Assembly: GCA_027314515.1 (NCBI GenBank)
Contig: DAHVAR010000123.1
Span: 1 to 64,000 of the forward strand
Direction of reading: 5' to 3'
DNA: 64,000 bases
Source: Actinomycetota bacterium
GTDB lineage: Bacteria; Actinomycetota; Actinomycetes; Streptosporangiales; Streptosporangiaceae
The translations under genes were made by a program, and so were the position numbers. The number at the start of each line of letters is the position of its first letter. The first letter of the stretch is position 1. Under the pieces are notes generated by a model. The model did no database searches, was not told the origin of the DNA, and was given only the letters and a program-made list of their open reading frames with translations. Below, one piece after another: positions 1 through 64,000 of the stretch.

Positions 1-7
1 GATCGTA

Positions 8-625
8 TTGAGCGTCAGCGAAGAACACGCAGTTCAGGCCACCACCGCTCCATCAGGCATCGCCGATCCAGCCCCCCTGGGCCTAGCCGCCTTTGCCGCC
101 ACGACCTTCATGCTGTCCGCCGCGAACGCCGGGTGGATGAAAACCGCGACCACGGCCGTGTTCCTGGGTTACGCCTTTGCCTACGGCGGACTGTGCCAGC
201 TGCTGGCTGGAATGTGGGAATTCCGCAACCGTAACGTATTCGGCGCCACCGCGTTCTCGAGCTACGGCGGCTTCTGGATCGGCATCGGCCTGTGGGCCCT
301 CCTGGTCGCGCCGCACGCGACGCCGCTGCAGGCTACTCACGACAAGGGCTGGATCCTGCTCACCTTCGCCATCTTCAACACCTACATGCTGATCTTCGCT
401 ACACAGGTCAGCACGGCCATCTTCCTGGTGTTCCTGACGTTGGAGCTCACCGAGATCTTCCTGTTCTGGGGGATTCTCGCCGGGAATACAACCCTCGTTA
501 AGGTCGGCGGCATCGTGGGCATCGTCACGGCGCTCGTGGCGTGGTACACGTCCGCTGCCGGCGTGATCAACGGCATGAAGGGCCGGGCCGTCGTCCCGGT
601 CGGCAAGCCGCTGTTCAACATGTAG
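8..625 (+). CDS. GPR1/FUN34/YaaH-type acetate transporter
   Basis: Predicted membrane transporter for acetate or succinate, 205 residues, the usual size for this family. The N-terminal signature is visible as ADPAPLGLAAFAATTF (residues about 20-35), a close variant of the family NPAPLGL motif. About six hydrophobic segments follow, ending in a short polar tail. The reading begins at a TTG near the window edge; nothing upstream is visible, so the start is uncertain. The last four codons plus the stop are duplicated exactly (611-625 and 626-640), so the gene effectively has two identical ends. A strong hairpin follows at 656-688. Family assignment is secure; the substrate is inferred from the family. 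Confidence 0.88.
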   Translation: MSVSEEHAVQATTAPSGIADPAPLGLAAFAATTFMLSAANAGWMKTATTAVFLGYAFAYGGLCQLLAGMWEFRNRNVFGATAFSSYGGFWIGIGLWALLVAPHATPLQATHDKGWILLTFAIFNTYMLIFATQVSTAIFLVFLTLELTEIFLFWGILAGNTTLVKVGGIVGIVTALVAWYTSAAGVINGMKGRAVVPVGKPLFNM

Positions 626-655
626 CTGTTCAACATGTAGCAGGCAGTCCGGCGC

Positions 656-688
656 GTGAGCCCGGGGACGTCCTGTCCCCGGGCTCAC
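656..688 (+). terminator. hairpin terminator after the acetate transporter
   Basis: A perfect 14-base inverted repeat (656-669 and 675-688) with a five-base loop lies just after the transporter stop. It has no T-run, which is common for actinobacterial intrinsic terminators. Role inferred from position. Confidence 0.65.
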
Positions 689-789
689 GGCTTTTCCGCC
701 GGGGCTCGCGCACCCGGCAGGCACCGCACGTGCAAAGGGTCACAGCGGCTGCGGCATGCTTTCCGGCCCGGCCCGGATAGCGTGGACGC

Positions 790-1530
790 GTGGATCAACA
801 GACACGCCGTCAGGTTGCCGTGCCCGCATCCATCGCGAAGGTGCGCGCCAGGGCCAGGCGGTGGCGTTCCGTCCTGGCGCTCGTCATCGCCGTGGCGGGC
901 GGCGTCGCTGCCGAAGTCTCCCGTGTCAACGGCCCGAGCAACCTGGGATCGCACTCCCAGGCAGCGCGGCTCGCTTACATCTGCGGCGCGGTCGCGTTCC
1001 TGGTATTCGGCCTGGCCGCGGCGATCGGGCTGTCGAGCATGGTCCGGTCCACCTCGCAGCCGCTGATCGGCCAGGCGCACGCCGGGGTGCTGCGCTACCT
1101 GCTGGTGCTAATCGGCGTCTTTGCGGTGCTCACGTTCTCGCTGGCGATCGCGCACATTGACGTGAAGCAACTTCTGGTCAGCGGCGTCGTGGCCGGCGTC
1201 TTGCTGGGCATCGCGGCTCAGCAGGCGCTGTCGAACCTGTTCGCCGGGCTGGTGCTGTTGTTCGCCCGGCCGTTCCGGGTCGGAGACCACGTCAAGCTCC
1301 GGGCCGGCGCGCTGTCCGGGCAGGTCGAGGGAATCGTGGTCGACATAAGCCTGACCTACGTCCGGCTCGAGACGGATGAGGGCCAGATGCTGCTGCCGAA
1401 CTCGCAGGCGCTGGCCGCAGCCGTGATGCTCGTCCCGCAGGGACTCCCAGCCGAGCCGGCGGCAACGTCCGTGCCCGGCAGCGTGCCAGACGCGGCACCA
1501 CAGGCGGCGCCTGACAGCACGTCACGCTGA
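790..1530 (+). CDS. small-conductance mechanosensitive channel, MscS family, short form
   Basis: Predicted inner-membrane tension-gated channel of 246 residues. Hydrophobic helices occupy roughly residues 25-45, 65-85, 100-120 and 128-155. The last runs into the pore-lining TM3 and beta-domain junction, seen as AAQQALSNLFAGLVLLFARP followed by FRVGDHVKL, which is the diagnostic MscS region. The beta domain (about 165-215) follows, but the C-terminal alpha/beta cage domain of E. coli MscS is replaced by an Ala/Pro-rich tail. GTG start at 790; no close operon partner. The family is clear; the missing cage is typical of many actinobacterial short forms. Confidence 0.86.
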   Translation: MDQQTRRQVAVPASIAKVRARARRWRSVLALVIAVAGGVAAEVSRVNGPSNLGSHSQAARLAYICGAVAFLVFGLAAAIGLSSMVRSTSQPLIGQAHAGVLRYLLVLIGVFAVLTFSLAIAHIDVKQLLVSGVVAGVLLGIAAQQALSNLFAGLVLLFARPFRVGDHVKLRAGALSGQVEGIVVDISLTYVRLETDEGQMLLPNSQALAAAVMLVPQGLPAEPAATSVPGSVPDAAPQAAPDSTSR

Positions 1531-1540
1531 CCAGCGAGCT

Positions 1541-1586
1541 CCCGGCAGTAACCCGGCAGTAACCCGGCAGGCAGGCAGGCAGGCAG
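1541..1586. repeat. short tandem repeats after the MscS gene
   Basis: Two copies of an 11-base unit (1541-1551, 1552-1562) run into about five copies of the tetranucleotide GGCA (1566-1586). It is intergenic simple sequence between the MscS gene and the convergent lsr2 gene. Confidence 0.8.
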
Positions 1587-1616
1587 TGCCAGGCCCGGGC
1601 CCCGGCTGCCGCCCTG

Positions 1617-1952
1617 CTAGTGATTCACGTCGTACTTGGCGATCACGTTGGCCGGAATGCGGCCGCGATCGCTGACGTCCATCCCGCTGCGCTTAGCCCA
1701 GGCCCGAATCTCGGCGCTGCGCTGCCGGTGCGCTGTAGTCCGCCGCCTGGGCTTGCTGACGCGGTTCGTCACCTTCCGGGCCTTCTCCGCGAACCGGCTG
1801 AGCACCTCGTCAAACTTCTGACTGTGCTTCTCGCATAGATCGATCTCGTAATCCCGGCCATCAAGGCTGAACGCGCGCGTGAGGTGCTCGCCCTCCGGAA
1901 TCTCTCGCGAGTCGTAGTCACAGGCGAATGTGACGGAGATCTTCTGAGCCAC
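1617..1952 (-). CDS. lsr2: Lsr2-type nucleoid-associated protein
   Basis: Histone-like, H-NS-analogous protein that binds AT-rich DNA and silences acquired genes. At 111 residues it has the usual length. The N-terminal dimerisation domain (about 1-60) shows the typical beginning MAQKISVTFACDYDS and an EIDLCEKH segment. The C-terminal DNA-binding domain carries R-S-A-E-I-R-A-W-A and the AT-hook-like RGRIP (residues about 97-101). The GTG start is preceded by a strong purine-rich ribosome site (GGGGGAGGGGG). It stands alone, convergent to the MscS gene. Assignment rests on whole-length similarity to Lsr2. Confidence 0.95.
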   Translation of the reverse strand: MAQKISVTFACDYDSREIPEGEHLTRAFSLDGRDYEIDLCEKHSQKFDEVLSRFAEKARKVTNRVSKPRRRTTAHRQRSAEIRAWAKRSGMDVSDRGRIPANVIAKYDVNH

Positions 1953-2167
1953 TTGTGCATCCCCCTCCCCCCGCGAAAACCTATGCCCAGCCTGATCACT
2001 GATCTAACGACATGAACGTCCGGATTCTTTCCCATCCGATCGCGGCGGCCGGCAAATCGCCGGGACCGGCGGCGCGCCGAAGTCTGGCTGGCGGCGGGAC
2101 GGCGCCGGTTAAGCCGCCGATTGGCGGCCACGGCGTTTGCCGGAATGCCTGGTGCGGCTACCCGGGC

Positions 2168-3118
2168 TTAGCGAGCCTGTCGGCGCCAGTAATCCCGCTC
2201 GGAAAGTGGCTCGGCTGCCGCATGAGGCTCGGCCTCGGGGAACTGCGGGGCCGGAGCGGAGTGCATCCGCTGCCCGCCGTGCCGCCCGGTCTGATACTCC
2301 GCGGTAACGCCAGGATCAGCGGCCGGCCGATAACCGGGGTCGCCCGGATAGCCAGGATCCGAGAGCGGTGACGGCAGGTAGTTGCCTAGCTCGGCCGAAT
2401 CGCTGCGCCGACCGGAATGATAGGCGGGCCTGCCAGCGCCATGGCGGGGTGCCGGTCCGCCCGCGGGATTGTCATTAGGGTAAGCCTCGCCGGCGGAGCC
2501 CACATAGGGCGGCGCAAAGCGCTCGCGGGAGTACCCGCTGAGGTCACTGACCGCCCCGCGGTCAAGGCCGCCAGAGGCGTGCGGGTAACTGCCGGCTGGC
2601 GGGCGGACCGCCTGGGTCGGGAATTCGTAGCGCCCGGCGCCATCAGGCGCGCCAGGGTCGGCCGGGGAATCGGCATACCGGCCAGGGCGCTCATAGCCGG
2701 CGGAATCGCGGCCTGCTGATGGCCGATTGGATCTGCGCCCGCCGGGGTAACGCTCGGTGAGCTCGCGCCCCGCAGGCCCGTGACCGCTGGCCTGGTTACC
2801 CTCCTCGTCAAACCAGTCGTCGTCATACTGGCCCTCGTCATAGCTGGCGTCGTCATAGCCGGCCTCGCCGTAGCCGCGCTCGTGCTCGTGCCGGGAGCCA
2901 GCGCGCCGTTGCGGACCCCGCTGCAATATCTCCGTCATCCTGGCCAGGTCGTCCATCGGCAGCCGGAACGTGCCCGTACACCGTCCACCCTGCCAGATGC
3001 TGAAGACCGCGATCCCGGTGTCGGCGTACCAGCTCAGCCGCATGCTCCGGGAGTGGCCCCTGACGTCGAAAAATACCTCGCCCAAGCGGGGCAGCGGCGC
3101 TGCGTCGGACGCGGACAT
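2168..3118 (-). CDS. conserved hypothetical protein with long disordered tail
   Basis: Protein of about 316 residues whose function I do not recognise. The first 65 residues form a compact domain (…EVFFDVRGHSRSMRLSWY…, …VFSIWQGGRCTGTFRLP…) of a type seen in other actinobacterial hypothetical proteins. The rest is low complexity, rich in Gly, Tyr, Asp, Pro, Arg and Ser, with a Tyr/Asp-rich run (YDDASYDEGQYDDDWFDEEG), and is probably disordered. The ATG at 3118 is chosen because the conserved domain begins soon after it; an in-frame GTG at 3166 would add 16 residues. The structured domain followed by a tyrosine-rich tail could suit a scaffold or binding role, but this is speculation. Confidence 0.6.
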   Translation of the reverse strand: MSASDAAPLPRLGEVFFDVRGHSRSMRLSWYADTGIAVFSIWQGGRCTGTFRLPMDDLARMTEILQRGPQRRAGSRHEHERGYGEAGYDDASYDEGQYDDDWFDEEGNQASGHGPAGRELTERYPGGRRSNRPSAGRDSAGYERPGRYADSPADPGAPDGAGRYEFPTQAVRPPAGSYPHASGGLDRGAVSDLSGYSRERFAPPYVGSAGEAYPNDNPAGGPAPRHGAGRPAYHSGRRSDSAELGNYLPSPLSDPGYPGDPGYRPAADPGVTAEYQTGRHGGQRMHSAPAPQFPEAEPHAAAEPLSERDYWRRQAR

Positions 3119-3166
3119 GATGCCTATGGTGGCCTGAACAAATAAATCTGTCCAGTTAATGATCAC

Positions 3167-3596
3167 TTAGTATGACCGGGGAAGGGCCAGATCTTGCCGA
3201 TCCTGGCTGCGCGACCGGGGTGGCGAGTGGCATGATTGACCGGCGGTCCGCGCTGGCGGGCAGGCGTGCATACCAAAGTCGCGGGCACACAGCACCGCAC
3301 TGGGAACACCACGCCAGCGCAGTGCGTTGCACCATCCGACGGGGCAATTGCCACACCGCGCAAGGATTTCTTCGTCTAGGGCACCTTACCGCGCCTCGCG
3401 GGGTCCGCTGGACGGATGCAAGCCTGCACTACCGCGCATGCACCGCCTGGGCACGCCGTGCCCGTCCGCCCGAGACCGACCGGCTGATGTGACCGACCTG
3501 CACGAACTGAACTGAACCGACCACAACCGGAAACTGTGAGCACTGACACACCGTGGTCACCGGCGACCACGGTCCGCTGGCTGAGGAGAGCTATTC
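3167..3596. other. 430-base intergenic region upstream of the whiB-like gene
   Basis: No convincing coding sequence in either strand. It lies between divergent genes and should hold both promoters. The only clear structure is the inverted repeat at 3550-3573, listed separately. Confidence 0.6.
3550..3573 (+). promoter_or_regulatory. inverted repeat in the whiB-like leader
   Basis: A perfect 9-base inverted repeat (3550-3558 and 3565-3573) with a six-base loop ends 24 bases before the WhiB-like start codon. It could be an operator or an mRNA hairpin. A ribosome site (GAGGAGAG) lies between it and the ATG. Confidence 0.45.
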
Positions 3597-3896
3597 ATGT
3601 CTGAGGTACGCCGCCAAGCCGCCCTTCTGCAACGGCCGAACTGGGCCTGGCAGGATGAGGCTGCGTGCCGCGGCAAGGAAGTTGTGCTCTTTTTTGGTCC
3701 CGACGGGGAGCGGCAGCCGGAGCGCGAGATCAGGGAGCGGAAGGCCAAGGCGGTCTGCAACGCCTGCCCCGTGCGCGCCGAGTGCCTGACCTACGCCGTC
3801 AGCAGGCCGGAGAAGTACGGCACCTGGGGCGGCCTCAACGAGGATGAGCGCTCCTCGGAGCGCCGGCGCCGGATGCGCCGGGCCAACGCGGCCTGA
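3597..3896 (+). CDS. WhiB-family iron-sulfur transcriptional regulator
   Basis: Wbl protein of 99 residues. These are cytoplasmic [4Fe-4S] proteins that usually act with the primary sigma factor. All four cluster ligands are present: C24, C54, C57 and C63 (CNACPVRAEC). The beta-turn GTWGG (75-79) and a basic C-terminal tail (SERRRRMRRANAA) that contacts DNA follow. The start is supported by GAGGAG seven bases upstream. The long insert between the first and second cysteines (FFGPDGERQPEREIRERKAK) resembles the WhiB3 branch, but the tail differs, so I give no symbol. It may be autoregulated through the upstream hairpin; that is inference. Confidence 0.93.
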   Translation: MSEVRRQAALLQRPNWAWQDEAACRGKEVVLFFGPDGERQPEREIRERKAKAVCNACPVRAECLTYAVSRPEKYGTWGGLNEDERSSERRRRMRRANAA

Positions 3897-3915
3897 CGTT
3901 GCGGGGCTGGCTGGC

Positions 3916-4041
3916 ATGATCTGCCCCGATTGCCGGGCTCAGCGGCACGACAGGTGCCCGCGCGGTACCTGGTGCGATTGCCAGCACAAGCGGCCGGCTC
4001 AGCCCACCGAGACCCGCCTGGGCTGGCTCAGGCAGGGCTGA
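3916..4041 (+). CDS. 41-residue cysteine-rich micro-protein
   Basis: A small ORF starting MICPDCRAQRHDRCP and continuing GTWCDCQHKRP. It holds CxxC, HxxC and CDCQH groups spaced like a compact zinc-binding knuckle. Very similar micro-proteins with a GTWCDCQH core are, as I recall, common as unannotated genes in actinobacteria. It starts 20 bases after the WhiB-like stop, so it may be co-transcribed. The longer in-frame reading from 3844 would overlap the WhiB gene and is not needed. Function unknown; metal binding is inferred from the cysteine and histidine pattern. Confidence 0.6.
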   Translation: MICPDCRAQRHDRCPRGTWCDCQHKRPAQPTETRLGWLRQG

Positions 4042-4197
4042 CCGGAGCGGGCAGGGAGACCCCTGGCGTGGACTGTGATAATTCTTACTGTGCCGGGACG
4101 CTTGTCGTGTTACGGGCCGGACCTACCGCCGGCCCGCAGGCTGACCCGCTAAGCTGCCTGGACCGAATGGACCGCCCGCGAGGAGGAGCCCAGCGAG

Positions 4198-4872
4198 ATG
4201 GAGAGGCTAGCCGCAGCGGCCGCCGAGGCGCTGGCAGGGGCACCGGCCGACGAGGTCATCGCATGGGCGACCCGGACGTTCGGCCGCCGGATCTGCATCA
4301 CCTCGTCGATGACCGATGCCGTCCTGGTCAACCTGGTGTCGAGGCACCTCCCCGGCGTCGACGTGCTCTTCCTCGACACCGGCTATCACTTCCCCGAGAC
4401 GGTAGGCACCAGGGATGCCGTCTCGGCCATGTATCCGGTCAACGTGATCAACGTGATGCCGCCAACCACGGTCGAAGAGCAGGACGCCGAGCTAGGCCCC
4501 CGGCTGTACAGCCGGAACCCGGACCTGTGCTGCTACCTCCGCAAGGTGGTGCCACTGGAGGAGGCGCTCGGCCCGTACGACGCCTGGTTCACCGGCGTGC
4601 GCCGGGAGGAGACCGAGGCCCGGACAGACACCAGGGTCGTCCAGTGGGACGCGCGACGCGAGATGATCAAGGTCAATCCGATCGTCGAATGGACCCAGCA
4701 GCAGGTCGATGACTACATTGCCGCCAACAACATCCTGGTGAATCCGCTGGTTTATGACGGCTACCCGTCGATCGGGTGCCGTACCTGCACCTCCCGGGTG
4801 GCTGGCGGGGCGGACCCGCGCAGCGGGCGGTGGGCGGGCACCGGCAAGACCGAGTGCGGCATCCACACCTAG
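4198..4872 (+). CDS. cysH: adenylyl-sulfate / phosphoadenylyl-sulfate reductase
   Basis: Reduces activated sulfate (APS or PAPS) to sulfite in assimilatory sulfur metabolism. 224 residues. The nucleotide-binding fold is visible as SSMTDAVL (36-43) and FLDTGYHFPET (58-68). C111/C112 and C194/C197 make up the CC…CxxC set that binds a [4Fe-4S] cluster, which in this family points to APS as substrate. The catalytic cysteine is C220 in the C-terminal ECGIHT. The ATG has an excellent ribosome site (AGGAGGAG). No other sulfur genes are in the window. The next gene starts 10 bases downstream, but its product has no sulfur role. Confidence 0.93.
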   Translation: MERLAAAAAEALAGAPADEVIAWATRTFGRRICITSSMTDAVLVNLVSRHLPGVDVLFLDTGYHFPETVGTRDAVSAMYPVNVINVMPPTTVEEQDAELGPRLYSRNPDLCCYLRKVVPLEEALGPYDAWFTGVRREETEARTDTRVVQWDARREMIKVNPIVEWTQQQVDDYIAANNILVNPLVYDGYPSIGCRTCTSRVAGGADPRSGRWAGTGKTECGIHT

Positions 4873-4882
4873 GCCGGCAGCA

Positions 4883-6580
4883 GTGACGCACTCCCGGCGG
4901 CACGTCACGCATCAGGTACTGAACCAGGTACCTCCGCTCGCTGGATATGACGTGGCCGAGGACCCGGCATTGCTGAGCGCCGTGCGCCGCGAAGGCGCGG
5001 GCTGGGCCGAGACCGAACTGCACGAGCTTGGCGCGCTGGCCGGCACGGCGGCCACGCAGGAGCACGCCCGGCTGGCGAACGCCAGCAAGCCGGTGCTGCG
5101 CACCCATGACTCTCGCGGTTACCGGGTAGACGAGGTTGACTTCCACCCGTCCTGGCATCACCTCATGACCACCGCGGTCGGCCACGGCCTGCACGCCGCT
5201 CCCTGGGCCGACAGCAGGCCCGCTGCGCACGTGGCCAGGGCTGCCAAGTTCATGGTCTGGGCCCAGGCCGAGGCCGGTCATGGCTGCCCGATCTCCATGA
5301 CCTATGCCTGCGTGCCCGCGCTGCGGCACAGCCCGGAGCTAGCGGCCCGCTACGAGCCCCTGCTGACCTCGGCCAGCTACGACCCTGGCCTGCGGCCGCC
5401 TGAGGGCAAGGCCGGGCTGCTCGCCGGCATGGCCATGACGGAAAAGCAGGGCGGCTCGGACCTCCGCGCTAACACCACGACGGCGGCGCCAGCAGGCGAC
5501 GGCAGCTACCTGCTGACCGGACACAAGTGGTTCTGCTCGGCGCCGATGTGCGACTTGTTCCTGGTGCTGGCGCAGGCTCCGGAGGGCCTGACCTGCTTCC
5601 TGCTGCCGCGGGTGCTACCTGACGGCAGCCGGAACGCGATGTACCTCCAGCGGCTCAAGGACAAGCTCGGCAACTCCTCCAACGCATCCAGCGAAGTCGA
5701 GTATGACCAGGCCGTAGCCTGGCCGGTCGGCGAGCCCGGCCGGGGGGTGCAGACCATCATCAGCATGGTCACCGCCACGAGACTGGACTGCGTGCTCGGC
5801 AGCGCGGCGGCCATCCGCCAGGCCACCGTCATCGCGGCCAGCTACGCCGGCCTGCGCGAATCCTTCGGCGCCCCGCTGCTTGACCACCCGGCCATGGCCG
5901 GGGTGATCGCGGATCTGACCGTCGAGTCGGAATCCGCCACGACGCTGGCCATCCGGCTGGCCGGAGCTGCCGACCGGGCGGCCGCTGGCGACGCCGCCGA
6001 GGCGGCGCTGCTCCGCGTTGCCCTGCCAGCCGCCAAGTACTGGATCTGCAAGCGCACTCCGATGATCACCGCCGAAGCGCTCGAGTGCCTTGGCGGGAAC
6101 GGCTATGTCGAGGATTACTCACCGCTGCCCCGGCTGCTTCGCGATTCGCCGCTCAACTCCATCTGGGAAGGGTCCGGCAACGTCGCGGCCCTGGACGTGC
6201 TCCGCGCACTGACCTGGGCGCCGGCCTGCGCCGAAGCGCTGCTCGCCGAGATCGACCTGGCACGCGGCGACGAGCGGGTCATGGCGGCCGCAGCTAGCCT
6301 GCGCGCGCTCCTGAGGCGGGCACAGGGCCCGGACGGCGAGCGGCATGCACGCCGCCTTGCCGGGCAGATTGCCATCACGCTCCAGGCATCGCTGCTGGCC
6401 CGGCATGCGCCGGCCGCGATCTGCGACGCTTTCGGCAGCACCCGCCTCGACGGCCGCGCGGCCGGCGATGCAGGCACCTCGCACGGCCTCGGTGCAGGGC
6501 CCGGCATTCCGTTCGGCAGCCTGCCGGACGGGCTCGACCTCGCGGCCATCGTGGCGCGCGCTGCTGTTACCAGCGGGTAA
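4883..6580 (+). CDS. acyl-CoA dehydrogenase, AidB-like
   Basis: Flavin-dependent acyl-CoA dehydrogenase family enzyme of 565 residues, the AidB/isovaleryl-like size. Visible motifs include the substrate/FAD region AMTEKQGGSDLRANTT (about residues 180-195) and GHKWFCSAPMCDLFLVLAQ. Near the C-terminal part are CLGGNGYVEDYSPLPRLLRD and SIWEGSGNVAALDVLRAL, both strongly AidB-like. I chose the GTG at 4883 because it follows the cysH stop by 10 bases; a longer frame open from 4754 runs inside cysH. AidB proteins are linked to protection from alkylation, but the natural substrate here is unknown. glgX begins nine bases downstream. Confidence 0.88.
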   Translation: MTHSRRHVTHQVLNQVPPLAGYDVAEDPALLSAVRREGAGWAETELHELGALAGTAATQEHARLANASKPVLRTHDSRGYRVDEVDFHPSWHHLMTTAVGHGLHAAPWADSRPAAHVARAAKFMVWAQAEAGHGCPISMTYACVPALRHSPELAARYEPLLTSASYDPGLRPPEGKAGLLAGMAMTEKQGGSDLRANTTTAAPAGDGSYLLTGHKWFCSAPMCDLFLVLAQAPEGLTCFLLPRVLPDGSRNAMYLQRLKDKLGNSSNASSEVEYDQAVAWPVGEPGRGVQTIISMVTATRLDCVLGSAAAIRQATVIAASYAGLRESFGAPLLDHPAMAGVIADLTVESESATTLAIRLAGAADRAAAGDAAEAALLRVALPAAKYWICKRTPMITAEALECLGGNGYVEDYSPLPRLLRDSPLNSIWEGSGNVAALDVLRALTWAPACAEALLAEIDLARGDERVMAAAASLRALLRRAQGPDGERHARRLAGQIAITLQASLLARHAPAAICDAFGSTRLDGRAAGDAGTSHGLGAGPGIPFGSLPDGLDLAAIVARAAVTSG

Positions 6581-6589
6581 GGTCAGCGG

Positions 6590-8725
<2,136 letters not shown>

Positions 8726-8802
8726 CCGCTGGCCGCGAGATCCTGGCGCACGGGCCGGGGCGTGCCGCGCGCACGGACGCCACGTCTGATTGACTGCTTG
8801 AC

Positions 8803-9627
8803 GTGCGCCAGATCTATCCGGTTCAGGGCCCGGAGCTGCAAGTCGTGCCGAAAGCAGGGCTTGGCGCGCTGCCGGCCGCGGTTTCAGAGCTTGCGCGGCT
8901 GTACCGCGGTGACGGACAGAGCCACCAGCGCGGCTGGCTGCAAGCAAACATGGTTGCCAGCGTCGACGGCGCCGCCTCGCTCGGCGGCCGGTCCGGCGGC
9001 CTGTCCGGGCCGGGCGACCGGATGGTGTTCACGGTGCTGCGCAGCCTGGCCGACGTCATTCTCGTCGGCGCGGGAACCGTGCGGGCGGAGCGGTACCGGC
9101 CAGCGCAGGGCGCCGAGCTGTGGCAGCAGTTGCGCCCGCCCGGCGCTCCGCTGCCTGCCATCGCCGTCGTGACCGCGAGGCTCGACGTCGACCCCGCCGG
9201 GCAGTTGCTGACCGGGGCGGCCACCGGAGCGCAGACGATCGTCGTCACTACGGCCGACGCTCCGCCCGATCGCAAGGCTGCGATCGCCAGGCACGCCCGG
9301 ATCGTCGAAGCCGGCCAGGGTCAGGTGGACGTGAGCGCGGCCGTCGCGGCGCTGCATGGCCTCGGTTACTCCAGGATCTTGTGCGAGGGCGGCCCGGGCC
9401 TGCTCGGGCAACTGGCGCAGGCCGGCCTGATTGACGAACTGTGCCTGACAACCAGCCCGGTATTTGCCAGCGGTCCGGCCGGCCGCATCGTGAGATCGGG
9501 CTCCGGCCAGGTCACCGGACCGCCCGCTGGCGCCACCGCCGCTGGCGCCACCACGGCGCGGCTGTCCCTGGCGCACCTGCTGACCGATGAGGATTACCTG
9601 TTCAGTCGCTATCGGAGCGCAACCTGA
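8803..9627 (+). CDS. RibD C-terminal-like pyrimidine reductase
   Basis: Dihydrofolate-reductase-fold protein of 274 residues from the family related to the reductase half of RibD (5-amino-6-ribosylaminouracil reductase). Recognisable segments are MVASVDGAASLGG (about 50-62), DVILVGAGTVRAERY (about 86-100) and RILCEGGPGLLGQL (about 189-202), the last being the NADPH/substrate loop. There is no N-terminal deaminase domain. GTG start at 8803. It lies outside a riboflavin operon, so its substrate could be riboflavin-pathway or another pteridine-like compound. Confidence 0.85.
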   Translation: MRQIYPVQGPELQVVPKAGLGALPAAVSELARLYRGDGQSHQRGWLQANMVASVDGAASLGGRSGGLSGPGDRMVFTVLRSLADVILVGAGTVRAERYRPAQGAELWQQLRPPGAPLPAIAVVTARLDVDPAGQLLTGAATGAQTIVVTTADAPPDRKAAIARHARIVEAGQGQVDVSAAVAALHGLGYSRILCEGGPGLLGQLAQAGLIDELCLTTSPVFASGPAGRIVRSGSGQVTGPPAGATAAGATTARLSLAHLLTDEDYLFSRYRSAT

Positions 9628-9661
9628 ACGTGCTCGCCTGACCGGCGGAAAGGATCACGAC

Positions 9662-11113
9662 ATGCCGCTTCACCCCAAGATCGACGAGGCCCGCGGTCCC
9701 GCGATACTCGATCTCAATCCGGTCTACTGCCGGATCGATCATGCTGTCCCCCGGCATCGGTTGGCTGCGGAGCCAATGGACCCGGCTGCCGCGCTCGCGC
9801 TGGTGCGGGATGAGCTGATTCTCGACGGGAATGCCAGGCTCAACCTGGCGACGTTCGTCACCACCTGGATGGAGCCGGAGGCCGAGCAGTTGATGGCCGA
9901 GTGCTTCAGCAAGAACATGATCGACAAGGACGAATATCCGCAAACCGCCGAGCTCGAGCGCCGCTGCGTCAACATCCTGGCCCATCTGTGGCATGCGCCC
10001 GCGGCTCTCGCCGACGATGATGAGCCTGACGACGGCGCTTCCCGCGGCTCGGCGACCGGCTGCTCGACGACCGGGTCAAGCGAGGCATGCATGCTCGGCG
10101 GGCTCGCCCTGCTCTGGCGCTGGCGCGCCCGCCATGGCGCCGCGGCGGGGCTGCCCGGCAGCGGTGTCAAGCCGAATCTGGTGATGGGGGCTAACGTCCA
10201 GGTTTGCTGGGAGAAGTTCTGCCGCTACTGGCAGGTAGAGCCTCGGATGGTGCCGATGGAGCCCGGCCGGCTGCATCTGACCGCGCCGGAAGCCGCAGCG
10301 CGCTGTGACCAGAACACGATCGGCGTCGTGGCCGTACTCGGCTCCACGATGGACGGCAGCTACGAGCCGGTCGCGGAGATAGCGGCCGCGCTTGACGCGC
10401 TCCAGCACGACACCGGACTGGACATCCCGGTACACGTCGACGGGGCCTCCGGCGGCTTCGTAGCGCCGTTCCTGGCACCGGACCTGGAGTGGGACTTCCG
10501 GGTGAGCCGGGTCGCCTCGATCAACACCTCCGGCCACAAGTTCGGCCTGGTGTATCCCGGCGTCGGCTGGATCGTCTGGCGCGATGCCGCCGCGCTGCCC
10601 GACGACCTGGTGTTCCGGGTGAACTACCTGGGCGGGGAAATGCCGACGTTCGCGCTGAACTTCTCCCGGCCCGGCTCGCAGGTTGCCGCGCAGTACTACA
10701 ACTTCGTCCGGCTCGGCTTCGAGGGATACCGGCAGGTCCAGCTCACCTGCCAGCAGGTGGCACGCTCCATCGCCGAGCAGGTAGCCGGCATGGGCCCGTT
10801 CGAACTGCTCTCCGACGGCCGCGACCTGCCAGTGGTGACGTTCAAGCTGGCCGACCCGGCCACGACCCATTACACCGTGTTCGACCTGTCTGAACGACTC
10901 CGGCAGCGCGGCTGGCTCGTTCCGGCCTACACCTTTCCCGAGAACATGCAGGACACCGCGGTGCTGCGAATCGTGGTCAGGAATGGCTTCAGCCAGGATC
11001 TGGCCGGACTGCTGATCAGCGATCTGCGGACGCAGGTGCAGGTGCTGGAAGCGGCACGCCGCGAGCCCGTGCCGCTGCTGCCGGGCGGCCAGCGGAGCGC
11101 CTTCGCCCACTAG
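9662..11113 (+). CDS. gadB: glutamate decarboxylase (PLP-dependent)
   Basis: Decarboxylates L-glutamate to GABA, consuming a proton and so contributing to acid tolerance. 483 residues. The PLP-binding lysine is K293 in SINTSGHKFGLVYPGVGW. HVDGASGGFVAPF (258-270) supplies the cofactor-binding aspartate, and TGSSEACMLGG (137-147) binds the phosphate. The ATG at 9662 is chosen over upstream in-frame starts because it has a good ribosome site (GGAAAGGA) and matches the family N-terminus (…DEARGPAILDLNPVY). No glutamate/GABA antiporter gene is adjacent. Whole-length family match. Confidence 0.94.
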   Translation: MPLHPKIDEARGPAILDLNPVYCRIDHAVPRHRLAAEPMDPAAALALVRDELILDGNARLNLATFVTTWMEPEAEQLMAECFSKNMIDKDEYPQTAELERRCVNILAHLWHAPAALADDDEPDDGASRGSATGCSTTGSSEACMLGGLALLWRWRARHGAAAGLPGSGVKPNLVMGANVQVCWEKFCRYWQVEPRMVPMEPGRLHLTAPEAAARCDQNTIGVVAVLGSTMDGSYEPVAEIAAALDALQHDTGLDIPVHVDGASGGFVAPFLAPDLEWDFRVSRVASINTSGHKFGLVYPGVGWIVWRDAAALPDDLVFRVNYLGGEMPTFALNFSRPGSQVAAQYYNFVRLGFEGYRQVQLTCQQVARSIAEQVAGMGPFELLSDGRDLPVVTFKLADPATTHYTVFDLSERLRQRGWLVPAYTFPENMQDTAVLRIVVRNGFSQDLAGLLISDLRTQVQVLEAARREPVPLLPGGQRSAFAH

Positions 11114-11185
11114 CCGGCCCGACCGCTAACCGGTCGCCCGCTAGGCGGCCCGCCCGCTAGCCGACCGCAGGCGAGCGGGCCGTGC
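11114..11185. terminator. convergent intergenic region with inverted repeats
   Basis: Between the gadB and rbpA stops. An 8-base inverted repeat (11146-11153 with 11175-11182) and repeated GCCCGCTAG units could form overlapping hairpins that end transcription from both sides. Weak without a T-run. Confidence 0.35.
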
Positions 11186-11521
11186 TCAGGCGCCCTTGCG
11201 CAGCCGGTCGAGGGCCTCGGCGAGGATCGCCGCCCCGTCGGTATCGTTGCGCCGTTCCTTCACGTAGGCCAAGTGCGTCTTATACGGCTCGGCGTGCGGC
11301 GGAGCAGGCGGGTTAGCCTCGTCCTGGCCGGCCGGCAAGCCGCAGCGCGGGCAGTCCCAGAACTCCGGGACCGCAGCGTCACAGGCAAAGCTCGGAATGG
11401 TCTCGTGTCCGTTGCAGCACCAGAAAGACACCCGGATGCGCGGCGCAGCCTCGCCACGCTCGGCCTCACCCATCGGCCCGGCACCTACCCGGCTGCCGCG
11501 TATGGCGTTGCCACTACTCAC
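11186..11521 (-). CDS. rbpA: RNA polymerase-binding protein RbpA
   Basis: Actinobacterial transcription activator that binds the primary sigma factor and RNA polymerase and stabilises the open complex. 111 residues. The core domain carries RVSFWCCNGHETIPSFA and EFWDCPRCGLPA. The sigma-interacting C-terminus includes KTHLAYVKERR and ILAEALDRLRKG, as in Streptomyces and mycobacterial RbpA. GTG start at 11521. It lies upstream of secG on the same strand with a 190-base spacer, which is a common actinobacterial neighbourhood. Confidence 0.96.
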   Translation of the reverse strand: MSSGNAIRGSRVGAGPMGEAERGEAAPRIRVSFWCCNGHETIPSFACDAAVPEFWDCPRCGLPAGQDEANPPAPPHAEPYKTHLAYVKERRNDTDGAAILAEALDRLRKGA

Positions 11522-11711
11522 TGCTCACCCCTTGCTCAAATGTTGTGCGGATTGCTTAGCCGCACCGGGCACCGCACCAGCCCGCTTGTTCCTATCAGTT
11601 CACTGCCGTCTGTATTCACGTGCCGTATATATCGAAGACCGCGACTGTCAGTGTCCCGTTCACCAAGCCGGTCAGCGCCCCGCCGGGCCAGCGCACGGGC
11701 GCCGCCCGGCC

Positions 11712-11942
11712 TCAGTGCTTGTCGAGGATTCCGAGGGCGACGATGCAGATGAACCAGATGCTCCCGGTGACGATGGTGATCCGGTCCAGGTTCCGCTCAA
11801 CCACCGAGCTGGAGCCGAGTGAGGAGGATATGCCGCCGCCGAACAGGTCCGACAAGCCGCCGCCCTTGCCCTTGTGCAGGAGCACTAGCAGGATCATCAG
11901 CAGGCTGGTGATGATCAAGATCACGGAGAATGCGACAGTCAC
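11712..11942 (-). CDS. secG: preprotein translocase subunit SecG
   Basis: Small subunit of the SecYEG channel that helps SecA-driven export. 76 residues with two hydrophobic helices (about 4-22 and 55-72) joined by a conserved loop HKGKGGGLSDLFGGG. It follows tpiA after 51 bases, the standard actinobacterial arrangement gap-pgk-tpiA-secG. The start is ATG- or GTG-type at 11942, directly before the hydrophobic helix. Confidence 0.95.
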   Translation of the reverse strand: MTVAFSVILIITSLLMILLVLLHKGKGGGLSDLFGGGISSSLGSSSVVERNLDRITIVTGSIWFICIVALGILDKH

Positions 11943-11993
11943 TGCGGTTTCTCGTCTCTCCCAGCTAGTTCTGGCCGCACGCGGGACCGGTCC

Positions 11994-12802
11994 CTACGTG
12001 GCAGCGGCGCGGTCAGGCAGTGCTCCCTTTTCACGATACCGGCAAATCCGCACGAACTCGCTGGCATCTAGGCTCGCACCGCCTACTAGCGCCCCGTCGA
12101 CATCGGGCTCGGCCATGATCGCGGGCATGTTGTCAGGCTTAACCGACCCGCCATACAGGATACGCGTGCTCGCACCTGCCGGGTGACCGTGAACGGCGGA
12201 AATCCGTCCCCGGATGGCCCGGCAGACCTCCTGCGCGTCGGCTGGCGTCGCCACCTGGCCGGTTCCGATGGCCCAGACCGGCTCGTAGGCGATCACCAGG
12301 CCGCCTACCTGGCCGGCCGTCAGGCCAGCCAGGCCCCCATCGAGCTGGGCAAGAGCGTAGTCGAGGTGCTCGCCAGCCTGGCGTACCTCGAGCGGCTCGC
12401 CGATGCACAGCACCGGCGTCATATTCCGCTGGAGCACGACGCGAACCTTGCTGTTGACCAGGCCGTCATCCTCGTGGTGGTGAATGCGCCGCTCGGAGTG
12501 CCCGGCCAGGACGAACCGGCAGCCCAGCTTGGCCAGCATCCGGGCCGAGACATCGCCGGTGTAGGGCCCGTCCTCGTGCGGCGAGACGTCCTGCGCACCG
12601 TACAGCAGCCGGAGCTTGTCGCCGTCGATCAGCGTCTGCACGCTCCGCAGCGCGGTGAACGGCGGCAGGACCGCGATGTCGATGGCGGTGAAGTCCTTGT
12701 CGGTCAGCGCGAACCCGAGTTTCTGGGTGAGCGCGATGGCCTCCAGATGGTTGTTATTCATCTTCCAGTTGCCGGCGATGAGCGGCTTCCTGACGGCGGC
12801 CA

Positions 12803-12803
<1 letters not shown>
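11994..12803 (-). CDS. tpiA: triosephosphate isomerase
   Basis: Interconverts dihydroxyacetone phosphate and glyceraldehyde 3-phosphate in glycolysis. 269 residues, TIM barrel. Visible catalytic motifs are AGNWKMN (substrate-binding Asn and catalytic Lys), LAGHSERR (electrophilic His) and IAYEPVWAIGTG (general-base Glu and mobile loop 6), with YGGSVKPDN near the end for phosphate binding. The GTG start shares its first base with the pgk stop (TAGTG), so translation is coupled. Cytoplasmic. Confidence 0.97.
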
Positions 12804-15051
<2,248 letters not shown>

Positions 15052-15182
15052 TCATCGCCGCGCGTGGTCTTGGCTGTGCGCAGCTGGCGCACAAAACCCT
15101 ACCGGACCAGTTCCGCGTCCCCATCCCCCGAGCGGTCATCAAGCCGGCCGGCTACCAAACCCTGACCGGCGGGAACGGGCAG

Positions 15183-16172
15183 TCAGGGCACCAGCATTTC
15201 GGCCGTGAGAGTCGCTTCGGTGTTCGGTATCCCCAGTTCAATGGCGCGGCGGTCGGCCAGCGCGAGCAGCCGCCTGATCCGCCCGGCGATGGCGTCCTTG
15301 GTCAGGGCCGGCTCGGCCAGCTGCCCAAGCTCCTCCAGGCTGGCTTGCCGGTGCTTGATGCGCAGCTCACCGGCGACGATGAGGTGCTCGGGAGCATCAG
15401 CACCGAGAATGTCCAGTGCCCGCTCCACCCTGGCACCGGCCGCGACCGCAGCACGCGCGCTGCGCCGCAGGTTGGCGTCGTCGAAGTTCGCCAGCCGGTT
15501 CGCGGTAGCCCTGACCTCGCGGCGGATCCGGCGCTCCTCCCACGCCAGCACGCTGTCGTGCGCGCCCAGCCGGGTGAGCAGCGCGCTGATCGAGTCGCCG
15601 TCGCGGAGCACCACCCGGTCAACCCCGCGGACATCGCGCGCCTTGGCGTGAATCTTCAGCCGCCGGGCGGCGCCGACCATAGCCAGCGCTGCCTCCGGCC
15701 CGGGGCAGCTCACCTCAAGCGACATGGACCGGCCGGGCTCGGTCAGGCAGCCGTGCGCCAGGAACGCGCCGCGCCAGGCAGCCTCGCAATCGCAGGTCGT
15801 GCCCGCTACCACCTGCCTGGGCAGCCCCCGCACCGGCCGACCGCGATTGTCGATCAGCCCGGCCTGCCTGGCCAGGCTTTCCCCGTCGGCGATCACCCGG
15901 ACCAGGTAGCGGTTGCCCTTGCGCAGCCCGCCCGGCGCCAGCACCACGAGGTCGGACGCGTGACCGAACACCTCGGCGATGTCCTTGCGCAGGCGACGCG
16001 CCGCCGATCCGGTGTCGAGTTCTGCCTCCACGACTATGCGGCCTGCCGCCAGGTGCAACCCGCCCGCGAATCGCAGGATGGTCGAGACTTCTGCCTTGCG
16101 ACAGCATGGCTTCAGCACGCTTACCCTGCTGAGCTCGTCCTTGACCAGGCCAGTCAGCGCCACGGGCCTCAC
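15183..16172 (-). CDS. whiA: sporulation transcription regulator WhiA
   Basis: DNA-binding regulator that, with WhiB, controls sporulation septation genes in Streptomyces and is conserved in Gram-positives. 329 residues. The N-terminal half has the degenerate LAGLIDADG-like domains ([23 protein letters not shown]). The C-terminal helix-turn-helix region includes [17 protein letters not shown] and [20 protein letters not shown], as in WhiA. It overlaps yvcK by four bases in the conserved rapZ-yvcK-whiA order, so it is probably translated from the same mRNA. Confidence 0.96.
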
Positions 16173-17158
16173 TCCCCCTCAAATAGCTGCGCGAATGCGC
16201 CCGCCAGGCGTCGCGGGTCATGCCTCGGCGACCCGTCTGCGACGGCCAGGTCGGCCAGTACGAGACGGGCACCGAGCAGGCCCGCTGCCTTCTCAAGCTC
16301 GGCAGCCGACGCGGCGGCCGCGCCGCGGTCCGCAAGCACGACGTCGATCCCCAGGTCTGGTGCGTGGTCCGCAAGAACCTCCAGGTGGGCGTGCGGCGAG
16401 AAACCGCCTGTCTCACCGGGTTGCGGCGCCAGATTCAGCGCTACCAGCCTCCGCGCTCGAGTCCCCACCAGTGCCGTGGCCAGCTCCGGGACCAGCAGGT
16501 GCGGTAGCACGCTGGTGAACCACGAGCCCGGCCCGAGCACCACCCAGTCCGCCGCCTCGATCGCTTGCACGGCTTGCGGGCACGCGGGCGGGTCGGCGGG
16601 AACCAGTGATACCGACCGTACCCGTCCTGTGGTCGTCGCGCAGGCTACCTGGCCTTTAATGGTGAGCACCTCGTCCGGCCTGTCCGGATCTGCCCCGGCT
16701 ACTTCGGCCACCAGGTCCAGCGGAACCGCCGACATCGGCAGCACCCGGCCGTGCGCTCCGAGTAGTCGCGCGACCCATTCCAGCCCTTGCACGGTGTCGC
16801 CGAGCAGTTCCCAGAGCGCGACGATCAGCACGTTCCCCACCGCGTGGCCGGCCAGCCCGCCCTCGTGTGCCACGTCGCCGTCGCCGGCGAACCGGTGCTG
16901 GATCACCCGGCTCCAGGTGGTGCCCCAGGCGTCATCGCCGCACAACGCGGCCAGTGCCATCCTCAGGTCGCCGGGCGGCAGCACGCCGAACTCCCGGCGC
17001 AGCCGGCCGCTTGACCCGCCATCGTCCGCGACCGTGACGATCGCCGTCAGGTCCCTGGTCACCCGCCGCAGCCCGGACAGCGATGCGTGCAGCCCGTGGC
17101 CGCCGCCGAGCGCGACGACCTTACGGTTGCGCGGGCGGCCCGGAGCTGGAACGGTCAT
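16169..17158 (-). CDS. yvcK: YvcK/CofD-like sugar-nucleotide-binding protein
   Basis: Member of the YvcK family, UDP-GlcNAc-binding proteins linked to carbon metabolism and cell-envelope growth. 329 residues. The CofD-type fold is seen in [18 protein letters not shown] (about 14-31), [24 protein letters not shown] (about 41-64) and [13 protein letters not shown]. It lies between rapZ (2-base gap) and whiA (4-base overlap). The family match is strong; the cellular role here is inferred from homologues. Confidence 0.93.
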
Positions 17159-17160
17159 GC

Positions 17161-18087
17161 CTACTCGCGGCCCAGATCGCGGTGCGTGACCTGGATGCCG
17201 GGCCAGGTCTGCGACAGCCGGGCAGCCATCTCATCGGCCATGACCACGCTGCGGTGCTTACCGCCGGTACAGCCGACGGCCAGGAGCACGAAATGCCTGC
17301 CGGTCCGGTCATAGCCCGCCAGCGCGACCTGCACCGCGCGCACGAACGCGTCAAGGAACTCCGTCGCACCCTGCTGGCTGAGCACGTACTTGATGACCGC
17401 CTCATCCTGGCCGGTCTGCGGCGCGAGCTCAGGTATCCAGTGCGGGTTCGGCAGGAACCGGCAGTCCGCCACCATGTCCGCGTCTACCGGCAGGCCGTAC
17501 TTGAACCCGAACGAGACCACGCTCACGCGCAGCACCGTGTCCGCATCGGTGGCAAACGCGCTGCGCATCCTGGACCGCAGCTCGTGCACGTTCAGCGCAC
17601 TGGTGTCCAGCACCAGGTCAGCCTCTGCGCGCATGCCCTGCAGCAGGTCGCGCTCGGCGGCGATCCCGTCCACCACCCGGCCGCCTTCCTGCAGCGGATG
17701 CGGCCGGGAGACGCTGTCGAACCTGCGCACCAGCGTGGCATCGGATGCCTCCAGGAACACCACGTACGGCCGGATGCCGCGGACGTTGAGATCGCTGATC
17801 GCCGACTTGATGTCGGACGAGAACGCACGGCTGCGGATGTCCACGACCGCGGCAAGCCGCGGCACCGCTCCGCCGGCCCGGCGGGCCAGGTCGGCCATCG
17901 TCGGGAGCAGGCCTGCGGGCAGGTTGTCGGCGACGAACCAGTCAAGGTCCTCGAGCGCCTTGGCCGCAGTGCTGCGACCGGCACCGGAGAGGCCGGTGAT
18001 GATCACGATTTCCTGTTCGGTGCCGTCCCCGCTCATGCCCCGCCCCCCGCTCATGCCCCGCCCCTGCTCACGCACTGCCCTACTCAC
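17161..18087 (-). CDS. rapZ: RapZ-type nucleotide-binding protein
   Basis: P-loop protein of the RapZ/YvcJ family; in E. coli RapZ guides RNase E to a small RNA, while the role in actinobacteria is less clear. About 308 residues. The Walker A motif is GLSGAGRST (about 33-41). The C-terminal domain has the conserved [10 protein letters not shown]. The first 20 residues contain a small duplication ([13 protein letters not shown]), so the true start may be the ATG of MSGDGTEQE rather than 18087. As drawn, it overlaps the uvrC stop by eight bases. Confidence 0.93.
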
Positions 18088-20179
18088 TTGTGCCCCCGGT
18101 CACTTGTGCCCCCGCTGCGGGGTCAGCAGTACCAGAACCGTCACCGTCTGGATGCAGGGCCTGGTGCACCGCCTCTGCCGTCCGCGTACCAAAGCCCGGC
18201 ACGGCGGCGATGTCCTGCACGGTCGCAGCGGTGAGCTTGCGCACCGAGCCGAACTGCCGCAGCAGCGTAGCCCGCCGGGCCGCGCCCACGCCGGGGATCT
18301 CGTCGAGCTTGCTGGCAGTCAGCGCCGCACCGCGCTTGGCCCGGTGGTAGGTGATCGCGAACCGGTGCGCCTCGTCCCGCACCCGCTGCAGCAGGTAGAG
18401 CCCCTCGCTGCTGCGCGGCAAGATGACCGGTCCGTCCTCACCGGGCAGCCAGACCTCCTCGAGTCGCTTCGCCAGGCCGCACACGGCCACGTCCACGATG
18501 CCCAGTTCGCCTAGCGCCCGTACCGCGGCTGCCACCTGGGCTGGACCGCCGTCGATCACCAGCAGGTTCGGCGGGTAAGCGAATTTGCGCCGCGCTTCCG
18601 GCTCGGCAGGCGGCTCGCCAGCGGCCGCACCGCTCGGGCCTGCCGCTTCAGCCGCCCGCTCGTCAAGGTAGCGGCGGAACCGCCGGGTAATCACCTCGTG
18701 GATGGCGGCCACGTCATCGCTACCGTCCCGGCCCCTGATCGCGAACCTGCGGTACTCGGACTTGCGGGCAAGCCCGTCCTCGAATACCACCATCGACGCC
18801 ACGACGTGAGTTCCCTGCAGGTTCGAAACGTCGTAGCTCTCGATCCGCAGCGGAGCCTCGTCCAGCCCGAGCGCCTCGGAAATCTCGTTCAGCGCCACGC
18901 TGCGCGTGGTCAGGTCGCTTGCCCTGCGCGTCTTGTGCAGGGCCAGCGACTCACCCGCGTTCCTGGCCACGGTATCCAGCAGCGCCTTCTTGTCACCGCG
19001 CTGCGGCACTCGCAGGCTGACCCGGCCACCGCGGCGCACCGCGAGCCATTCCTCGACGGTCACCGGATCCGGCGGCAGCGCTGGAACCAGCACCTCGCGC
19101 GGAATGGCTGACCGCTGCCGGCCAGCCGACCCGCCATCGCCCGCACTGTTCTGGCCCGCACTGTCCTGGCCCGCACTGTCCTGGCCCGCAGTGGCGCGAT
19201 CCGACCTCGCGGAGCGGACAGCCGGCCGGCCGGTAGCCACCGAGTCGCTGTCATAGACCTGCCCGAGGAAGTGCTCGACAAGCTCGGCGGTGCTGACGTC
19301 CTCGACCTTGTCCAGCACCCAGCCGCGCTGGCCGCGCACCCGGCCGTCGCGCACGTAGAACACCTGCACGGCCGCTTCGAGCTGGTCTTCGGCCAGCGCG
19401 ATCACGTCGGCGTCGGTGCCGTCGGACAGCACCACGGCCTGCTTTTCCAGTGCGCGCTGCAGTGCCTGGAGATCGTCACGCAGCCGCGCTGCCCGTTCGT
19501 ATTCCTCGGAGGCCGACGCCTCGCGCATCTGCGCTTCCAGCCGTTTGCGGAACTTGCCGGTCTGGCCGGCCATGAAGTCGCAGAACTCCTCGGCGAGCGC
19601 GCGGTGCGCCGTCTCGCTGATCCGTCCCACGCACGGGGCAGAGCACTTGCCGATGTAGCCCAGCAGGCACGGCCGCCCGATCTGACCGGCGCGTTTGAAC
19701 ACCCCGGCTGAGCAGGTGCGGACCGGGAATACCCGCAGCAAGGTGTCTACGGTGTCGCGGATCGCCCAGGCATGCGAGTAAGGCCCGAAATACCGGACAC
19801 CGCGCCGCTTAGCCCCGCGCATGACCTGTACCCGCGGGAAGTCTTCGTCCATGGTGACGGCCAGGTAGGGGTAACTCTTGTCGTCGCGGTAACGGACGTT
19901 GAACCGCGGATCGAACTCCTTGATCCATGAGTACTCGAGCTGGAGTGCCTCGACCTCGGTGCCCACCACCGTCCAGTCGACTCCAGCCGCGGCCAGCAGC
20001 ATCGACTGGGTACGCGGATGCAGTCCGGCAAAGTCGGCGAAATAGGAGTTGAGCCGTGCCCGGAGGTTCTTGGCCTTGCCGACGTAGATGACCCGGCCGC
20101 GGCCGTCGCGGAAGCGGTAGACGCCAGGCGACTCCGGAATGGAGCCGGGCGCCGGCCGATAGCTCGCCGGATCTGCCAC
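18080..20179 (-). CDS. uvrC: excinuclease ABC subunit C
   Basis: Nuclease subunit of UvrABC nucleotide-excision repair, making both incisions around a DNA lesion. 699 residues. Domains in order: GIY-YIG nuclease (about 15-95; [20 protein letters not shown]), UvrB-interacting UVR helix pair (about 205-240), RNase H-like endonuclease domain (about 400-580; [20 protein letters not shown]), and C-terminal helix-hairpin-helix region (about 615-675). A non-conserved linker (about 330-350) carries a pentapeptide repeat AGQ[DN]S encoded by a 15-base tandem repeat. It lies upstream of rapZ, the usual actinobacterial order. Confidence 0.97.
19140..19190. repeat. 15-base tandem repeat inside uvrC
   Basis: Three near-identical 15-base units (19140-19154, 19155-19169, 19170-19184; one C/T difference) and a partial fourth. 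They encode repeated AGQDS in a linker of UvrC and keep the reading frame. Confidence 0.9.
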
Positions 20180-20401
20180 AGGGCAACTCTATGCACTCCG
20201 GTCCGGGATCCGCCCGAATGCGGCCTGCCACTCCGGCTTACTGCACCCCCTCCCGGAGGGCACGCCTAAGGCATCGCGCTGGCCCGCCGGGCTGGCTCAC
20301 TGGCTGCCTCGCGACTGCCGCGCCGGTCCGCTGCCTCGCGACTCCCGCGCATCGCCGCTCCCCGGCCGCCGCGGTCCGCACTGATCCACCGGCGCCCCGG
20401 T

Positions 20402-20435
20402 CGGCCGCTTAGCTCACTCGGCCGCTTAGCTCACT
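20402..20435. repeat. 17-base tandem duplication at the bldC 3' end
   Basis: Two exact 17-base copies (20402-20418 and 20419-20435) in direct contact. The second copy includes the bldC stop codon and the first base of the codon before it. Confidence 0.85.
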
Positions 20436-20637
20436 CCGCCGCTTCCGAGTGCGCGGCGCGCAGCAGTGCCAGCACTTCGCTCTCCCGGTAACGCCGGTGC
20501 CCGCCAAGCGTCCGGACCGACGTCAGCCGGCCGTCCCGCGCCCAGCGCGTCACCGTCTTGGGATCGACCCGGAACATCGCCGCCACCTCGGCCGGCGTCA
20601 GGAGCCTTTCGGCATCCGGGATCGCCCTACCGCTCAC
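20431..20637 (-). CDS. bldC: BldC-type MerR-like developmental regulator
   Basis: Small DNA-binding protein of 68 residues that is essentially one winged helix-turn-helix. BldC in Streptomyces controls the timing of development by binding direct repeats cooperatively. The sequence LLTPAEVAAMFRVDPKTVTR followed by WARDGRLTSVRTLGGHRRY and a C-terminal EVLALL is close to identical to BldC over its core. It stands alone; about 250 bases without a gene separate it from uvrC. The upstream stretch around 20700-20745 is unusually AT-rich for this window and probably holds the promoter. Confidence 0.95.
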   Translation of the reverse strand: MSGRAIPDAERLLTPAEVAAMFRVDPKTVTRWARDGRLTSVRTLGGHRRYRESEVLALLRAAHSEAAE

Positions 20638-20774
20638 CCTGACCGCCTCCTGCCCCTAGTCCGGCCAAGTCTTGTCCCGGATTTGCTTCCGTCCCTTCAC
20701 CCACTGTAGCGCTAACTTCCTAATAGGGGTAATACCGAAATAACGTGCCCCTAGTCCCCTGACCCCTCGTGCCG

Positions 20775-21101
20775 CTAGTCAGCGGCGAGGGCTCGCGAAT
20801 ACTCTGCCGGGGCGAATACCACGATCGCCGCGAGATCCTCGGCTATCTTCGCAAACCTGTGTACTTCCCCGGCAGGGACATAGATAACCGAGCCTGGCCG
20901 TACGGTGATCCGGTCACCGCCGGACTCCAGCACTGCCCGGCCAGCCGTGATCAGGTAAATCTCGTCCTCGGTATGCGGCTCCTGGCTGTCGGTGCCGCCT
21001 GCCGGAATCGAGTAGGTGCCCACGCTCAGATCGGCGACGCTGAGGTGCTCGACCCAGCTCCCCGTCCCGGCGAATTCTCCCGCCCCGCTAATGACCTGCA
21101 T
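20775..21101 (-). CDS. cupin-domain protein
   Basis: Single-domain cupin of 108 residues. The beta-barrel motif is visible as PHTEDEIYLITAGRAVLESGG and the second motif as PGSVIYVPAGEVHRF, with likely metal ligands His, Glu and a later His. The ATG at 21101 overlaps the preceding GNAT stop as TGATG, so it is translated in the lut operon. Cupins of this kind may be isomerases, dioxygenases or small-molecule sensors; I cannot choose. Its place at the end of a lactate-utilisation operon is the only functional clue. Confidence 0.8.
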   Translation of the reverse strand: MQVISGAGEFAGTGSWVEHLSVADLSVGTYSIPAGGTDSQEPHTEDEIYLITAGRAVLESGGDRITVRPGSVIYVPAGEVHRFAKIAEDLAAIVVFAPAEYSRALAAD

Positions 21102-21721
21102 CAATCTCGCGCCTCCTGCGGCTCGCGCCACATCAGCCAGAACGTCGGGCCGCCAGCCGGGACGGTCAGCTCCCTGGTCACCCGGAAACCGTGCCGTTCG
21201 TAGAACGGCACGTTGCTCTCCTTGCTCGATTCAAGGTAGGCGGCCTGGCGCGCGGCATCGCAGCGGGCTAGCCGTGATCGCATCAGCGCGCCGCCGGCGC
21301 CGCTGCCCTGGACCGGCGGATCGGAGCCAATCCCGGACAGGTACCAGTGTGGCCTGTCGGGATGGACAGCGAGCAGCGCGCCGAAAGTAGCGCTCGCGAC
21401 GAGGAGCCGGGAGCGGAGCCTGACGATCACCGACGGCAAAGCGATGACCTGCCGCCACAGCGGCGGCCGCCAGGTTCCCGGCGCCAGCCAGATCGCGCAG
21501 CTGAGCACTTGCCCGTTCATCACGACCACTTCGGTGTTGCCCTGTCGCACGTTGCCACGGATCGCGGTGGCGAAGAACGACGGGAGGCGGCGGCGGCGCA
21601 TCTGCTCGTCGGGAAAGATCCACGCCATGACCGGGTCGTCGTGGAACGCCCGCGTCATCACCCCTGCCGCGGCCCGGACGTCAGCGCGGGCAATCGGCCG
21701 GACAGTCCTGGCGTTCGTCAT
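21101..21721 (-). CDS. GNAT-family N-acetyltransferase
   Basis: Predicted acetyl-CoA-dependent acyltransferase of 206 residues. The acetyl-CoA-binding segment is seen as HWYLSGIGSDPPVQGSGAGG (about 123-142), a Q/RxxGxG/A motif, followed by AYLESSKESNVPFYERHGF, the conserved C-terminal GNAT motif. The substrate is unknown. The ATG overlaps the lutC stop as ATGA and its own stop overlaps the cupin start, placing it firmly in the lutABC transcript. Confidence 0.83.
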   Translation of the reverse strand: MTNARTVRPIARADVRAAAGVMTRAFHDDPVMAWIFPDEQMRRRRLPSFFATAIRGNVRQGNTEVVVMNGQVLSCAIWLAPGTWRPPLWRQVIALPSVIVRLRSRLLVASATFGALLAVHPDRPHWYLSGIGSDPPVQGSGAGGALMRSRLARCDAARQAAYLESSKESNVPFYERHGFRVTRELTVPAGGPTFWLMWREPQEARD

Positions 21722-22365
21722 CCGGACACCAGGACGACCTCGAGAGTCCGCGGGCCGTGAACCCCCTCGACTCGTTCCAGCTCGATGTCGCTGGTGGCCG
21801 ACGGGCCGCTAATCCAGGTCAGCGGCCGGCCAGCGGACAGCCTGGCGACCGCCTCCGGCACTAGGTGCACAACCTGGCCGGCGTCCACCACGCACAGGTG
21901 GTAGTCCGGTACCAGCGAGATGGCACGGCGGCCCTGGCCTGGCGAGCCGTCCAGGACGATCGTGCCCGTCTCGGCGATGGCCACCGCGGCACGGGTGACA
22001 ACCCCGTCGACGGCGGCCAGCCCTGCCGGGCTGAGGAAGGGCCGCGTGTCCGATATCGCCGTCACGAAGCTCGGCAGCGGCAATCGCAGCGCCGGCGGCA
22101 CGACAATGCGGCGTGCCTGGCGCCGCTGGAGAGCGGCGCCGATCTCGTCGGCCAGCGTCGCTGCCGACGCGAAGTGCACGAGCGCCCGGTAGTCAGTCAG
22201 CCTGCTGGCCAGCAATTCGAGCAATTGCGGGCCGGCCAGCTCGCTGCGGGTCCGGTAGCGCGGGCCCGGCGACGGCGCGGCTGGCGAGGACGCAGTACCG
22301 GCCTTGCCAGCGCCCGTCCGTGCCGCGGCCCTGATCCTGGCCAGTACCTCGTCGCGCGCGCTCAC
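21718..22365 (-). CDS. lutC: lactate utilisation protein C (LUD domain)
   Basis: Third component of the LutABC L-lactate-oxidising complex, which converts lactate to pyruvate with iron-sulfur electron carriers. 215 residues, LUD domain: …ADEIGAALQRRQARRIVVPP…, VVTRAAVAIAETGTIVLDGS (conserved AETGT loop), and a C-terminal LTWISGPSATSDIELERVEG followed by VHGPR, typical of LutC/YkgG. The GTG start overlaps the lutB stop (GTGA). Confidence 0.93.
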   Translation of the reverse strand: MSARDEVLARIRAAARTGAGKAGTASSPAAPSPGPRYRTRSELAGPQLLELLASRLTDYRALVHFASAATLADEIGAALQRRQARRIVVPPALRLPLPSFVTAISDTRPFLSPAGLAAVDGVVTRAAVAIAETGTIVLDGSPGQGRRAISLVPDYHLCVVDAGQVVHLVPEAVARLSAGRPLTWISGPSATSDIELERVEGVHGPRTLEVVLVSG

Positions 22366-23930
22366 TGGTCGCTCCGGTCGCTCCGGTCGCTCCGGTCGCC
22401 TGGCGCCGGCCCGCCCCGGTCATCTCCGTGCTGGCTGTGCCACCACTGCCGGAACGTCTGCGGCGGCGGGACCGGCGCGTCTCGCGCGCGCGTCCACGCG
22501 GCCAGCGGCGGCGGCAGCGCGGTGATCTTCCCGCGCCGGCCGAGCAGGCGGCCTGACCGGCTGGCCGACTGCGCGGCGGCGAGCCGTCCCGGGTCGGCGA
22601 GCAGGTAGGATGCCGCCGCCATCGTGATGGCCTCGGCGGAGGGCAGCCGGTGCGTCCGCCTGGCCTCCTCGACGTGCCGCGCACGCAGGTGCACCAGCAA
22701 CTCCGGAATATTGATCTTCACCGGGCAGACGTCATAGCAGGCCCCGCACAACGACGACGCGTACGGCAGCGAGGCGTTGTCCTCGATGCCGGTCAGCTGC
22801 GGCGACAGCACCGCTCCGATCGGACCCGGATAGACCGAGCCATACGCATGACCACCGGTCCGCTCGTATACCGGGCACACGTTGAGGCACGCGGAGCACC
22901 GGATGCAGTGCAGCGCCGCGCGCCCCACCGGGTCGGCGAGCGCGGCGGTCCGCCCGTTGTCAAGCAGCACCAGGTGCACGGACTGCGGGCCGTCGCCCGG
23001 CGTCACCCCGGTCCACATCGAGGTATACGGGTTCATCCGCTCGCCGGTCGATGACCTTGGCAGCAACTGCAGGAACACGCCGAGGTCAGCCCAGCTCGGG
23101 ATCACTTTCTCGATGCCCATGACAGTGATGAGGGTCTGCGGGAGGGTCACGCACATGCGCCCGTTCCCCTCCGACTCGACCACGCACAACGTGCCAGTCT
23201 CGGCGACGCCGAAGTTCGCGCCGCTGATGCCGACGGTGGCGGACAGGAACTTGCGCCGCAGGTGCTGCCTGGCCGCCTCAGCCAGCGCGGCCGGATCGTC
23301 GGTCAGGTCAGGGCTGACGTCGCCCATCTCCCGCAGGAAGATGTCGCGGATCTCCGACCGGTTGCGGTGGATGGCCGGGACCAGGATGTGCGACGGGCGG
23401 TCATGCCCGAGCTGCACGATCAGCTCGGCCAGGTCCGTCTCGTAGGCCGCGATGCCGGCCGCGGCCAGCGCGTCGTTCAGCCCGATCTCGTCGGTGGCCA
23501 GCGACTTGACCTTGACCACCTCGGTGGCGCCAGCCGCCTGCACCAGCGCGGTCACGATGTTGCCGGCCTCGATGGCGTCCCTGGCCCAGTGCACCGTGCC
23601 GCCGCGAGCGGTGACCGCGACCTCAAGCTGCCCGAGGTAGCGGTCGAGGTCGGCCATCGTGGCCGCCTTGATCGCCTCGCCCGCGGCGCGCAGCTCCTCC
23701 CAATCTGGCAATTCGCTGACCACGGCGGCCCGCTTGGCCCGGATCGTGGTCGTGGCCTTGCTGAGGTTGCGCCGCAGCTGGGCGTCCGCGAGTGCCCGGC
23801 GGGCGGCCACCGGGAACGGGTCGGCTGCGCGCAGATGACCGACGCCGCGCGGCGCGTGCGGTGGCTCGGAGGGCGACTGCCGGGAGCCCGGCCGGCCCGG
23901 CCGGCCCGGCAGGCCGAGGAAGGTCGTCAC
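22362..23930 (-). CDS. lutB: lactate utilisation iron-sulfur protein B
   Basis: LUD domain plus ferredoxin-like protein of 522 residues, the central electron-transfer subunit of LutABC. The N-terminal LUD domain includes FGVAETGTLCVVESEGNGRM. Two 4Fe-4S sets follow, CIRCSACLNVCPVYERTGG and CGACYDVCPVKINIPELL. The GTG at 23930 was chosen because it overlaps the lutA stop (GTGA); a longer frame continues into lutA and is spurious. The C-terminus ends in RSDRSDRSDQ, encoded by a 9-base repeat. Confidence 0.93.
   Translation of the reverse strand: MTTFLGLPGRPGRPGSRQSPSEPPHAPRGVGHLRAADPFPVAARRALADAQLRRNLSKATTTIRAKRAAVVSELPDWEELRAAGEAIKAATMADLDRYLGQLEVAVTARGGTVHWARDAIEAGNIVTALVQAAGATEVVKVKSLATDEIGLNDALAAAGIAAYETDLAELIVQLGHDRPSHILVPAIHRNRSEIRDIFLREMGDVSPDLTDDPAALAEAARQHLRRKFLSATVGISGANFGVAETGTLCVVESEGNGRMCVTLPQTLITVMGIEKVIPSWADLGVFLQLLPRSSTGERMNPYTSMWTGVTPGDGPQSVHLVLLDNGRTAALADPVGRAALHCIRCSACLNVCPVYERTGGHAYGSVYPGPIGAVLSPQLTGIEDNASLPYASSLCGACYDVCPVKINIPELLVHLRARHVEEARRTHRLPSAEAITMAAASYLLADPGRLAAAQSASRSGRLLGRRGKITALPPPLAAWTRARDAPVPPPQTFRQWWHSQHGDDRGGPAPGDRSDRSDRSDQ
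22367..22400. repeat. 9-base tandem repeat at the lutB 3' end
   Basis: Three exact copies of GGTCGCTCC (22367-22375, 22376-22384, 22385-22393) and a partial fourth, encoding the Arg-Ser-Asp repeats at the lutB C-terminus. Confidence 0.85.
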
Positions 23931-24694
23931 CGGCTCACCGCCGCAGGCGCTCCCTGGCCGGCCCCGGCCGTCGAGGCGAGGATCTCGGCCAGGTGCACCG
24001 TCTTGACCCCGGCGCGCAGCCGGGACAGCCCGCCGCCGATGTGCATCAGGCACGACGAGTCGCCGGCCGTGCAGACCTCCGCCCGGGTGGCCAGCACGCT
24101 GCGCATCTTGTCGGCCAGCATCGCGGTCGAGGTGTCGGCGTTCTTGACCGCGAACGTGCCGCCGAATCCGCAGCAAACGTCGGCATCAGGCAGTGGCACC
24201 AGGTCGATCCCGGATACCCGGCGCAGCAACCGCAGCGGCCGGTCGCCGACTGCCAGCAGCCGGAGTGAGTGACACGTCGGGTGATAGGTGACCCGGTGCG
24301 GGTAGTGGGCGCCGACGTCCTCGACGCCGAGCACGTCGGTGAGCAGCTGGGACAGCTCGTACGTGCGCGCCGCGACTGCCTCAGCCCGCCGCGCCAGCTC
24401 TTCATCATCGTGCCGCCGCGCCACCATCGCGTGCTGGTGCCCGATCGAGCCGACGCACGAGCCCGACGGAGCCACGATGACCTCGTACGGTTCGAAGGTG
24501 TCGACGTACCGCCGGATCAGCGGCAACGCCGCCCGCTGGTACCCCGTGTTAATGTGCATCTGCCCGCAGCACGTCTGCTCCGCCGGGAACACCACCTCGT
24601 GCCCGAGCCGCTCCAGCAGGGTCACGGTGGCTCGCGGGACATCCGGGAACAGGGTGTCGGCGAGGCAGGTGGCAAACAGCGCGATCCGCGTCAC
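23927..24694 (-). CDS. lutA: lactate utilisation protein A (CCG-domain oxidoreductase)
   Basis: Iron-sulfur oxidoreductase of 255 residues with two cysteine-rich CCG domains, TCCGQMHINTGYQ and DVCCGFGGTFAVKN, plus PSGSCVG and DSSCLMHIGGG, as in LutA/GlcF. First gene of lutABC-GNAT-cupin. I chose the GTG at 24694 because it gives the family N-terminus (VTRIALFATCLADTLFP). A -10-like TATCGT ends seven bases before it, suggesting a leaderless transcript. In-frame starts at 24715 and 24730 are possible. Confidence 0.92.
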   Translation of the reverse strand: MTRIALFATCLADTLFPDVPRATVTLLERLGHEVVFPAEQTCCGQMHINTGYQRAALPLIRRYVDTFEPYEVIVAPSGSCVGSIGHQHAMVARRHDDEELARRAEAVAARTYELSQLLTDVLGVEDVGAHYPHRVTYHPTCHSLRLLAVGDRPLRLLRRVSGIDLVPLPDADVCCGFGGTFAVKNADTSTAMLADKMRSVLATRAEVCTAGDSSCLMHIGGGLSRLRAGVKTVHLAEILASTAGAGQGAPAAVSR

Positions 24695-24777
24695 ATCCCC
24701 CACGATAGAGTGCATCGCCGACAGGCTCACGGCGACTGCCGAAGGCTGGCCACACCGAGCTACCGGAGGCAGCAGTC

Positions 24778-26015
24778 CTGACCTTCTGCGTCCTGACGAC
24801 CGCCGCGGCGGCTGCCTGGCTGTACCTGCTCGGGCTGCACGGTGGTTACTGGCGCACCAGCCACCGGCTGCCGCCAGCGGCGCCGGGCCGGCTTCCGGCA
24901 GTCACCGCGGTCATTCCGGCCCGGAACGAGGCTGACATACTGCCCGGCTGCCTGCCGAGCCTGCTCTGCCAGGACTACTCAGGTCCGCTGACGGTCATCG
25001 TGGTCGACGATGACAGCAGCGACGGCACCGCGAAGATCGCGGCCGAACTCGGCGACATCGCCGACGGCGCGGACCTGACCGTCGTAGCCGGCCGCCCGAC
25101 GCCGGACGGCTGGGCGGGGAAAGTCTGGGCATGTCCGAAGGCGTCCGGGCGGCCGGCCCGGCTGCCGAGTACCTCCTGTTCACCGACGCCGATATCAGCT
25201 TCGCGCCAGGCACGCTCGCCCGGCTGGCGCGTGCGGCGGTGGCCGGCGACTTCGCCATGGTGTCGCAGATGGCGCTGCTGCGCGCCGTTAGCCGCTGGGA
25301 GAAGCTGCTGATCCCGGCCTTCGTCTATTTCTTCGCCCAGCTTTACCCGTTCCGGCGGGTCAGCACGCCACGGTCCCGGACTGCGGCGGCCGCCGGCGGC
25401 TGCATGCTGGTGCGGGCCGATGCGCTGGCAGCGGCGGGCGGCCTGGCCCGGATCAGCGGCGCGCGGATCGACGATGTCGCGCTCGGCACGCTGCTCAAGC
25501 GGGCCGGCGGCCGCTGCTGGCTGGGCCTGACCACCGAGGTCGTCAGCACGCGGCCGTACCGTCGGCTAGCCGATATCTGGCACATGGTCGCGCGCAGCGC
25601 CTACACCCAGTTGCATCACTCGCTCACCGCCACTGCCGTTGCCGTGCTCGGCCTGGCCTGGCTGTACCTGCTTCCGCCCGCCGCAACCGTCAGCGGGCTG
25701 ATCATGCTCGCAGCCGGCGGGCCGGCCGCCGGCCACGGCACCGGCCACAGCGCCGGCTGGCTGCCGCTGTGGCTGGCCTGCGCGGGCCTGGCCGGGTGGC
25801 TGATGATGTCCCTGACCTACCTGCCCATGGTGCGCTTCTACCGGCTGTCCCCCGCCCGCGCCGCGAGCCTCCCGCTGATCGCCGCGCTGTACGCGGCCAT
25901 GACCGCGGACTCGGCCCTGCGGCACCTGCGCTGCCGCGGCGGCGAATGGAAGGGCCGCCTCTCCGCCCCGGATGAACCTGGCGGCCCGGATGACACCATG
26001 CCGGGCAGTGCGTAA
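24778..26015 (+). pseudogene. HpnB-like hopanoid glycosyltransferase, frameshifted
   Basis: Family 2 glycosyltransferase resembling hopene-associated HpnB. The N-terminal part (24778-25130) reads …TAVIPARNEADILPG…, VIVVDDDSSDGTAKIA, PDGWAGKVWA. The rest (25131-26015) reads MSEGVRAAG, EYLLFTDADISFAPG, AAAAGGCMLVRADAL, RIDDVALGTLLKRAGGRCWL and several C-terminal membrane helices. The two parts are in different frames: one base is missing in the Ala codon before ATG 25131. Repaired, it would be 412 residues, near HpnB size. No ATG, GTG or TTG fits the first part; a CTG at 24778 with GGAGG eight bases upstream is the likely start. It is either a sequencing error, a real lesion or, less likely, programmed shifting. 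Confidence 0.78.
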
Positions 26016-26042
26016 CGCCTCGCCCGGCCCAGTTCGCGCCGG

Positions 26043-26399
26043 TTACCCGGCAAACTCGCGCGCGGCCCGCGCGGCCGCGCAGGGCGCGCACAGCGGCACG
26101 TCGATCTCGCCGAGCAGATCGGAATTGTGCGGGCGCGTGATCACCGCATCGAACGGCTCGCAGATGCCGACGTCGCAAGGATGCGTACGGGCGCAGAAGC
26201 ACAGGCACGGCCGGCGCCGCAAGATCTTCTCCGCGCGCTCGATCACCGACCTGACTTCAGGACGGCTAGCCACCTCGGTAACGGCGTTAACAGCCGGGCG
26301 GATCCAGTCCAGCGCCTCAGTAAGGGCCACACCGACTCTCCGTCCGGCCTCAGCCAGCCTGTCGGGGAGTTCGGTGTCCCTGCGAACGGTCACGCCCAT
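26043..26399 (-). CDS. cysteine-rich hypothetical protein
   Basis: 118 residues, function not recognised. An N-terminal helical half (about 1-60) is followed by a cluster of seven cysteines: C65, C67, C69, C75, C80 and then C104, C107 in LCAPC, with H73 among them. The spacing suggests one or two metal sites, perhaps zinc, but matches no named domain I know. The conserved look (CFCARTHPCDVGIC) and normal codon bias support a real gene. It is convergent with the glycosyltransferase remnant. Confidence 0.65.
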   Translation of the reverse strand: MGVTVRRDTELPDRLAEAGRRVGVALTEALDWIRPAVNAVTEVASRPEVRSVIERAEKILRRRPCLCFCARTHPCDVGICEPFDAVITRPHNSDLLGEIDVPLCAPCAAARAAREFAG

Positions 26400-26637
26400 A
26401 TTGTCTCACCTGCGCCGCCGTGGAGCCAGCCTGCCTCAGCCTGTCTGTTACCGGCATAATCATCCGGCCGCCGATAGAAGATCAACAGCGGCGCGCAGTT
26501 TCGCGCAAGGCGTCGCGGGCATGGGTGGCGGGTGACGGCGAGACGCACGCCGGCCTCGAGCTGTCATTCGCCAACGAGGGCGGGACGTGTCTTACCTTCT
26601 GCACGCCTGGCACCCTCTGCACGCCTGGGACGGTTGC

Positions 26638-27903
26638 ATGAGCATCGTCGATGAGGTATTGGCCGGCTATGGTGCGCTGCAGGCCGGTCAGGAGGCCTTC
26701 TATAAGGATCTGCACCAGCATCCAGAACTGTCCCACCAGGAGCGCCGTACCGCTGCGCGGGTGGCCGGGAACTTGCAGGAGTGCGGGTTCACCGTCCAGT
26801 CCGGCATCGGCGGTACTGGTGTGGTGGGGGTACTCTCCAACGGCGGCGGACCGACGGTTCTGCTCCGGGCCGACATGGACGCCCTGCCTGTCCGGGAGGA
26901 CACCGACGCCGAGTATGCAAGCAGCGTGACCGCCGAGGATGCTGACGGCCATGAGGTGCCGGTGGCGCATGCCTGCGGCCACGACATCCATGTGTCCTGC
27001 CTGCTCGGGGCGGGCAAGCTGCTGGCCGATCAGGTCAGCCGGTGGAGCGGGACTCTGGTTACGCTGTTCCAGCCTGCCGAGGAAACCGGTGACGGTGCCC
27101 GGGGCATGGTCGATGATGGCCTGCTTGAGCAAATCCCCGTCCCGGACGTCGCGCTGGCTCAGCATGTGCTGCGGGGCATCGCGGGAACGGTGGGGACTCG
27201 TTCCGGACCGGCTCTGTCGGCGGCCGACAGCGTCAAGATCACTGTGTACGGGCGCGGTGGCCACGGTTCGATGCCCCAGGCCACCATTGATCCGGTGGTG
27301 CTGGCCGCGATGATCATCGTCCGGTTGCAGACGATCGTGTCCCGCGAGGTGGCGCCCAGTGAGACTGCCGTCCTGACCGTCGGAAGCTGCCAGGCCGGGA
27401 GCAAGAGCAATGTCATCCCCGATCATGCTGTCCTGCAACTCAACCTGCGCAGCTATGCGCAGCAGACCCGCCAGCGCATGCTAGCCGCGATCCAGCGCAT
27501 CGTGCTCGCCGAGTGTCAGGCCAGCGGATCGCCCAGGGACCCTGACTGTGAGACCTTCGACAGCTTTCCGCTCACCGACAACGACCCTGACGTCACGAAC
27601 CGGGTGGCCGCCGCCTTCCGGGAGCACTTCAGCGACCTCGCCGTGGATCTTGGCCAGCAGACCGCAAGCGAGGATTTCAGCGACGTTCCCCGCGCTGCGG
27701 GCATTCCCTACACGTACTGGGCCATCGGGGGCACAGACCCGCAGGCCTACCGCGCAGCCGCGAAGGCCGGGCGCCTTCAGGACGACATCCCAGCCAACCA
27801 TTCCCCGAAGTTCCTGCCCGTACTTCAGCCCACCTTGCGCACGGGCACCGAGTCCCTGGTCACTGCCGCCCTTGCCTGGCTTGCGCCGCAGTCCGGAACC
27901 TGA
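26638..27903 (+). CDS. M20-family amidohydrolase / peptidase
   Basis: Zinc amidohydrolase of 421 residues in the M20D group (hippuricase / N-acyl-amino-acid hydrolase type). Visible are LHQHPELSHQE (N-terminal signature), RADMDALPV, HACGHDIHVSCLLGAG (metal ligands His and Asp), and FQPAEETGDGARGMVDDG (catalytic and metal Glu). The dimerisation domain has GRGGHGSMPQ, and the final metal ligand is in the …NHSPKF segment. The ATG at 26638 is chosen as it fits the family N-terminus; a GTG at 26587 adds 17 residues encoded by a small repeat. Substrate unknown. Confidence 0.9.
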   Translation: MSIVDEVLAGYGALQAGQEAFYKDLHQHPELSHQERRTAARVAGNLQECGFTVQSGIGGTGVVGVLSNGGGPTVLLRADMDALPVREDTDAEYASSVTAEDADGHEVPVAHACGHDIHVSCLLGAGKLLADQVSRWSGTLVTLFQPAEETGDGARGMVDDGLLEQIPVPDVALAQHVLRGIAGTVGTRSGPALSAADSVKITVYGRGGHGSMPQATIDPVVLAAMIIVRLQTIVSREVAPSETAVLTVGSCQAGSKSNVIPDHAVLQLNLRSYAQQTRQRMLAAIQRIVLAECQASGSPRDPDCETFDSFPLTDNDPDVTNRVAAAFREHFSDLAVDLGQQTASEDFSDVPRAAGIPYTYWAIGGTDPQAYRAAAKAGRLQDDIPANHSPKFLPVLQPTLRTGTESLVTAALAWLAPQSGT

Positions 27904-27933
27904 CCAGCCGGTCGATGCGGCAGGCTGGCGGTC

Positions 27934-28566
27934 ATGACCGAACCGCCATTGCTGCTCGCCCTAGACCTGTCCGGCACATTCGTGTTCGCTGTCAACGGCG
28001 CGCTCACCGGCCTGGAAGCCGCCCGGCTCGACATCGTCGGGGTACTGACGCTGGGCATGGTGACCGGACTCGGCGGCGGCATCATGCGCGACGTTCTCAT
28101 CAACGCGCTGCCGCCCGCCGCATTCAGGTACTGGCCCTATCTGGCGGTCGCTGCCGGCGGGGCGCTGGTCGCGTTCTTCTTCAGCCGGGCACTGCGACGG
28201 TTCGCGCTGCCGATCGATCTGCTCGATGCTGCCGGGCTGAGCCTGTTCTGCGTGGCCGGGGCGACCAAGTCCCTGCAGTACGGTCTAGGAGCGGCGCCGG
28301 CGGTCATCCTCGGTGCTGTGACAGGAGTTGGCGGCGGGACGATCCGGGATGTCCTGGTCCGGCGGGTTCCGACAGTCCTCACTAGCGGCCTGTATGCCAT
28401 ACCCGCCCTGGTGGGTGCTGCGATCGCGGTAACCGCCGTGCGCACCGGCGTCTACGGCGCCCCGGCTGCGGTCGGAGCTGCCGTGGCCTGTTTCCTGATC
28501 CGGGCGGCGGGTATCCGGTACAACCTCAGCGCACCGGTCGCACCCGAAACCAAGAACAGGAGATGA
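27934..28566 (+). CDS. TRIC-type cation channel (UPF0126 family)
   Basis: Membrane protein of 210 residues with two tandem repeats of the UPF0126/TRIC domain, each with the glycine-rich turn (GLGGGIMRDVLI about 48-59; GVGGGTIRDVLVRRVP about 130-145). Seven hydrophobic segments are apparent. Prokaryotic TRIC homologues form trimeric monovalent-cation channels. It starts 31 bases after the amidohydrolase, perhaps co-transcribed. Confidence 0.92.
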   Translation: MTEPPLLLALDLSGTFVFAVNGALTGLEAARLDIVGVLTLGMVTGLGGGIMRDVLINALPPAAFRYWPYLAVAAGGALVAFFFSRALRRFALPIDLLDAAGLSLFCVAGATKSLQYGLGAAPAVILGAVTGVGGGTIRDVLVRRVPTVLTSGLYAIPALVGAAIAVTAVRTGVYGAPAAVGAAVACFLIRAAGIRYNLSAPVAPETKNRR

Positions 28567-28622
28567 CCGGGCTGCCTGCGTTGCCGTTTGATCTGCCGGG
28601 CACTTCTGGCCCTCGGATGCCT

Positions 28623-31472
<2,850 letters not shown>

Positions 31473-31523
31473 GGGAGCCTCCCAGAGCGTGACGAAACTC
31501 CCCCTCTGTCAACCGCGCCTGCG

Positions 31524-31632
31524 GACTCCAGAGTGTGCACGCTGCCCGGTCCTGCTTGCCTGAGAGGTTCCGGGGAGGTTGCCCCTTCGGCGCCCCGCGC
31601 CGGCTGCGCGAAGTCTCTCCCGGCCAGTGTGA
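31524..31632 (-). ncRNA. glycine riboswitch upstream of gcvP
   Basis: On the minus strand the gcvP leader contains the conserved glycine-aptamer blocks in order: GGGAGAG, GCCGAAGGGGCAA, CCTCTCAGGCAA, then GGACCG and ACTCTGGAG. I see one clear aptamer. It should switch on gcvP when glycine is abundant. Edges are approximate. Confidence 0.88.
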
Positions 31633-31891
31633 TGCGCCCCCGAGCTTACCCGAGTAGGTCGCCGGGCCACGGCAGGGTAAGGTTCCCGCGGCCCGGGATC
31701 CTGTGGCTCTGCCCGGCAAGCAGGTGGCTATGCCTTGTATGTCGGCACACCGGCCCAGGATGCGGATTTCCGGCAGTACCGGCGCGCCGACATCCTCTCC
31801 GAGCGAATGCACCTCCGCGAGAAAGCACTCCTGGATGCTGCGGAGCTTGCTGGCGCAGACCCCAGTGGCCAGCTTCGGTACAGTGGCGGCC
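31633..31891. other. intergenic region between gcvP leader and sulfatase
   Basis: About 260 bases between divergent genes. It should contain the gcvP promoter and the sulfatase promoter. I see no convincing small gene. Confidence 0.5.
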
Positions 31892-33385
31892 GTGCGGATA
31901 CTCTACGTCGACGTCGACACGCTCCGTGCCGATCACACGGGGCCATACGGCTACCCGCGTCGTATCACCCCGAACCTTGACCGGCTAGCGGCCGACAGCG
32001 TCGTCTTCGCGCGCTGCTACTGCTCGGACTCCCCATGCGCACCGTCGCGTGCGGCGTGGACGAGCGGTCAGTTCGGCATCACGACCGGCGCCATCGCCAA
32101 TTTCGGCCCGGCGAGCGAGATCAGGATGTTCGACCGGACACGTCACGCCCCGTTCTTCGGCGGGCATCTTTATCGGCATGGAATTCACACCACATCGATT
32201 TCCTGCTTCCCTGAGCGACACCTCGCTTACTGGTACGTCGGGAACTTCCGAGAATGGATCAAGCCGTCTTTGTCCAACGGGGACGATGAGGATGGACAGA
32301 CGGTCACCGACGCCGCCATCGAGTGGCTCCGCCGGCGTGGTCGTGCAGAGGACTGGCTTCTCCAGGTCCACTTCTGGGACCCGCATACTCCGTACCTGGA
32401 GTCCGGCCATTGGGTGAATGTCGTTGCCGAAAGCGGCCCCGCGCCGGACTGGCCCGACGAGGAAACCATCGCCGCACACGCGGATGTCTATGGTCCGCAC
32501 ACCGCGCTCGACCTCTACGAGGGCGATGGGAGCTGGTCTGTGCCTGCGGCGACTTCTCCGAACCCGGTCACGATGCCCGATGCGATCACTAGCCGTTCCG
32601 ACTTCGTGCGGCTCGTGAACGGCTACGACGGAGCTATCGCGTACTTCGACGACAACCTGGGGCGGCTGCTCCATACCCTGAGCGAACTCGGAATCCTCAA
32701 CGAGACTGCGGTCATCGTGACGTCAGACCACGGCGAGTGCCTCGGGGAGAACGGCTGTTACGGCGACCATCCGATGGCCAACGAAGCTTCCCACCACGTG
32801 CCCCTGATAATCCGATGGCCTGGCACTACCGAGAAGATAGCGCCTTCTCTCCGTCGGGTCGAAGGACTGGTGTATCAGCTCGACCTGTGCCCCACCGTGT
32901 GCGACATGCTCGACATCGACATCCCGCCGGGCTGGGAAGGGCTGTCGTTTGCCGCCGCGCTGCAAGGCGAGCATTTCACCGGCCGACCCTATCTGATGCT
33001 GAGCCACGGTGCGTATACCTACCAGCGGTCGGTACGAACTCCGGAGCATCTCTACCTCCGTACCCTGCACCCCGGAATGTGGCGGATCGAGCGAGAGCAG
33101 TTGTATGCGATCGAGGACGATCCGCATATGACCCGCGACATCTTGCAGGAGGACAACGGTGCGGCCGCTCACCTCGCCGGCCTCCTCGAAGAGTGGCGCC
33201 GCACGTGCGCCACGATGCTCGGCGCTGCACCGGATCCGATGGAGGCTCGCCGCTACGAGAGTCCCGCAGAAGCATTTTCAGTGGCTAACTACCTCCAGCG
33301 CTTGGCGAAGACCGGCCGAAGTCACCTCGCGGCGGATCTCTCGCGCCGTCTAGCCGAGCCATGGGTGCTCTCACAGCGTTGGTAG
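31892..33385 (+). CDS. type I sulfatase family hydrolase
   Basis: Alkaline-phosphatase-fold sulfatase of 497 residues. The formylglycine motif is intact: C49-A-P-S-R53 within SDSPCAPSRAAWTSG. Metal-binding residues are D7 and D9 (YVDVDTLRADHTG) near the start and SDHGECLGE later. The N-terminus reads directly into the first strand, with no signal peptide, so it is probably cytoplasmic. GTG at 31892 is chosen; GTG 31883 is an alternative. Its codon use is a little less GC-biased than its neighbours. It needs a formylglycine-generating enzyme from elsewhere. Substrate unknown. Confidence 0.88.
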   Translation: MRILYVDVDTLRADHTGPYGYPRRITPNLDRLAADSVVFARCYCSDSPCAPSRAAWTSGQFGITTGAIANFGPASEIRMFDRTRHAPFFGGHLYRHGIHTTSISCFPERHLAYWYVGNFREWIKPSLSNGDDEDGQTVTDAAIEWLRRRGRAEDWLLQVHFWDPHTPYLESGHWVNVVAESGPAPDWPDEETIAAHADVYGPHTALDLYEGDGSWSVPAATSPNPVTMPDAITSRSDFVRLVNGYDGAIAYFDDNLGRLLHTLSELGILNETAVIVTSDHGECLGENGCYGDHPMANEASHHVPLIIRWPGTTEKIAPSLRRVEGLVYQLDLCPTVCDMLDIDIPPGWEGLSFAAALQGEHFTGRPYLMLSHGAYTYQRSVRTPEHLYLRTLHPGMWRIEREQLYAIEDDPHMTRDILQEDNGAAAHLAGLLEEWRRTCATMLGAAPDPMEARRYESPAEAFSVANYLQRLAKTGRSHLAADLSRRLAEPWVLSQRW

Positions 33386-33512
33386 CGTCGCGGGCCGACC
33401 CGGCGTTGCCGCACTGCGCAACGGCCGGCGAAAACGGCAGGGCCTGGTGGCTCGGAGGACGAAACCAACGTCCGAAGCTGCCGCCAGGGGCTGTGGCGCC
33501 CGGCGCGCGCCG

Positions 33513-34145
33513 CTAACCGGTCTTGCGCACCCGCCGGCTGGCCAGCTCGTCGGCCCCGGCTCCGGGCCCGTCGCCGGGCCGCTCCGCCGGCAGTTCGGCC
33601 AGCGTGCCTTCGACTTCCTGCCAGACCCGGCCGAGCGCGATCCCGAACACGCCCTGGCCGCCTTGCAGCAGGTCCACGACCTCGTCCGGGGAAGTGCACT
33701 CGTACACGCTGACGCCATCGCTCATCAGGGTGACCTCCGCCAGGTCGGCAGGGCCACGCTCGCGCAGGTGCGCTACCGCAGCCCGGATCTGCTGCAGTGA
33801 GATGCCCGTGTCGAGCAGGCGCTTTACTACCTTAAGGACGAGAATGTCACGGAAGCCGTACAAACGCTGCGAGCCCGAGCCGGCTGCGGCCCTGACACTC
33901 GGCTCGACCAGGCCGGTCCTGGCCCAGTAGTCAAGCTGCCGGTAGCTAATGCCCGCGGCGTTGCACGCTGTCGGGCCCCGGTAGCCCACGTCTTCGGGCT
34001 GGGGGGCCGTCTCGTCACCGAAAAGCATCTCCTGCCGCCCGGCAGACTGCGGCACTGGTGTGTGCGGCACTGGTGTTTGCGGCACTGGTGTTTGCGGCAC
34101 TGCCCTATCGCTGCCAGACACTGTCGCCCCTTGCTGCCGCCGCAC
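33513..34145 (-). CDS. MerR-family regulator, Rv1830-like
   Basis: Transcription regulator of 210 residues. After a variable 45-residue N-terminus comes a MerR winged helix: ACNAAGISYRQLDYWARTGLV, then SQRLYGFRDILVLKVVKRLLDTGISLQQIR. The second half carries a VSVYECTSPDEVVDLLQGGQGVFGIA domain typical of this actinobacterial subfamily. The N-terminus has PVP[QH]T repeats encoded by a 15-base tandem repeat. The order garA-ftsR-nuclease-this gene matches Rv1827-Rv1830 of M. tuberculosis. Confidence 0.9.
   Translation of the reverse strand: MRRQQGATVSGSDRAVPQTPVPQTPVPHTPVPQSAGRQEMLFGDETAPQPEDVGYRGPTACNAAGISYRQLDYWARTGLVEPSVRAAAGSGSQRLYGFRDILVLKVVKRLLDTGISLQQIRAAVAHLRERGPADLAEVTLMSDGVSVYECTSPDEVVDLLQGGQGVFGIALGRVWQEVEGTLAELPAERPGDGPGAGADELASRRVRKTG
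34051..34104. repeat. 15-base tandem repeat at the merR 5' end
   Basis: Three 15-base units (34051-34065, 34066-34080, 34081-34095; one base differs) plus a partial fourth, encoding PVPQT/PVPHT near the N-terminus of the MerR-type regulator. Confidence 0.9.
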
Positions 34146-34279
34146 CCGGGACGCTTCTTGCCCGGGTACACCTCTCGCACGGTAGGCCGGTCAGCGTAGC
34201 CACGTCAACGATCTCGGACGGCGCGTCGCGGTCCCGGTTAGGCGGCACATGGACGGTCATAACACCCGCGACCGGCGGC

Positions 34280-34750
34280 TCAGGTAGACCGGCCAAAATC
34301 TTCGGGGGTGATGGAGTCCAGGAACTCCCGGAACTTCTCGACCTCGTCCTCTTGCTCATCGGGGATCGCCACCCCGGCCTCATCGAGGATCTCCTCGCGC
34401 ACGTAGATCGCCGCACCGGTGCGAAGTGCCAGCGCGATCGAGTCCGACGGGCGGGCGCTGACTTCCCGGCCGTTGGAGAAGATCAAGTCGGCGAAGAAGA
34501 TACCGTCCCTGAGCGCAGTGATATTGACCGTGGTCAGCCGGATCTCCAGTGCCTCGAGCATGTCCTTCATCAGGTCGTGGGTCAGCGGCCGCTGCGGCAC
34601 CATGCCCTGCTGGGCAAACGCGATAGCCGTAGCCTCGTTCGGCCCGATCCAGATCGGCAGGTAGCGCTCGCCATCGGTCTCCTTCAGCAGGACGATCGGG
34701 TTGTTCGTGGCCATCTCCACCCGGACGCCGACAACCTCCATCTGCCTCAC
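34280..34750 (-). CDS. bifunctional nuclease family protein (DUF151)
   Basis: 156-residue protein of the bifunctional nuclease (BFN/DUF151) family, Rv1829-like. Conserved features are the start MEVVGVRVE, LPIWIGPNEATAIAFA, RPLTHDLM and RPSDSIALALRTGAAIYV, all characteristic. Plant homologues have DNase and RNase activity; the bacterial role is unsettled. It lies between two MerR-type regulators in a conserved cluster. Confidence 0.93.
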   Translation of the reverse strand: MRQMEVVGVRVEMATNNPIVLLKETDGERYLPIWIGPNEATAIAFAQQGMVPQRPLTHDLMKDMLEALEIRLTTVNITALRDGIFFADLIFSNGREVSARPSDSIALALRTGAAIYVREEILDEAGVAIPDEQEDEVEKFREFLDSITPEDFGRST

Positions 34751-34951
34751 GGCGGCTCCGTCCCTGTCCGCGCCTGCGCGCTGCGGTTACTAGCAGGTCT
34801 GCCTACAGGCATTCCCCTTGCGCCTGCGGGCACTCCCTTTGTCAAAGTACACCCGCAATCGGGACACGCCAGCCTGTGGCCTCTGCCAGGCACGATGGCG
34901 CGCCGGCCGGCACGATGGCAGGCCGGCGGGGGCAGGCAGCAACGGCGGCCG

Positions 34952-35821
34952 TCATGCGCTGGCTCCCTGGATACCGCGTGCTCGCTGGCCGTCAAGGTCC
35001 CGCCGCTGGCCGCCCGGCGGTCCCGCCGCAGCCCGCCCGGACTCACCCGGGCCGCCCGCCCCCGGCCCGCCAGTCGCCAGTCCGCCAGTTGCCAGCCCGG
35101 CAGCTGCCAGCCCGGCCTCCGCCAGCGCTCCGTCGACCAGCGCCCCATGCAGCCGGATGACCAGGTCTGCCAGTTCGCCCGCAGTCTGGGCGGCCAGCTC
35201 CCGCGCGCCAGCTGCCCGCTGTCGCTGGATCGGCGCGACCAGGCTCTCGATCATCGTCGTCTCTCGCTCAGCGGCCGCCCGGACGGCCCTCAGGTGCCGT
35301 GCCTCCACTCCGTAGGCAGTCAGCGCCACGGCGGTCCGCGCCACTACCAGGGCCTCGGGGCCGTACTGCCGGCCGACGCGCCGCAGCAGCCCGAAGGCTT
35401 CCAGCTCGGTCAGCAGTGCGTCGGTCAGGCCAGCGGCTTCCACGAGCTCACGCCGGCTCAGCAGCTCCTCCGGCCGGGCCGACGGCCCGTCCGGCTCGCC
35501 AGGCGAGCGCTGCCAGCCGCGGTCGGCTGACCGCGACCCGGCCACCGGGCTACCGGTGACCGGCACCTCGACCCTGGCCAGCCGCTCCTTGATGACCCGC
35601 AGCGGCAGGTAATGATCACGCTGAGCCGTCAGAATGTAGCGGAGACGATCCAGGTCGGCGGCGCTGAACCGGCGGTAGCCGCTCGGCGACCGCGCCGGGG
35701 TGAGCAGCCCCTCCGTCTCCAGGAATCTGATCTTGGACACCGAGACGTCAGGGAAATCAGTCCGCAGCTGGGCAAGGACCTCGCTGATGCCAAGGTATGC
35801 GCGAGCAGGCTGTGCGCTCAT
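34952..35821 (-). CDS. ftsR: MerR-family regulator FtsR-like
   Basis: 289-residue MerR regulator of the FtsR/Rv1828 group, which in corynebacteria activates ftsZ. N-terminal winged helix: YLGISEVLAQLRTDFPDVSV, then IRFLETEGLLTPARSPSGYRRF and RLRYILTAQRDHYLPLRVIKERL. The C-terminal half includes the effector-like LSRRELVEAAGLTDALLTEL and a Gly/Ala-rich low-complexity tail (GLATGGLATGG). Its start shares a base with the garA stop, so both are translated together. The symbol is by homology and gene order. Confidence 0.88.
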   Translation of the reverse strand: MSAQPARAYLGISEVLAQLRTDFPDVSVSKIRFLETEGLLTPARSPSGYRRFSAADLDRLRYILTAQRDHYLPLRVIKERLARVEVPVTGSPVAGSRSADRGWQRSPGEPDGPSARPEELLSRRELVEAAGLTDALLTELEAFGLLRRVGRQYGPEALVVARTAVALTAYGVEARHLRAVRAAAERETTMIESLVAPIQRQRAAGARELAAQTAGELADLVIRLHGALVDGALAEAGLAAAGLATGGLATGGPGAGGPGESGRAAAGPPGGQRRDLDGQRARGIQGASA

Positions 35822-36354
35822 CAGCGGACCTGCGAGCCTCCGCCATAGTCGATCGCAGACCCCGATCCGACGAGGAAGACCAGCCGGAACTTGCCGACCT
35901 GGACCTCATCGCCCTCATGCAGCTCGGCTTCCTCGATCCGCTCCCGATTGACGTAGGTGCCGTTCAGGCTGCCCACGTCGCGCACGACGAATCTGCCACC
36001 CTGCCGGTAAAACTCGGCATGTCGCCTGGATACCGTCACGTCGTCGAGGAAGATGTCGCTGTCCGGATGGCGGCCGACTAGCGTCAGGTCGCTGTCCAGC
36101 AGGAACCGGCTGCCCGCGTGGGCGCCGCGCAGGACGGCCAGCAGCGCGGTGCCGGGTGGCAGCGCGGCCACCGCGGCCGCATCCGCGGCAAGCACATCGT
36201 CGTCGTCGAGGTCGCTGCCGGCCAGGGAAATGGTCGATGTCGTGTCCGCGACCCGGTCAGCTGGCAGCCGTACCAGTGCCGTGCCGCAATGCGCGCAAAA
36301 TCGCGCACCGTCCGGATTCTCAGCACCGCACGCTGTGCAGAAGACGCTGGGCAT
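35821..36354 (-). CDS. garA: FHA-domain protein GarA with zinc ribbon
   Basis: 177-residue forkhead-associated protein. In mycobacteria GarA (OdhI) inhibits 2-oxoglutarate dehydrogenase and glutamate dehydrogenase until phosphorylated by PknB/PknG. FHA core: GRHPDSD (94-100), VSRRHAEF, GSLNGTYVN. The N-terminus differs from mycobacterial GarA in having a zinc ribbon, C6/C9 and C20/C23 (FCTACG, FCAHCG). It is followed by a threonine pair ADTTST (37-42) that could serve as the kinase site. The start is placed at the ATG before the zinc ribbon; the frame stays open upstream but looks non-coding. Confidence 0.9.
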   Translation of the reverse strand: MPSVFCTACGAENPDGARFCAHCGTALVRLPADRVADTTSTISLAGSDLDDDDVLAADAAAVAALPPGTALLAVLRGAHAGSRFLLDSDLTLVGRHPDSDIFLDDVTVSRRHAEFYRQGGRFVVRDVGSLNGTYVNRERIEEAELHEGDEVQVGKFRLVFLVGSGSAIDYGGGSQVR

Positions 36355-36685
36355 CAGATCACCGAGCCTCCCATTCGTCCCATGAGCGAAAGCACCAGCA
36401 GCCGCCGTGGCGGGGACCCGCTCGTGATCCGGCGGCACTGTCAACGCTACCTGCGCCGGCCCCCGACGGTCCATGTGCCGTGCCCGCCGCCGGAATAGCC
36501 CGCGCCGCCGTGGCTCGCTACCATCTGACCCGATACGCGATGCCGGCCGGCCCGAGCGGGCTTCGTCGCGGCGCCTTCGCCACATCCTGGCCCCACCTCC
36601 GCCGTATCGCTCCGCATCCGCTGCCCAGAGAAACCTGAGCGGCGATTGTCTCACGTACAGCGGCATCCTCGCCGCCAGTCTGGCA
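36355..36685. other. 330-base intergenic region between garA and the nucleotidyltransferase
   Basis: No convincing gene. It precedes garA on the minus strand and should contain the promoter of the garA-ftsR unit. The garA frame remains open across part of it, but its translation is Arg-rich and without conserved features. Confidence 0.5.
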
Positions 36686-39184
36686 TCAGCGGCCGGCTCG
36701 CTCCACCACCGCGGCCCATTCATCCAGCAGCGCCTGAGCGCTATCGGCGTCCGCCCCCTCGGCCCACATATGCGTGATCGCCTCGGACGGATCGGGCAGC
36801 ACGAGCACCCAGCCCTTGCCCGGCTCGATCACCCGGACGCCATCGGTGGTGTCGAGTTCCCGGTCGCCGGCCGCCTCGACCACCGTCCGCATCACCATGC
36901 CCTTGGCCGCCCACGGAGTCGGCATCGAGCGCCGCAGCAGGCTCGCATCCGGGATGCGGGCGTCGATCTGGCTGAGCGTCAGCCTGGTTCGCGCGACAAG
37001 GCCGAGCAGCTGGGCGAAGGCCGCTATCCCGTCGATGGACCGGGAGAACCCTGGCACGACGAATCCGCCCCGGCCATCCCCGGCGAAGATCACGTCCGGC
37101 CCGGATGCCGCCTCGTAAAGGCCGTGCAGCGACGTCGGGGTCCACACCACGTCGACTCCGTGGAACTGGCAGACCTCCTCCGCGACCCTGGTGGTGGTCA
37201 CCGGCAGCGCAACCCGGCCGCCGCGCCGCTCCGCTGCGATGAGATCCAGCACCACCAGCAGTGCCCGGTCTTCACTGACCAGCGAGCCCTTGTCATCCAC
37301 CAGCGCGATCCGCTCGCCCACAGGGTCGAACCGGACGCCGAACGCGGCCCCGAACGACGAGACCAGCTCGGCCAGCCTGTGCATGTCGGCTCGCACCGCG
37401 GCAACCGACTGCGCCGGCGAGGATTCATCCAGCCGGTTGTTCACCGTGAGCACGTCCACGCCGATCTTGCCCAGCAGGCCCGGCAGCACCAGCGAAGTGG
37501 TCCCGCCGGCGCAGTCAGCCACCACCCGCAGCCCGGCGCCGAAGACGCCGGTCATGTCGATGCTGCGGAGCAGTTCGTGCGTGTATGCCTCGATCACCCT
37601 GGGCGGGTAGGACAGTTCGGCGATCTCGCCGGGGAACGCCCGGCGGTATTCCTGGCGAGAGAACACCCGCTCGAGCTTGCGCTGGGCCGCTTGCGACAGG
37701 TCGGCGCCGTCGGCGTCCATGAAGATGATGTCCAGCGACTGCGGGTCGCCGGGGGTGGTACGCAGGGCGATCCCGCCGCTGCAGTCGCTGCGCGCGGTCT
37801 CGAATCGCGCCAGCGGCATCGGCTGCGCCTCCAGATCTACCACGTTGATCGCGCTGGCATTCAGCGCGCCGTGTACCGCCCGCTTCAGCGCCCTGGCCGC
37901 CCTTGAGGCATCCCTGGAGGTCGTGACCACCGCGCCCTTCTTCAGCGTGGTCGCGTACGCGCTGGCCAGGCGGACGCAGAGCTCGGCCGTGATCTCGACG
38001 TTGACGAGCCCGGATACCCCGCGCGTGCCGAACAGCGTGCGCTGACCGCGCGATTCCCAGATCACGCTCGTGTTGACGACCGCGCCGGCCTCGACCGTCT
38101 TGAACGGATACACCTTGACCCCGGCCGACACGTAGCTGTCCGGCTCGATCACGCACTCGTCCCCGACGACCGCGCCTTCTTCGATCCTGGCCTGGCTCAT
38201 CACGTCGGTGTTCTTGCCGATGACACAGCCGCGGAGGGTGGCACCGCGGCCGACGTACACGTTGTTGTGCACGATCGCACGATGCAGGAACGCGCCCTCC
38301 TTGACGATCACGTTGCTGCCGACGACGGAGAACTCGCGCAACTGCGCGCCCGGCTCGATCTTGGCGTAGTCGCCAACGCAAAGCGGCCCGGTCAGCAGCG
38401 CTTCGGGATCGACCTCGGCGCCCTCGGCGATCCACACGCCCGGCGACACCTCGAAGCCGTCGATCTGCACGTTGACCTTGCCGGTCAGCACGTCTGCATG
38501 CGCTCTCAGGTAACTGTCGAGCGAGCCCACGTCCTCCCAGTAGCCATCGGCGATCCAGCCGTACAGCGGGGCGCCGTTCTCCAGCAGCTTGGGGAACACG
38601 TCGGCGGACCAGTCCACCACCTGGCCGGCCGGCACATGCGACAGCACCTCGGGTTCCATCACGTAGATGCCGGTGTTGACGGTGTCGGAGAAGACCTGAC
38701 CCCACGTCGGCTTCTCCAGGAAGCGCTGGATCTTGCCATCGTCATCGACGATCACGATGCCGAATTCAAGCGGGTCAGGCACCCTGGCCAGCGCGACCGT
38801 GACCAGCGCGTTGTTGTCCTTGTGGAAAGCAATCAGGTCAGATAGGTCGATGTCGGTCAGCGCGTCACCAGAGATCACCACGAAGGGCTCGTCCCGCAGC
38901 GCGTCCCCGGCGTTCTTCACGCTGCCCGCAGTGCCGAGCGGCGTCTCCTCGGTCGCGTACTGCAGGCTCATCCCGAAGTCTTCGCCATCGCCGAAGTAGT
39001 TCCGCACGATCGAGGCGAGAAACTGCACGGTAACCACTGTCTCGGTGAGACCGTGGCGCCGCAGTAGCCGCAGCACGTGCTCCATGATGGGCCGGTTTGC
39101 GACTGGAAGCATCGGCTTAGGCTGGTTCGCCGTCATCGGGCGCAGCCTGGTCCCCTCGCCGCCAGCCATGACCACGGCTTTCAC
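36686..39184 (-). CDS. mannose-1-phosphate guanylyltransferase / phosphomannomutase-like fusion
   Basis: 832-residue two-enzyme protein. Residues 1 to about 230 are a sugar-nucleotidyltransferase (MKAVVMAGGEGTRLRPMT; SGDALTDIDL). About 250-370 is a left-handed beta-helix of hexapeptide repeats. About 380-830 is a phosphohexomutase-like domain with weak catalytic motifs (the serine loop reads VTTSRDASRAARA and the metal loop is degenerate). This arrangement occurs in Streptomyces next to a CDP-alcohol phosphatidyltransferase and the garA region, as here. It probably feeds cell-wall or glycolipid mannose, but the mutase half may be regulatory. Confidence 0.9.
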   Translation of the reverse strand: MKAVVMAGGEGTRLRPMTANQPKPMLPVANRPIMEHVLRLLRRHGLTETVVTVQFLASIVRNYFGDGEDFGMSLQYATEETPLGTAGSVKNAGDALRDEPFVVISGDALTDIDLSDLIAFHKDNNALVTVALARVPDPLEFGIVIVDDDGKIQRFLEKPTWGQVFSDTVNTGIYVMEPEVLSHVPAGQVVDWSADVFPKLLENGAPLYGWIADGYWEDVGSLDSYLRAHADVLTGKVNVQIDGFEVSPGVWIAEGAEVDPEALLTGPLCVGDYAKIEPGAQLREFSVVGSNVIVKEGAFLHRAIVHNNVYVGRGATLRGCVIGKNTDVMSQARIEEGAVVGDECVIEPDSYVSAGVKVYPFKTVEAGAVVNTSVIWESRGQRTLFGTRGVSGLVNVEITAELCVRLASAYATTLKKGAVVTTSRDASRAARALKRAVHGALNASAINVVDLEAQPMPLARFETARSDCSGGIALRTTPGDPQSLDIIFMDADGADLSQAAQRKLERVFSRQEYRRAFPGEIAELSYPPRVIEAYTHELLRSIDMTGVFGAGLRVVADCAGGTTSLVLPGLLGKIGVDVLTVNNRLDESSPAQSVAAVRADMHRLAELVSSFGAAFGVRFDPVGERIALVDDKGSLVSEDRALLVVLDLIAAERRGGRVALPVTTTRVAEEVCQFHGVDVVWTPTSLHGLYEAASGPDVIFAGDGRGGFVVPGFSRSIDGIAAFAQLLGLVARTRLTLSQIDARIPDASLLRRSMPTPWAAKGMVMRTVVEAAGDRELDTTDGVRVIEPGKGWVLVLPDPSEAITHMWAEGADADSAQALLDEWAAVVERAGR

Positions 39185-39257
39185 GGCATCATCACGGGCT
39201 TCACGGCCGCTGGGCCTCCTTGTCTTGTCTCAGGTGGCGGATACCACGGAAAGAGGC

Positions 39258-39884
39258 CTACCCCATCGCGGGATCGGCTCCGGCTAGCAGCCTTCTGGCT
39301 TGCACGACGTACAGCAGCGCCGCCCACCAGTACAGGGCACTTCCCCAGAAAACGAAGGCCCAACCTGCCACCTTGGCAGTCTCCGCATAGGCCGCCCCGC
39401 CGTGCGAGCCCAGGAACAGCAGCGGAAAGGCGTATAGCAGGCAAAGGGTGGCTGTCTTCCCCACGAAGCTGACCTGCAGCGCCGCCCAGCCTCGGCGCCG
39501 GAGCACCGCCAGCACGAGGGCCATCAGCAGTTCCCGTGCCGCCAGCACCGCCACCAGCCACCACGGAATGATGGCGCGCACCGCCAGGGCGATCACGGTG
39601 GCGGCGATGTAGAGCCGGTCGGCAGCCGGGTCGAGGAACTGGCCGAGCCTGCTCTGCTGATTGAGCGCCCTGGCGATCTTGCCGTCCAGCCAGTCCGATA
39701 CCCCGGAAGCGATCAGCAGGCCGACCGCCCACCAGTCGGCCGCCGGCTCCCGCAGGCCGAGCACTAGCCACAGGAACACCGGGACGCCGAGCAACCTGGC
39801 CACGCTGATGAGGTTCGGGATCGTCCAGATCCGCTCCGTGGGCTTGGCCGTGTAACCGTGCTGTGTGGTCATCGGCTGGGTCAT
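39258..39884 (-). CDS. CDP-alcohol phosphatidyltransferase
   Basis: Membrane enzyme of 208 residues that moves a phosphatidyl group from CDP-diacylglycerol to an alcohol acceptor, making an anionic phospholipid. The family motif DGx2ARx8Gx3Dx3D is complete: DWLDGKIARALNQQSRLGQF followed by LDPAADR. About five hydrophobic helices. Close to PgsA-type glycerol-phosphate or related enzymes, but the acceptor cannot be told. It lies 73 bases upstream of the nucleotidyltransferase-mutase gene on the same strand. Confidence 0.92.
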   Translation of the reverse strand: MTQPMTTQHGYTAKPTERIWTIPNLISVARLLGVPVFLWLVLGLREPAADWWAVGLLIASGVSDWLDGKIARALNQQSRLGQFLDPAADRLYIAATVIALAVRAIIPWWLVAVLAARELLMALVLAVLRRRGWAALQVSFVGKTATLCLLYAFPLLFLGSHGGAAYAETAKVAGWAFVFWGSALYWWAALLYVVQARRLLAGADPAMG

Positions 39885-39955
39885 CGGCCTCCCTCTGGCA
39901 CGACCCTACCCTGCCGCGCCTCACCGGCCCGCGCCCGAGGGTGCACACTGGCGCA

Positions 39956-41401
39956 GTGCGGATAGGCCGGATGCGAGCTAGCCCGGCGCAGGCAAGGCCG
40001 GCGACGGCCGCCCTGCTGCTCGCGCTCACGCTCGCGCTCGGACCGGCCCTGGCCGCCTGCTCCAGCTCCGGGCAATCCGGCCAGGCGCGCACGCCTGCTG
40101 CTGGCCGACCCGCGGCCAGCGGGCCGGCTGCCAGCCCGGCCACATCTGCCGCACCCGCGACGAACTGGCTCCAGTATCACGCGAACGCGGCCCGGACCGG
40201 CGCCGTGCCTGGCCTCCCGGCCGCCGGCCGCCTCTCGCTGGCCTGGTCACGCCGGCTCGACGGCGCCGTCTACGGCCAGCCGCTAGTCATCGGCGGCACG
40301 GTCATCGCCGCGACCGAGGCGGACGAGGTCTACGGCCTGGACCTGGCTACCGGAGCGGTCCGCTGGCGCACCACGGTCGGCAGGCCGGCTGCAGCCGGTG
40401 AGCAGCCGTGCGGCGATATCTCCCCGCTCGGCATCACCAGCACGCCGGTCTACGATCCGCAGACCAGGCTGGTCTACGTGGTCGCCCAGGATGGCAGGTC
40501 CGGCCACGTTATGGCCGGGCTGCAGGTGGCCGGCGGTCACGTCCGGGTGCGCATGACGGTGCCGTCGCCGGACCACGAGCCGCTCTATGACCAGCAGCGC
40601 GGAGCGCTCGCGCTCTCCGGCGGTCACATCTACGTCGCGTTCGGCGGCCACGACGGCGACTGCGGACCGTACCGCGGCGCCGTGGTGGCCATGCCAGCCA
40701 GCGGCCACGGGCCGATCTGGCATTACCTGGTCCCGACTGGCCGGCAAGGGGGCATCTGGGCCAGCGGCGGTCCCGTGGCCGGCCCCGGCGGCAGGATCTA
40801 CATCAGCACCGGGAACGGCGCGGTGGCCAGCAAGCGCTACGACGGCAGCGACTCGGTTACGGCGCTGACGGCGGCCCTGAAGCCGCTCGGCAGTTTCGCC
40901 CCGGCGGACTGGCGCACGCTCAGCGCTGCCGACGAGGACCTTGGCTCGATGTCCCCGGCCCTGCTCGGCGACGGCCGGATCTTGCAGGTTGGCAAGAGCG
41001 CGATCGGTTACCTGCTGAACGCCGCCCAGCTCGGCGGGGTCGGCGGCCAGATCGCGCAGGGCCGGGTTTGCGCGGCCTACGGCGGCGCGGCGGTCAGCGG
41101 CGAAACCGTGTACGTGCCGTGCATGACCGGCCTCGCGGCCGTCGACACGGCCGGCAACCGGGTGCGGGTGACGTGGCGCGGCCCGGCCGGCGTCTGGGGT
41201 TCCCCGGTGATCGGCGGCGGCGCCGTGTGGGTTGCCAGCCCCGATACCGGCGTCCTGTACGAGCTGGCGCCCCGGACCGGGCGCGTCCGCGAGCAGATCA
41301 CGGTCGCCTCGCAGCTGCCGCATTTCGTCTCCCCGGCGCTGTCCGGCGGTCTTGTCCTCCTCGGCACCATGACCGGCATAACCGCCCTATCGGGCGGCTG
41401 A
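39956..41401 (+). CDS. PQQ-type beta-propeller lipoprotein
   Basis: Exported protein of 481 residues. A signal peptide (about 1-34; AALLLALTLALGPALAAC) ends in a lipobox with C35. After a Ser/Ala/Pro linker come PQQ-like propeller blades with recurring motifs such as VYGLDLATGAVRW and YGQPLVIGGTVIAATEADEV. There is no dehydrogenase domain or visible PQQ ligand set, so it is more likely a binding or scaffold protein on the outer face of the membrane. GTG start at 39956, divergent from the phosphatidyltransferase. Confidence 0.85.
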   Translation: MRIGRMRASPAQARPATAALLLALTLALGPALAACSSSGQSGQARTPAAGRPAASGPAASPATSAAPATNWLQYHANAARTGAVPGLPAAGRLSLAWSRRLDGAVYGQPLVIGGTVIAATEADEVYGLDLATGAVRWRTTVGRPAAAGEQPCGDISPLGITSTPVYDPQTRLVYVVAQDGRSGHVMAGLQVAGGHVRVRMTVPSPDHEPLYDQQRGALALSGGHIYVAFGGHDGDCGPYRGAVVAMPASGHGPIWHYLVPTGRQGGIWASGGPVAGPGGRIYISTGNGAVASKRYDGSDSVTALTAALKPLGSFAPADWRTLSAADEDLGSMSPALLGDGRILQVGKSAIGYLLNAAQLGGVGGQIAQGRVCAAYGGAAVSGETVYVPCMTGLAAVDTAGNRVRVTWRGPAGVWGSPVIGGGAVWVASPDTGVLYELAPRTGRVREQITVASQLPHFVSPALSGGLVLLGTMTGITALSGG

Positions 41402-41407
41402 CCTAGC

Positions 41408-44400
41408 CTAGCCAGGCTCGGCGGGCAGGACGTGCACTTCCGCATGGCGGACCAGCCTGGCCAGCTCCCGGAGCACCGGGTACCGCCCGGCCGCCTGCGC
41501 CCTGCCCAGGACCAGCTCCGTTACCTGGCGCTGCGCTGCGTAGTGCGCCAGCGCGAGGGCCGGGGACGGCCCGGTCAGCGTGACGAACTCACCGCCCAGT
41601 TGCGCGGTCATGGCCGCGTAGCCGGCCAGCAGGCTGTCGTCCCCCGCGCCGGCGGGCCGGACCGTGGCGACCCGGAAATTCCCGTCAACCTGCGCGGCCA
41701 GTGCCGCCGAGCGCCGGATCAGCGACTCCATGCCGGGCCACGGCGCGGCGCACGCCAGGATCGACGGCTGCCAGTCCGAGCCCGCCGGCCCGCCCGCCGC
41801 AGCACCGAGCGCCCCCGGCGGGAGCGTCTCAGCCGCTCCCGCCTCGCCGGCGTAGGCAGCCAGCCGCCGCTCGCCGTGCTCGGCGACGATCCGGAACGCC
41901 CGCTCTCGCTCAGCTCGCAGCGTATCGGGCGCGAAGGTGCCCTCCAGCCCGAGCGCGACCTGCTCCGGCGGCACGATCAGGCCGCGCTTCACACGGTCGA
42001 TCAGGATCGACGGCGGAACGTCGACGAGCTCGATCTCGTCGGCCAGCGCGAGCAGCGCCGTCTCGTCGAGGAACACGGCGGACGCGCGATCCGGCGCGCC
42101 GCCGAGCTTGCCCAGCTGGACCGTGCCCACCACCGTGATGCCCGCTTCGGCCAGCCGCCTGGCGGCGACGAACCGGCGCTCCGCCGACGCCGTCCCGGCC
42201 GTCAGGTCGTCGACGCACGCCACCTCGGGCCGCCGCGCGAGCACCGCGGCGGTGTCCAGGGTGGCGCCGTCGCCGATCAGCTCCAGGTGCTCGAGTTCGG
42301 CGGTCACGTCCTCGCGATCCCGCGCGTCCACCGCGCCGACCACCACGTCGCTGCCACGCGACCTGCGCCGGCTGGCCTCTTCGAGCATCGCGGTCGTTGT
42401 CCCGCAGCCCGGCGCGTAGCCGAGATAGACCCTGATCGCGCCGCGGTGGCGTGCCTGCGCTCCGCCGCCACCAGGCTCGGCCGCCGGAGCTGACCCGGCC
42501 GCGGCCTCGATGTGCAGGTGCACGCGGGGCAGTTGCCCGGCCAGGCGCTCGAGCAGGGTGCCGCGCAGCCGCTCCATCAGCCCGGCGGGCGGGGCGGCGA
42601 GCACCAGGTGCCGGGCGTTCAGTTCCTGCACGGCAGAGATGATCGCGGTGCCGGGGTCCCGGCTCTCCCTGATCAGCACCGATGCGCCGGACGCCGTCGC
42701 GGCCGCCTCCACCCGCCCGGCGAGGGCCTCGCCGCCTGCCTGGCCCAGTAGCCGCTGGCCCAGTAGCTGCTGGCCAGGTCGCTGCTGACTCAGGGCCAGC
42801 ACGCAGCAGCGCGCGCCGCGCCTGCGAGCCAGCCGGACGCCCCGCTGGACAAGCGCTTCGACCTGGTCGGGCCGCCAGGCCACGACCAGTACGTCCTGCG
42901 GGCTGTGCTGGCGGGGCGCGCCGGGCGCGGAGACGCTGCTGGCGACCAGCCGCAGCCCGATCTCGCGCAGGGCGGCGAGCCTGGCCGGCTGGAACTCGGT
43001 CGCGAGCGCCGGCCCGACCTGATCCGGCGGGTAGATGTTGCCGTGCACGAGCCGCTTACGGAGCGCCTCGGGCGATGAGTCGACGAACTGCAGCGCGTCG
43101 ATGCCAGCGAGCACCTCGTCGGTGATCCGGCCCGGGGCCGGCCGGCCGGTGACGGCTGCGACGTCCTTCGCCACCCGCCCGACATCGGCCACGTCCGTCG
43201 TGCTGACCACGTGTATCCCGGCACTGCGCAGCGCTTCGATCGGCACGCAGTGCCGGCCGAGGTCGTCGATCAGCGCGACGGCGGGCTTACGGGCGAGCAC
43301 GGCCGCCAGGTCAAGCTGCCCGTCGGCAAGCGGCACGGTCTCCAGTCCGCCGAGCGCCTCGACCGTGTGCGGGCGGCCGCGGGTGTCGGCGAAGCCGATG
43401 ACAACGTCCTCGCCCTGGTCGCGCAGCGCGCGGCCTTCCTTGAGCATGGTGTACGTCGTGCCTGACCCCTGGGCGGCGCCCAGGTAGGCGGTCAGCGATC
43501 CCTTGCTGGCCGGACCGGGTGCCTCGGCGATCGTCGCGCCGATGCCCTGCTCCTCCCGCATGATCAGGCCACGGGCGGCGTCGTAGTCGTAAAGCTCGGC
43601 GTAGCGGCCCCAGTTCACCGCGACGTCGAGTTGCCGTGCCGCCTCCTCCTCGCCGAAGCTGGTGCGCAGGATGTCGGTGAAGAAACCGGCCGGCAGCGCG
43701 TCGTCCATGCTGCCGCGCAGGCTGCGGTAGATGGTCCGGACCAGTGGCGCATTCTCAAGCGACGCCCTCGCGAAGATCTCCTTGGAGTCCTGGATGCTCG
43801 CGCCGGCGAATACCCGCCCGTTCCCGGTGAGCTCGAGCCGGTCGTCGCGCAGCGCGGCGAAGCTCAGCAGGACGAGGGCGTCCACCAGCGGCAGCAGGTC
43901 GTCCACCTCGAGGCCGAGGCTGTCGGCGAGGTCCGCGAGGTCCGCCGCGCCGCCGTGCCGGGCGAGGAGGATCTCGGCCAGGCCGGACAGCCCGTCAACC
44001 GTCGCCTGCGGGAGCGGGGTGTCGCTGACCGTGCCAGCCGGCTTGGCCGCCCGCCGCTCGTCTGGCGCCGGCCGCCTGGTCATCATCCGGTAGATCTGGT
44101 CAACGAGCTCATCGAAGTCAGGCGTCCGCCGGCGGCGCGGCCGCGGCAGCGGGTTGGGCATGTCGGACATGATGCGACCGGGGTTGGTGCCGAGCACCAG
44201 GATCCGGTCAGCGAGGAGCACCGCCTCTTCGATGTTGTGCGTGACCATGACGATGGTCTTCGTCGGGAACCTGTGCCCTTCCCACAGCTCCAGCAGCTCA
44301 CCGCGAAGGTTCTCCGAGGTCAGCACGTCGAGCGCGCTGAACGGCTCGTCCATCAGCAGCGCCGCCGGCTCGACCACCAGCGCCCGCGCGAAGCCCACGC

Positions 44401-44878
44401 GCTGCCGCATGCCACCGGACAGCTCCTTGGGATAGGCCGACTCGTAGCCGTCGAGGCCGACGATGTCGATCGCGCGCAGCGCCCGCTCGGCCCGCTGGCC
44501 GGCCGCCACGCCGCGGGCCTCCAGGCCGAGTTCGACATTCTGCTGCACGGTCAGCCACGGCATCAGCGCGAAGGTCTGGAAGACCATCGCGGTTTCCCGG
44601 TTCGTGCCGGTGAGCCGCCGGCCGCGGAACCGCACCTCGCCCTCGGTGGGCGCGATCAGCCCCGCGATGCAGCGCAGCAGGGTGGACTTGCCGCTGCCGC
44701 TGCGGCCGAGAAGGGCGACGAACTCGCCCTCGGTCACCTCGAGGTTGATGTCGTCCAGTACCGGCAGCGGCCGGCCGCCCGGTCCGGCGAACGACTTGCT
44801 CAGCGACCGCACGCTGATCAGCGGCGTGGCCCGTGCCGGTTCCGCGAGGACCGTCCGGGAGGAAGCCGGCCCGGTCAT
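41408..44878 (-). CDS. ABC ATPase fused to two KdpD-N/USP-like modules
   Basis: 1156-residue cytoplasmic ATPase. Residues 20-250 are an ABC domain of the NitT/TauT type with intact Walker A (G58-RSGSGKS-T66), signature LSGGM (153-157) and Walker B LLMDEP (174-179). About 290-435 matches the AAA-associated C-terminal domain. Two modules resembling the KdpD sensor N-terminus plus a universal-stress domain follow: 461-645 with USP 661-795, and 815-1010 with USP 1036-1153. The KdpD-like P-loops read GAAQGSGTT (467-475) and GYAPGCGTT (820-828), so the catalytic Lys is Thr in both. The ATG overlaps the permease stop. No kinase domain follows. KdpD USP domains bind cyclic di-AMP, so a sensory role is inferred. 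Confidence 0.9.
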   Translation of the reverse strand: MTGPASSRTVLAEPARATPLISVRSLSKSFAGPGGRPLPVLDDINLEVTEGEFVALLGRSGSGKSTLLRCIAGLIAPTEGEVRFRGRRLTGTNRETAMVFQTFALMPWLTVQQNVELGLEARGVAAGQRAERALRAIDIVGLDGYESAYPKELSGGMRQRVGFARALVVEPAALLMDEPFSALDVLTSENLRGELLELWEGHRFPTKTIVMVTHNIEEAVLLADRILVLGTNPGRIMSDMPNPLPRPRRRRTPDFDELVDQIYRMMTRRPAPDERRAAKPAGTVSDTPLPQATVDGLSGLAEILLARHGGAADLADLADSLGLEVDDLLPLVDALVLLSFAALRDDRLELTGNGRVFAGASIQDSKEIFARASLENAPLVRTIYRSLRGSMDDALPAGFFTDILRTSFGEEEAARQLDVAVNWGRYAELYDYDAARGLIMREEQGIGATIAEAPGPASKGSLTAYLGAAQGSGTTYTMLKEGRALRDQGEDVVIGFADTRGRPHTVEALGGLETVPLADGQLDLAAVLARKPAVALIDDLGRHCVPIEALRSAGIHVVSTTDVADVGRVAKDVAAVTGRPAPGRITDEVLAGIDALQFVDSSPEALRKRLVHGNIYPPDQVGPALATEFQPARLAALREIGLRLVASSVSAPGAPRQHSPQDVLVVAWRPDQVEALVQRGVRLARRRGARCCVLALSQQRPGQQLLGQRLLGQAGGEALAGRVEAAATASGASVLIRESRDPGTAIISAVQELNARHLVLAAPPAGLMERLRGTLLERLAGQLPRVHLHIEAAAGSAPAAEPGGGGAQARHRGAIRVYLGYAPGCGTTTAMLEEASRRRSRGSDVVVGAVDARDREDVTAELEHLELIGDGATLDTAAVLARRPEVACVDDLTAGTASAERRFVAARRLAEAGITVVGTVQLGKLGGAPDRASAVFLDETALLALADEIELVDVPPSILIDRVKRGLIVPPEQVALGLEGTFAPDTLRAERERAFRIVAEHGERRLAAYAGEAGAAETLPPGALGAAAGGPAGSDWQPSILACAAPWPGMESLIRRSAALAAQVDGNFRVATVRPAGAGDDSLLAGYAAMTAQLGGEFVTLTGPSPALALAHYAAQRQVTELVLGRAQAAGRYPVLRELARLVRHAEVHVLPAEPG
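42740..42784. repeat. 15-base tandem repeat in the first USP-like domain
   Basis: Three 15-base units (42740-42754, 42755-42769 and a diverged 42770-42784) encoding a repeated LLGQ-type stretch within the first USP-like domain of the ABC fusion protein. Confidence 0.8.
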
Positions 44879-46617
44879 GCCAGCGCGAATTTCGTCTCGG
44901 CCAGCATGTACATCCTGCGCCAGAGCAGCGCGTTCAGGCCGGTGACGTAGATGGCCATCACCAGCAGCCCGGCGAACAGCTCGGGCAGGTGACCGGTGTT
45001 CAGCGCGATGAAGCTGCCCAGCCCCCTGGCGACGAGCTGCTGATGGTTGTAGCTGACGATCTCGGCCACGATCGTGGCGTTCCATGCGCCGCCGGCCGCG
45101 GTGATGGCGCCGGTCACGTAGGCCGGGAAGATGGCGGGCAGCACCAGCCGCCGCCATCGGTGCCGTCCGCGCACGCCCAGGTTGTCCATCGCTTCTTTCA
45201 GGTCAGAGGGGACCGCGCTCGCCCCGGCGATCACATTGAACAGGACGTACCACTGCGTGCCCAGGGCCATCAGCACGATCGAACCGAAGTTCAGGCTGAT
45301 GCCGAGGTCCAGGAAGATAACGATGGCGAACGGGAAGATGAAATTCGCCGGGAAGCTGGCAAGTACCTGCACGATCGGCTGCATGAACTGGGCGACCCGC
45401 GGGTTGAAGCCGATCCATACCCCGACCGGAACCCAGATCAGCGACGACACCGTCACGACGATTACCACGCGCAGGAAGGTCAGGAAGCCGTCGGCGAAGG
45501 CGGTCCCGAATACTGCCAGGCCGCTGCTGCCGGTCGCGATGTAGGCCAGCATGCTGTACAGGCCGTAACCGAGGGCCACGCTGACCGCGACCGTGAATGC
45601 CACGTCGGCCGCCCGGCGGCGGGACGCGCTGCCGGCCAGGCTCTGGTCCTCGATGCCGGTGGCCCTGGCCATGAGAGCGTTGACCGGCTCGGCCAGCGTT
45701 CGCCGGCCGCGTCCGAGGACGGCCGGCCAGCTGGACCGGCGCAGCGCGTCGAGCACAAGCGACGTGGCCCGCGGGCCGGCCTGCGACTGCTCGACCCGGA
45801 ATTTCTCCACGTAAGCGACCAGCGGCCGCCAGAAGAAGAAGTTGACCACCAGGATTATGACGATCATGGTGAGGATGCCCCACACCACGGCGTCGAGCCT
45901 GCCCTCCCGCTCCGCGACTCCGACGTAGGAGCCAACCCCGGGCAGCGTGTATCTCCGGTCGCCCACCGTGATCAGCTCGGACGCGGTCAGGAAGAACCAG
46001 CTGCCGCCGAAGCTCATCATCCCGTTCCAGACCAGGCCGATCGCGCCGCCGGGCACGTCCACCGTCCAGAACCGCTTCCACCGGGAGAGCCCCATCAGCT
46101 TGCTGGCCTCGTCGAATTCGCCCGGCTGGCTGATCAGCGAATGGTAGAAGGAAAACGTAATGTTCCACGCTTGCGAGGTGAATACAGCAAATATCGCCGC
46201 GCACTCCAGCCCGATCTCGGATCCTGGGAAGAGCGCGACGAAGAAGGTGACTGTCACCGCCAGGAAGCCCAGCACCGGGACGGACTGCAGGATGTCCAGC
46301 GCCGGGATCAGCACGCGCCGCCAGCGCCTGCTGCGCGCCGCCAGGTACGCGTAGCCCAGGCTGAAGGCGTAGGCGAAGACCAACGCGATGAACATGCGCA
46401 GCAGGCTGCGAGCCGCGTAATAGGGCAGGTTCGCCGGCGCGAGGCTGATGGTCGCAGCATGCCGAACCGGGGCCCTTGCCCCGGCGCCGACCCGTACCGC
46501 CGCGTAAATCAGCAGCAGCACGCCGATGCCGATGGTTAGGTCGAGCGGCCGGAATCTCAGCCTGTCGAGCGTCTCCCGGCTCGGGAAGGTAGGGGTCACC
46601 GCCACGAGACCAATCAT
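44875..46617 (-). CDS. ABC transporter permease, two fused BPD domains
   Basis: 580-residue membrane protein with about 12 helices, made of two binding-protein-dependent permease domains in one chain. EAA loops are visible in both halves: EASKLMGLSRWKRFWTVDVP and EAMDNLGVRGRHRWRRLVLP. Similar to fused NitT/TauT-like permeases. The ATG at 46617 (MIGLVAVTPTFP) is chosen since longer readings are Arg-rich and approach the ACP gene. Its stop overlaps the ATPase start by four bases (ATGA). No substrate-binding protein is nearby, so the direction and substrate of transport are open. Confidence 0.9.
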   Translation of the reverse strand: MIGLVAVTPTFPSRETLDRLRFRPLDLTIGIGVLLLIYAAVRVGAGARAPVRHAATISLAPANLPYYAARSLLRMFIALVFAYAFSLGYAYLAARSRRWRRVLIPALDILQSVPVLGFLAVTVTFFVALFPGSEIGLECAAIFAVFTSQAWNITFSFYHSLISQPGEFDEASKLMGLSRWKRFWTVDVPGGAIGLVWNGMMSFGGSWFFLTASELITVGDRRYTLPGVGSYVGVAEREGRLDAVVWGILTMIVIILVVNFFFWRPLVAYVEKFRVEQSQAGPRATSLVLDALRRSSWPAVLGRGRRTLAEPVNALMARATGIEDQSLAGSASRRRAADVAFTVAVSVALGYGLYSMLAYIATGSSGLAVFGTAFADGFLTFLRVVIVVTVSSLIWVPVGVWIGFNPRVAQFMQPIVQVLASFPANFIFPFAIVIFLDLGISLNFGSIVLMALGTQWYVLFNVIAGASAVPSDLKEAMDNLGVRGRHRWRRLVLPAIFPAYVTGAITAAGGAWNATIVAEIVSYNHQQLVARGLGSFIALNTGHLPELFAGLLVMAIYVTGLNALLWRRMYMLAETKFALA

Positions 46618-46693
46618 GCAGGCCTTGCGGCTCGCGCGCGGGCTGCGCCCCGGCCGGCCGGCGGCGGCGAGGCCAGCGGCTTGAGGCCAGCGG

Positions 46694-46966
46694 CTATGAG
46701 GCGCCCTGGCACCGGGCCGCGATGAACGCCGCGAGCGTGCCAAGCGTTTCCAGCGCGTCCAGGTTGAGGTCCTCGGCAGCGACGTCCACCCCGTACCGGC
46801 GCTGCACCTGCCGGATCAGCAGCGTGCCGGCCAGTGAGTCGAGGCCGACGCCGGCCCCGAAGAGGCGCACCCCGTCCGGCGCGCCCAGCAACTCCGGACG
46901 CCCGGTCACCTGCGCGAGCATCCCGCGCAGCTCGTCAGCGACCGCGCTGACCTGCTCGGTGCTCAC
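46694..46966 (-). CDS. acyl carrier protein
   Basis: 90-residue stand-alone carrier protein. The phosphopantetheine attachment site is S44 in GVGLDSLAG, followed by the helix LLIRQVQRRYGVDV. Its GTG start overlaps the FkbH-like stop (GTGA), tying the two together. In known systems an FkbH enzyme loads a three-carbon glyceryl or lactyl unit onto such a discrete ACP. The permease gene begins 77 bases downstream. Confidence 0.9.
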   Translation of the reverse strand: MSTEQVSAVADELRGMLAQVTGRPELLGAPDGVRLFGAGVGLDSLAGTLLIRQVQRRYGVDVAAEDLNLDALETLGTLAAFIAARCQGAS

Positions 46967-48027
46967 TCGACGGTCACCCAGTCCGGCAGCCACGGCAACT
47001 CGCCGGTCAGCGACCTGGAGAAGACCGCGCGGCCATCCGCTGCCACGCTGGCCGGCTCGGCCCGCAGCCCGGCAGTGGCGAGCGCCAGCCGCATGGGCAC
47101 GTTGCGCTCGCTGACCAGGCACGGAATCCGCAGTTCGGCGGCCCCGTCCGCGACGGCTGACCGGCACAGCCAGGCCAGCAGCGCATCCAGCACCCCCCGG
47201 CCGAGCGCACGGCACGACATCATGATCAACGGCACGGTCACCGCCACGGACACGGCGGGAACGGGCGCTGCCAGCCCGCCGCTGGCACCGTTCCCGGTGG
47301 TAATCGCGGCGCCGACGAGGCCATCGTCGCCGAAGTCGTCCGCCAGCCGCACAGTGATCACGGTGTACTCAGGCGCGGCGAGCAGGCCGGCCAGATCGGC
47401 CTGCGTCAGCGGCCGGCCAGCGGAGTTGAGCTGATGGGTGCGGATCGATAGCTCATGCAGCCGGGGCAGGTCACCCGGCCCGGCCGGGCCGATGGTGATC
47501 CTGGTGCCGGCCTGCCGCAGGAAGTCGTCACGGCTCCTGCCGAACTGCGCCGCGGCAGCCTGGCGGTGGCGGCGCTCGGCGTACAGCTGGCTACGGCGGC
47601 GCGCCTCGGCCGTGATCACCGCCGGGCTGAACTGCGGCCAGTCCGGCGCTTCCGCGGCCTCGTCCGGGGTCAGCACCAGGACGTCAGGCAGCCGGGCGGC
47701 TACCTCGGCCCGCTCGAGCATGTCGTCGTCGACGAACGCGATCGCGTCCGGCGCCAGGCTCAGGCCGGCCGCGATCCGGGCGATCGCGTCGGCCTTGCTC
47801 TCCCAGCCGCACTCCACCGCGGCGAAGTCCGCGCCGGTCTGCTGCCGCACGTAGGCAGCGGCGGCCGGCGGGTTGCGGCTGGCCAGGGCGTTCAGGATGC
47901 CGCGCGCGGCGAGCTGGTGCAGCACGCCGGTCAGCTGCCGGTCGGCGGCCGGCGGCTCAGCGCCGGATTCCAGGTAGACGCCGGCCAGCAGGGTGTTGTC
48001 GATATCCCAGACCACGCACTTGATCAC
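46963..48027 (-). CDS. FkbH-like HAD-IIIC glyceryl transferase/phosphatase
   Basis: 354-residue protein. The N-terminal HAD domain has the nucleophile motif VVWDIDNTLLAG (D8, D10). LASRNPP and AFVDDDMLERAEV give the other HAD motifs. The C-terminal half is GNAT-like with SIRTHQLNSAGRPLT, the signature that marks FkbH proteins. FkbH enzymes dephosphorylate 1,3-bisphosphoglycerate and place the glyceryl unit on an ACP; the adjacent ACP fits. GTG start overlaps the preceding GNAT stop. No FkbG/FkbI oxidoreductases or polyketide synthase are present, so the ACP-bound unit must have another fate. Confidence 0.9.
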   Translation of the reverse strand: MIKCVVWDIDNTLLAGVYLESGAEPPAADRQLTGVLHQLAARGILNALASRNPPAAAAYVRQQTGADFAAVECGWESKADAIARIAAGLSLAPDAIAFVDDDMLERAEVAARLPDVLVLTPDEAAEAPDWPQFSPAVITAEARRRSQLYAERRHRQAAAAQFGRSRDDFLRQAGTRITIGPAGPGDLPRLHELSIRTHQLNSAGRPLTQADLAGLLAAPEYTVITVRLADDFGDDGLVGAAITTGNGASGGLAAPVPAVSVAVTVPLIMMSCRALGRGVLDALLAWLCRSAVADGAAELRIPCLVSERNVPMRLALATAGLRAEPASVAADGRAVFSRSLTGELPWLPDWVTVE

Positions 48028-48551
48028 GAACCGGCCCTGCGTTCCATGGTCAGGTGCGTGGCGGTGAAGCCGAACTTCCGGTACAGCGCGCGCATGCCGA
48101 GATTGCCCGCGTGGACCTTGCCGGTGAGCTGCCCCATCTGGTGCTCGTCAGCCGCCGCGAGGACGGCCCCCATCAACAGCTCCGCGATCCGGCTGCGGTC
48201 CGGCACGTCCGACACCGCAAGCGACCGGAAGTTGCCGTACCGCTCACCGGTCAGCGAGTTGGTGCGCGCGGACAGCCAGGCCCAGCCGAGCGGGCTGCCC
48301 GGCTGCTGCCTCGCTGCGGCGACCAGGGTGATCTCGCCGGGCTTGCCGAGGGCGCCGGCGATGCGCTTGCGGTGCAGCGCGGGATCGGTGATGGCCTCCG
48401 CCGCGAACGAGACCACGGCGATCTCGATCTCGTACCTGACCAGGGCTTCGATGTCGTCCTGTCTGGCCGGCCGCACCAGGTAGTCCGGGTCGGACGTTAT
48501 CGCGGCACCGCCGTCCCTGGCCGCGCCGGAATTCATCACGGCGGGGCTCAT
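48024..48551 (-). CDS. GNAT acetyltransferase in polyamine/FkbH cluster
   Basis: 175-residue GNAT protein. Conserved parts: YLVRPARQDDIEALVRYEIE at the start, FRSLAVSDVPDRSRIAELL for acetyl-CoA contact, and GKVHAGNLGMRALYRKFGF near the end. The ATG at 48551 overlaps the bpsA stop as ATGA; its own stop overlaps the FkbH-like start. In this setting it could acylate a polyamine, or move a group from the adjacent carrier protein to an amine. That is inference from position. Confidence 0.83.
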   Translation of the reverse strand: MSPAVMNSGAARDGGAAITSDPDYLVRPARQDDIEALVRYEIEIAVVSFAAEAITDPALHRKRIAGALGKPGEITLVAAARQQPGSPLGWAWLSARTNSLTGERYGNFRSLAVSDVPDRSRIAELLMGAVLAAADEHQMGQLTGKVHAGNLGMRALYRKFGFTATHLTMERRAGS

Positions 48552-49738
48552 CGCGGCACCGGCGGGCTCGCTGGCCGCCGCGTCAGCGGCATCGGCCGGA
48601 AGACCTGGCCGCCGCACTCCGGGCAGCCGGCTGCCTGCAGCACGGCGATCTGCGGCCAGCGGCCGCCCGGCCCGACCTGCTGCACGGCCTTGCAGCGCGC
48701 GCAGCGGTACGGCCGGCTGGCCACTGACCTGTTGTCAGCGGTGTACAGCGGCCCGTCGTACTCGCCGGCGATGAGCGGGCTGGCTCCGGCCGCTGTCCGC
48801 AGGTGATACAGGTTGCTCGTGCCGGCCAGCACTCCGGCACCCAGGTAGGAGTTGAAGCCGGCCGTCGCCGACCGCAGGACCAGGCCCATCTCGGTCATGG
48901 CACGCTGCACCGCGAGCGTCTCCTCGGGCCGCCGGGCACCGAAGGAGAGGAACACGTGCCGGCCAGGCAGCGGGGCCAGCCCGGCCACCGCCCGGCTGAG
49001 GAACAGCTCCGCCCCGGCGACCGTGTACGGCGGGTCGGTCATCGCCACGTCGAACGAGCCGGCCAGCGACGCAGGCAGCGGCTTGCGCAGATCGGCCTGG
49101 ACCAGCTCGACGGGCAGCCCGGTGCTCCCGGTCTGCTCGCCGATCCAGTCCAGCACGTCCGCGTCGGCGTCCACAACGGTCAGCCGGCGGATCAGCCCCG
49201 GATTGCCGGCCCAGTGGGCGAAATGCGCCAGCGCGACCGAGATCAGGTCGTCGTCGCCGAGCAGCAGGATTCGCTGTCCGGCCAGCGCGTGCGCCGCCTG
49301 CAGCCGAAGGACCCGGCCGAGCTTGGTGGCCACCGTGCAGTGCGTCTGGTCCAGCTCGGTCTTGGCACCGGGCGCCCCGTCGGCGGCCTGCTGCAGCGTC
49401 ATGGCGAGCCCGGCGAGCTCCGGCGGGACGACCACGCCCCGCCCGCCGCACTCCGGGCAGGTCACCGGCAGGCCGGCCGGGCCGGCCGCGGCTGCCGCCG
49501 CCGACCGGCCGGCCGCGGTCATGCGGACCGGCCGCTGGGTATCCAGCACGCCGTGCCGGCGCAGCTCGTTGCATGCCGCGGCGACAATGGGCACCGGGAG
49601 CTCGGCCAGCCGGGCAATCTCGCGCACTGCCGCCGGCTCGGCGTCGAGCACGGCCGCCAGGATGTCGCGGATACCTGATTCGCCCTCAGCCAGGCCGACC
49701 GCTGCCGCGACCTCGGCCACGACCTTGTCCATATCCAT
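48548..49738 (-). CDS. bpsA: branched-chain polyamine synthase BpsA
   Basis: Aminopropyltransferase of the BpsA family, which adds aminopropyl groups to the central nitrogen of spermidine to give N4-bis(aminopropyl)spermidine. 396 residues. An N-terminal winged-helix region (about 35-80) is followed by CPECGG (C94, C97), then a methyltransferase-like fold with GDDDL (161-165) and DPPY (235-238), the acidic loops that bind the amine. A C-terminal zinc ribbon has C346/C349 and C372/C375. The ATG at 49738 faces speD across a 99-base divergent region. The enzyme uses decarboxylated SAM, which the neighbour would supply. Confidence 0.88.
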   Translation of the reverse strand: MDMDKVVAEVAAAVGLAEGESGIRDILAAVLDAEPAAVREIARLAELPVPIVAAACNELRRHGVLDTQRPVRMTAAGRSAAAAAAGPAGLPVTCPECGGRGVVVPPELAGLAMTLQQAADGAPGAKTELDQTHCTVATKLGRVLRLQAAHALAGQRILLLGDDDLISVALAHFAHWAGNPGLIRRLTVVDADADVLDWIGEQTGSTGLPVELVQADLRKPLPASLAGSFDVAMTDPPYTVAGAELFLSRAVAGLAPLPGRHVFLSFGARRPEETLAVQRAMTEMGLVLRSATAGFNSYLGAGVLAGTSNLYHLRTAAGASPLIAGEYDGPLYTADNRSVASRPYRCARCKAVQQVGPGGRWPQIAVLQAAGCPECGGQVFRPMPLTRRPASPPVPR

Positions 49739-49837
49739 CTGTTGCGTGTTCCCACTGCAGGATTTACTAGGCCGACGATAGTCGCCGAGCCTGTCCGTCC
49801 GGGCAGGCCAGCGGGCCGTACGGTATCCTCGCACATC
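49739..49837. promoter_or_regulatory. divergent promoter region between bpsA and speD
   Basis: 99 bases that must drive both genes. On the plus strand a -10-like TATCCT (49824-49829) lies eight bases before the speD ATG and there is no ribosome site, suggesting a leaderless speD message. On the minus strand a TAGTAAAT stretch precedes bpsA. Confidence 0.45.
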
Positions 49838-50245
49838 ATGCCGGGCATGGAAGCGGCCAGCAGCTACACCAGCCTGCGGCGCCAGGAAGCTGCATCGGCC
49901 AAGCGCCTGTACGCCATCGATGCGGTCTGCACCCCCGCTTCTCCCGTCACCGACGTCGGTGCGCTGAGCCGGCTTGCCGTCGCCGCCGTCCAGTCCGGCG
50001 GCGGGCACGTACTGGATACCAGCGATGTGGTCTTCCCGAACGGCGCCATCACCCTGGTCCTCATCCTGGCCGAATCTCACCTGAGCATCCACACCTGGCC
50101 GGAGGAAGGCCTCATCGCAATCGACTTGTTCAGCTGCGGGGCGATCGACGGCCAGCGGGTGCTGGACGAGCTGACCAGAGCGCTGCGGCTGGAAAAGGTC
50201 CGCGTCACCGAGGTCGAGCGGGGCCTGCCCGGCAGCCAGCCCTGA
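49838..50245 (+). CDS. speD: S-adenosylmethionine decarboxylase proenzyme
   Basis: Pyruvoyl-dependent enzyme of 135 residues, class 1B size, that makes decarboxylated SAM, the aminopropyl donor. The self-cleavage site is E79-S80 in LAESHLSIHTWPE; the processing His H85 and catalytic Cys C100 (DLFSCG) keep the spacing known from the Thermotoga enzyme (S63, H68, C83). ATG 49838 is chosen; 49847 is also possible. Divergent to bpsA, completing a donor-plus-transferase pair. Confidence 0.94.
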   Translation: MPGMEAASSYTSLRRQEAASAKRLYAIDAVCTPASPVTDVGALSRLAVAAVQSGGGHVLDTSDVVFPNGAITLVLILAESHLSIHTWPEEGLIAIDLFSCGAIDGQRVLDELTRALRLEKVRVTEVERGLPGSQP

Positions 50246-50482
50246 CCGCGCCGGTTAGCCGGCGACCCGCTGTCCGCGGCCGCTCGCAGCGAACCAGGAC
50301 CGGGGCGGTCGCGAGCTCGGCGGCATCGTCGCAAACGTGATCACATAGCCCGATCTCAGCTGATTGACGGGAAGTTCGGCGAATCACGCGCCGATGGCCG
50401 GAGGCAATCACCCCCAACGGATGACGCCGGGACCGTCGCCGCGGGAACGGTCTGCATCGCCTACAACGCCAGGAAGGATGCA

Positions 50483-50761
50483 ATGAACAACGGCAATAGT
50501 TACCAAGCGGGCGGATTCAAGCTGAACAGCACGCCGGTGATCGTCGGCGCGTGCCTGGTCGGCGCCGGCGGCCTGATCGGGTTCACCGGCATGATCATCG
50601 GCGGAGCAGCGATGGTTGCGGCCGCCAGGCAGTGGTTCCGTGAGCTCGAGGTGCCGCCGAGCGAGGTAGTCAAGCAGAAGCTCGACCAGACCAGGGCCGC
50701 CACCGCCGCGGGCGCCAGCGCCTGGAAGGCGCACAACGCGATGCAGCACGCTAACGCCTGA
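50483..50761 (+). CDS. small membrane protein, hypothetical
   Basis: 92 residues, function unknown. It has one long hydrophobic stretch (about 16-48; VIVGACLVGAGGLIGFTGMI), then a polar helix with RQWFRELEVPPSEVVKQKL. An excellent ribosome site (AGGAAGG) seven bases before the ATG and actinobacterial codon bias support it. A strong hairpin terminator follows. Similar single-pass proteins are common in actinomycetes but unnamed. Confidence 0.75.
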   Translation: MNNGNSYQAGGFKLNSTPVIVGACLVGAGGLIGFTGMIIGGAAMVAAARQWFRELEVPPSEVVKQKLDQTRAATAAGASAWKAHNAMQHANA

Positions 50762-50863
50762 CCGCCGGAAACGGCTAAGCCGGGCACCAGATCGGAAGTA
50801 CCGAGCGCGAAGGCGCGGAACAGGCAGGCCCAGCGAACGCCGAGCGCGAAGCCACCCAGGCAA

Positions 50864-50906
50864 GCGCGCAGCGGCCCCCCGCCGTCGGCGGGGGGCCGCT
50901 GCGCGC
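50864..50906. terminator. strong bidirectional hairpin
   Basis: A perfect 20-base inverted repeat (50864-50883 and 50887-50906) with a three-base loop lies between two convergent genes, flanked by a further CCAGG/CCTGG pair. Likely terminator for both strands. Confidence 0.8.
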
Positions 50907-50917
50907 TCCTGGCAAGG

Positions 50918-51478
50918 CTAGGCCGGCCGCCGGACGCGGCTGGTCGTGAGCGCCCAGATGATGATGACGTCGAGCGCGATCACGATGATCGACCAGATCG
51001 GATAATGCGGCAGGAACAGGAAGTTCGCCAGCGCGCTGATGACCGCGAACGCGATGCCGACCACCCTGGCCCACATCATCCCGAGCAGCAGGCTGACGCC
51101 TGCCGCGAAGACGACTGCGCCGATGCACACTTGCACGATCCCCCACCAGTACGGGCTCAGGCTGAAGGTGTAGGTCGCCGGGACTTTAGCGTAGAAGCTC
51201 CCGGACAGCACGCCGGTGATGCCGACGAAGAAGCCCCAGAGGCCGGAGAGGATCATCAGCGTCGCCGCGAGCACCGTGAACGCCCCGGCTACCGCCTCAC
51301 GGGTTTCGTACCTCTCGCGCTCGCCGGCCTCATACCCGGCCTGGTAGCCGGGCTGCCGGTACTCGGCATCTTCCCGCGGCGCCGTGCCAGCCCGGTGCGC
51401 GCCGCCCGATTGAGTCGGGGCGTCACCTTCGTAGCCGTAGCCAGCGGCTCCGGAAGCTCTCTCTTGCGGACTGCTCAT
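50918..51478 (-). CDS. DUF7144-like four-helix membrane protein (copy 1)
   Basis: 186-residue membrane protein. A disordered N-terminus rich in Gly, Tyr and Glu (about 1-65) leads to four helices, with GAFTVLAATLMILSGLWGFF, then VCIGAVVFAAGVSLLLGMMWARV and FLPHYPIWSIIVIALDVIIIW, the pattern of the DUF7144 family. The start at 51478 is preferred over 51496 because AGGGGC lies at the proper distance. Paralogue of the next gene; the two share an upstream element. Confidence 0.85.
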   Translation of the reverse strand: MSSPQERASGAAGYGYEGDAPTQSGGAHRAGTAPREDAEYRQPGYQAGYEAGERERYETREAVAGAFTVLAATLMILSGLWGFFVGITGVLSGSFYAKVPATYTFSLSPYWWGIVQVCIGAVVFAAGVSLLLGMMWARVVGIAFAVISALANFLFLPHYPIWSIIVIALDVIIIWALTTSRVRRPA

Positions 51479-51622
51479 CGAAGTAGCCCCTTTCATCTGG
51501 CCTACTGCGAGCCTGACCCAGCACGCCAGCGCGCCTGGATGCGTCTTTGCCTGCAGGGCGGCACGAGTGATGGCGACTGGCCCTGTCCTATCTCCTCACG
51601 CTACGAAGGCACCGGCACGGCA

Positions 51623-51646
51623 GCATCATCCGTCTCGGGTGAAGCT
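51623..51646 (-). promoter_or_regulatory. shared upstream element, copy 1
   Basis: A 24-base block upstream of the first DUF7144-like gene that recurs with two mismatches at 52282-52305 upstream of the second. Same orientation. Probably a common regulator or sigma-factor site. Confidence 0.55.
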
Positions 51647-51715
51647 GCCCGGTCGCTCAACCGGCGCGAACAGCAGCATTCAGGAACATCTGCCCGCCGC
51701 TGAAGCGCGGCTGGC

Positions 51716-52198
51716 TCAGGCGTGCGCCCGCCGCCCGTACGCGACGAGCGCCCAGATGATGAACAGGTCGACCGCAATCCCGATGATCGACCAGATGGGG
51801 TAGAACGGCAGGACCATGAAGCTGGCCACCGCGCTCAGGGTTGCCAGCATGACCCCGGCCACCCTGGCCCAGACCATGCCGAGCAGGACGCATACTCCCG
51901 CCGCGACCACGACCGCGCCGACGATCAGCTCGAGCCAGCCCCAGCCGTGAGTGCTCCAGACATAGAGGTAGCCGCCGTGATAGACGAAGAACGGCGCCCG
52001 CAGGACCATGGCCAGCCCGGCCAGGAAGCCGTACACGCCGGTCAGTATCATCAGCACGCCGGCTAGCACCGAGCCGGCGAATGCGCCCGCAGTGGGGCGC
52101 TCGGTAACCTGGGCTTGCCGGGAGCTCGGCGGGTACCCGCCGGGCTGCTCGTAACCTGGCTGGCTCCCGGCCGCCGGCCGGCCTCTGGCTGAGCTCAT
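51716..52198 (-). CDS. DUF7144-like four-helix membrane protein (copy 2)
   Basis: 160-residue paralogue of the previous gene. A short polar N-terminus (MSSARGRPAAGSQPGYEQPGG) is followed by four helices, with GSVLAGVLMILTGVYGFLAG, LLGMVWARVAGVMLATLSAV and LPFYPIWSIIGIAVDLFIIW aligning with copy 1. Start at 52198 is chosen because GAGGGGG precedes it; a longer frame adds 13 residues. Function unknown; family members are often found near stress genes. Confidence 0.85.
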   Translation of the reverse strand: MSSARGRPAAGSQPGYEQPGGYPPSSRQAQVTERPTAGAFAGSVLAGVLMILTGVYGFLAGLAMVLRAPFFVYHGGYLYVWSTHGWGWLELIVGAVVVAAGVCVLLGMVWARVAGVMLATLSAVASFMVLPFYPIWSIIGIAVDLFIIWALVAYGRRAHA

Positions 52199-52281
52199 AG
52201 TCCCTGCCCCCTCGCTCGGCGTGCCGTGCACCGCCATGAGACAGCACCTTCTGGGAGGCTACGGGCGCCGCTTCCGGCGCC

Positions 52282-52305
52282 GCATCATCCGCCTCGGGTG
52301 AAACT
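52282..52305 (-). promoter_or_regulatory. shared upstream element, copy 2
   Basis: The second copy of the 24-base block (22 of 24 identical to 51623-51646), ending 84 bases before the second DUF7144-like start codon. Confidence 0.55.
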
Positions 52306-52341
52306 TCCGCAGGGCGGCGCGGCGAGCGTACAGTTGTCAGC

Positions 52342-52695
52342 ATGCCGGCAGTGCACGTCGCCCGGCCTCTTCGGGCTTACGTAGCGTCAGTTCTGAGCGC
52401 GCTCGGCGCCATCGCGCCGGCCGCAGTGGCCACCTGGCTGCAGCCGGCGGTCAATGCCCGGCCGCTCACCTCCGAGTTGATGGCGATCGCGGTCCTGACG
52501 CTCGCCGGGGTAGTCATCGCCATGCTGGCCGGCGCCGCCTGGCTCGCGACCGCCCAGCAAGCGGGCCCGCTGCTCAAGCGCGCCACCGCTGTGCGCAGCA
52601 AGTCCCGGGCTGCCGTCTTCCAGCGCCAGCGCGATCCGGATGCGGCCGGCCGTGCCCGGCCGAGAGCTCCATCGGCGGCCCCGGCGGCCGCCTGA
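52342..52695 (+). CDS. small membrane protein upstream of yidC-like gene
   Basis: 117 residues with two hydrophobic helices (about 13-33 and 46-68) and a basic, Ala/Pro-rich C-terminus. Its position directly before a YidC-type gene is like that of small DUF6412-type proteins in Streptomyces; I cannot confirm the family by eye. It reads well on the plus strand, with the ATG at 52342. The yidC-like gene starts 109 bases later. Confidence 0.6.
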   Translation: MPAVHVARPLRAYVASVLSALGAIAPAAVATWLQPAVNARPLTSELMAIAVLTLAGVVIAMLAGAAWLATAQQAGPLLKRATAVRSKSRAAVFQRQRDPDAAGRARPRAPSAAPAAA

Positions 52696-52804
52696 TCTCG
52701 CCGCATTACCGCGGCCCAGGCCGTCGGCGTCTGCCGTGGCCTCAGTGAGTGCGGCCGTCTCCAGCTAGTCCCGGAATCTGAAGAACCCGCTGGAGGGTCT
52801 TGCC

Positions 52805-53566
52805 ATGCCTGCATTTCTCAGTGCCGGATTTCTCAGCGCCCCGCTGGGCCTCGCTTACCATGTCGTCGTCGCACTCTCGGCGTTCCTTTCCCCGCTCGGC
52901 GGCGGGCTCGCCACTGCCGTCGCCATCGTGGTGTTCACCATCGGAGTCCGCCTGCTGCTCTCGCCGCTCAGCTACCACGCGTTGCGCGGCCAGGCGCGGC
53001 TGACCGCGCTGCAGCCTAAGGTCGCCGAGCTGCGCAAGCGCTACCCTGGCCAGCCCGAAAAGCTCCAGCAGGAACTCACCGCCCTTTACCGGGCGGAGGG
53101 CAGCGGCCTGCTGGCGGGCTGCCTGCCGCTGCTAGCGCAACTGCCATTCTTCAGCATCATGTACCGGCTGTTCCTGTCCGCGACTGTGGCTGGCCGGCCG
53201 AACACCTTGCTGGCCAGAAATCTGCTGACGACGCCGCTCGGCAGCCACTGGCTGACCGCGCCGGGCCCGGCCAGCGCCCAGGGACTGCTGTTCCTGGGAC
53301 TGTTCGCGCTGCTAGCCGGTACCGTGTACATCGCTTCCCGGCTGGCCGGCGCGACCAGGCCGGCCGGCCCGGCGGCGGTGAACCCATCGGCCGCCGACGG
53401 CCAGCCGGGCTCGCTCCGGCTGCTCGGCCGGGTCTTGCCGTACGCCACGGTGGCGGTCGCCGCCTTCGTGCCGCTCGCGGCCGGCCTCTACCTGCTGACC
53501 AGTACGGCATGGACGGCAGCCGAACGGGCTCTGCTCCGCCGGTGGACTAAGCCGCCGGCCCGCTAG
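52805..53566 (+). CDS. YidC/Oxa1-type membrane protein insertase
   Basis: 253-residue insertase homologue. Five helices. The first core helix carries the conserved hydrophilic-groove arginine (IGVRLLLSPLSYHALRGQ), followed by the cytoplasmic helical hairpin (LQPKVAELRKRYPGQPEKLQ) and GCLPLLAQLPFFSIMYRL, typical of YidC. Strong ribosome site (GGAGGG). Shorter than the main YidC and away from rpmH-rnpA, so it is probably a second, specialised copy. Confidence 0.88.
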   Translation: MPAFLSAGFLSAPLGLAYHVVVALSAFLSPLGGGLATAVAIVVFTIGVRLLLSPLSYHALRGQARLTALQPKVAELRKRYPGQPEKLQQELTALYRAEGSGLLAGCLPLLAQLPFFSIMYRLFLSATVAGRPNTLLARNLLTTPLGSHWLTAPGPASAQGLLFLGLFALLAGTVYIASRLAGATRPAGPAAVNPSAADGQPGSLRLLGRVLPYATVAVAAFVPLAAGLYLLTSTAWTAAERALLRRWTKPPAR

Positions 53567-53593
53567 CGGGCCGGCCGGCCGGTCAGCGCGACC

Positions 53594-53932
53594 GTGCCTG
53601 GCTGGTCGGCCAGCGCCAGCTCGGGCGCTAGCCGAATCATCTCGCCATTGCTCGCGCTCGGCGCCGACGGCGGCATCCTGGCCTCGGCGCACGCGCGGAC
53701 CAGCGAGTTCGCCAGGCTGACCAGCCTGTGGCGGGACGACAAGGCCGCCGACGCGCGGGAACTCGGGCACCGGCTCGCGCCATTGTCGCTTGCGATGCTC
53801 GCCGAGCCCAATCCGGTCGTGACCAAGTCCGTGCTGCGCCGGCTGGGAGAGATCCCGAGCCCCGCGGTGCGGCTTCCGCTGCTGCCCGCTAGCCTCGAGT
53901 CGACCGAGTCGGCACTACGGGCTGTAGTTTAG
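53594..53932 (+). pseudogene. C-terminal remnant of a DapA-family lyase
   Basis: About 100 residues matching the end of dihydrodipicolinate synthase-family proteins: SPLLALGADGGILASA, then AEPNPVVTKSVLRRLGEIPS and AVRLPLLPAS. The barrel with the Schiff-base lysine and the YYG motif is missing, and the complete yidC-like gene lies directly upstream, so this cannot be a whole enzyme. A remnant left by deletion is the simplest reading. Confidence 0.72.
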
Positions 53933-53996
53933 ATCGGGCCGAGCGGACAGCAGCGCGACCAGGCAGAAGCGACCAGGCAGAAGGGAGAGCCCGGCG

Positions 53997-54890
53997 ATGA
54001 GTGGCGGATTGCAGCACCTGATCCTGTCGGGGCCGGTGCTGCTGGCGATCCCGGTCGCGGCCGCGGCCGGCGCCGTCACCTTCCTGTCCCCGTGCTGCCT
54101 GCCGCTGGTGCCCGGCTACCTCTCCTACCTGACCGGCATGTCCGGCGCGGCGGCGAGCGACCGCCGGCGGGAGGCCAGCCCGGCACTGGCTGAGGTGGCC
54201 GCCGTCGGCACCGCGGGCCCGCTGGTGCTGGTGACCGCCGCTCCCGTCAGCGCCCCGGTATCGGCTGGCGCCACGATGCCCGGCGGCACCGACGCGCCGC
54301 CCCGCGGGCGGATCATGCTGGGCTCGCTGCTGTTCATCCTCGGCTTCTCGGTGCTCTACGCGCTGGAAGGGCTGGCGGTCGCCGGAGCCGGCTCCGCCCT
54401 GACCGAGCACCGCGCGGGCCTGACCCAGGTACTCGGCGGCTTGATCATCTTGCTCGGGCTGCTGTACATCGGGCTATTCGACCGGTTCACCTTTACCGGC
54501 CGGATCATCAAACCGAGCTTCCGGCCGCGGGCCGGACTGGTCGGCGCCCCGCTGCTTGGCGTCCTGTTCGGGCTTGGCTGGACTCCCTGCATGGGGCCGA
54601 CGCTCGTCGCTGTGCTGTCGCTCAGCATGACGAGCGGGACCGCGCTGCGCGGCGGCTTGCTGGCGTTCGTCTATGCTCTCGGGCTCGGTATCCCGTTCCT
54701 GATCGTCGCATTCGCTTTCCAGCGCGGCGTCAACATCCTCCGCTTCGCCCGCCGCCATGCCCGGCTGATCACCCGGATCGGCGGCGTGATGCTAGTGGCG
54801 GTCGGCGTGCTCGAGGTCACCGGCGCCTGGGGTGCCGCGATTACCTGGCTCCAGGTGCACTGGGTCAATGGCTACACGGCCCCGTTCTGA
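53997..54890 (+). CDS. ccdA: CcdA-type cytochrome c biogenesis / thiol transporter
   Basis: 297-residue membrane protein that passes reducing power across the membrane for cytochrome c maturation or thiol reduction. The two redox cysteines are in FLSPCCLPLVPGYLSYLTG and GLGWTPCMGPTL. About six helices. An extra 45-residue Ala/Val-rich loop (about 57-100) between helices 1 and 2 is not usual. No ResB/ResC partner is nearby. It follows the DapA remnant. Confidence 0.92.
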   Translation: MSGGLQHLILSGPVLLAIPVAAAAGAVTFLSPCCLPLVPGYLSYLTGMSGAAASDRRREASPALAEVAAVGTAGPLVLVTAAPVSAPVSAGATMPGGTDAPPRGRIMLGSLLFILGFSVLYALEGLAVAGAGSALTEHRAGLTQVLGGLIILLGLLYIGLFDRFTFTGRIIKPSFRPRAGLVGAPLLGVLFGLGWTPCMGPTLVAVLSLSMTSGTALRGGLLAFVYALGLGIPFLIVAFAFQRGVNILRFARRHARLITRIGGVMLVAVGVLEVTGAWGAAITWLQVHWVNGYTAPF

Positions 54891-55264
54891 CCCGGCAGCC
54901 GGCTGATCAGACTGCTCTGACCCGAATCAGCGAGTAGGGCGTCGGCCGCCGGGGTGGAGACGTCGATGTTGGTGCAGATGAAGCTGCAGGCGTAGATGGC
55001 GGGTTGTTGTTCCAGTTCCGGGATCGGCAGCGCCCGCTGATCGGGGTGCAGGGTGCGGCGCCGTCGCTGACACTCCCCCGTCGTCCGCCCCGATCTTGAT
55101 CTTGCCGTATGTCCGCCGCCAGCCGCCTGTCATAACCATCTGGGTTGCTTCCTTCTGGGCGGCTCCAGCGCTGTCACGCTCGATCATCCCAGCCAGGAAG
55201 CGAACCCAGAGACCTGCTCCGGCGCCGCACTACTCGTTGATTCAGGTCAGAAGCCGCGTGAGGT
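54891..55264. other. 374-base region without a supported gene
   Basis: Contains a minus-strand frame opening at 55187 (MIERDSAGAAQKEATQMVMT…) that loses protein-like character after about 45 residues. A different minus-strand frame across 54893-55030 reads PELEQQPAIYACSFICTNID and is open. Together they may be a frameshifted small gene. Nothing firm. Confidence 0.35.
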
Positions 55265-56488
55265 TCAGCCGCCGAGCAGCTCCTCGGATCTCGACCGCCG
55301 GCCTCGAGGCATCTGCCCACTCCGCGTGGCGTTCAACACACCGATCATGATCGCAACAGCCGCGCCGAGCGCCCCCGCCAGGGCGTAGATTGCCCGCGGA
55401 CTGAGCGCGGCGGCGATCGCCCCGCCGAACAGCAACGACGTGCCCTGCGCACCGCCGGCGACGCCGTTGGCGGCGGCCGCCACCCGGCCCCGCTCGGCGT
55501 CAGCCGTGCGCCTGACAAGAAGAGTCCCAAAGCAGGTGGCCGTGTAACCGTTTCCAGCCCCGCCGACGACCGACAACGGCAGGAGCATCCAAACTGACGG
55601 AACCACGGCGAACGGGGCGAGGGCGGCGCAGGCAACGCCAGCGCCCACGATCGTCGCCCACGTCTGGGCGGTCTCGCGCTTCACCCGTCCGCCGCCGAGC
55701 GAGCCCGCCACCACCCCTGTCATCCACGCGGCGTCAGCGAACCCGTACCAGACTCCTCCCGCGTGAAGCGTCGCCCGGATCAGGAACACCAGTACCACGT
55801 TCGCCATACCGACGAACAGAATCGTGACCGCGAGACCGGTCAGCAGGGGGCCGAGCACCCGGTCGGTGCGGACGATCCGGAAACCGCCATGTGCCAACGG
55901 CCCGTCCGAGTCGAGCCTCGGGAGTTTCCGCCGTGTGCGAACCAACGCCGCCGCCACCGTGAGCACGACGAACGTGACCGCATCGATGACCAGCGGTAGG
56001 CCGGTGCCGAACGCGCCGGCCAGCAGACCACCAACCGCAGGCGCACCCACCATGGCGAGGGCGTTCAGCGACTGCTGCGCTGAGACCGCCTGACCTACAT
56101 GGTCCTCACCGACGATCCGCGGCACGAGCGCGGACCACGTCGCCGACGCCACCGCTGCCGCCGCCCCGAGCACGGTGACGAGCAGGATGATCCCAACGAC
56201 CGAGTGGAGGACGATGAGCGGCACGGTGCACGCCACCTCCGTCGTCCCGGCGCCGACGAGCAGGCGTCGAGAGTCGTGCGAGTCGGTCAGACGGCCGACC
56301 GGGCGAGCGAGGAAGAGGAGCGGCATGATCCCGGCAGCAAGCAGCAAGGCGACCTCCCAGGGTCGGCCGCCTTGGGCCTGCAAGCGGAGGGTCAGCGCGA
56401 CCAGTGCCACCTCGTCGCCGAACGTGGAGACCATGCGGCCGACGAGCGAGACGAGCAGGTCCGTGCGGCCCTGGCCGATGTTCAGCAT
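55265..56488 (-). CDS. MFS transporter (exporter-like)
   Basis: 407-residue major-facilitator protein with 12 helices. Loop 2-3 shows FLARPVGRLTDSHDSRRLLV, a variant of the MFS motif A. Closest in style to EntS/MFS_3 exporters. A nearly ideal promoter precedes it: TTGACT, 17 bases, TACTGT (minus strand, 56496-56524), placing the transcript start at the ATG, so the mRNA is probably leaderless. It is divergent from an ArsR-type regulator that very likely controls it. Confidence 0.88.
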   Translation of the reverse strand: MLNIGQGRTDLLVSLVGRMVSTFGDEVALVALTLRLQAQGGRPWEVALLLAAGIMPLLFLARPVGRLTDSHDSRRLLVGAGTTEVACTVPLIVLHSVVGIILLVTVLGAAAAVASATWSALVPRIVGEDHVGQAVSAQQSLNALAMVGAPAVGGLLAGAFGTGLPLVIDAVTFVVLTVAAALVRTRRKLPRLDSDGPLAHGGFRIVRTDRVLGPLLTGLAVTILFVGMANVVLVFLIRATLHAGGVWYGFADAAWMTGVVAGSLGGGRVKRETAQTWATIVGAGVACAALAPFAVVPSVWMLLPLSVVGGAGNGYTATCFGTLLVRRTADAERGRVAAAANGVAGGAQGTSLLFGGAIAAALSPRAIYALAGALGAAVAIMIGVLNATRSGQMPRGRRSRSEELLGG

Positions 56489-56495
56489 TCAATGA

Positions 56496-56535
56496 ACAGT
56501 ATTTCCTCAACACTTCTCAGTCAAGGCAGTAGCCT
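56496..56535. promoter_or_regulatory. overlapping divergent promoters, MFS and arsR-type genes
   Basis: Minus strand: -35 TTGACT (56519-56524), -10 TACTGT (56496-56501), spacing 17. Plus strand: -35-like TCAACA (56507-56512), -10-like TAGCCT (56530-56535), spacing 17. Both would start transcription within about a base of the start codons. Confidence 0.6.
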
Positions 56536-56542
56536 GATCCTG

Positions 56543-57154
56543 ATGTCCGAGAGCCGCGACCAGCTGAACCCGCATGAGGCCGTCGTGCCGCGGCGTGTGG
56601 AGAACCCACGCAGCATGCGTGCCTTGGCCCATCCCGCGCGCCTCGCCATCGTTGACGCGCTCCGGACTGGCGAAGAGCTGACCGCTACCCAGTGCGCCGA
56701 ACTGGCCGGGCTGAGCCCGAGCGCAACGGCCTACCACCTGAAGTTTCTGGAACGGTACGGGTTCGCCGAACCTGCCCCCCTCCGGCCGGACCGCCGCGAA
56801 CGGCCATGGCGAGCGCCGCATCGCCGGACACAGGTCGCGCTCGACGGGTCGACAGCGGCCGGGGCTTGGGCTGCGGCCACTGTCGTGGCGTCCTATATCG
56901 ACGCGACCCGCGATGTCGCGGTGAGGTTCACCCAAGATGGCCGCGCCGAGCCCGAGGACTGGGGTAATGGCGTGGTGGACAACGTCGACCTCTGGCTGAC
57001 GCCCGAGGAGTTCCGACGGGTGGCCAGGGAGCTGGGCGCGGTGCTCGAACCGTATCGGGGGCGGGCGAGCCGCGACCGCCCGGAGCGCAGCAGGAGGGTC
57101 AGGGTGATGAACGTTGTCGTTCCGCACCACCAGGACGAACCGAAGTCGGGATGA
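56543..57154 (+). CDS. ArsR-family transcription regulator
   Basis: 203-residue winged-helix regulator. HTH: RSMRALAHPARLAIVDALRT, then ELTATQCAELAGLSPSATAY and HLKFLERYGFAEP. The C-terminal part (about 95-170) resembles the effector region of larger ArsR/DUF5937-like repressors and lacks a metal-binding cysteine set. The ATG at 56543 is chosen from the promoter position and the conserved domain. It likely represses the divergent MFS gene and itself. Confidence 0.88.
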   Translation: MSESRDQLNPHEAVVPRRVENPRSMRALAHPARLAIVDALRTGEELTATQCAELAGLSPSATAYHLKFLERYGFAEPAPLRPDRRERPWRAPHRRTQVALDGSTAAGAWAAATVVASYIDATRDVAVRFTQDGRAEPEDWGNGVVDNVDLWLTPEEFRRVARELGAVLEPYRGRASRDRPERSRRVRVMNVVVPHHQDEPKSG

Positions 57155-57302
57155 CGCCGGTACCGGCCGCCAGAGGTGCCGGTTGTTCAGATCACAAGTG
57201 CCAGGGTGAGGTACTGGCTCCCTTCGCGGATCATGTACCGCTCTGCAACGACCTCGTCGAGCGCTCCCTCAAGGACCTCAGGGGCGGCGCCGCCACCGCT
57301 CA

Positions 57303-57635
57303 TCAGCTCGCCGTGGCACCGGTGAACACCGCGATGCGTGCCCGCGTGCGCGCAGCGCGGTCAGCACGTCCGCCACGCCCCGGATATGGCCGCACAGCGA
57401 CACCGGCCAACTCGGCGTAATAGGTCTCCGACTCCGCTTCGGCCAGTTGCCGGCCGAGCAGATGAGCCAACAGCGCATCCGGCGGGCCGACTGAGTAACT
57501 GGCCACCACCTGGGTCGGCGTGAGCTCCGGACCGCGAAGGCGCCGGACCGCGGTCACGTGCGCCGCCGGGACCACGACGCCGCTGTCCAGCAGCGTGCCG
57601 TCCATGTCGAAGACCAGCTGGCGGACAGTCCGCAT
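57303..57635 (-). pseudogene. broken HAD-family hydrolase gene
   Basis: The first 80 residues are a clear HAD phosphatase start (VRQLVFDMDGTLLDSGVVVP). After YAELAGVAVRPYPG the natural continuation, GVADVLTALRARGH, appears in another frame, and RIAVFTGA returns in the first frame, so one base was gained and another lost. The gene then stops at 110 residues, half the normal size. A decayed gene is likely; sequencing errors are possible. Confidence 0.65.
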
Positions 57636-57671
57636 CAGCGGGGCACCTTCAGCCAGGTCAAGACGGCCCGC

Positions 57672-60600
57672 TCAGGACGGCCGGGGCGGCAGCGGCGGCC
57701 TGCGCCGCGATGGCCGCTCCGCCGGATCTGGCGGGCGGACCGCCGGCTTCTCCCGCAGGGCCTCAAGAGCCAGCGCGACGGCCGTCTCCAGCTGCACGTC
57801 CCGGCCTGCGGCCCAGTCATCCGGCGTGGGAATCACCTCGACGTCCGGATCGACGCCGTAGTTCTCGACTCCCCAGCCAAAGCCGTTCATCCAGAACGCC
57901 AGCCGCGGCACGGTCATCCGGGTACCGTCGACCAGTTCGTGCTCATCGTCATAGCCGATGACGCCACCCCAGGTGCGAGCCCCCACGACCGGGCCGAGCC
58001 GCAAGATCCGGATAGCTGCGGTCACGATGTCGCCATCCGAGCCAGCGCACTCATCGGCGAGCGCGACCAGCGGTCCGCGCGGCGCGTCCTCGGGGTAGGT
58101 CGACGGCAGCAGGCCGCGTGACACGTCCCAGGCGATGACCCGGCGCGCGAGCTTCTCGACGACGAGCTGGGAAGTATGACCGCCGCTGTTGCCGCGGATG
58201 TCGATGACCAGCGCATCGCGGAGCATCTCGCCGCGCAGGTCCCGATGGAAGTCCGCCCAGCCCTCGCTCACCATGTCCGGAACGTGCAGGTAGCCGACTT
58301 GGCCGTGACCAAGCTGTCGGACCTGCGCGCGCTTGGCGCTGACCCAGTCCTGATAGCGCAGCCGCTGGTCGTCGGCGAGCGGCACAACCGCGACCCTGCG
58401 AGGCTGGCCACCCGCGCCGGCCGGCCCGGCCGGCCCGACCGTCAGCTCGACCGGCTTCCCGGCAGCTCCCACGAGCAGGGGTCCTGGCCCGGCCGGGCCG
58501 ACGGGACGGCCGTCAATAGCCAGCAGCATGTCTCCGGCGGCGATGGCGACCCCCGGAGCGGCCAGCGGCGAGCGCGCCCTCGGGTCCGAGCTCTCGCCGC
58601 GGACGACCCTCGTCACCCGCCAGCCGTCCGGGGTGCGCTCAACGTCAGCGCCGAGCTGACCAGGCTGATTGCCGCGGCCATCCCCGCCGTCACCATGGCC
58701 GGCCGGGATCACGTAGGCGTGCGACGTCCCGAGTTCGCCGAACACCTCCCAGAGCACGTCGGCGAACTCGGCCGGGCTGGCGATCCGGTCGAGTAGCGGC
58801 CGGTAGTCATCCTGGACGGCGTCCCAGTCGACGCCGGCCATGTCGGCTACCCAGAAGTCGTGCCGCATGACGCGGAAGGCCTCGGCGTAGGCCTGCTGCC
58901 AGAGTGCGGCAGGATCCGCCATGAACCTGGCCCGGCTCGCGTCGATCCCGACCTTGTCGTCGGGATCGTCGGTGCCGGCCTTGCGGGCTCCGGGGATGAC
59001 GGTCAGCCTGCCGTGATCGCTGATCACGAGCCGGGTGCCATCCTTGCTGGCCTCGAACCAGTCCACGTCGTCGCGAAGCTCCGCGGCCTCGCGGCGGCCG
59101 AAGTCGAATCGCTCGAGGACCGGCCGCGGAGCATCGTCGGTGGGTTCCGCGCCCCCGAGCCCCAGGTTGCCGGTGACGGGCTCGCGAAGCCACGCGAGCC
59201 CGCCGGAGACCGCGCGCAGCCGCGAGTAGCGCGCCTCGGGCACCGGTAGCGCGACGATCCGGTCGGTGATCCCGTCGGCGTCGACCCTGACTTCAGGCAC
59301 GCTGACCGCAGGCACGCTGACGTCCGGCGCCGTGCTGCCATCCTCCCGCGCCGCGGCGGTGGCCGGATGCCCCGAACCGGCCGGATCGGATTCGCCGGCG
59401 TCGGTGGCGCCGATGGGCCGCCCGCCGATCAGCGGGCCGAACGGCGACGGCGCTGATGCCTGCAGCGGCAGCAGGAACGGCCGGGCGCCGTAAGGGAACG
59501 ACAGGTCGAATACGTGCGCGTCGTAGACGGGGTCGAAGCTGCGCCTGGACAGGAAAGCCAGGTACTTGCCGTCGAGGCTGAACACCGGGTCGGTGTCGGT
59601 GAACCGGCCGTCGGTGACGTCGGTGACCTCGTCGTCGGCTGCTCGGGCGAGGCGCAGCCGCCGTAGCTGCAGTCCGCCCATCCCGCCCGGCTGCCCTGCT
59701 GGCTCGGACCACGCGAGCCAGGCCGAGTCCGGCGACCACGCCATGCCGGAAACACGCCCGTTACCGGACGCGGCTAGCTGGCGGACGCTCCCGGCAGCCA
59801 CATCGACCAGCAGCAGCCGCCCGTCTTGCGCCGCGACCGCGACCGCGCGGCCATCGGGCGCCGCCGCGAGCCCGTTCACTCGCCCGACCTGCCCGGCGGC
59901 GAGCCGGCGCGGCGCCAGGCCCGGTCCGGAATCCGCGAGCGGGGCGCCGCCGATTTCCAGCGCATCGACGCCGCCGGCGTCGGTAGCCCAGACCACCAGC
60001 CCGTCGTCGCCCAGCACCTGCGGATAGCGGGCCCTGGCACCGGGCACTACGGACAGCGACCTGGCCGGCCCGTCGCGATGAGTCAGCCAGTGCACGGTGC
60101 CGCGCACCTCCACCGCGCTCGCAGTGCCGGCCCGGTCGACCGACAACGAGCCAACGTGATCACCGGCGGATAGCAGGCGCGGCGCCCGGCCCGCGGCGGG
60201 CGAGCCGAGCAGGATGTCGAGCCGCACCGGCTCGGCCTGGCCGAGGTCGGCGAGCAGCCACAGTTCGCCACCGCAGGCGTAGATGACACGCTGTCCGTCC
60301 GTGCTCGCCTGCCGGGCGTACCAGCCGTCGTGGTCGGTGTGCCGGCGCAGGTCCGTGCCGTCAGGGGCGCATGAGTAGATGTTGCCCGTGCCTTCGTGAT
60401 CGGACAGGAACGCCAGCCGGTCACCGACCATCATCGGGCTGGTGAAGTGGCCGCCCGGCAGGTCCGCCAGCAGGCGGCGGAACGGGCGGCCCCCGGCCGC
60501 CTCGTCCGGCTGACCGGACAGCACCGCGCTGACCGGACCGATCCAGAGCCGGCCCGCGGTACCGCCGCGGTACCGCTTCCAGAACGCGAGGTCGGCCTGA

Positions 60601-61085
60601 AAGTTCCCGAAGGTTCCGTTGAGCACCGCGACCGCCGCGTCGCCCAGCGAGATGTCGCCGGCCGGCCCGAGCGGCAGCAGTCGTTCGGCGCCCGGGCCCT
60701 CGGCCGGGTCGGACACCGGCGTGGCCAGCGCGCGCGCCCACGAGTGGTGCCCGAACGGCTGGCCGGCCGCGCTCACCGCCAGCACCTCGCCGCCCGGGGT
60801 CCAGCCGCAGACCCGGGCCCACTGAGTGCCCCAGTACGTGAGCCGGGTGACGAGTCCGTCGGCCAGGCTGGCCTGATACACCTCTGGCCCGCCGTCTTTG
60901 CTGCTGACCCAGGCCAGCCGAGCGCCGTCAGCAGACAAGCGCGGCGTCTGCGCGGCCGCGTCAGCGGCCGTGAACCGCCATGCCCTTCCGCCGCCAGCGG
61001 GCGCAAGCCAGATGTCGTCGGCGGCGACGAAGGTGACAAGGTCGCCGCTAATGTGCGGGAACCGCAGGTATCCGGGTGCAACCAC
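57672..61085 (-). CDS. tricorn-type protease
   Basis: Large cytoplasmic peptidase of 1137 residues, likely degrading peptides released by the proteasome. Two N-terminal propellers (about 1-310 and 320-650) read like MVAPGYLRFPHISGDLVTFV. Then come a mixed domain, a PDZ-like region (about 790-870) and an S41-type catalytic core. The nucleophile is S967 in IDIRGNSGGH, with the histidine in GELGTSHAYVI. Actinobacterial tricorn homologues have the same order. A long GSTAPD-rich insert lies around residues 575-605. Confidence 0.94.
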   Translation of the reverse strand: MVAPGYLRFPHISGDLVTFVAADDIWLAPAGGGRAWRFTAADAAAQTPRLSADGARLAWVSSKDGGPEVYQASLADGLVTRLTYWGTQWARVCGWTPGGEVLAVSAAGQPFGHHSWARALATPVSDPAEGPGAERLLPLGPAGDISLGDAAVAVLNGTFGNFQADLAFWKRYRGGTAGRLWIGPVSAVLSGQPDEAAGGRPFRRLLADLPGGHFTSPMMVGDRLAFLSDHEGTGNIYSCAPDGTDLRRHTDHDGWYARQASTDGQRVIYACGGELWLLADLGQAEPVRLDILLGSPAAGRAPRLLSAGDHVGSLSVDRAGTASAVEVRGTVHWLTHRDGPARSLSVVPGARARYPQVLGDDGLVVWATDAGGVDALEIGGAPLADSGPGLAPRRLAAGQVGRVNGLAAAPDGRAVAVAAQDGRLLLVDVAAGSVRQLAASGNGRVSGMAWSPDSAWLAWSEPAGQPGGMGGLQLRRLRLARAADDEVTDVTDGRFTDTDPVFSLDGKYLAFLSRRSFDPVYDAHVFDLSFPYGARPFLLPLQASAPSPFGPLIGGRPIGATDAGESDPAGSGHPATAAAREDGSTAPDVSVPAVSVPEVRVDADGITDRIVALPVPEARYSRLRAVSGGLAWLREPVTGNLGLGGAEPTDDAPRPVLERFDFGRREAAELRDDVDWFEASKDGTRLVISDHGRLTVIPGARKAGTDDPDDKVGIDASRARFMADPAALWQQAYAEAFRVMRHDFWVADMAGVDWDAVQDDYRPLLDRIASPAEFADVLWEVFGELGTSHAYVIPAGHGDGGDGRGNQPGQLGADVERTPDGWRVTRVVRGESSDPRARSPLAAPGVAIAAGDMLLAIDGRPVGPAGPGPLLVGAAGKPVELTVGPAGPAGAGGQPRRVAVVPLADDQRLRYQDWVSAKRAQVRQLGHGQVGYLHVPDMVSEGWADFHRDLRGEMLRDALVIDIRGNSGGHTSQLVVEKLARRVIAWDVSRGLLPSTYPEDAPRGPLVALADECAGSDGDIVTAAIRILRLGPVVGARTWGGVIGYDDEHELVDGTRMTVPRLAFWMNGFGWGVENYGVDPDVEVIPTPDDWAAGRDVQLETAVALALEALREKPAVRPPDPAERPSRRRPPLPPRPS

Positions 61086-61465
61086 CAGAGCATCCTACGG
61101 CCGGCCGGGCAGCCCAGTCGTTTCGGCCGGACGACCGGGCGATCCGGACAAACCCGGCCACAGCTTATCCATTCATTCACTCTCAGCAGCGGTCCTGCGT
61201 GCCAATAACTACGTCATTGGGAGCAGCTCGCCGACCGCTACCGAACAGCAATCTGTGACGCTGCGTGCCGAACGGCAGCGCTTGCCTGGAATGGGTTGTA
61301 GAAGTCAGCTTGCGGTGCGAGACTCGCGTTATGGCAATCGCGCTTGACGGGAGCGTTCCTAGCTCCGGCCCTGACGGACTGGCAGGTCAGGCGCACCAAG
61401 TCCGGCCCGCCAATCGCCGCGGGCGCAATTCTCCGCCGTTGCCCAGCCAGGCCGAGACACGTTTT
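61086..61465. other. 380-base region upstream of the flavohemoprotein
   Basis: No convincing gene. Parts (61150-61260 and 61320-61480) are more AT-rich than the surroundings and probably hold divergent promoters. The flavohemoprotein frame stays open upstream, but its translation lacks globin features. Confidence 0.5.
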
Positions 61466-62680
61466 ATGGGTAATGTCATGACAAGTGACTTATCCGCTTC
61501 GGAAATGCCCACCAAATCGGCTCGCACGGCACCGCCGCGGGACGACGTGAGAACGTGGGCCGGACCGGCCGACTTTGAGCCCTGGCTAGTGCAGAAATCG
61601 TTCGAGCGGCTAATATCTTCAGGCCCTGTCGCGATGGAGTATTTCTTCGCGCGCCTTTTCACCGTCAGCCCGCAAACAAGGGCGCTTTTCCCGATGAGCA
61701 TGACCGCCGTGCGTGAGCGCGTATTCGCCGCCCTGGCTCGCCTTATCTGGAGCCTGGACGATCCGCCGCGCAGCGCCGAGATCATGTCTCATCTCGGCCG
61801 CGCGCACCGTCAGTTCGGCGTCACCGAGGTGCATTACCCGGCGTTCTTCGCGACGCTGCGCGATACCGCCGAGCACTTCGTCGGCGGCGATTGGACCCCG
61901 GAGACGGCGGCGGCCTGGCAGGCCATGCTCAACGAGGTCGCCGGGATCATGCAAGCCGCGGCCGCGGCGAGCGCGCGGACGTCTCCGGCGTGGTGGGTCG
62001 GCGAGATCGTGTCGCACGAACTGCGGTCACCGGGTGTCGCCGTGCTCCGGCTGCGGACCGATCTGCCATTGCCTTACCAGGCCGGCCAGTACGTGCCGGT
62101 CCAGGTGACGAAGTGGCCGCGCGTCTGGCGCCCCTACTCGATCGCGACCGCGCCGCGGCCAGGCGGTCTCGTCGAACTGCACGTCCGGGCGGTACCAGGC
62201 GGCCTGGTCAGCAACACGCTTGTGCACCATTCCGGCGCGGGCGACTGCGTGCTCCTCGGCGCCGCCGACGGCGCCATGACGCTGACCGAGTCTGACCGCG
62301 ACCTGCTGTGCGTGGCAGGCGGCACCGGGCTGGCCCCGATCAAGGCAATCATCGAGCAGGCGCTCGCGAGACCAGCATCCAGCCAGCCGCGGAAGATCAC
62401 CCTGTTCTTCGGCGCACGGCAGCACTTTGACCTCTACGACCTGGAAGATCTGCAGCTCCTGGAGTCGGCGAGCCCGTCGCTGCGAGTCATCCCGGTGCTC
62501 TCCGATCAGGTCGATTACCGCGGCTTCACCGGGCTGCTGCCAGAGGTGGTCGGCAGCTTCGGCCTCTTCGAGAACGCCGAGGCATACATCTGCGGCCCGG
62601 CCGCCATGGTGACCCAGACCGCTGCGCTGCTCGCCGCGAGCATCCCGGCGAGTCAGCTGCGTTACGACCCGCTGAGCTAG
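61466..62680 (+). CDS. flavohemoprotein-like globin reductase
   Basis: 404-residue fusion of a globin domain (about 30-165) with a ferredoxin-NADP reductase-like part (about 175-400). Globin: SFERLISSGPVAMEYFFARL and proximal His in SHLGRAHRQFGV. Reductase: FAD motif RPYSIATAP, NAD(P) motif CVAGGTGLAPIKA, and a C-terminal AYICGPAAMV. Members detoxify nitric oxide, though some actinobacterial forms may have other roles. ATG 61466 or 61478. Confidence 0.9.
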   Translation: MGNVMTSDLSASEMPTKSARTAPPRDDVRTWAGPADFEPWLVQKSFERLISSGPVAMEYFFARLFTVSPQTRALFPMSMTAVRERVFAALARLIWSLDDPPRSAEIMSHLGRAHRQFGVTEVHYPAFFATLRDTAEHFVGGDWTPETAAAWQAMLNEVAGIMQAAAAASARTSPAWWVGEIVSHELRSPGVAVLRLRTDLPLPYQAGQYVPVQVTKWPRVWRPYSIATAPRPGGLVELHVRAVPGGLVSNTLVHHSGAGDCVLLGAADGAMTLTESDRDLLCVAGGTGLAPIKAIIEQALARPASSQPRKITLFFGARQHFDLYDLEDLQLLESASPSLRVIPVLSDQVDYRGFTGLLPEVVGSFGLFENAEAYICGPAAMVTQTAALLAASIPASQLRYDPLS

Positions 62681-62711
62681 CGGGCGGTACCCGTGCCGGG
62701 TCCGGCCGCTG

Positions 62712-63416
62712 CTAGCCCTGCAAGTAGCTGCCGAAGAAGGCGAATATGCGCTGCCGTGCATCCGCGGCGTCGGCGCGCTGGAAGGACATCTTCGCAAGGC
62801 GAGCGAGCACCGCTCCCCCGCCTTGCGATGGCGTCATGAACCGGTGCCCTGAGCCAGGGTAGATATGCACGTCATGCGGTACCTCGAGGAACACCAGCGC
62901 ACGCTGCAGGCGCTCCGGATGCTGTGTTCCCATCGGATCCAGGCCGCCGAAGCTGCCAACCACGGGGCATGAGCCGGCCAGCACGACCTCCGCGTCCTCA
63001 GGCACCTCACCGTAATTCACCGATGCCACGCTGAAGCCGGGCCTCGGTGCGCAGAGCAGCGCGAACCCGCCGCCCAGGCAGAAGCCGATGACGCCTGTCT
63101 TGCCGGTGCAGTCCGGCCGCGCGGCGAGGAACTCGCGGGCCGCATCGAGAGCGTCGAACGCCGCCCCGCGCCCCGCTCGCAGCTGCCGGAAGGCGCTGCG
63201 GATGCAGCGGATCCAGGATTTGCCGTCGAAGAGATCCGGGGCAAGCGCCAGGTACCCGCGCCCGGCGAACTCGTCCGCTTTGCTCCGGATATCGGCGTTC
63301 AGGCCGAATGCCTCATGGATGACCACCACGGCAGGCCACGGGCCGGGCGGCGCTGACGGCACTGCGAGATAGCCGGGCCGCCAGTTGCGGCCAACCGGAT
63401 ACGTGATGTCGGGCAT
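62712..63416 (-). CDS. dienelactone hydrolase family protein
   Basis: 234-residue alpha/beta hydrolase. The nucleophile is the cysteine in GVIGFCLGGGFALL, with the His in YPGSGHRFMTPS; both are typical of dienelactone hydrolases. N-terminus MPDITYPVGRNWRPGYLAVP and AVVVIHEAFGLNADIRSKAD. The ATG at 63416 is chosen over the frame start at 63449. It is not next to any aromatic-degradation gene, so the true substrate may differ. Confidence 0.9.
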   Translation of the reverse strand: MPDITYPVGRNWRPGYLAVPSAPPGPWPAVVVIHEAFGLNADIRSKADEFAGRGYLALAPDLFDGKSWIRCIRSAFRQLRAGRGAAFDALDAAREFLAARPDCTGKTGVIGFCLGGGFALLCAPRPGFSVASVNYGEVPEDAEVVLAGSCPVVGSFGGLDPMGTQHPERLQRALVFLEVPHDVHIYPGSGHRFMTPSQGGGAVLARLAKMSFQRADAADARQRIFAFFGSYLQG

Positions 63417-63640
63417 GCCGCAAACATTGCCACATCTCCCGGTCAGCACGTCCGGGAACGGCCGTCAGGATATGCAAATCTCGGTCCGCGAATTGCCTTA
63501 CGCATGTCTCTCATCGGTGCCGCCCGTCCTCGGTGGTCCAACGCCGGCGGAGAGCTACTGGCGGACCTGCCGAGAATACTCGCATTGACCGACCAATTGT
63601 GGTTGCCGGAATGGCGGTAAGCGAGCTAAGGAAGGCGCCG

Positions 63641-64000
63641 TCAGCCAGCACCGCCCGCGGACCGGTTTTTGCAGAGTCGCAACACGTTGCCGATGATCTG
63701 GTGGCCAGCCTGGATGCTCAGGATCGACTCAGGGTGGAACTGTACCCCCCATCGGCCGCGTACCGGGTCCTCCACCGCCATCACCACGCCGTCCGGTGTC
63801 ACCGCGGTGACCTCGAGCCCGCCGGTCACCTGCCCGGTCCGCGCGTGCAGGGAGTGATACCGGGCGGCGGTGAACTCGGCTGGCAAGCCGGCCAGCAGCT
63901 CACCGCCGAGCACTGCCACCCGGCCCGGCTTGCCGTGCACTGGCGTCTCCAGCAACCCGAGCGAACCGCCAGCGTGCTCGACCATGGCCTGCAGCCCGAG
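63641..64000 (-). CDS. glutamine amidotransferase, PabA/TrpG type (partial)
   Basis: C-terminal part of a class I glutamine amidotransferase for aminodeoxychorismate or anthranilate synthase; the gene begins beyond the window. The last 120 codons hold LGLQAMVEHAGGSLGL, just after the catalytic cysteine, then RYHSLHA and the catalytic pair in VQFHPESILS (His, Glu). The choice between folate and tryptophan synthesis cannot be made from this piece. Confidence 0.88.
   Translation of the reverse strand, partial: LGLQAMVEHAGGSLGLLETPVHGKPGRVAVLGGELLAGLPAEFTAARYHSLHARTGQVTGGLEVTAVTPDGVVMAVEDPVRGRWGVQFHPESILSIQAGHQIIGNVLRLCKNRSAGGAG

Follow-up and report, generated by a model that had tools for sequence, protein, structure and literature searches.

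The 64,000-nucleotide stretch of DNA analyzed here (the window; contig DAHVAR010000123.1) carries on its + strand, at 24775-26015, an hpnB gene that lies in two parts of differing frame and lacks a canonical start codon, which raises the question of where its translation would begin and whether the gene still makes a protein. In the reading we favor, to which we give a probability of roughly 0.7, the hpnB start was lost once in this lineage and became ATC or GTC, a GGAGG was gained in front of it, the window copy would start at a GTC, HpnB output would be low and IF3-dependent, and the break in frame would be a private lesion. Of the two halves of the problem, the start is of more interest, being a switch conserved in the clade and not peculiar to the window sequence; the lesion on its own is ordinary.

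Identity and context of hpnB

The host is an uncultured Streptosporangiaceae-type actinobacterium with a genome (G000) of 280 contigs and 5.86 Mb that is 97.9% complete. The N-terminal part of hpnB (24775-25128, frame 1) comprises a hydrophobic N-terminus and the first half of a family 2 glycosyltransferase domain and, translated from 24778, ends at GKVWA; the C-terminal part (25131-26015, frame 3) runs from an ATG at 25131 to a TAA stop at 26013-26015 and holds the rest of the catalytic domain and hydrophobic stretches. Pfam assigned glycosyltransferase family 2 and family 21 domains to these parts. The NCBIfam profile TIGR03469 matched the N-terminal part over profile positions 3-124 (128 bits) and the C-terminal part over 125-384 (302.6 bits), so that the two join end to end, and the initial annotation was right to call an HpnB-like glycosyltransferase. 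Each part scores below the curated cut-off of 379.25 bits because the protein is split; all six intact HpnB proteins of the clade that were tested exceeded it (448.8-461.9 bits). A search of G000 found no second hpnB copy.

Eight of the nine genomes of the genus contain hpnB, and no match was found in the ninth (G004, 72% complete). Squalene-hopene cyclase (TIGR01507) was above its cut-off in all nine and HpnH in six, which means that the genus has a hopanoid pathway; in G000, shc and hpnH both lie on contig C262, apart from the contig with hpnB. According to one study, no function has been established for HpnB itself, even in groups that have been studied, and 13 of 48 hpnH-bearing Alphaproteobacteria have no hpnB (PMC12583986).

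Upstream of hpnB in the window is a divergent open reading frame at 23927-24730. By eye, we take it to be LutA-like. The divergent region between the two genes (24731-24774) is very short, and the hpnB promoter must sit within or beside the start of the LutA-like gene.

The one-base break

The initial annotation had placed a single-base lesion between 25128 and 25131 and proposed that related genomes be compared there, and this comparison bore the lesion out. At 25129, the window has exactly one base fewer than its closest relative (G006), whose frame is unbroken and whose hpnB is ~92% identical at the DNA level around the break. The break is missing in all seven hpnB-bearing relatives within the genus and in a nested copy from a neighboring genus (G027), so it is private to G000. 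In an alignment with G006 that covers ~24 kb (93-95% identity), no other frame-breaking indel fell well within a predicted gene: four touch predicted genes near their ends only (12027, 18060, 18093, and 24726), and the remainder are intergenic. When substitutions in both parts of hpnB were polarized and summed, the G000 branch had 18 nonsynonymous and 16 synonymous changes and the G006 branch 16 and 20, respectively, with a further 11 nonsynonymous and 10 synonymous changes that could not be polarized. The G000 branch thus showed no excess of amino-acid change over the G006 branch (18 versus 16), and old decay of the window copy was rejected.

With the relatives all unbroken and signs of older decay absent, the break is probably either a recent mutation or an error of assembly or sequencing. 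We would put the odds of an error at about even, and an error would be compatible with our preferred account of the start: G000 is a draft genome, the relatives carry a two-base run at the break site, and relaxed selection on its hpnB is not in evidence, but the assembly is not generally error-prone, since 25129 is the only gene-interior frame break in the ~24 kb compared with G006. Were the lesion real, G000 would be left without a working HpnB.

The start of hpnB across the clade

Upstream of hpnB in the window, an in-frame TAG (24706-24708, + strand) closes the frame, and the interval from there to the conserved coding sequence contains no ATG, GTG, or TTG; the first such codon in frame 1 after this TAG comes only at codon 75 past 24775. 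The absence of a usual start, which had been noted initially, therefore stands. It had also been suggested that an upstream ATG might emerge in a corrected sequence, which does not apply here, as the lesion is ~350 bases downstream and the unbroken relatives are also startless.

We aligned the N-termini of 128 loci with an HMM and MAFFT and read the codon in the start column, counting identical sequences once; left out of this alignment were a C-terminal part (L117), weak paralogs (L019-L025 and L028-L030), and one locus without a start (L105). Outside the genus and G027, the start column was ATG or GTG (RTG) in 89 of 97 loci (67 GTG and 22 ATG), and the other eight comprised six with an RTG displaced by -2 to +3 codons and two gaps (L039 and L048), which we counted as non-RTG. 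Within the clade formed by the eight genus copies and G027, the column held ATC in six, GTC in three (together, RTC), and RTG in none of nine. Of 20 additional family loci, retrieved from some of the places for which no locus had been available, the 19 that could be scored all had GTG or ATG, although some of these 19 are contigs already among the 97 (e.g., L166/L037 and L171/L042); the remaining one (L162) was without a start. Because the clade represents one evolutionary event, its counts are not independent of one another. The missing RTG is more than chance, recurring in all nine members. In the sequences compared, the missing canonical start is real and lineage-wide, and a switch of the hpnB start from RTG to RTC is strongly supported. 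A search of the open-license PMC literature found no hpnB with a non-canonical start.

A Shine-Dalgarno-like GGAGG lies at 24765-24769 (+ strand), eight bases before a CTG at 24778, as first described, and five bases before the GTC at 24775. It is identical in the sister genome G006, and the Shine-Dalgarno site, spacer, and first codons do not differ between the two genomes, just downstream of a 13-base indel. A GGAGG occurs within 20 nt before the start column in seven of nine clade members (all except G005 and G027) versus none of the 89 RTG-start outgroup loci, and the mean anti-Shine-Dalgarno pairing energy is -9.6 kcal/mol in the clade versus -5.0 kcal/mol in those loci, a difference whose p-value could not count as independent evidence, given that the species are related. 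All seven GGAGG-bearing copies have an in-frame ATC or GTC 4-5 nt after the motif; for background, an ATC or GTC follows GGAGG at this distance at 99 of 1447 sites (6.8%) in 769 kb of G000, frame ignored. In G007 and G008, GGAGG+5 falls on a GTC that precedes the aligned column by two codons, so that spacing and alignment disagree there; both also have a GTG three codons ahead of the column, only 2 nt past the GGAGG.

These observations make the GTC at 24775-24777 (+ strand), which aligns with the outgroup ATG or GTG, the most likely start in the window, given the clade-wide column, the spacing from GGAGG, the layout of infC in the same genus, and the precedent of Streptomyces sigR and infC (see below). 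The initial annotation had proposed the CTG at 24778-24780. This start is possible, with initiation in the relatives at a weak codon ~7-8 nt past GGAGG and the preceding codon belonging to the 5' UTR, but it is not the best candidate and we consider it rather unlikely. The CTG stands 8 nt after GGAGG, the spacing from GAGG to the start is ~8 in some outgroup loci (e.g., L133), and NCBI table 11 lists CTG, but not GTC, among its start codons. Against it, the protein alignment sets the outgroup start one codon earlier, the clade codon in the CTG column varies (CTG, ATC, ATT, GTT, or GTC) whereas the preceding column is always ATC or GTC, and the +7/+8 codon in the seven GGAGG-bearing copies is inconsistent (CTG, CTG, ATC, ATC, GTC, and, in G007 and G008, GCC). 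A GTC start, moreover, is experimentally documented in Streptomyces sigR.

We regard as improbable a start that lies elsewhere and differs among species, whether at an upstream GTG, TTG, or ATG, at a different weak codon, or by leaderless initiation, with the ATC or GTC then an internal isoleucine or valine. ATC and GTC are the commonest isoleucine and valine codons of hpnB, so the column alone would look alike for an internal residue, and seven of nine copies have an in-frame RTG or TTG somewhere upstream: the GTG just mentioned in G007 and G008, and codons at least 14 positions before the column in G006, G003, G001, G002, and G027. A non-canonical start is consequently forced only in G000 and G005, in which in-frame stops (TAG 23 codons upstream and TAA four codons before the start-column ATC, respectively) rule out a canonical upstream start. 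Set against a start elsewhere are these two genomes, the lack of one conserved place for the upstream candidates, and the GGAGG directly ahead of the RTC.

The loss of RTG has a single origin on a tree of 31 chosen HpnB rows (G000 represented by its C-terminal part), in which all nine RTC copies cluster together with support of 100/98 and with G027 inside the cluster. The clade's hpnB is under purifying selection, with dN/dS of 0.23-0.34 over the gene and 0.16-0.44 over the first 30 codons in seven pairs by simple pairwise counting. That hpnB is a decaying pseudogene, its start lost first and its frame broken later in G000, is accordingly very improbable: two apparent defects do fall in one gene, and many hopanoid producers dispense with HpnB in the account already cited (PMC12583986), but the relatives' frames are all open and selected, including the first 30 codons, the Shine-Dalgarno site was strengthened rather than lost, and the G000 branch carries no surplus of amino-acid changes. 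A programmed frameshift, or an enzyme split into two proteins at 25129, for which the ATG at 25131 overlapping the break and opening the second frame might be invoked, was rejected as barely credible, the shift occurring in no relative, including the ~92% identical G006.

A candidate IF3-gated start and its known counterparts

Initiation at the RTC codon is, in our view, a strong inference from comparison across the clade. We propose that the canonical hpnB start was lost once in the genus and G027, the same codon becoming ATC or GTC, and that a strong GGAGG arose just upstream in most members. The strong Shine-Dalgarno site would retain the 30S subunit at hpnB while the initiator anticodon mispairs with the third base of ATC or GTC; such starts would be repressed by IF3, as is shown for sigR in Streptomyces (PMC5472188), and, in experiments in vitro described in a second source, IF3 excludes weak third-base pairs with initiator tRNA (PMC10158994). 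By analogy, IF3 probably holds down HpnB production, and output would be low, rising as IF3 activity falls or IF3 becomes limiting.

The initiator tRNA itself appears ordinary: exact anticodon-arm pattern matches with anticodon CAU were present in eight of nine genus genomes, and a free-anticodon pattern search of the nine revealed no other initiator anticodon (G007 gave only a one-mismatch chance site). An altered initiator tRNA was thus rejected, the pattern search having returned CAU only. When 769 kb of the 5.86 Mb of G000 were scanned for unusual starts, 10 of 453 scored genes were flagged, one of which was hpnB. Judged by eye, the other nine are presumably one selenocysteine formate dehydrogenase, three gene fragments, and otherwise low-scoring noise, so this 453-gene scan gave no other clear case of altered initiation genome-wide. 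The scan is insensitive, and additional RTC starts may exist in G000; infC (contig C11) was in the scanned part yet went unflagged because of a GTG shortly upstream. Two loci from G000 are recorded here in their own right. On contig C9, a formate dehydrogenase-like frame (~33184-35724; L214) continues across an in-frame TGA, by eye probably selenocysteine. On contig C6, the conserved part of a GntR-like regulator (4308-4973; L182) begins right after a TAA and has no canonical start for 32 codons, which may reflect a fragment, a frameshift, or another unusual start.

Conserved non-canonical starts have been characterized in few bacterial genes, as the Streptomyces study states (PMC5472188). Gene finders assume ATG, GTG, or TTG, and genes like hpnB of this clade would therefore be mis-started or truncated. 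The gene offers a natural before/after case, with RTG and a weak Shine-Dalgarno site outside the clade and RTC and a strong one inside, and this comparison makes it testable how start codon and ribosome binding trade off and how far IF3 reaches. More tentatively, and by analogy with infC and sigR, a membrane-lipid decoration gene may have been put under their gate through the exchange of RTG for RTC and a stronger Shine-Dalgarno site, such that hopanoid glycosylation would answer to initiation fidelity or stress. In that case hpnB would be a metabolic gene drawn into the IF3 gate, with outgroups that show how a weak start combined with a strong RBS evolves; we hold this to be possible but somewhat less than evenly probable.

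As an HpnB (TIGR03469), the protein is recognizable from the profile match, the intact clade members above the cut-off, and the end-to-end fit of the window parts; it differs in the splitting of the window copy, in its non-canonical start, and in the location of shc and hpnH on a different contig (C262). Like the IF3-gated genes infC and sigR, hpnB has a lineage-conserved codon (RTC in nine of nine) behind an extensive RBS (GGAGG in seven of nine). Non-canonical infC starts are ATT in Escherichia coli and ATC in Streptomyces, as summarized in PMC5472188. In the present genus, all seven infC copies found read GGAGG-TCAC-ATC, with a TAA directly ahead of the Shine-Dalgarno site in G005 and G008. 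GGAGG followed by 4 nt and ATC is common to infC of the genus and hpnB of G003, and hpnB of G001 has the same arrangement with 5 nt. The two genes differ in that the IF3 acting on infC is the gene's own product, a feedback loop, whereas hpnB would be a downstream target. The weak infC start also has a known range that extends from E. coli to Streptomyces, whereas the one in hpnB is restricted to a single clade.

The closest counterpart in codon is Streptomyces sigR, in which GTC is the proven start, with an extensive RBS and repression by IF3 (Feeney et al. 2017, PMC5472188); the same source lists GTC in 32 of 34 Streptomyces sigR genes and GTT in two, and in what it reports of other actinobacterial genera there is no evidence of a GTC sigR start. 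A similar arrangement is kept in sigR of the genus studied here, for which all three copies read (L248 in G002, L249 in G001, and L251 in G003, the motif being found in only three of the eight loci given) contain GTG-GGT-nnn-GTC. Both sigR and hpnB have GTC in place of RTG, a strong RBS just upstream, genus-wide conservation, and an actinobacterial host. They differ in that sigR encodes a regulator and hpnB a membrane glycosyltransferase, that ATC is the majority codon in the hpnB clade, and that the start and the effect of IF3 are proven by mutation for sigR and inferred for hpnB.

Follow-up and report, generated by a model that had tools for sequence, protein, structure and literature searches.

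A conserved five-gene unit combining BpsA-family and FkbH–ACP genes, with an acylated polyamine as candidate product

What could an aminopropyltransferase of the BpsA family make in one operon with an FkbH-type enzyme, a GNAT-fold acyltransferase and a discrete acyl carrier protein (ACP)? This gene set is found in the window, a 64-kb stretch of DNA from an actinobacterial genome of the Streptosporangiaceae (5.86 Mb, 280 contigs, 97.9% complete). Translation and profile searches agree on all five genes at the positions given by an earlier note on this DNA:

49838–50245, plus strand: speD, S-adenosylmethionine decarboxylase, pyruvoyl type (Pfam AdoMet_dc, 3.8e-23; TIGR03330, 1.2e-22, 80.3 bits against a cut-off of 75.65; Ser/His processing site HLSIHTWPE in the translation)
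49739–49837, no strand: spacer separating the starts of the divergent genes speD and bpsA (99 bases)
48548–49738, minus strand: bpsA-family aminopropyltransferase (Pfam BpsA_C, 2.9e-31; GDDD and TDPPYT kept; C-terminal Cys4 ribbon)
48024–48551, minus strand: GNAT-fold acyltransferase (Acetyltransf_1, 6.5e-6, a generic match only; without the [QR]xxGx[GA] CoA loop)
46963–48027, minus strand: predicted FkbH-type bifunctional HAD-IIIC phosphatase/glyceryltransferase (TIGR01686, 3.3e-56, 190.8 bits against a curated cut-off of 146.65; HAD and GNAT-like domains; Cys272)
46694–46966, minus strand: discrete ACP (PP-binding, 1.4e-9, a generic match only; phosphopantetheine site GLDSL)

A conserved unit of five genes

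The bpsA–GNAT–fkbH–ACP operon (49738–46694, minus strand) is divergent from speD. Read directly from the bases, its stops and starts overlap by four nucleotides, as ATGA at bpsA/GNAT and as GTGA at both GNAT/fkbH and fkbH/ACP. The operon is chained by these overlaps, and the word 'fused' used for it in the earlier note is figurative, the genes being separate. A search of the 99-base intergenic region for a sigma-70 consensus found none. FkbH has a single match in the window genome.

These five genes form a real and conserved unit, which seems not to have been described before. The order bpsA–GNAT–fkbH–ACP recurs in about 16 Streptosporangiaceae-type genomes, in two actinobacterial genomes of 8–9 Mb from outside the window's family (G1558 and G1728), which retain the divergent speD, in 11 of 247 Paenibacillaceae and in one Clostridium metagenome-assembled genome (MAG; G348). 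The hosts are thus bacteria of soil and gut that are only distantly related. Because this order recurs in other families and in another phylum, the linkage is above chance. The earlier note had proposed distant linkage of bpsA, fkbH and ACP as support; such linkage is found, even beyond actinobacteria, and the bpsA–GNAT and FkbH–ACP pairs stay together in relatives, in another family and in another phylum.

Searches with three baits describe this distribution. A GTDB scan that used FkbH as bait returned bpsA, GNAT and fkbH in this order at seven Streptosporangiaceae-type loci, speD and ACP being present wherever the contig extends far enough, and also hit, unexpectedly, Paenibacillus apiarius, P. 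profundus and the Clostridium MAG. A close BpsA occurs in 16 of 347 genomes of the order, from at least six genera; the GNAT adjoins it in all 16, and fkbH is seen in 13, the remaining three loci ending before fkbH. The GNAT bait matched 11 of 247 Paenibacillaceae, 1 of 200 Clostridium-family and 3 of 336 Actinomycetota genomes. Its scores are bimodal, with an E-value of 1e-50 or better or else nothing at 1e-20, and every match lies within bpsA–GNAT–fkbH–ACP, with none outside the unit in the genomes searched and none in plasmids. The unit is sparsely distributed, given that only 1 of 46 evenly drawn genomes of the G1558/G1728 genus carries it, namely the centre genome of the sample.

Where does the unit end? 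Four lineages include speD, in three positions: divergent in actinobacteria (the Streptosporangiaceae relatives and G1558/G1728), downstream of ACP beyond a mutS2-like gene in one Paenibacillaceae genome (G1233), and between bpsA and the GNAT gene in the Clostridium MAG. The genes past ACP vary among relatives. Thus, the conserved unit ends at ACP and, with speD, comprises five genes. We consider it very probable that these five genes act in one pathway.

Two other genes lie close to standalone copies. The MutS2-like protein of G1233 (L123:6427–8286, minus strand; 619 aa) also scores 209 bits against the model of KamC, the lysine aminomutase reactivase ATPase. A putative methyltransferase of 273 aa, by our reading of the sequence, follows ACP after a gap in the Clostridium unit (L124:1298–2119, minus strand).

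Predicted amine and glyceryl-ACP supply

We propose, giving the idea about an even chance, that the unit joins an aminopropylated amine from SpeD and BpsA to a glyceryl-S-ACP from FkbH by means of the GNAT. SpeD would form decarboxylated SAM, from which BpsA would transfer one or more aminopropyl groups to a putrescine- or spermidine-like amine. FkbH would take a C3 acyl group from 1,3-bisphosphoglycerate, dephosphorylate it and load it on the discrete ACP. With this glyceryl-S-ACP as donor in place of an acyl-CoA, the GNAT would then acylate the product of BpsA at an amino group. All of these substrates, like the biological role of the metabolite, are inferred.

The predicted FkbH retains the invariant residues D8, D10 and T12 (DxDxT), K78, D100 and C272, and the two domains of its structure model match HAD phosphatases and GNATs. 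The combination of an FkbH-type protein with a discrete ACP resembles the tetronate glycerate-utilization operons (mad7/mad8 of tetromadurin; PMC7489565), for which glyceryl-S-ACP from 1,3-bisphosphoglycerate is likewise the expected intermediate. However, the tetronate systems also have a FabH-like protein, an acyltransferase/dehydratase pair and a PKS, whereas the unit instead contains SpeD, a BpsA-type enzyme and the GNAT; no FabH-like gene is found among the five unit genes, and no KS-AT match in the window. The methoxymalonyl- and hydroxymalonyl-ACP loci (FK520 type and zwittermicin type) also share FkbH and ACP. In the FkbH tree, the module members split into two clades, one of Firmicutes and one of actinobacteria, next to FkbHs of hydroxymalonyl type; the tree neither shows nor excludes that the module FkbHs share a single origin. 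In contrast to those loci, the unit lacks dehydrogenases, an O-methyltransferase and nearby use of an extender unit. FkbI-type, dehydrogenase-type and methylating genes are all absent from the five unit genes, and with no oxidizing or methylating partner, glyceryl-ACP would be the end point of the FkbH branch.

Which amine does BpsA act on? The window genome encodes one Orn/Lys/Arg decarboxylase-family member, three agmatinase-family genes and two Orn/DAP decarboxylase-family genes, so that a supply of putrescine is plausible. It has no convincing spermidine synthase, the best match scoring 37.7 bits as against about 240 bits in two Paenibacillus genomes. Elsewhere, G049 and the Clostridium MAG gave no match and G034 only a weak one, although such absences of SpeE are soft because some of the genomes are MAGs. 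BpsA is therefore the likely consumer of the decarboxylated SAM formed by SpeD, as it appears to be from the gene content of the window genome, and the amine that it extends may be other than spermidine.

Is the amine branched? The unit BpsA shares with the Thermococcus and Thermus enzymes (EC 2.5.1.128; PMC12979288) the BpsA_C fold family, the GDDD motif, which is invariant in the alignment, the Asp of DPP and the Tyr of FNxY. The position of Thermococcus Glu259 is not conserved in the unit BpsA; Thermococcus residues were placed on the alignment by counting residues, with the printed position of GDDD as the starting point. Furthermore, Tk-BpsA has a C-terminal acidic cluster that is reported as the aminopropyl carrier, a role inferred for Tt-BpsA (PMC12979288), whereas the unit BpsA was found to lack such a tail and ends in a Cys4 ribbon (CxxC...GCPxC). 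Because the acidic carrier tail is absent, the chemistry may differ, and we file the enzyme as BpsA-family rather than as a proven branched-polyamine synthase. With the carrier tail missing and no convincing spermidine synthase in the window genome, the branching of the amine that the earlier note assumed is presumptive. The Cys4 ribbon is not a module-specific trait, since it is also present in non-module BpsAs of Paenibacillaceae. Actinobacteria also have further BpsA_C proteins, which match with E about 1e-45, align over residues about 106–343 and carry GDHD in place of GDDD; these were set aside, with no GNAT or FkbH gene in the flanks read.

The GNAT and its acyl donor

The GNAT is the enzyme on which the proposed coupling depends. 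None of the 29 members examined from its subfamily keeps the CoA-pyrophosphate loop motif [QR]xxGx[GA] before helix 3. In the matching columns, solved relatives keep the motif, for example as RGKGYA (YycN) and RRKGIA (an archaeal enzyme), and it is also present, as QGSGAG, in a second GNAT encoded in the window. The loss of the motif in all 29 fits an acyl-ACP donor and strengthens the transfer from ACP to an amine that the earlier note had put forward; that glyceryl-ACP is this donor fits the sequences and is not proved by them, and CoA binding may persist even where the loop of a GNAT deviates. The choice of glyceryl among C3 acyl groups, the coupling step and an acyl-polyamine as the product are what we infer.

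GNAT-fold enzymes that use acyl-ACP exist, as illustrated by LuxI-type enzymes (PMC8188788) and by N-acyl amino acid synthases (PMC8762209). The unit GNAT resembles the LuxI-type AHL synthases and the FeeM-type N-acyl amino acid synthases in its fold, as well as in its expected ACP-borne donor and in the predicted formation of an amide on an amine. These enzymes transfer a fatty acyl group, whereas the unit GNAT is expected to transfer a small polar C3 acyl.

Could the GNAT instead be an ordinary polyamine N-acetyltransferase that acts on the BpsA product with acetyl-CoA? Glyceryl-ACP would then feed some other joining step, for example to another amine position or to an unlinked acceptor. The top structural neighbour of the GNAT model by Z is indeed the polyamine acetyltransferase DpA with 1,3-diaminopropane (Z 17.5), but many other acetyltransferases lie within 1 Z, so that this match is a hint only, and the solved-structure matches do not indicate the acceptor. 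An acetylated branched polyamine is also reported in T. kodakarensis (PMC12979288). Nonetheless, the missing loop motif, the confinement of the GNAT profile to loci with fkbH and ACP, and the lack of any other acyltransferase in the unit that could use the ACP make this explanation unlikely. An N-glyceroyl (2,3-dihydroxypropanoyl) polyamine, formed by the GNAT from glyceryl-ACP, is the most likely product, and we judge the case for it to be evenly balanced.

Megasynthase-linked copies and the history of bpsA

The earlier note saw no PKS in this DNA, and no KS, condensation (C) or adenylation (A) domain is detected in the 64-kb window. The statement does not extend to Paenibacillaceae, in which 10 of the 11 copies directly follow a PKS/NRPS megasynthase. 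In four lineages, the surroundings of the unit contain no PKS or NRPS, KS and C domains being absent from the 10–60 kb read around it in the window, Streptosporangiaceae, G1558/G1728, G1233 and G348. In the P. apiarius cluster, a hydroxymalonyl-ACP-type set of FkbH, ACP and dehydrogenase lies upstream, and the last protein has the order KS-AT-ACP-C-FkbH-ACP, a thioesterase being absent from the Pfam result.

At the end of such a cluster, the product of the unit would be used as a block for building or for capping. This arrangement raises another possibility, that the unit everywhere builds an ACP-bound block, adding an amine or aminopropyl group to ACP-tethered glycerate and handing it to a PKS/NRPS that is encoded elsewhere if not nearby. 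The ten megasynthase-linked copies and the P. apiarius protein without a Pfam thioesterase are consistent with such a hand-over. The KS- and C-free flanks in four lineages and the sharp boundaries of the unit argue against it, and we regard it as decidedly unlikely. The unit also gives a starting point for finding what is made by a PKS/NRPS cluster of Paenibacillaceae that appears to be uncharacterized.

The P. apiarius cluster (L084–L086 and L010; G347 C1 4498000–4557999) also encodes a protein that we read as beta-lactamase-like, and an embedded FkbH domain, in addition to the bpsA unit. The unit is followed by a 767-aa protein that matches no NCBIfam model and by an alkaline phosphatase.

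Has bpsA always belonged to the unit? Module members do not form one clade in the BpsA tree; the taxa in the tree exclude such a clade and require at least four label changes, and the BpsA of G1233 lies among non-module members of Paenibacillaceae. These changes suggest that bpsA has entered or left the unit repeatedly, either because the GNAT–fkbH–ACP set was joined repeatedly or because of repeated loss, and repeated joining would itself argue for a function. It is improbable that BpsA is a true branched-polyamine synthase of general physiology that merely shares a promoter with a separate GNAT/FkbH/ACP pathway: module and non-module BpsAs do mix in the tree and most Bacilli homologues stand without the other genes (BpsA occurs in 25 of 399 genomes, two of which carry the unit), but the gene order is identical in two phyla, in standalone and PKS-linked copies, the GNAT never occurs apart, and P. 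apiarius carries, outside the unit, a further BpsA of the non-module kind, which makes the module copy an extra one. GDDD-type BpsAs with a Cys4 tail are common in Bacilli (L053–L077, L087), mostly without the unit.

In addition to the joint pathway, we tentatively advance, at slightly less than even confidence, that the unit is a portable five-gene cassette for an undescribed class of ACP-dependent acyl-polyamine metabolites, standalone in actinobacteria, in one Paenibacillaceae genome (G1233) and in one Clostridium (G348) and absorbed into PKS/NRPS clusters of Paenibacillaceae, with the GNAT founding a family of ACP-using amine acyltransferases. A literature search for FkbH with polyamine and ACP, spermidine or aminopropyl, outside which most subscription journals lie, found no paper. 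If true, the unit would join polyamine synthesis from decarboxylated SAM to glyceryl-ACP chemistry, which are not reported together in the literature searched, and would suggest a new family of GNATs that use acyl-ACP. It also places BpsA-family enzymes well outside thermophiles, its hosts not being hyperthermophiles as far as known, contrary to a 2026 review that restricts bpsA to thermophiles (PMC12979288). The five genes are a ready target for expression and mass spectrometry.

An ABC transporter downstream of the unit was considered as a pathway member and rejected, since the nearest relative alone has it next to the unit; genes intervene in L003, L004 and L006, and L101 and L102 have other neighbours. 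In the window, a 580-aa two-part ABC permease (44875–46617, minus strand) adjoins an unusual large protein (41408–44893, minus strand) that combines, in a single frame, an ABC ATPase, AAA_assoc_C and two KdpD sensor-domain stretches, with a weak Usp match between the latter. A large ORF at the matching position is also present in L002, L003, L004 and L006.
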